Under the pieces are notes generated by a model. That model saw nothing but the letters and a program-made list of their open reading frames with translations. It had not been told where the DNA came from and did no database searches. 20,622 nucleotides of DNA from a virus. Every line of letters starts with the position of its first letter. The first letter of the stretch is position 1. A program made the translations under genes and the position numbers. The DNA is taken from positions 1-20,622 of IMG/VR virus record IMGVR_UViG_3300030419_006873, one strand, 5' to 3'. This document shows positions 1 through 20,622 of this stretch, in pieces.

Positions 1-2127
1 GTATTTGAACTCAACCGAAAGTATAACTCTAAGATTGAGGAGACTGAAGAGGTTGCACGTAACGTGAATTGGAACCTTAATAAGTTTGAGTGGGACAATC
101 TGTTCAACTACGGCGAGGGAAACAGCGTTGATTTTACCAACCTCAACGGTATTGTTGGCATCTTTGGAAAGAATTTCTCCGGTAAGTCCAGCATTATTGA
201 CGGCTTACTCTATACCATGTTTAACACCACGTCAAAGAACGAGCGTAAGAATTATAACATTATCAATCAAAACAAGAAGGATTGTATGGGGCGCCTGGAG
301 TTGCAGGTGGGCGATAAGACCTACACGATTGAGCGTAAGTCCGAAAAGTATGTGAAGAAACTTAAGGGCGAAGTTACCAACGAGGCGCGCACTTTCTTGG
401 AATTCAGCGGTATGGATCCTGCCGTTGGGGAAGAAACTAGCCTCAACGGCACCACTCGTAACGAGACCGATGCCCATATTCGGAAGCGCTTCGGCACAGT
501 AGAAGACTTTTTGTTGACCTCTATGTCGAGCCAGCTCGATAGTTTGTCGTTCATTAAAGAGGGGTCTACTCGACGCAAGGAAATCCTCGCTAAGTTCTTG
601 GATTTAGATATCTTTGAGAAAAAGTTTAAGCTCGCCCACGAAGACGGCGCGGACCTTAAAGCCGTAATTCGACGCGTCGGAGACACCGATTATAGTAATG
701 ATATTGCAATAGCCGAGGTTCAGTACGAAGAAGCTCAGAAAGCGCTCGATGCAGAAGTTAAGAGCTGTGAACGATTGAGACTCGACCTGTCTGCGGCAGT
801 TCAGAAACAGGAGGCCTTAACCGACCAGATTAATTCTATCCCGGCAGAGCGACTGGATATCAAGAATCTGTTGGAGACGCGCTCGTCGCTTGAAAAAAAG
901 ATCGATGATACTGATGCTAATATCGCAGAACTGAAAGAAGAGAACATTCGTTACGACAAGAAGTTAAAAGAGTATGATGATTTCTTGACAACCATTGACA
1001 TCGAAGATCTTCTGGCCCAAAAGAAGGATTACGATGATTTTAAGCAAAAGTATGAAGACACTGTTAACAGTGCGCGCCTCTTAGACAATGACTATAAGGC
1101 TATGACCAAGAAGTTGGATTTGCTAGATGAAGTTCCATGTGGCAATAAGTACCCTGCATGTCAGTTTATTCACGATGCAAATGTGGCCGCTGTAGAGTTG
1201 CCCTCTCTAGAGGTTGAGATTATCGAAAAGATTGAAGAAGCAAAGGGATACAAGACAAGGGTAGTTTCGGTAGATTCAGCGGAAATGATTAATCTTATTG
1301 ATAACTACAACAATACTATAATTTATAAGAACAACATTGAGATTGAAAAACGTGACAACAAGGTATCTATAGAGAAACTGTATGCCAAGATTAAAGGTCA
1401 TCGCGATGGCTTGAGGGCGACTAACGAGAAGATCGAGCTGTATGAAGAGAAGAAGGATTTGATCAAGAATATTGAAAAACTCCTTAACACGCGCAGCGAA
1501 GTAGACGAGAAAATAGGAAATCTTCAAATTGAGGTCTCAGAGACCGAAGAGTCTATTAATCTTCACAACCGGCAGTTAGGTTCGATGGAGCAGAAGGTTG
1601 AGGATCTTAAAGAGAAAAGGCAAGAACTTGACGAAATACGAGAGGAATACGCAGCTTATGATTTGTTTATGCGATGCACTCACTCTAATGGTATTGCTTA
1701 TGATATTATTAAAAAGCGGTTGCCAGTTATTAATGGAGAGGTAGCCAAGGTGCTCTCCAATATTGTAGACTTCGACGTCTTCTTTCAGGAGGATGGTCGT
1801 AAGCTAGACATTCTTATCAAACACCCCAAGCATGATCCGCGCCCCATCGAGATGGGCTCCGGCGCCGAGAAGACGGTGGCGGCCATGGCAATTCGTTTGG
1901 CACTCCTATCGGTGTCGTCACTTCCTAAGGGTAATATCTTTATTTTGGACGAACCCGGGACGGCCCTCGATGCTGAGAATATGGAAGGATTCATTCGGAT
2001 ATTACAACTAATTAAAATGTATTTTAAAACCGTCATTCTTATTTCTCACGTAGACTCGCTAAAAGATATTGTCGATCTAGAGATTACGATTGATAAGAAG
2101 GATGGATTTGCAAGGGTAAATCAATGA
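1..2127 (+). CDS. SbcC/Rad50-like recombination endonuclease ATPase subunit (T4 gp46-like), 5' partial
   Basis: This is an SMC-type ATPase that pairs with an SbcD/gp47 nuclease in phage recombination, DNA-end processing and host DNA breakdown. Numbering from the GTG at 64, it has a Walker A (GKNFSGKSS, K41), long heptad-rich coiled coils on both sides of a central CGNKYPAC hook (C359, C366), an ABC signature (SGAEKT, near 599), a Walker B (FILDEPG, D629/E630) and an H-loop His662. The frame is open to base 1 with no stop, and the codons before the GTG (ending EEVARNVNW) read as normal protein. The gene therefore probably starts outside the window and the GTG is internal. The hook is Cx6C rather than the usual CxxC. 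The nuclease partner is not in view. The family call is firm; the true start is unknown. Confidence 0.93.
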   Translation, partial: VFELNRKYNSKIEETEEVARNVNWNLNKFEWDNLFNYGEGNSVDFTNLNGIVGIFGKNFSGKSSIIDGLLYTMFNTTSKNERKNYNIINQNKKDCMGRLELQVGDKTYTIERKSEKYVKKLKGEVTNEARTFLEFSGMDPAVGEETSLNGTTRNETDAHIRKRFGTVEDFLLTSMSSQLDSLSFIKEGSTRRKEILAKFLDLDIFEKKFKLAHEDGADLKAVIRRVGDTDYSNDIAIAEVQYEEAQKALDAEVKSCERLRLDLSAAVQKQEALTDQINSIPAERLDIKNLLETRSSLEKKIDDTDANIAELKEENIRYDKKLKEYDDFLTTIDIEDLLAQKKDYDDFKQKYEDTVNSARLLDNDYKAMTKKLDLLDEVPCGNKYPACQFIHDANVAAVELPSLEVEIIEKIEEAKGYKTRVVSVDSAEMINLIDNYNNTIIYKNNIEIEKRDNKVSIEKLYAKIKGHRDGLRATNEKIELYEEKKDLIKNIEKLLNTRSEVDEKIGNLQIEVSETEESINLHNRQLGSMEQKVEDLKEKRQELDEIREEYAAYDLFMRCTHSNGIAYDIIKKRLPVINGEVAKVLSNIVDFDVFFQEDGRKLDILIKHPKHDPRPIEMGSGAEKTVAAMAIRLALLSVSSLPKGNIFILDEPGTALDAENMEGFIRILQLIKMYFKTVILISHVDSLKDIVDLEITIDKKDGFARVNQ

Positions 2128-2183
2128 ACACGGCATTTTGGGAAGCGCTCCTAGCGGGCCTCACTTTTAAAAAAAGATTTTGA
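2124..2183 (+). CDS. possible 19-residue peptide overlapping the end of the SbcC-like gene
   Basis: The ATG overlaps the upstream TGA in an ATGA arrangement typical of translational coupling. It is preceded by an AAGGG-like element about 7 bases upstream. The peptide begins MNTAFWEALLAGL and ends in a basic KKRF tail. Its stop codon directly abuts the stop of the reverse gene (TGATCA at 2181-2186). It could be a real micro-gene or simply a chance frame between two convergent genes. No function can be assigned. Confidence 0.3.
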   Translation: MNTAFWEALLAGLTFKKRF

Positions 2184-2891
2184 TCAGAGCTGACTCGGAT
2201 CCAGTCCGTATGTTTGGTAGATATAGTCCATCACTGCCATACGTTTTCGTTCCTCGTCGCCTGTATACCATATCCACACCAGCAAGTTTCCAATAATAGA
2301 AATTTCTGCTAATGTATTTCGGATATCGTCCTCGACCCAATTGATGTGTTCGTCAGACAATCCCTCCACAGGGATGTCAAGAGATGTCGCGATAGAATAG
2401 AGTATATACCAGTTGCTGTCGTCGTACGCCTTCCTTGCTTTAATAAAAAGCTCCTCTCGCCTAACAATCTCGGCAGTTGGAAGACCAAGCGCTTGAAGTT
2501 TATCGGGGTGTGTTTGGGTGGCTATTTTGTGAAATATTTTTTTTAATTGGGATGATTTGGTTTTTGCTTCTTTGTTGACTGGGGATTCCTTCGCTTCATC
2601 CTCTATTTCGGCGACTTCCTCTGGCTCCGAGTGGCCCTCTGAGGGCTCTTCCATGTTCCTCTTATTCGCCTGTTCGATCAATTCATCATGTCGCTGCTGA
2701 AGTCGCTCTTCCAAGGCGTGGTCTAATTTTTTTTGAGACTCCTCTGAAAGGTTGGTTATAACTTTTTTTATTTCTGCATTAAAAAGATTTTCAGCATCAG
2801 GAAGCAGTTCTTTGTGGTATTCTAGGTCAGCGTGCACAAACTCAGCATTTTTGAGTGTTTTTTTAAGCTTGTATTTAAGTTGTTTAGACAT
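2184..2891 (-). CDS. J-domain-like (DnaJ-type) protein
   Basis: This 235-residue protein is probably a co-chaperone that stimulates a host Hsp70 (DnaK). Residues 1-75 are charged and helical, and residues 80-105 form an acidic linker (rich in Glu, Pro and Ser). From about 112 a J-domain-like helix-loop-helix carries the diagnostic HPD triplet (residues 128-130, context ATQTHPDKL), followed by a helix with KARKAYDD. The C-terminal 65 residues (GLSDEHINW to the end) are mixed aliphatic/aromatic and not recognised. The start is ATG with AGGA about 8 bases upstream. It is the only reverse-strand gene in the window, convergent with the SbcC-like gene and divergent from the membrane-protein genes. 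It has no Gly/Phe region or zinc fingers, so it is not a full DnaJ. Its role in head assembly or replication is inference. Confidence 0.72.
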   Translation of the reverse strand: MSKQLKYKLKKTLKNAEFVHADLEYHKELLPDAENLFNAEIKKVITNLSEESQKKLDHALEERLQQRHDELIEQANKRNMEEPSEGHSEPEEVAEIEDEAKESPVNKEAKTKSSQLKKIFHKIATQTHPDKLQALGLPTAEIVRREELFIKARKAYDDSNWYILYSIATSLDIPVEGLSDEHINWVEDDIRNTLAEISIIGNLLVWIWYTGDEERKRMAVMDYIYQTYGLDPSQL

Positions 2892-2932
2892 AGTTGTTAT
2901 CCTGGGCTAATTAGTAAGCGAGGGAAGTCATT
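2892..2932. promoter_or_regulatory. 41-base divergent intergenic region
   Basis: This is the only divergent junction in the window. It carries the ribosome binding sites of both flanking genes: AGGATAA for the reverse gene and GAGGGAAG for the forward gene. It is too short to hold two complete promoters, so at least one transcript must start inside the opposite gene or further upstream. I see no clear -35/-10 pair and no T4-type TATAAATA late promoter here. Confidence 0.35.
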
Positions 2933-3118
2933 ATGCGACATATTATAGATAAAGGTTTAGAGAAACTGGTTTCCAGGAAACTGATGGCGTGGGCTACGGC
3001 GACTGGTCTTTTGCTCTTTGCGGATCTGGCCTCTAGCGATTGGGTAATTATTACCACCGTTTATATCGGTGGTCAAACTGTTATTGATGCTGTTGCTAAA
3101 CTGAAAGGCTACAAATGA
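2933..3118 (+). CDS. small membrane protein (holin-like size and topology)
   Basis: This 61-residue protein has a basic N-terminus (RHIIDKGLEKLVSRK) followed by two hydrophobic stretches at about residues 18-32 and 36-54, separated by a short polar turn (ASSDW). The C-terminus is KLKGYK. Size and hydrophobicity fit a small holin or another inner-membrane phage protein. The start ATG has GAGGGAAG about 7 bases upstream. Its stop overlaps the ATG of the next gene (ATGA), so the two are probably translationally coupled. It opens a three-gene run of envelope proteins, which makes a lysis role plausible, but no sequence motif proves it. Confidence 0.65.
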   Translation: MRHIIDKGLEKLVSRKLMAWATATGLLLFADLASSDWVIITTVYIGGQTVIDAVAKLKGYK

Positions 3119-3534
3119 TTGCCGCTATAAAAATTAAAACGGCCGCTAAGAAGACGTGGCTTTGGGCTAAGAAATTTTGGTGGGTTATAGTAATAGGGCT
3201 TCTGTTTTTTTGTGCCGCACTGATTGGCGCTCTCACTCGGAATGGTGCACTTTTGACTGGTGTACTAGATCTGCTGGAGGCCAAGAGAGATGCTCACGAT
3301 CAGGAGATGGAAACGTTAGCTCACATTCACAACACCGAGATCGCCGAAAAGAATGCTCGGCTAGAAGAGCACCTCAAACGCCGCGCTGAGCTTGAAGAAG
3401 AGTTTGCCAAACGAGGGGAGACCCTAGATAGAGAAAAAGAGGCCGAGCTTAAAAGACTCGTAGATGAGAGCTATAATGACCCTGAGAAACTAGCACAAGA
3501 GCTAGCTGAAGCTTTTGGATTAAAGAATGGTTAA
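3115..3534 (+). CDS. membrane-anchored coiled-coil protein (possible inner-membrane spanin)
   Basis: This 139-residue protein has a basic N-terminus, one strong transmembrane segment at about residues 21-42 (WWVIVIGLLFFCAALIGAL), then a long, highly charged, almost uninterrupted helix rich in Glu, Lys, Arg and Ala (about 55-115). It ends with the tail PEKLAQELAEAFGLKNG. This is the topology of an i-spanin, with an N-terminal anchor and periplasmic coiled coil, although other envelope proteins share it. It overlaps both neighbours: ATGA with the upstream gene and 8 bases with the downstream one. There is no catalytic motif. The spanin reading is inference from topology and context. Confidence 0.7.
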   Translation: MIAAIKIKTAAKKTWLWAKKFWWVIVIGLLFFCAALIGALTRNGALLTGVLDLLEAKRDAHDQEMETLAHIHNTEIAEKNARLEEHLKRRAELEEEFAKRGETLDREKEAELKRLVDESYNDPEKLAQELAEAFGLKNG

Positions 3535-3994
3535 AAAGATATTATCACTTTACTTGGCTGCCTTTATGATGTGCCCAGTCATTGCTTTTGCTGAGGACCT
3601 TCCCTCTGCAGAAGAGTATGATGTTGTGCCTTTAGAGGCCGGCGACCCGGCGCCTTTTGATGGAATACTGATTTCTTTCGATGCCGCGGCCAAAATGGCA
3701 GTCGACAAGAAGTTTGAAGATGCCGAGTGTGATCTGCGAATTAGTTATGAACTCCATATGCAAGGAGAGAGGTTTCAACTTCAGTTAGACTATAAGGATG
3801 TTGAGATTACCTCTTGGAAAGACAAGTATGAATCCATGATGATTCTCAAGAGTGCTGAAAATGATCGCTTGACAGATTTGGTTTTAAAACAGAAGCCAGG
3901 AAAGGATCCTTTTCTGGTAGCGCTTGGGTTTGGGATTGGAACACTTACTTCGTTGGGAATTTTTGCATTGTCAACGGAGATAGTACGTGAGTAA
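3527..3994 (+). CDS. exported protein with signal peptide, helical middle and C-terminal TM (possible spanin partner)
   Basis: This 155-residue protein starts with a clear signal peptide: KK, hydrophobic core, then AFA|ED with likely cleavage after residue 22. There is no good lipobox (FMMC does not fit), so signal peptidase I is more likely than lipoprotein processing. An acidic, Pro-rich stretch precedes GDPAPFDGILISFDAAAKM at about 38-56. A helical, charged region follows (60-125), then a hydrophobic Gly-rich segment at about 130-148 that could be a second membrane anchor. The start lies inside the previous gene and the end overlaps the fibre gene. With the two preceding genes it forms a compact envelope cassette. 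A spanin-like role is inferred, and no endolysin is adjacent. Confidence 0.65.
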   Translation: MVKKILSLYLAAFMMCPVIAFAEDLPSAEEYDVVPLEAGDPAPFDGILISFDAAAKMAVDKKFEDAECDLRISYELHMQGERFQLQLDYKDVEITSWKDKYESMMILKSAENDRLTDLVLKQKPGKDPFLVALGFGIGTLTSLGIFALSTEIVRE

Positions 3995-6296
3995 TAAGCC
4001 GATTAGTGCGGTAATGAGCAACAGCGCCCTACTGGGGTGGCTGGAGCGCTACTACCCTCTGCCGGCAGCTGGCTCAAGTGGCGGCAGTGGAACCCCTGGT
4101 GGTTCGAACACCCAAGTTCAATATAATAGTGCTGGCACTTTTGCTGGCTCGTCAAATTTTACATTTGATGGAACAGACGTAGGCGTCGCTGCCAAGATTT
4201 TCCATGTAGGCGATACGGACACATATATCAACTTTACAAATGACGACATAAACATCCAAGCCGGCGGCGTCAATTTTCTGGATATTACTCAGGATACTCA
4301 AAACGAAATAACTTTTAATGAAGCTGGTGTTGACATTGACTTTAGAGTTGAAACTGCCGATGAATCCCATATGCTCTTTATTCAGGGCTCCTCCAACAGG
4401 ATGAGCATTGGCGACAGCACAAACAGCCCAGGCGCTACACTGGAAGTAACAAATCATGCTTCCGCCGGCGCAACTGGCGTGCCTCTTGTGCAGCTAAATA
4501 GTAATGACACAGATCAGCAATGTCTCGATATTAATGCTGCCAATGTTACTGCAAATGTGGTCAATATAACAGCAAACGATGTAACAACAGCAAGAGTGCT
4601 TTCCATTGGCGCAGATGGCTTAACTACTGGAAATGCATTTAGGGTTGAAGATGATTCGGCAGATACAGGAACAAGAAATACCGCACTCGTAGTTCAGAAT
4701 GATGCCGCGGCGATTGCCGCCACAGCGCTCACCATTCAGTCAGATGGCGGCAAAACAGGAGTAAAAATAGACAAGAATTACTCGGATCTCACTGAAGCCT
4801 CAATAGTCGGCTTAGATATCGACTGGGATAAAACAGGCGCCTCCACGTCAAACAATACCATGTATGGTATCCAACTTGATATGGATAACACCACAGCCAC
4901 CAATGGCATCAACTATATGTATGGTTTACATGTCACACCGACGCTCACACACGCTGCTAATGCCGGCTCCACCTTTGTATACGGCGCGCTTATTGATGCA
5001 CAAGGTGGCACAAACGGCAGCAGTCTCGTCACCGGCTGCAGGATCGCAGCACAAGGCGGCGACTTCAACTACGGACTCCAGCTTGACGTTGAGGACGGCG
5101 CTAACAATGTCGATCTTAGAATTGAAAGTTCAGCCGATAATGGCGATTACTTCCAGATTCAAACCACCACCCACGGTGCAACCACCATCACAACTGTTGA
5201 TGACAATGCTAGCGCTGCGGATCTTACATTTACTGTTGATGGAGATATTAGTTTAGACGCCCTAGCGGGTGCTGGTACAACAACCATCACTAGCGACCTA
5301 ACTGTAAATGGGGCCACTATTTTACATAGCAACGCTGCCGCCAAGCTCAAGGTCCGCGACACAACAAATGACTATCAGGTCACGATAGCCGGTGAAGACA
5401 CTGGACCTAGAATTTACTTCGGCGACCACGACACCGGTGACGATGATTATATGACCATCGGAGCTTTCAACAGCATCAATAATATCGACACCGAGGCTCG
5501 CGACTTCCACCTTTTTGGAACCAATACCACAACCGGTTTTTATTTTGATGAGAGTGTAGGGTATTTTGGAATGGGCACAGATGAGCCCCAAACTCCACTG
5601 CATATCGCCGGCGGCGCGGGTAGGCTCCGTTTATCTGATTCGAACGCCACCACCAATCAAGCCGTTGTGGCATATACCGAATATTATAAAGGGGAGAATG
5701 ACGCTCGCATCGCCTGGGTGGGCTTTGGTTCTGTTAGCAATGAAAACTACGTAATTAACAACCAGACAGCCACAGGCTCCTTCGCAGTGATGACCAACAA
5801 CACAACGGCCCTTGTTGTTGATTCATCTCAAAACACCATCCTGTCGGGAAACCTGATCACTCCAGTTCAACCCGGCTTCTCCGCTTATGGCAGTGCCAAT
5901 CAAACGATAACTCCAAACGTTTGGATGCAGCTCAGCTGTTCTAACGAAGTTTTTGACAACGGTAGCGCCTACAACACCACCACATCCTATTTTACTGCGC
6001 CCATGACCGGCAAGTATCTGATTTCTACCAGTATACGCATAGATGATATTGACTCGGGCGCCAACCAGTATGTTTGGTGCATTATAGACACGAGCAATCG
6101 GGATTATTACTCGGCACTGACAGGTTATGATGTGGATGACGACACCTCTTATTATACACTTCAGGCGAATTGTATAGCGGACATGGATGCTAACGACACC
6201 GCGCGGATACAATTTATTGTTAGATTGACCGCTGGTGCACATACCAACACAGCCAACTCCATGGGCGTACGATTTCAGGGATGGCTATTAGGATAA
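3987..6296 (+). CDS. fibre/adhesin-like virion protein with C-terminal C1q-like domain
   Basis: This 769-residue, Asn/Thr/Asp/Gly-rich protein is a likely trimeric appendage or receptor-binding protein. A short N-terminal segment (LLGWLERYYPLP, perhaps the virion attachment part) and a Gly/Ser linker lead to the fibre motif NTQVQYNSAGTFAG at residue 41. Long beta-repeat stretches follow, including HVGDTDTYINF and GYFGMGTDEPQTPLHI. From about residue 629 to the end the pattern (PGFSAYGS, then YFTAPMTGKYLISTSIRI, then RFQGWLLG) fits a C1q/TNF-like beta-sandwich, a fold known to trimerise and bind ligands at phage fibre tips. The start is GTG with GGAGA 6 bases upstream, overlapping the previous gene by 8 bases. 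Which appendage it forms (tail fibre, baseplate or head fibre) cannot be told from this window. Confidence 0.82.
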   Translation: MSNKPISAVMSNSALLGWLERYYPLPAAGSSGGSGTPGGSNTQVQYNSAGTFAGSSNFTFDGTDVGVAAKIFHVGDTDTYINFTNDDINIQAGGVNFLDITQDTQNEITFNEAGVDIDFRVETADESHMLFIQGSSNRMSIGDSTNSPGATLEVTNHASAGATGVPLVQLNSNDTDQQCLDINAANVTANVVNITANDVTTARVLSIGADGLTTGNAFRVEDDSADTGTRNTALVVQNDAAAIAATALTIQSDGGKTGVKIDKNYSDLTEASIVGLDIDWDKTGASTSNNTMYGIQLDMDNTTATNGINYMYGLHVTPTLTHAANAGSTFVYGALIDAQGGTNGSSLVTGCRIAAQGGDFNYGLQLDVEDGANNVDLRIESSADNGDYFQIQTTTHGATTITTVDDNASAADLTFTVDGDISLDALAGAGTTTITSDLTVNGATILHSNAAAKLKVRDTTNDYQVTIAGEDTGPRIYFGDHDTGDDDYMTIGAFNSINNIDTEARDFHLFGTNTTTGFYFDESVGYFGMGTDEPQTPLHIAGGAGRLRLSDSNATTNQAVVAYTEYYKGENDARIAWVGFGSVSNENYVINNQTATGSFAVMTNNTTALVVDSSQNTILSGNLITPVQPGFSAYGSANQTITPNVWMQLSCSNEVFDNGSAYNTTTSYFTAPMTGKYLISTSIRIDDIDSGANQYVWCIIDTSNRDYYSALTGYDVDDDTSYYTLQANCIADMDANDTARIQFIVRLTAGAHTNTANSMGVRFQGWLLG

Positions 6297-6300
6297 AAAT

Positions 6301-6603
6301 ATGAAAACAATTACAATTACTTTAACAGATTTACAATGGCAAGCTATGGCTGACATTGTGATTGACCCGGAAACTTGGGCCAAGGACGCCACCGCAAACA
6401 AAATGCACAGCTGCATTGAGAAGGTGGTAGCCAAGGAGCAAAAAAGGCTCTTAGAAGACCCAAACGTAGAAACAATCCCAGCAACGGTCGAAGGGATTCT
6501 TCAGTCTCATTTCGAGCAACCTGGCTATAAAACTCGTGCGGAACGCCGGGACGAGGAACTCGCGAGTATGGGACTGCCGCCTATCGATGACCGGAGGGGA
6601 TAA
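6301..6603 (+). CDS. hypothetical protein
   Basis: This 100-residue protein opens with a beta-like segment, KTITITLTDLQWQAM, then a helical charged middle (DPETWAKDATANKMH and onward). It ends with a QPGYKTRAERRDEEL segment. It starts 4 bases after the fibre gene with AGGAT upstream. It has no signal peptide, membrane segment or catalytic motif. Its position just downstream of a fibre gene could suggest an accessory or assembly factor for that fibre, but nothing in the sequence proves it. Confidence 0.65.
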   Translation: MKTITITLTDLQWQAMADIVIDPETWAKDATANKMHSCIEKVVAKEQKRLLEDPNVETIPATVEGILQSHFEQPGYKTRAERRDEELASMGLPPIDDRRG

Positions 6604-6605
6604 TA

Positions 6606-6989
6606 GTGAGTAAAGACCCCGATTATATACCTAAATTAGAAAAGGCCATAGCCCAGAAGTATGGCGATGAAGCAGTCCATAATCCGAAACGTTTTTGGGA
6701 CGAGGATAAAGAGAAAGAGTATATTCAACAGTCTCAAGAAGAACAAAAGAAGTTCGCCAAATTATCCGAATCCCAAGACAAAGTTGAACAAGACGGATTT
6801 TTAATAAACAAAAAACTACTTACTAGAGACCATAAAAGGGACTGCTCGGTTTGTGATAAATATTCTTTTCATCCTCGTGATGATTTGTATATGAATAAGT
6901 TCGATGCATGCTTTGTATGTTATATAAGGCACATAGAAGGCAGAGAACAAAGATGGGCAACCGGGTGGCGACCTACGAAGGAAGAATAA
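6606..6989 (+). CDS. small four-cysteine zinc-ribbon-like protein
   Basis: This 127-residue protein has a charged, Gln/Glu/Lys-rich helical N-terminal half. The C-terminal half carries two CxxC pairs (C80/C83 in CSVC and C102/C105 in CFVC), spaced 18 residues apart and surrounded by aromatics (YSFHPRDDLYMNKFDAC). This is the layout of a zinc ribbon or treble clef, so metal binding is likely and nucleic-acid or protein binding possible. The start is GTG; a strong GGAGGGG lies just upstream, inside the end of the preceding gene. It ends one base before the next ATG. It sits two genes before the terminase, so a role in packaging or late transcription is possible, but unproven. Confidence 0.7.
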   Translation: MSKDPDYIPKLEKAIAQKYGDEAVHNPKRFWDEDKEKEYIQQSQEEQKKFAKLSESQDKVEQDGFLINKKLLTRDHKRDCSVCDKYSFHPRDDLYMNKFDACFVCYIRHIEGREQRWATGWRPTKEE

Positions 6990-6990
6990 G

Positions 6991-7539
6991 ATGGCAACTG
7001 TATTAGAAATCATTCAAGGAATATCCCAAGCTGCAGCAAACGCTGCATGGGACGGGGCACACGAAGAGTCCCTGCAGGCAGACGGTAAAGCGCGCTCAGC
7101 TGGGCTCCGCCGCGAGGAGGGTCACTATATTAATGACCGCCGTGTGATGGATGGCTTTAATGTTAAGTTCATGGGCCCCCTTCTGCGTATTACGTACCAG
7201 TCTGAAGCTCGTATCAAAGAAGTTCAAAGAAATGACTTTGAAGATGATATTGGACGCCATCTTCAGGAAATAGTCAGCTTCCTCAAAAAGGAGTATAAAG
7301 CCATTACAGGAGATACTCTAACTCTGACAAAAGAGGGAGAGCATCATATATTGGTTCAGCGAATGTCAAACTATAGAACGGATGTGCAGGCACATTGTGA
7401 TTATCGCATCGGCGGCGTCTCGGATGTTGTGGAAGTTAACGAGGGATCTGACGAGAATCGACTAGACCAGGCGATCCGCGATTGGCTTTCTCTTGGTCCC
7501 AAGGGTCGACCAAAGAACGATACCCGCAAAGGTAAGTAA
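6991..7539 (+). CDS. hypothetical protein upstream of terminase
   Basis: This 182-residue soluble protein begins MATVLEIIQGISQAAANAAWDGAH. It continues with a basic GLRREEGHYINDRRVMDGFNVKFMG segment and mixed alpha/beta character (LRITYQSEARIKEV), and ends with a basic tail (GPKGRPKNDTRKGK). It has a good SD (AAGGAAG) and is 8 bases before the terminase frame. T4 places the small terminase (gp16) directly before gp17. This protein is of comparable size, but I see no helix-turn-helix or other gp16 signature, so I leave it unassigned. A head- or neck-related structural role is an alternative. Confidence 0.7.
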   Translation: MATVLEIIQGISQAAANAAWDGAHEESLQADGKARSAGLRREEGHYINDRRVMDGFNVKFMGPLLRITYQSEARIKEVQRNDFEDDIGRHLQEIVSFLKKEYKAITGDTLTLTKEGEHHILVQRMSNYRTDVQAHCDYRIGGVSDVVEVNEGSDENRLDQAIRDWLSLGPKGRPKNDTRKGK

Positions 7540-7547
7540 GATATGTT

Positions 7548-9134
7548 ATGGGGAGTGCCCTAACCAAGAAAGAGATCCTTAAAGAGATAATGAAAGCCGG
7601 CAAAGATCCGGTTTATTTTACTATTAATTATTGCCGTATCTCTCACCCCCAACGTGGTCTGATTCCATTTAAGGCCTACGATTATCAGCGGGAACTGCTG
7701 AAAGACTTTAATGACTATCGTTTTAATATTATTCTTAAAGCGCGCCAGCTCGGTATTTCTACGATTACGGCAGCTTATATTGCATGGCTCATGCTTTTCC
7801 ATCGAGACAAGAACATTCTTGTCGTTGCTACCAAACTGCAAACGGCAACCAACCTTGTTAAGAAGGTTAAGGCTATTATTAAAAATCTACCGGCTTGGAT
7901 GAGAATTTCGGATATCGAGATTGATAACCGTACTTCCTTTGAACTAAAGAATGGATCTCAAATTAAGGGCTCGTCTACTTCTGGGGATGCCGGCCGTTCT
8001 GAGGCTTTGTCGCTATTGGTGGTTGATGAGGCTGCTCATGTTGAAAAGCTAGACGAGCTTTGGACCGCGTTATATCCTACCTTATCAACAGGTGGTCGCT
8101 GCATCGCCCTGTCAACTCCAAATGGTGTAGGTAACTGGTTCCATCAGAACTGTGTTGAGGCAGAAGCTGGCACAAATGCTTTCCAGATGACCACGTTGAT
8201 GTGGGACGTCCACCCCGATCGAGACAAAACTTGGTTTGAAAAGGAAACCAAGAATATGTCCAAGCGCCAGATCGCACAGGAACTTGAGTGCAACTTCAAT
8301 GTTTCCGGCGAGACAGTCATACATCCAGATGACATTCAGTGGTACTTGGAGCGCGCATGCGTCCCGGAATATCGCACGGGCTTCGACCGTAATTACTGGA
8401 TTTGGAAGCGGTATGACCCAGAGAAGCCCCACCTAATCGTTGCTGACGTTGCTCGCGGCGACGGTAAAGATAACAGCGCTTTTCATATTTTTGAGCTGGA
8501 AACTATGGAGGTAGTTGCTGAGTATGTGGGCAAGCCAACCCCGGATGATTTTGCAGATATTTTATACACAGTCGCTGCCGAATATGGGAATCCTATGTTG
8601 GTTATAGAAAACAATAATATAGGCTTCGCAGTACTTAAAAAATTGGCAGATAAAGGGTATCCTAACCTATATCACTCTGCGAAGGGAGATCATAGTTATG
8701 TGGACCCAGTCACGGCTCAGTGGCGATCTAATGTTGTTCCCGGGTTTACCACATCTTCGAAAACACGTCCTTTGATTGTGGCGAAGATGGAAGAGTTTAT
8801 GAGAAACAAACTAATTAAGATTAACTCTAATCGCCTGCTTTCCGAAATGAAAACCTTTATTTGGCAAGCCGGACGGCCCCAGGCGATGAGAAGTTATAAT
8901 GACGACTTGGTAATGTCGTTTGCAATAGGTTGCTGGGTGAGGGATACTGTGATTGTTGAAAGTCAGAAAGATGTGGAGTATAATAAGCAGTTTATATCTG
9001 CGATTTCTACGACCAAGACCAACATCTCCACAACTATTCCAGGCATGCAAGGACACAAAATGACAAAAGAAAACAAAAGAGTCGGCCAAGCGCAAGATTA
9101 CATTCAAAAATACATGGGATTGATTAAGGGGTAA
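7548..9134 (+). CDS. terminase large subunit (T4 gp17-like)
   Basis: This is the ATP-driven DNA-packaging motor and headful nuclease. The 528-residue length is slightly below T4 gp17. The N-terminal ATPase has an adenine/Q-type segment (FKAYDYQRELLKDF), a variant Walker A (ARQLGIST, residues 65-72), a Walker B (LLVVDEA, D160/E161) and a coupling motif (ALSTPNG). The C-terminal RNase H-fold nuclease shows the acidic triad: D300 (VADVARGDG), E354 (LVIENNN) and D452 or D453 (YNDDL). The Walker A lacks Lys at the usual GK(S/T) place, having Ile instead. The start is ATG at 7548, with only a weak purine-rich SD (AAGTAAG). An internal ATG at 7590 would also keep every motif. It is followed 3 bases later by the portal gene. 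Confidence 0.96.
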   Translation: MGSALTKKEILKEIMKAGKDPVYFTINYCRISHPQRGLIPFKAYDYQRELLKDFNDYRFNIILKARQLGISTITAAYIAWLMLFHRDKNILVVATKLQTATNLVKKVKAIIKNLPAWMRISDIEIDNRTSFELKNGSQIKGSSTSGDAGRSEALSLLVVDEAAHVEKLDELWTALYPTLSTGGRCIALSTPNGVGNWFHQNCVEAEAGTNAFQMTTLMWDVHPDRDKTWFEKETKNMSKRQIAQELECNFNVSGETVIHPDDIQWYLERACVPEYRTGFDRNYWIWKRYDPEKPHLIVADVARGDGKDNSAFHIFELETMEVVAEYVGKPTPDDFADILYTVAAEYGNPMLVIENNNIGFAVLKKLADKGYPNLYHSAKGDHSYVDPVTAQWRSNVVPGFTTSSKTRPLIVAKMEEFMRNKLIKINSNRLLSEMKTFIWQAGRPQAMRSYNDDLVMSFAIGCWVRDTVIVESQKDVEYNKQFISAISTTKTNISTTIPGMQGHKMTKENKRVGQAQDYIQKYMGLIKG

Positions 9135-9137
9135 CCA

Positions 9138-11102
9138 ATGGCCGGAAATAATAAAAATACTAGAAATCAAGCATCTCCACTATTCAAGCGTCTGACTCGG
9201 TTGTTGTCAGGTCCTATTATTAATTACCGGGCTCAAGTCACACGACAAGACCGCCGCGGCAATCTGGATAAATATCGTTATCGTTTCCGCTCGATGAGCG
9301 GCCAGGAATTTAAACGCTACGATAACAATATGGGTCAAAATTATAATATGATGACCTCCGCAGCGTTCCGTAACCAGAATCGGGCCGAACGCTATGTTGA
9401 CTTCGAACAAATGGAGTATATGCCAGAAATTGCCTCAGCTTTGGATATCTATGCCGATGAGATGACAACATCAAATGAGTACAATAAGTTATTGTCGGTG
9501 TCCTGTATGAACCAAGAAATTAAGATTATCTTGGAAACCTTATTTTATGATGTGTTGAATATTGATTTTAATACTTTCGGCTGGGCACGATCGATGTGTA
9601 AGTATGGTGATTTTTTCCTTTACCTAGATGTGGATGAAAAGCTTGGAGTCACATCAGTGGTTGGCCTTCCCAACAGTGAAATCGAGCGTCTCGAAGGGGC
9701 TGACCCCACAAATCCAAACTATATCCAATATCAATGGAACGGCGCAGGCATGACGTTTGAAAATTGGCAGGTTGCGCATTTCCGCATCTTGGGCAACGAT
9801 CGACATGCTCCTTATGGTACATCGGTCCTCGACCCAGCGCGCCGAATTTGGCGTCAGCTTACATTGCTAGAAGATGCTATGTTGGCCTATCGTGTTGTCC
9901 GTGCACCTGAACGCCGAGTGTTTAAGATTGATGTGGGCAATATTCCCCCTCAAGATGTTGCGCAATATATGGAGCAGGTTAAAACCGAGATGAAACGCAA
10001 CCAGTTGGTCGATGCTCAAACTGGCCGGGTTGACCTTCGCTATAATCCCCTTTCCCTTGAAGAGGACTATTTCATCCCGATGCGTGGAGGAGTGGGGTCA
10101 GAAATTGTTTCTCTGCCCGGCGCAGCAAGTCTTAATGACATTGATGATGTTAAGTATATGCGCGATAAACTCTTTTCTGCCATTAAGATCCCGCAGGCAT
10201 ACCTTACTAATCTTGAGGGTGCCGATGAAGACAAGACAACTCTGGCCCAGAAAGATATTCGTTTCGCGCGCACTATTCAGCGCTTGCAGCGCTCATTGGT
10301 CTCTGAGATGGAGAAGATTGCGGTTGTTCATTTATATACTCTGGGCTTCCGCGGCGACGACTTAGTGAGTTTTGACTTGCTTCTCAACAATCCTTCACGT
10401 TTGGCAGAGTTGCAACAACTAGAGTATATGAGAACTAAGTTTGATACGGCGAATGCGATCCCCGAAGGAACATACAGCAAGCGTTGGGTCTCTCACAACA
10501 TTCTTGGACTTTCTGATGAGGAGTTCTTGCGAAACCAGAGAGAGTCTTTCTACGATCGCAAATATCAGCAGTCTCTTGAATCTTTGGCTGAGCAAGACGC
10601 GGATGAATTATTGGGGGATGAAGGCTTGGGTGGCGACCTGGGTGGCGATCTTGAGGGCGACCTGGCCGGTGACCTGGGTGGAGAGCCCGAGACACCGGAG
10701 GGGGAAGACTCGGCCCTGCTTACGGCCCCCGCACGCCGCGAAGATATCAAAGAAGAGGATGACGTAAGACATTATGCGAAAAGTACTTACAGGACCGTGC
10801 GCTCCCGCGGCGGCGACCAAAGAAAGCAGCATCGCTCCGGCCCCCGCCGCCGAAACATAAAAAACACCGCACTACCTGAGGCGCCTCGTCTGGGAACCGA
10901 TCGCGCAAGGGCCCCTGGGCGCGTAAAGGCGTCCGATTTGGGAATGGGTACAGTAGACTTTAAGAGCCTAGTTGGTCTAGAAGAGCAGAAACAATCTATT
11001 TATAATAATAGCGAGATAAAACTAATTGAGAATACCATGAAAGTACGGGAGCTTGTAAACCAATTAGAGAAGACCGAAGACGAAGAGGCACAGAAAAAAT
11101 GA
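9138..11102 (+). CDS. portal protein (T4 gp20-like) with long C-terminal extension
   Basis: This protein forms the dodecameric ring at the head vertex that nucleates head assembly and passes DNA. At 654 residues it is longer than T4 gp20 (524). Recognisable portal-family sequence includes EYMPEIASALDIYADEMTT, AHFRILGNDRHAPYGTSVLDPARRIWRQL, APERRVFKIDVGN and FSAIKIPQAYLTNLEG. After about residue 490 comes a low-complexity run of GDLGGDL-type repeats (493-525). A very basic region follows (about 545-605: RTVRSRGGDQRKQHRSGPRRR and onward), then a short helical tail ending EDEEAQKK. The repeats are imperfect copies of a GGTGGCGACCTG-like DNA unit. The start has AAGGGGTAACC upstream. The stop overlaps the next gene's ATG. 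Confidence 0.94.
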   Translation: MAGNNKNTRNQASPLFKRLTRLLSGPIINYRAQVTRQDRRGNLDKYRYRFRSMSGQEFKRYDNNMGQNYNMMTSAAFRNQNRAERYVDFEQMEYMPEIASALDIYADEMTTSNEYNKLLSVSCMNQEIKIILETLFYDVLNIDFNTFGWARSMCKYGDFFLYLDVDEKLGVTSVVGLPNSEIERLEGADPTNPNYIQYQWNGAGMTFENWQVAHFRILGNDRHAPYGTSVLDPARRIWRQLTLLEDAMLAYRVVRAPERRVFKIDVGNIPPQDVAQYMEQVKTEMKRNQLVDAQTGRVDLRYNPLSLEEDYFIPMRGGVGSEIVSLPGAASLNDIDDVKYMRDKLFSAIKIPQAYLTNLEGADEDKTTLAQKDIRFARTIQRLQRSLVSEMEKIAVVHLYTLGFRGDDLVSFDLLLNNPSRLAELQQLEYMRTKFDTANAIPEGTYSKRWVSHNILGLSDEEFLRNQRESFYDRKYQQSLESLAEQDADELLGDEGLGGDLGGDLEGDLAGDLGGEPETPEGEDSALLTAPARREDIKEEDDVRHYAKSTYRTVRSRGGDQRKQHRSGPRRRNIKNTALPEAPRLGTDRARAPGRVKASDLGMGTVDFKSLVGLEEQKQSIYNNSEIKLIENTMKVRELVNQLEKTEDEEAQKK

Positions 11103-11917
11103 AGCATAACAAGAAACGCAATACTGCATTTATTTACGAAACACTTGCTAAAGAATTAACTAAAGCAATTGTCGACAAGGACCACGTGCGCAAGTCTGCT
11201 GTTATGACGATTATCAAAGAGTATTTTACCAAAGGAGAGGTTCTGGCCGAGGAGCTGGATCTCTATAAGGTCCTGCTGGAAACACGAAACATCCAAACTA
11301 ACGTCGCAGAACGAATTTTGTCAGAAACAAAAGAGGCATACCAGAGAATAGGTGAAAACAACATCTTCGACGCTCAGTCTCGACTGATTGCTTCAATTAA
11401 CAAGGGTCTTGGGAAAGAAGTGTGGGCCAACTTTGTGCCTAATTTTAAATCTCTTGCTTCCGTAAATGCAATATTTAGTCCAAAAACAAATATTAAAAGG
11501 AAGGTGTTATTTGAGCAAGCAATTGTAGACAATATGAGTAGATCCTCCGAGGGCCCTATTCAAGAAGAGCTGCAGCCCATTGACAGTTTGACTTATAACT
11601 CTTTTATTCGAAAGTTCAATGAGAAGTTTGGTACGCTGCTGAATGAACAGAAAGAGTTACTCAATTGTTTTATCACGAGCTTTGCCGACGACGGTTTCGA
11701 GCTAAGACTTTACCTTAACGAGGAACTCGCGCGCCTAAAGAACATCTTGGGAAGCGTCAACGAGGAGATCCACGAGCCGGCCGTAGCCCAGAAAGCTGAA
11801 GAAGTGGTTCAGTATCTGGAAAGTTTTCGGAAGAGGGAGTTCACGGAGGAAGATTTAAACAAAGTTTTGAAGACTCAAGAACTAGTGCAGGAGTTGACAG
11901 TTCATGATAACAATTAA
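11099..11917 (+). CDS. hypothetical helical protein, position of prohead core genes
   Basis: This 272-residue, mostly helical, charged protein begins MKHNKKRNTAFIYETLAKELTKAIV. It contains helices around HVRKSAVMTIIKEYF, NVAERILSETKEAYQRI and LRLYLNEELARLKNILG. It has no membrane segment or catalytic motif. It is coupled to the portal gene by ATGA and overlaps the next gene by 14 bases. In T4 the prohead core genes 67 and 68 lie between the portal and protease genes. This position fits, but the sequence is much longer than those proteins and I do not recognise homology. Confidence 0.75.
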   Translation: MKHNKKRNTAFIYETLAKELTKAIVDKDHVRKSAVMTIIKEYFTKGEVLAEELDLYKVLLETRNIQTNVAERILSETKEAYQRIGENNIFDAQSRLIASINKGLGKEVWANFVPNFKSLASVNAIFSPKTNIKRKVLFEQAIVDNMSRSSEGPIQEELQPIDSLTYNSFIRKFNEKFGTLLNEQKELLNCFITSFADDGFELRLYLNEELARLKNILGSVNEEIHEPAVAQKAEEVVQYLESFRKREFTEEDLNKVLKTQELVQELTVHDNN

Positions 11918-12410
11918 AATAGGCGGACCACAGGCAACAGTCGAGCTTAAGGCGCGCAAAGCACTTGATGGCTCGTTGTTGATTATGGATCATAAACGAA
12001 TTGACATTGCTGTTATGCCCGAACAAATGAAGATAGTCACTTTCCCCAAAACAACCGCCACAGAAGATGTGTATGATTATCAAAATCGGCTGCTAGAGCT
12101 TCTTGCTGATAAGGGGGTGATTGACCGCGCGTCGATTCAGGGCGGGAATGTCTTTCGCTCTCTTGAGGGAAATTTGTTCGAAAGCGAGCAGGTTAATCCA
12201 TTGCAGGCTGCTGTTTATGTGATAGCTGAGTTCATAGAGTATGAAGCTGAGCATGAGCGTGTCGCTGACAGCTATGAAAAAGAACTTGAGGACATGTACA
12301 CAAGACCGTCTGATCGCGATTCGACAGAGTACGGCGAAGTACCTCAATACGCCGAGAAGGGCTCAATGCGCCCCGGTTACTACTACTATCCCCTCCGCAA
12401 TAGGTATTAG
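11904..12410 (+). CDS. hypothetical protein
   Basis: This 168-residue protein has a beta-rich N-terminal half (MITIKIGGPQATVELKARKALDGSL and LLIMDHKRIDIAVMPEQMKIVTFP), a helical middle (NPLQAAVYVIAEFIEYEAEHERVADSYEKEL) and a C-terminus rich in Tyr (PGYYYYPLRNRY). It overlaps the previous gene by 14 bases and abuts the next gene with no spacer. CAGGAG lies about 11 bases before the ATG. I do not recognise the family. The context (portal to protease interval) suggests a head-assembly or packaging-related role. Confidence 0.72.
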   Translation: MITIKIGGPQATVELKARKALDGSLLIMDHKRIDIAVMPEQMKIVTFPKTTATEDVYDYQNRLLELLADKGVIDRASIQGGNVFRSLEGNLFESEQVNPLQAAVYVIAEFIEYEAEHERVADSYEKELEDMYTRPSDRDSTEYGEVPQYAEKGSMRPGYYYYPLRNRY

Positions 12411-12971
12411 ATGATGGGCGACATGAAGCTTATAATGGAGAGCTGGCGCCAGTATAGGCTACAGGAAGCCCCCTACGTGGATCAGCTCGCGGCCAGCGAG
12501 ATAGAAGATACCGTGAAGCAAGCAGCGGATACGGCCACTGCAGCTCAAGCTCAAGGGGAGACAATAGGACTACAAACGGTGGGAGATTTAAAAAATCTGG
12601 TGGCTAAAGCAAAGCATGCAAAGAAGGTTGGGAATATGAAGGACGCTTCGATTGCAGCCATGAAAGGAATAGCTTTCGGCCGACTGGGAGCGATTAAAGA
12701 CTTGGGAGACTTAGCCAAAGCATCTTACCATCTCCCCGATGATAAACAATACGGCCCCGGACTAAAAGCTCTTAACGTAGATGATGAAGTATCAGCGATA
12801 GTTGATGACCAATTAGAAAATGCGTTCTTGAAGATATTAGATCGCGAGCTGTCGACAGGTTCGATTCCTGATGATACTCCTTTAGCCAAGCTAGATATGA
12901 CGCAAATGCTTAGCAACTATATCGCTAAAACTCACGATAAAAGAACTGTTAAAAAACCAGAAGAAAGTTAG
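12411..12971 (+). CDS. hypothetical protein, head-module context
   Basis: This 186-residue protein starts MMGDMKLIMESWRQYRL. Ala/Gln-rich helices follow (IEDTVKQAADTATAAQAQGE), then Lys/Ala helices and a C-terminal domain with VDDEVSAIVDDQLENAFLKIL and LDMTQMLSNYIAKTHDKRTV. Three starts are possible (12411, 12414, 12423). The last gives MKLIMESW and may be the true one, because there is no good SD before 12411 and the upstream stop directly abuts it. No catalytic motif or membrane segment is visible. It probably belongs to the core or assembly set between portal and protease, which is inferred from position only. Confidence 0.7.
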   Translation: MMGDMKLIMESWRQYRLQEAPYVDQLAASEIEDTVKQAADTATAAQAQGETIGLQTVGDLKNLVAKAKHAKKVGNMKDASIAAMKGIAFGRLGAIKDLGDLAKASYHLPDDKQYGPGLKALNVDDEVSAIVDDQLENAFLKILDRELSTGSIPDDTPLAKLDMTQMLSNYIAKTHDKRTVKKPEES

Positions 12972-12979
12972 AGGTTACT

Positions 12980-13300
12980 TTGGAACTATTACATTTTATA
13001 CTTGCCGCTTACGGCATGACATTTATTATTATTCACGGACATATCTTCAATAAGATCCGACCACCGTGCAAATCAATGGGTGGCTTCGGTCGTTTATTCC
13101 ATTGTCATTTGTGTATGGGATTCTGGGTGGGTGTGTTTCTATGGGGCATAAGTCCTTATACAGAACTATTTAGTTTTAGCAATCAGCCCATGACAGCGTT
13201 CATGTGCGGTTGCATTAGTGCTGGAACATCATACTTTATAAGTATGTTGGTGGATGATTACGGGATCCGAGTGGTCCACAAAGGAGGTGAGAAATCATGA
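12980..13300 (+). CDS. small multi-pass membrane protein with CxxC motif
   Basis: This 106-residue protein has hydrophobic segments at about residues 2-20, 44-58 and 71-92, with a conserved-looking FHCHLCMGFWVGV stretch (C42 and C45) between them. The start is TTG, supported by GAGG five bases upstream; no ATG in frame is better placed. The FxCxxCMGFWxG pattern resembles small phage/prophage membrane proteins of the DUF1360 type, a match from memory that I could not test. A membrane protein between head genes is unexpected. It might act at the membrane during infection, for example in superinfection exclusion, but this is speculation. Its end carries the SD of the following micro-ORF. Confidence 0.7.
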   Translation: MELLHFILAAYGMTFIIIHGHIFNKIRPPCKSMGGFGRLFHCHLCMGFWVGVFLWGISPYTELFSFSNQPMTAFMCGCISAGTSYFISMLVDDYGIRVVHKGGEKS

Positions 13301-13353
13301 CAAAATGGATGATCCAACCAGTTCGTAGGTGCTGCTCCGGTAGCATATTTTAG
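13297..13353 (+). CDS. possible 18-residue peptide or leader peptide with near-perfect SD
   Basis: The ATG overlaps the previous TGA (ATGA). It is preceded by AAGGAGGTGA (13281-13290), a near-perfect complement to the 16S rRNA tail, with 9 bases between GGAGG and the ATG. The frame reads MTKWMIQPVRRCCSGSIF and ends at TAG, exactly one base before a GC-rich hairpin. A strong SD without a long gene is suspicious. It could be a genuine micro-protein or a leader peptide whose translation controls the hairpin and the protease gene beyond it. Nothing recognised by family. Confidence 0.45.
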   Translation: MTKWMIQPVRRCCSGSIF

Positions 13354-13373
13354 GTGGGGTCGAAAGGCCCCAC
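13354..13373 (+). promoter_or_regulatory. stem-loop with GAAA tetraloop before the protease gene
   Basis: An 8-base-pair stem GTGGGGTC/GGCCCCAC (one T-G wobble) is closed by a GAAA tetraloop. It lies between the 18-codon frame and the prohead protease gene. No T-run follows (GTTAAACTGAG), so it is not a standard intrinsic terminator. More likely roles are an RNA-processing or mRNA-stabilising element, or attenuation linked to the upstream peptide. It shares its TCGAAAGG apex with the terminator at 19622-19652. Confidence 0.6.
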
Positions 13374-13393
13374 GTTAAACTGAGAGAACAAAA

Positions 13394-13996
13394 ATGGCTA
13401 AACTATTACGAGAATTTTATGAACTATGCGAAGGCGGCGTCTGTCAGGACTTACTGACCGAGGCCGAGAAGACCTTTGTGCGAAACGGGGGCATGATGCT
13501 CACCGGCAAGCTCCAAGAAGCAGATGTCCAGAACGGCAATGGTCGCGTGTATCCTAGAGGGATCATGGAGCGAGAGGTCAAGCGCTATGCGCAAATTGTT
13601 GAAGATAACCGCGCACTCGGCGAGCTAGACCACCCCGATTCTTCCATCATCAACCTTGCCAACGTTTCCCACATGGTGACTGAGGTGTGGATGGATGGTG
13701 CCTCCGTAATGGGTAAGTGCAAAGTTCTCAACACTCCCTCGGGTCAAATCTTGCGCGCCTTGGTGGAGTCGGGAGTGAAGATCGGCATTTCTTCACGAGG
13801 GATGGGATCTGTGACTGAACAAATGGGTAAAACAATCGTAGAAGACGACTTCCAGCTGATTTGTTTTGATATTGTTTCCGAACCGTCAACTCCCAACGCC
13901 TTTATGGCCCTTTCTGAAAATAAACTCATGAACGAGCAAGTCCAGCAGAATAATAAGATTATTACCTTGATGAATGAAATAATTGGTGAAGAATGA
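13394..13996 (+). CDS. prohead core protease (T4 gp21-like)
   Basis: This is the serine protease that cleaves scaffold and capsid proteins during prohead maturation. At 200 residues it is close to T4 gp21 (212). The family's core is clear: MLTGKLQEADVQNGNGRVYP near the N-terminus, the catalytic His in GELDHPD (H80), a hydrophobic strand (VMGKCKVLNTPSGQILRALVESG) and the catalytic Ser in IGISSRG (S133 or S134), followed by DFQLICFDIVSEPSTPNAF. The start ATG has GAGAG upstream. The stop overlaps the ATG of the next gene (ATGA), so protease and scaffold-position protein are coupled, as expected for an assembly module. Confidence 0.93.
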   Translation: MAKLLREFYELCEGGVCQDLLTEAEKTFVRNGGMMLTGKLQEADVQNGNGRVYPRGIMEREVKRYAQIVEDNRALGELDHPDSSIINLANVSHMVTEVWMDGASVMGKCKVLNTPSGQILRALVESGVKIGISSRGMGSVTEQMGKTIVEDDFQLICFDIVSEPSTPNAFMALSENKLMNEQVQQNNKIITLMNEIIGEE

Positions 13997-14442
13997 AAAA
14001 GTCAGAATTAAAGAAAATTTTAAAGCCCCTTGTGAACGAATGTATTAAAGAGTCCCTCCTAGAAGATGGAATGATTTCTGGAATAATTTCGGAAGTGGTT
14101 AGGGGAATGGCTCCGTCTCGCACGCCCGCGGTTCCCAAGGCAACTGCACCCGTTGATCGGGACATGGAGAGACTGAAGGCAAATGCCTTTAGCACACAGC
14201 AGAGCGATCGCCTGAAGGAACACAAGACCAAATTAATGGAAGCGATCGGCGCTTCTTCGTACAATGGTGCCAACCTATTTGAGGGAACCACCCCGGCGCC
14301 TACCCAAACCACGCCTCAGCAACAGGCCGACCCGATGTCTGGCCAAGCGCCGGCAGACCCGGGTGTGGATATCAGCGGCCTCTTTGGCGCGGTTAAAAGG
14401 AATTGGGGCGCTCATATGAGCGACATCAAAGAAGGAAAGTAG
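13993..14442 (+). CDS. protein in prohead scaffold position
   Basis: This 149-residue protein has a basic, amphipathic helix at the start (MKKSELKKILKPLVNECIKESLLE) and IISEVVRGM. A Pro/Ala/Gln-rich disordered middle follows (about 43-60 and 98-125), then a short C-terminal helical part (ISGLFGAVKRNWGAHM). In T4 the scaffold gene 22 follows the protease gene 21. This protein has the same place and some low-complexity character, but it is much shorter than gp22 and lacks its long Glu-rich coiled coil. It may be a reduced scaffold or a different assembly factor. It is translationally coupled to the protease. Confidence 0.7.
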   Translation: MKKSELKKILKPLVNECIKESLLEDGMISGIISEVVRGMAPSRTPAVPKATAPVDRDMERLKANAFSTQQSDRLKEHKTKLMEAIGASSYNGANLFEGTTPAPTQTTPQQQADPMSGQAPADPGVDISGLFGAVKRNWGAHMSDIKEGK

Positions 14443-14451
14443 AGGAATATA

Positions 14452-14673
14452 ATGGCAGTGAATGTATCGGTGCGCCCTAGACGAGGCGAGTCTCAAGAGA
14501 GGATGATACGACGTTTTTTGAGGAAGTGCAAAAAAGAAAGAATTGTTGAATTGTATCGGGAAAGAACCGATCATCACGTGAAGCCCTCAGTCAAGCGAAA
14601 GCTCAAAAGAAGAAAAGCAATCAGAGAAGCTCAAAAGAGGCAGAGAAAAAAGGAAGCGAAATTCTTTAGGTAA
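14452..14673 (+). CDS. ribosomal protein bS21-like protein
   Basis: This 73-residue, strongly basic protein matches the bS21 family in layout. An N-terminal strand VNVSVRPRRGES is followed by a helix RMIRRFLRKCKKERIVELYRER. Then come H-x-x-KPSVKRKLKRRKA and a Lys/Arg-rich C-terminal helix ending KKEAKFFR. Cellular bS21 is about 70 residues, with V-x-V-R, RRF-R, R-R-x-x-(Y/H)-x-KPS and a basic tail. In the 30S subunit bS21 sits near the anti-Shine-Dalgarno sequence and helps initiation; phage-encoded copies are known from aquatic phages. AGAGGA lies upstream. It is inside the head operon, 9 bases after the scaffold-position gene. Replacement of host bS21 on ribosomes is inference. Confidence 0.8.
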   Translation: MAVNVSVRPRRGESQERMIRRFLRKCKKERIVELYRERTDHHVKPSVKRKLKRRKAIREAQKRQRKKEAKFFR

Positions 14674-14715
14674 TCTTCATTTGGATGCCTATTTAGTAGA
14701 CGGAGATATTAGTTC

Positions 14716-15111
14716 ATGACTTACCAGTACGCCCCCGGATTAGGAAATGCCGCCTCTTACCAAGTATCGGGGATTCCATATGTTAGCGGCGGCATAGATG
14801 CCACTGAGGCAGTCAGCCTTTCTTTTCCTCTTGTGAGCCGGTGGATTGTGGTATCGAATGATGGCGGCAGCACGATGAGAATTGGGTTTTCCCAAAACGG
14901 AGTCGACGGCGGAACAAACTATTTGTCCCTTCCCAATGGGAGGCAATCCCCGGTTTTAGAAGTAAAGGCTACACAAATTTGGCTCTCGGGGTCGAACAGC
15001 TGCTCTATCATGGCGGGCCTAACGGGAATTGCCACGGTAAATATTAATAATAGCTCGGTGTCTCCCTCTGGCTCTAACTGGTCTGGATCTCTAAACGCTA
15101 ACGTGGGGTAG
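14716..15111 (+). CDS. small beta-rich virion protein (decoration- or neck-associated candidate)
   Basis: This 131-residue protein begins MTYQYAPGLGNAASYQVSG. It is almost all beta-prone, Gly/Ser-rich sequence with few charges (SRWIVVSNDGGSTMRIGFSQNG, SPVLEVKATQIWLSG, IMAGLTGIATV) and ends with NWSGSLNANVG. Composition and context point to a compact beta-sandwich structural protein. It is 6 bases before the first gp14-like gene. A CTATTTA element lies about 20 bases upstream of its start. The family function is unknown to me. Confidence 0.72.
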   Translation: MTYQYAPGLGNAASYQVSGIPYVSGGIDATEAVSLSFPLVSRWIVVSNDGGSTMRIGFSQNGVDGGTNYLSLPNGRQSPVLEVKATQIWLSGSNSCSIMAGLTGIATVNINNSSVSPSGSNWSGSLNANVG

Positions 15112-15117
15112 CAACCC

Positions 15118-15633
15118 ATGGCAGACCCTAAAAACAAATGGTCTCAACCGGCTGCCCCGCCGCCTCCCATGTTTTTTGGGAAGAACGAGCGGGACCTTGT
15201 AAAACAAGTTAATGATGAGCTAGCCGAGCGCGTCGTTGGGCAAACAATAGCTTATTATGCGGTGAGCATGCCGGACACTAATTTTAATACCACTTATGGC
15301 GAAGCAATCGATAAAGTAACGCTTCCTCCTGTACGTGTTTACGCATATGTGATTGTTGACAACGAACAGACAAACGAAAAATATGGTTATGACTATCAAT
15401 CTAAACTCACTGTTAACTTTCATCGCCGCCGCCTAGTAGAAGACCAGGATCTATATGTTCGTCCTGGCGATTTTATTCAATATGGCGAGTTGTTTTATGA
15501 GATTGTAAAAACTTATAATGACACCAGATACTATTTTGGCCAGGTTGAGCATAAATTTCAAGTAAGTGCAGAGTGTGTTCGCGCGCGGAGAGGTCTATTT
15601 AGAGTTAAAGAAGCTATAACTAGACCTACGTAG
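15118..15633 (+). CDS. neck protein, T4 gp14-like (first paralogue)
   Basis: This is a 171-residue protein. The order of features (LVKQVNDELAERVVGQTIAYY, YGEAIDK, LTVNFHRRRLVED, RPGDFIQYGELFYEIV, YYFGQVEHKFQVSAE) parallels gp14 neck proteins of T4-like phages: a Y-x-YGE loop, a strand ending in RR, a GD-x-I-x-Y...(F/Y)EI segment and a GQ-strand. gp14 closes the head-tail connector with gp13. Identification is by pattern, not by search. The N-terminus is Pro-rich (PAAPPPPMFFG). A near-duplicate follows 14 bases downstream with a fibre domain added. By hand alignment the two differ at roughly 37 of 171 positions. Confidence 0.7.
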   Translation: MADPKNKWSQPAAPPPPMFFGKNERDLVKQVNDELAERVVGQTIAYYAVSMPDTNFNTTYGEAIDKVTLPPVRVYAYVIVDNEQTNEKYGYDYQSKLTVNFHRRRLVEDQDLYVRPGDFIQYGELFYEIVKTYNDTRYYFGQVEHKFQVSAECVRARRGLFRVKEAITRPT

Positions 15634-15647
15634 GAGGGGACACATCA

Positions 15648-17231
15648 ATGGCGGATCCTAAAAATAAGTGGACAAGACCAGCTGCGCCTCCCCCTCCGAT
15701 GTTTTTCGGGGAAAAAGAACGCAACCTTGTAAAGCAAGTTAACGACGAACTAGCCGAACGCGTTCTTGGCCAGACGATTGCTTATTATCCTATAAGCATT
15801 GAAGAATCTAATTTCAATGACATTTATGGCGAAGCGCAGGAGAAGGTCTCGCTACCTCCTGTGCGCGTGTTTGCCTATGTTGAGGTAGAGAATGAGCAAT
15901 CAAATGCGAAGTATGGATATGAGTACCAGACAAAACTAACAGTTAATTTTCACCGACGCCGATTGGTGGAAGATCAAAACCTGTATGTGCGCGTTGGTGA
16001 TTTTATTCAATACGGGGATTTTTTTTACGAGATTGTTAGAACGTATAATGATACGCGTTATTATTTTGGGCAAGTAGAACACAAATTTCAAATTAGTGCC
16101 GAGTGTGTCCGTGCGCGAGACGGTGTATTCCGGGTGATGCCTTCGGTCGATCGGCCGACCCTGACGCAGGAGGAGGCAACGGATGCTTCTAATCCAGCAC
16201 CCCGGGCTGCCCCATATCCTCCGCTCGCAGCCACATACATAACTCTCACAGCGGACACAAAGCTTCCCAACGAGAGGGTCCTAACAGCTGGAGCTGGTAT
16301 CTCCCTTACCGACAGCGGCCCGGGCAATGCGTTGACCATTGCTGCCAGTGGTCAAAATGCCGTCGGCCCCACAGGCTCCCTACAATTCCAACAGGGTGGT
16401 GGCTCTTTTACTGGAAGTGCTAATTTAACTTTTCTTTCCTCTAGTGGGCGCCTGGGAATCAATACGGATGCACCCTCGCACTCTTTAACCATTATTGGAG
16501 CCCTGTCTGCTTCGAGCGACGCGTTTTTTGGGGGAGATGTAACGATCGCCGGCACTCTTATCGGCGGTTCGCCCCTCAAGATCTCGGGATCCATCAATAT
16601 TGTTAACTCTGTGGGCACTATTACAACTGTGCTGGGTTCGTCTAGTCTGGGTACGGGGGTACTGAGTTCTTCTCTTAATCTTGCAGATGTTATTAGTGCT
16701 AGTTATATTCACATTGCGAGTGCCTCTGCGGGAACAGGCGCATCAGCATCGAGCTATTTAGCCCTAGATTCAAACAACAATATAATTCTAACATCTTCTA
16801 CTGGCACAGGGGGAGGTGGCTCCGCAAATGCTCAGGGCCCAGTGGGATCTCTTCAGTTTCAGACCGGCTCCGGAGGCATTAGTGGGTCGGCCGCGGTTCT
16901 GTATGATTTTAGCAACAACCATCTTACTATTGATGGGGGATTAATTCACAGTCGCGCTGCTATCTCAACTGTGAGCTATACCGCCTCGGCAGCAAATTAT
17001 ATTTTGGGCGTCACCACTGTGCCTACAAATATTCTTTTTGATGCCACTACGTGTGTTACAGGGCAGGTAATGGTAATAAAAGATGAAACCGGCAACGCCT
17101 CCGGAGCAAATTTAATTTCTCTTAATGCATCGGGGTCCCAAACGATAGATGGTAATAGTTCTGCATACATAGAGTCACCCTACGGTTCAGTGTTGTTATA
17201 TACCGATGGCGCTGATTGGTTTATTTACTAA
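15648..17231 (+). CDS. gp14-like neck protein fused to fibre-like domain (second paralogue)
   Basis: This is a 527-residue protein. Residues 1-170 are a close copy of the preceding gp14-like protein. Residues 171-195 are a Pro/Ala linker (NPAPRAAPYPPLA). The rest is Ser/Gly/Ala/Thr-rich, fibre-like sequence with two copies of a GSLQFQ-x-GxGG-x-GSA motif (243 and 400), a SSGRLGINTDAPSHSLTI unit, and a C-terminal module with SGSQTIDG and ESPYGSVLL (about 491-527). The start is supported by TAGGAGGGG. In T4 the separate protein fibritin (wac) attaches whiskers at the neck; here a neck-like domain carries its own fibre. That role is inference, but the fusion is unbroken in sequence. Confidence 0.78.
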   Translation: MADPKNKWTRPAAPPPPMFFGEKERNLVKQVNDELAERVLGQTIAYYPISIEESNFNDIYGEAQEKVSLPPVRVFAYVEVENEQSNAKYGYEYQTKLTVNFHRRRLVEDQNLYVRVGDFIQYGDFFYEIVRTYNDTRYYFGQVEHKFQISAECVRARDGVFRVMPSVDRPTLTQEEATDASNPAPRAAPYPPLAATYITLTADTKLPNERVLTAGAGISLTDSGPGNALTIAASGQNAVGPTGSLQFQQGGGSFTGSANLTFLSSSGRLGINTDAPSHSLTIIGALSASSDAFFGGDVTIAGTLIGGSPLKISGSINIVNSVGTITTVLGSSSLGTGVLSSSLNLADVISASYIHIASASAGTGASASSYLALDSNNNIILTSSTGTGGGGSANAQGPVGSLQFQTGSGGISGSAAVLYDFSNNHLTIDGGLIHSRAAISTVSYTASAANYILGVTTVPTNILFDATTCVTGQVMVIKDETGNASGANLISLNASGSQTIDGNSSAYIESPYGSVLLYTDGADWFIY

Positions 17232-17235
17232 ATAA
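17221..17235. repeat. perfect AT-rich palindrome over the stop codon
   Basis: TTATTTA-C-TAAATAA is a perfect inverted repeat with a one-base centre that includes the TAA stop of the neck-fibre gene. Both arms resemble half of a T4-type late promoter (TATAAATA) without matching it. It could be a weak binding site or chance AT-richness. Confidence 0.4.
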
Positions 17236-17390
17236 GTTGAAATATATTTCTCTTTTCTACGTCTAAGGACCTATATGTAACGAGGCATATGTGGGTGTAT
17301 AATTGTTTCCTGCTCCTCCGATAGCGGTACACCCTTTGTTTTGTATGGTTTTAACGCTGCCTCGGTCATTTTACAAGGAGGATTTTAAAA
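17232..17390 (+). promoter_or_regulatory. 159-base leader before the 731-residue protein gene
   Basis: This is the longest gene-free stretch of the window. It holds TATAAT at 17298-17303 without a convincing -35 box, and a perfect 7-base inverted repeat GGGTGTA (17293-17299)/TACACCC (17328-17334) followed by TTTGTTTTG. That repeat could be a weak terminator of the upstream operon, although its 28-base loop is long. A very strong SD (AAGGAGG) precedes the ATG at 17391. Together these suggest a separately transcribed unit. Confidence 0.4.
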
Positions 17391-19586
17391 ATGGCATATA
17401 AATTTCAATTGGGTCAGGCAATTCTGTCCGGCGCATTGCAGCAAGAAGGCAATGTTGTCGTAGAGAATGAAGCTGGCTCTACAGTAGGACATATCCTACA
17501 ATCTGGTATTATTTCCGGTTCGGGACAGCTCCAGGGTGCGTCGGTCGACGTCGACGGCGCTGTTGATGGTAAGGACGGCTTTAAGGTCGATGGCACAGCT
17601 ATTGTCGATTCGGCCCGCGCAGTCAGTAACGTAACAAGCATTGACGGCTCTGGTGATCTGACAATGGGTACCATCACAATGACAAATTTCTCTGTCGGCG
17701 CTGCTGGCGCTCTCAGTGCCGCCTCGGTCGTCTCCAGAGCCACAGTCAGTGGTTCGGGACAGCTCCAGGGTGCTTCCGTTGGTGTTGATGGTGCGGTTAC
17801 AGCCGGAACTTCGTTCATCATCGGCTCTGCCGACTTGAATGAAGCCGATATGGAGAAGCTTGACGGTATTACTAATGGTACTGCTGCGGCTTCCAAGGCT
17901 GTTGTTTTGGATGCTGCGAAGGATATCACTGGTATTAACAACCTGACTGCTTCGTACTTCTCTGGCGACGGTTCTGGCATCACCAACATCAACGTTTCTA
18001 ACCTTGATGCTGTTGGCTCTGACACCCAGGTACAGTTCAACCAGAATGGTGAGTTCGGCGCAAACGCCAACTTCACTTATGATGGCTCGGGCTCTCTTTC
18101 AGTCTCGACCAACTATAGTGTCGACAGCGGTGGTACTGTGACTATTGGTAGCACTTCTATTGATGAGACCGCGTACGCTCAGATTGGTGGCATCACTGCC
18201 GGTACAGCCGCAGCCTCTAAGGCTGTTGTTCTTGATGCGAGTCTAGACGTCAGCGGTTTCCGTAACGTTTCGGGCTCCGGCAACGGTAAGTTCCGGAGTG
18301 TATACGCCGCTGACCTTACACAGGGTCGTCTTGTCACAGCTGGAACATCAGGTCTTCTCGAAGATCAGGCTGCTCTGTACTATGATGATTCACGCGAGGA
18401 CGGCTTCCTTGAATTGTATGTTAGCTCCAGTGCTTCTGGTAGCGTTGGGATCGGCGATGGTATTATCGAACTTTACAATGCAGATGACGACGTTCTTTTT
18501 GTGGCGTCCGACTATGACGCCTCCATCGCTGAGTCTGGGCTCTTCATTGGAGACCAAGCCGCCCCTGCTGCAGTGCTTGCATCAGGGGACGTCATGGTGT
18601 TCCTCGATGGCGACGACGACGATCGGCTAAAGAAGGAGAGCATTGACGATATTGCTACTCTCTTTGCGGGTACAGGTCTTGCAGCTGCTTCTGCAGTTCT
18701 AAGCCTTGATCTCAATGAGTTGACTGCTGCCAGTGTTGACGTCGCTGCCGATAGCATTGCTATCATCGACGCCAACGACAGTAACGGTACTCGCAAGGAA
18801 AGCATTGCTGATCTCATGTCCGCTGTGGCCGGCGAGGGTCTCAAGGCTAGTTCCGGTGCTTTGGCGCTTGATTTCTCTGAGGTCACCACCGGCTCCATCG
18901 CCGCAGGCGATTCGCTCATTTTTGTTGACTCGGATGGCTCCAATGTCACTCGGTCTGATACCATTAATGATCTAGCTACTTTGATGGCTGGTAACGGTCT
19001 CGGGGCGAGTAACGCTGTCCTTGCTGTTCAGGTGTCCGGTGCGCTTGCTGTGGCAGACGATTACATTGGTATTCCGGCTTCTTTTGCTGGAACCGGTCTT
19101 GCGCCTGACGTTAGCAATAACTGGATCGGGAGCTTGAGCCTTGACCTCAACGAGTTGGGTGCTCTTGGTAGCGCTGGAGTGGTTGCGGCTGATCAGCTTG
19201 CATTTGTTGATGCCACGGACAGTAGCACGAAGAAGGTTACAATGGCCAACTTCCTCAGCAGCATTGCTGGCGCAGGTGTTAGTGTTTCGAATGGTAAGTT
19301 GATTACTGAGGGTGGTGCCGTGCAGGAAGTTAAGACAGACAACCTCACGCTAAAGGAAGGTTATAACTACATGACCGGCTCTGCAGCGCTCACGTTGACA
19401 CTTCCCGCCTCTCCGAGCGCTGGTGACATTGTTCATGTGAAGGCTGGTAATCTTAGTGGAGTTGCCGTTACAATCACGGGCTCAGGCGCGCAGGTAATGG
19501 ATGGAGAATCTTCTATTCTTCTGGAATCCCCTTATGCTGCTGTGTCCCTGGTATACATGACTACTAATAAGTGGAACCTCGTCTAG
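17391..19586 (+). CDS. 731-residue repetitive virion protein (abundant appendage/structural protein candidate)
   Basis: This is a large Ala/Ser/Gly/Asp/Val-rich protein with several internal repeats. SGSGQLQGASV-x-VDGAV occurs twice near the start. Two copies of a GITxGTAAASKAVVLDA unit follow, then a fibre motif DTQVQFNQNGEFG (211). From about residue 400 there are four copies of a 50-95-residue unit (near 400, 454, 507 and 601) with the pattern D-x-(I/L/V)-x-F/I-x-D...(K/R)-x-(S/T)-(I/M)...AG-x-G(L/V). The C-terminal module (SGAQVMDG, ESPYAAV, about 695-731) matches the end of the neck-fibre protein. A strong SD, an isolated leader, a downstream terminator and biased codons (18 of 19 Lys are AAG) suggest high expression. 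No enzyme motif is visible. It is not recognised as a major capsid protein. Confidence 0.85.
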   Translation: MAYKFQLGQAILSGALQQEGNVVVENEAGSTVGHILQSGIISGSGQLQGASVDVDGAVDGKDGFKVDGTAIVDSARAVSNVTSIDGSGDLTMGTITMTNFSVGAAGALSAASVVSRATVSGSGQLQGASVGVDGAVTAGTSFIIGSADLNEADMEKLDGITNGTAAASKAVVLDAAKDITGINNLTASYFSGDGSGITNINVSNLDAVGSDTQVQFNQNGEFGANANFTYDGSGSLSVSTNYSVDSGGTVTIGSTSIDETAYAQIGGITAGTAAASKAVVLDASLDVSGFRNVSGSGNGKFRSVYAADLTQGRLVTAGTSGLLEDQAALYYDDSREDGFLELYVSSSASGSVGIGDGIIELYNADDDVLFVASDYDASIAESGLFIGDQAAPAAVLASGDVMVFLDGDDDDRLKKESIDDIATLFAGTGLAAASAVLSLDLNELTAASVDVAADSIAIIDANDSNGTRKESIADLMSAVAGEGLKASSGALALDFSEVTTGSIAAGDSLIFVDSDGSNVTRSDTINDLATLMAGNGLGASNAVLAVQVSGALAVADDYIGIPASFAGTGLAPDVSNNWIGSLSLDLNELGALGSAGVVAADQLAFVDATDSSTKKVTMANFLSSIAGAGVSVSNGKLITEGGAVQEVKTDNLTLKEGYNYMTGSAALTLTLPASPSAGDIVHVKAGNLSGVAVTITGSGAQVMDGESSILLESPYAAVSLVYMTTNKWNLV
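17517..17773 (+). repeat. 23-base exact direct repeat pair within the 731-residue protein gene
   Basis: The 23-base segment at 17517-17539 recurs exactly at 17751-17773, 234 bases (78 codons) later and in frame. It encodes the GSGQLQGA segment of the first protein repeat. Because synonymous positions are identical, the duplication is recent, has been gene-converted, or is kept by codon constraint. Confidence 0.85.
18588..19315 (+). repeat. four imperfect protein-level tandem repeats
   Basis: Units begin near codons 400 (DVMVFLDGDDDD), 454 (DSIAIIDANDSN), 507 (DSLIFVDSDGSN) and 601 (DQLAFVDATDSS). Each continues to an AGxGL/V-like turn and a LxLDLNEL-like strand. The third copy carries an extra insert of about 40 residues (SGALAVADDYIGIPASFAG and on). 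The regular spacing suggests a repeated beta-module along a shaft. Similarity is at protein level; the DNA copies have diverged. Confidence 0.72.
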
Positions 19587-19621
19587 TCTAAGACTGGCTG
19601 GTTTATCCTGCTAATAATTTT

Positions 19622-19652
19622 GGGGGCCCCTCGAAAGGGGGGCTCCCTTTTT
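19622..19652 (+). terminator. strong rho-independent terminator
   Basis: An 11-base-pair GC-rich stem (19622-19632 with 19637-19647, two G-T wobbles) with a GAAA tetraloop is followed directly by five T residues. It lies 35 bases after the stop of the 731-residue protein gene and before the next fibre gene, so it ends that gene's transcript. Confidence 0.93.
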
Positions 19653-19693
19653 AGTTTGAGACAACTATTTAAGGAAGCAGGAGTGTTAGCAAG

Positions 19694-20622
19694 ATGCCGA
19701 TAATAAACAAAGGCTGGGCGTACGTCAGTAGCTCAATGGCCACCACCGACCCGGGCGGTAACGATACCAATATTCAATTTAACAACAACGGGTCCTTCAG
19801 TGGCTCAGCCCTTCTTATAACGGACGGCTCCGGTTCTCTTTCGGCATCTCTCAATATTTCGGCCTCTTCTTTCTATGGTGACGGCTCTAATTTAACAGGT
19901 CTTACCGCCAGCGCTGTCAATGTTGCTGACGGTCCGGAATACTCTATCCAGTTCCGACGAGATGATCCTATTAGTGGAGAGATCTCGGGATCTCAGAATC
20001 TTAAATTCATTAGCAATAATCAATTAAACCTTACTGGCGCCATGCATGTTAAGGATTCGGCGGCTACGGCTACGGCGGACCCTAACTATGCCGATATAGT
20101 TGTCGCCAAGAACGGTACAGCCGGGGTTAGTGTATTGTCTTCCGATGGTACTTCGGCCGCTCTCCTCCTCGGATCCCCCACAGATACCTCCGCATCCCAG
20201 CACCTTTATGCGCCGGCTGCCAACTATTCTCAAATTGGTCATGCCCGCGCCGGCGGCTATGTTACGTTGACCAGTGGCGATAGCCAAGAAGTTCTTCGCT
20301 TAGATGCCAACCAGCATGTAACTGCATCTGGAGACATTACTGCTAGCGGACACATTTCTGCCTCTAGTTTTACGGGCCAGATATTTTATGGAAGTGGTGC
20401 CGGCCTCACCAACACCACCATTCCTTCTAATGCAACCGATAATCAGGTATTAATCGCCTCTAGTGGCTTTATCAATGCGAACCCGGCGAACGCAAGCCTC
20501 ACAAGCGACCGTTTTGATATAGGCAGCAGCGGCTTTATTTCCGCGATGACTGGCGCGCTGCATGTGACCGGCGCAGGGATGGTAGGCAATGACAGTTTGT
20601 TCACAGTTAGCGGCCGCGACTA
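19694..20622 (+). CDS. fibre-like virion protein, 3' partial
   Basis: The ATG at 19694 opens a frame of 309 codons that runs off the window end. GCAGGAG lies about 10 bases upstream and CTATTTA about 30 bases upstream. The protein starts MPIINKGWAYVSSSMATTDPGG, then carries the fibre motif TNIQFNNNGSFSGSALL (about 25-41), SSFYGDGSNLTGL and a second SFTGQIFYGSGAGLTNT. These are typical of phage tail-fibre or spike shafts. The composition is Ser/Ala/Gly/Thr/Asn-rich. It shares motifs with the three other fibre-like genes. Its C-terminus, which would hold any receptor-binding or chaperone domain, is outside the window. Confidence 0.8.
   Translation, partial: MPIINKGWAYVSSSMATTDPGGNDTNIQFNNNGSFSGSALLITDGSGSLSASLNISASSFYGDGSNLTGLTASAVNVADGPEYSIQFRRDDPISGEISGSQNLKFISNNQLNLTGAMHVKDSAATATADPNYADIVVAKNGTAGVSVLSSDGTSAALLLGSPTDTSASQHLYAPAANYSQIGHARAGGYVTLTSGDSQEVLRLDANQHVTASGDITASGHISASSFTGQIFYGSGAGLTNTTIPSNATDNQVLIASSGFINANPANASLTSDRFDIGSSGFISAMTGALHVTGAGMVGNDSLFTVSGRD

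Follow-up and report, generated by a model that had tools for sequence, protein, structure and literature searches.

In the window analysed here, a stretch of 20,622 nt (positions 1 to 20,622 of IMG/VR record IMGVR_UViG_3300030419_006873) that is a fragment of a T4-superfamily myovirus, a gp14-type head-closure protein has probably been relocated to the fibre genes and joined to a fibre, and its unfused and fused copies, A and B, most likely share one ring. The features that bear on this reading are:

7548, large terminase
9138, gp20 portal
13394, gp21 protease
14452..14673, + strand, bS21-like ribosomal protein gene, which marks the fibre locus (match to annotated RpsU of Microcystis phage Mel-JY01)
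14716..15111, + strand, p131, small conserved protein between bS21 and the gp14/fibre genes (neighbourhood in relatives)
15118..15633, + strand, copy A, short unfused gp14-like head-closure protein, 171 aa (ORF, AF2 fold, T4 gp14 profile, synteny of relatives)
15632..15639, + strand, AGGAGGGG, strong Shine-Dalgarno-like site for copy B (sequence)
15648..17231, + strand, copy B, gp14-fibre fusion, 527 aa (ORF, identity to A, orthologue clade)
15648..16160, + strand, gp14 domain of copy B, residues 1-171 (37 differences from A; low dN/dS)
16161..16226, + strand, Pro/Ala linker of copy B, residues 172-193, LTQEEATDASNPAPRAAPYPPL (translation)
16227..17228, + strand, fibre-like region of copy B, residues 194-527 (matches to a free-standing protein; phrog_20556)
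16854..17228, + strand, C-terminal module of copy B, 125 aa, gp9/gp10/tailspike-like by prediction (AF2, Foldseek)
17391..19586, + strand, the free-standing fibre gene that follows, encoding 731 aa, its C-terminus bearing a related motif (match to the proximal tail fibre family phrog_972, E 4.5e-4)

The first-pass annotation had counted about 37 differences by hand in a shared domain of some 170 residues, and the number is exactly 37 over 171 aligned residues (78.4% identity); at the DNA level the copies are 73% identical over the first 164 codons. They are separated by 14 bases, between which a scan found no terminator-like site. Open reading frames and translation agree with the earlier description that the second gene alone extends past the domain, through a linker with the stretch PAPRAAPYPPL into about 330 fibre-like residues. 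The proposed search of related phages for the same arrangement revealed the tandem in a dozen other contigs, and in the gp14 tree the A and B copies form two separate, well supported clades. The pair is therefore neither a chance product nor an assembly error.

Since Pfam, PHROG and phmmer-PDB searches with the shared domain gave no meaningful match, and none of the gp14 models in Pfam or PHROG hits it by sequence, its identity rests on predicted fold, profile comparison and synteny. An AF2 model of moderate quality (pLDDT 71), built from a 95-sequence alignment, has the T4 portal-neck-tail complex as its top PDB match in Foldseek (9mkb, E 1.5e-4, prob 1.00); ranked below it are neck and stopper proteins of Pam3, Chi, PhiKZ, Bxb1 and T1; the T4 gp14 entries 9lu7 and 9lu5 are also among the matches. 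TM-scores of these structural matches are about 0.4-0.55. With a profile of 11 annotated gp14 members, T4 residues 35-171 align to residues 20-151 of the window protein (E 1.1e-5, prob 82%), and the profile-profile runs as a whole give remote rather than strong matches that extend collinearly for some 130 residues (E 1e-4 to 1e-5, prob 57-82%). Against T4 gp14 as a single sequence, hhalign was not significant (E 0.07), with the controls gp13, gp15, gp19 and wac at E 0.18-0.58. Two other candidates were set aside: Pfam matches to TssN and DUF444 are weak and under their cut-offs, and the 619-aa "neck protein" of Tenacibaculum phage PTm1, a structural match in the viral library, fails to match the gp14 profile and shows no visible fibre character. 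Taken together, predicted fold, profile alignment and the gene order of relatives agree with the original proposal of a gp14-like neck domain, and the shared domain is very likely a relative of the T4 head-closure protein gp14 (Hc2). Placement outside the connector and neck families had been named as the outcome that would speak against it; the domain falls inside them.

The relocation emerges from a survey of nonredundant relatives among marine viral contigs, the records of which are unfinished. In about 80 distant IMG/VR relatives the gene lies after a gp13 homologue and before a gp15-like gene, an order also found in Flavobacterium phage immuto and Microcystis phage Mel-JY01 and, across the family as a whole, in about 120 relatives. 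At this canonical place the gene is short in 121 of 122 domains, the single extended one being L128 (507 aa), whereas the fibre locus behind bS21 and p131 carries the fused gene only in 25 cases, the short and fused tandem in 12-13 and the short gene only in about ten (Fisher p 2e-27, with relatedness ignored). The short-only genomes show that fusion at the fibre locus is not obligatory. Because the canonical relatives are about 75-80% identical to the window-type domain, we read the window-type gene as a member of the gp14 family that has moved and not as a non-member, which documents a core connector gene leaving its conserved neighbourhood. In every fibre-locus contig that reaches both gp13 and gp15, these two genes abut with no gp14 between them. 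The fibre-locus copy or pair is the sole gp14 detected in G001 (194 kb), G002 (165 kb), G004, G005, G007 and G009, and searching the 194-kb and 165-kb records from end to end turned up no additional copy; given that a very diverged extra gp14 may exist in these unfinished records, sole-copy status is strong, not absolute. No relatives were found in GTDB genome contigs, and no isolate of the lineage in the collections. Detection of no gp14 other than the fused gene in the fused-only genomes argues that the head-closure ring itself bears the fibre and, since this applies to many relatives, that the fusion is a neck-ring property of the whole lineage rather than an adhesin made from a spare copy.

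In the gp14 tree, the tandem A copies, two excepted, group with short-only relatives in a single clade, and the tandem B copies, again with two exceptions, form one clade within the fused group; the L064/L065 pair seems to represent an independent second tandem. The AU test does not reject relocation as a single event (p 0.43), so that two separate relocations are unneeded. Both copies are retained by purifying selection, with dN/dS of about 0.03-0.04 (median 0.027 for the gp14 domain of copy B), values that are rough because dS is saturated for many pairs, and that derive from few pairs. Between A and B, synonymous sites have reached saturation as well, which together with the low dN/dS indicates that the pair is old and that both members are used.

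Alternatively, A alone might build the neck ring, B being an adhesin or fibre whose gp14-derived domain is just an anchor elsewhere, e.g. on top of A or on gp13 or gp15. Such a division of labour is possible, and we regard it as rather unlikely. It would fit that both copies are kept as separate clades in the tandem genomes and that B alone has changed: Q10R, D26N and I64K mark B of tandem genomes and are absent or nearly so in A, fused-only and canonical proteins, copy A retaining the ancestral residues at positions 10, 26 and 64. However, these are shared changes of one clade and could be neutral, B is under constraint as strong as A, and in fused-only genomes with no other detectable gp14 the fused protein evidently does the job of the ring. 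Position 26 lies in the predicted N-terminal helix, which in T4 is the part of gp14 in contact with gp13 (PMC12270204); this fits a co-adaptation of A and B on gp13, but might also stem from chance shared descent.

The fused part itself, which the first-pass annotation took for fibre-type sequence, turned out to have a free-standing homologue at the fibre locus and a gp9/gp10-like module. The last 159 residues of copy B are matched by a 255-aa protein encoded on its own in G003 (E 1e-48) and by a counterpart in G016 (55% identity). Both genomes keep the ancestral order with gp14 between gp13 and gp15, and in G003 the free-standing fibre-tail gene occupies the same locus behind p131. The fibre-like region matches a baseplate protein family (phrog_20556), and the C-terminal 125-aa module gave a confident AF2 model (pLDDT 87.6) with Foldseek matches to the Solidus tailspike, T4 gp9 (1qex), T4 gp10 and CBA120 TSP4. 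PF07880 appears in 6 of 31 homologues of this module, under the curated cut-off in those shown, and hhalign against T4 wac revealed no homology (E 0.1, 11 columns). Across the family the fused proteins span 361 to 1425 aa, and most share a PAPR.APYPP-like linker (a loose Pro-rich pattern occurs in 31 of 37). In pairwise comparisons of fusions, identity is about 81% for the gp14 domains (median) and about 44% for the fibre parts, which align over roughly two thirds of their length. Since the C-terminal end is conserved across most fusions, we consider it more probable that this end trimerises or docks than that it is a variable tip for receptor binding; modules of the gp9/gp10/TSP4 type serve as trimeric spacers, or lie beside docking sites, in baseplates and branched tailspikes (PMC8825819). 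In the tandem genome L022 (8531-14062), the conserved C-terminal module is carried by the following gene (423 aa) and not by the end of the 1419-aa fusion, an exchange of modules between adjacent fibre genes.

With its location among fibre genes and a C-terminal module like that of baseplate gp9 and gp10, the fused protein might instead be a tail or baseplate fibre, the N-terminal domain of which is merely a gp14-like stopper beta-barrel with no role at the neck, and stopper-like beta-barrels are indeed widespread. We consider this very unlikely, as relatives that are some 75-80% identical lie between gp13 and gp15, and as this slot is empty in contigs with the gene at the fibre locus. The most improbable and already disfavoured reading takes the tandem for a short-lived duplication in which one copy is redundant and heading for loss; this would suit the related genomes that hold only one of the two forms but not the persistence of each clade, A and B, in about ten diverged genomes, at dN/dS of about 0.03-0.04 and saturated A/B dS.

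Under the preferred reading of a relocated and fused head-closure protein, the gp14-type protein would make up the ring that lies between gp13, the adaptor, and gp15, the tail terminator. Its gene would have departed from the gp13-gp15 place, settled at the start of the fibre genes, behind bS21 and p131, and there acquired a fibre by fusion. In genomes with the fused gene as sole copy, every ring subunit would bear a C-terminal fibre chain; in the window's phage, with A and B, both would most likely enter one ring and the fibre would be present on some subunits only. In T4, gp14 is a hexamer on the gp13 dodecamer (PMC12270204; PDB 9LU4-9LU7, 9MKB), and its C-terminal arm exits the core near residue 178, residues 178-256 binding gp15 (PMC12270204). 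As the fusion after residue 171 lies close to this exit point, the fibre might project outward from the ring. With all six chains fused, two trimers could assemble, and fewer in a mixed ring, and the fibre would act as a whisker or docking arm. The computations show what the domain is, that its gene has moved and become fused, that it is the sole copy in several contigs and that both paralogues are conserved; incorporation into virions, trimerisation of the fibre chains, the mixed ring suggested by the first-pass annotation and a use of the fibre as whisker or docking arm are what we infer. In sum, it is probable that the neck ring has fibres of its own. A more detailed arrangement can be put forward tentatively: plain and fibre-bearing gp14 would alternate on the gp13 dodecamer, the A:B ratio would set the number of built-in fibres, and the gp9/10-like tips would dock other fibres. 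If so, a 3:3 A:B ring would hold one trimer, compared with two for six fused subunits. In any case, a fused ring must still admit gp15 and tail docking, and A and B might also be alternatives that never meet in one ring.

Among the neighbouring genes, the phage-encoded bS21-like gene has a position conserved across relatives. The protein p131 has no family match; it is the same neighbour in the relocated loci and in G003 with its ancestral order, and is a candidate structural partner of the fibres. The product of the 731-aa fibre gene matches the tail of copy B weakly. Elsewhere in the window, a gene on the minus strand (2184-2891), opposite to its neighbours, encodes a protein with an HPD-containing J-domain-like stretch (HKIATQTHPDK). 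Two overlapping genes at 3115-3994, the first with a weak match to an Rz-like spanin (phrog_1403) and the second with a signal-peptide-like start, are a possible spanin pair.

Extensions of gp14 are also found outside the relocated lineage. In L128 (6001-7524), a relative of Flavobacterium phage immuto, gp14 has about 350 extra residues at the canonical gp13-gp15 place, and the phage collection searched held no relative of the extra part. In L288 (6001-6834) and L310 (4261-5094), gp14 follows gp15 and has an extension of about 115 residues that resembles a fibre tip. Fusions of similar appearance have thus arisen independently at least twice more. Cyanophage gp14 of Sf-CH5 (464 aa) and ACG-2014f (492 aa) likewise consists of the gp14 core and a long C-terminal extension, but it is single, stays between gp13 and gp15 and has different extensions, with an acidic end and an NPFG or DPFG motif. 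Since L128, L288/L310 and the cyanophages carry separate extensions, C-terminal extension of gp14 is a recurrent event, of which the relocated lineage is the extreme form.

In comparison with T4 gp14, the domain described here shares the predicted fold, an N-terminal helix followed by a beta-rich core, and, in its relatives, the gp13-gp15 order; however, T4 gp14 is single-copy and lacks a fibre, whereas here the core ends near residues 165-171 and copy B runs on into one. The whiskers of T4 are made of fibritin (gpwac), a separate protein on domain III of gp13 (PMC12270204), so that the predicted location of the fibres at the neck is shared, but here they would be a covalent part of a gp14-type ring. 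The collar spikes of Vibrio phage XM1 are fibrous trimers of gp40 attached to gp4, the head-completion ring that corresponds in position to gp14 (PMC10457771), which demonstrates that a gp14-equivalent ring is able to bear fibrous trimers via a separate protein. In XM1, gp40 attaches through an Ig-like anchor domain with six trimers per hexamer, whereas here the anchor is the ring protein itself. The predicted fold of the last 100 residues is shared with T4 gp9 and gp10 and CBA120 TSP4, and here it ends a neck-protein fusion. A search of the open literature, not exhaustive and with few subscription journals, yielded no published gp14-fibre fusion or gp14 tandem, in line with the first-pass annotation, which knew of no described example. 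While the known neck fibres, T4 whiskers and XM1 collar spikes, are separate proteins, it is here the head-sealing protein itself that is fused, in many marine phages and at times as the only copy. If our reading is true, an external appendage is coupled directly to the genome gate of a pressurised head, and the natural variants with a fibre on none, all or some of the subunits offer a test of the role of neck fibres.
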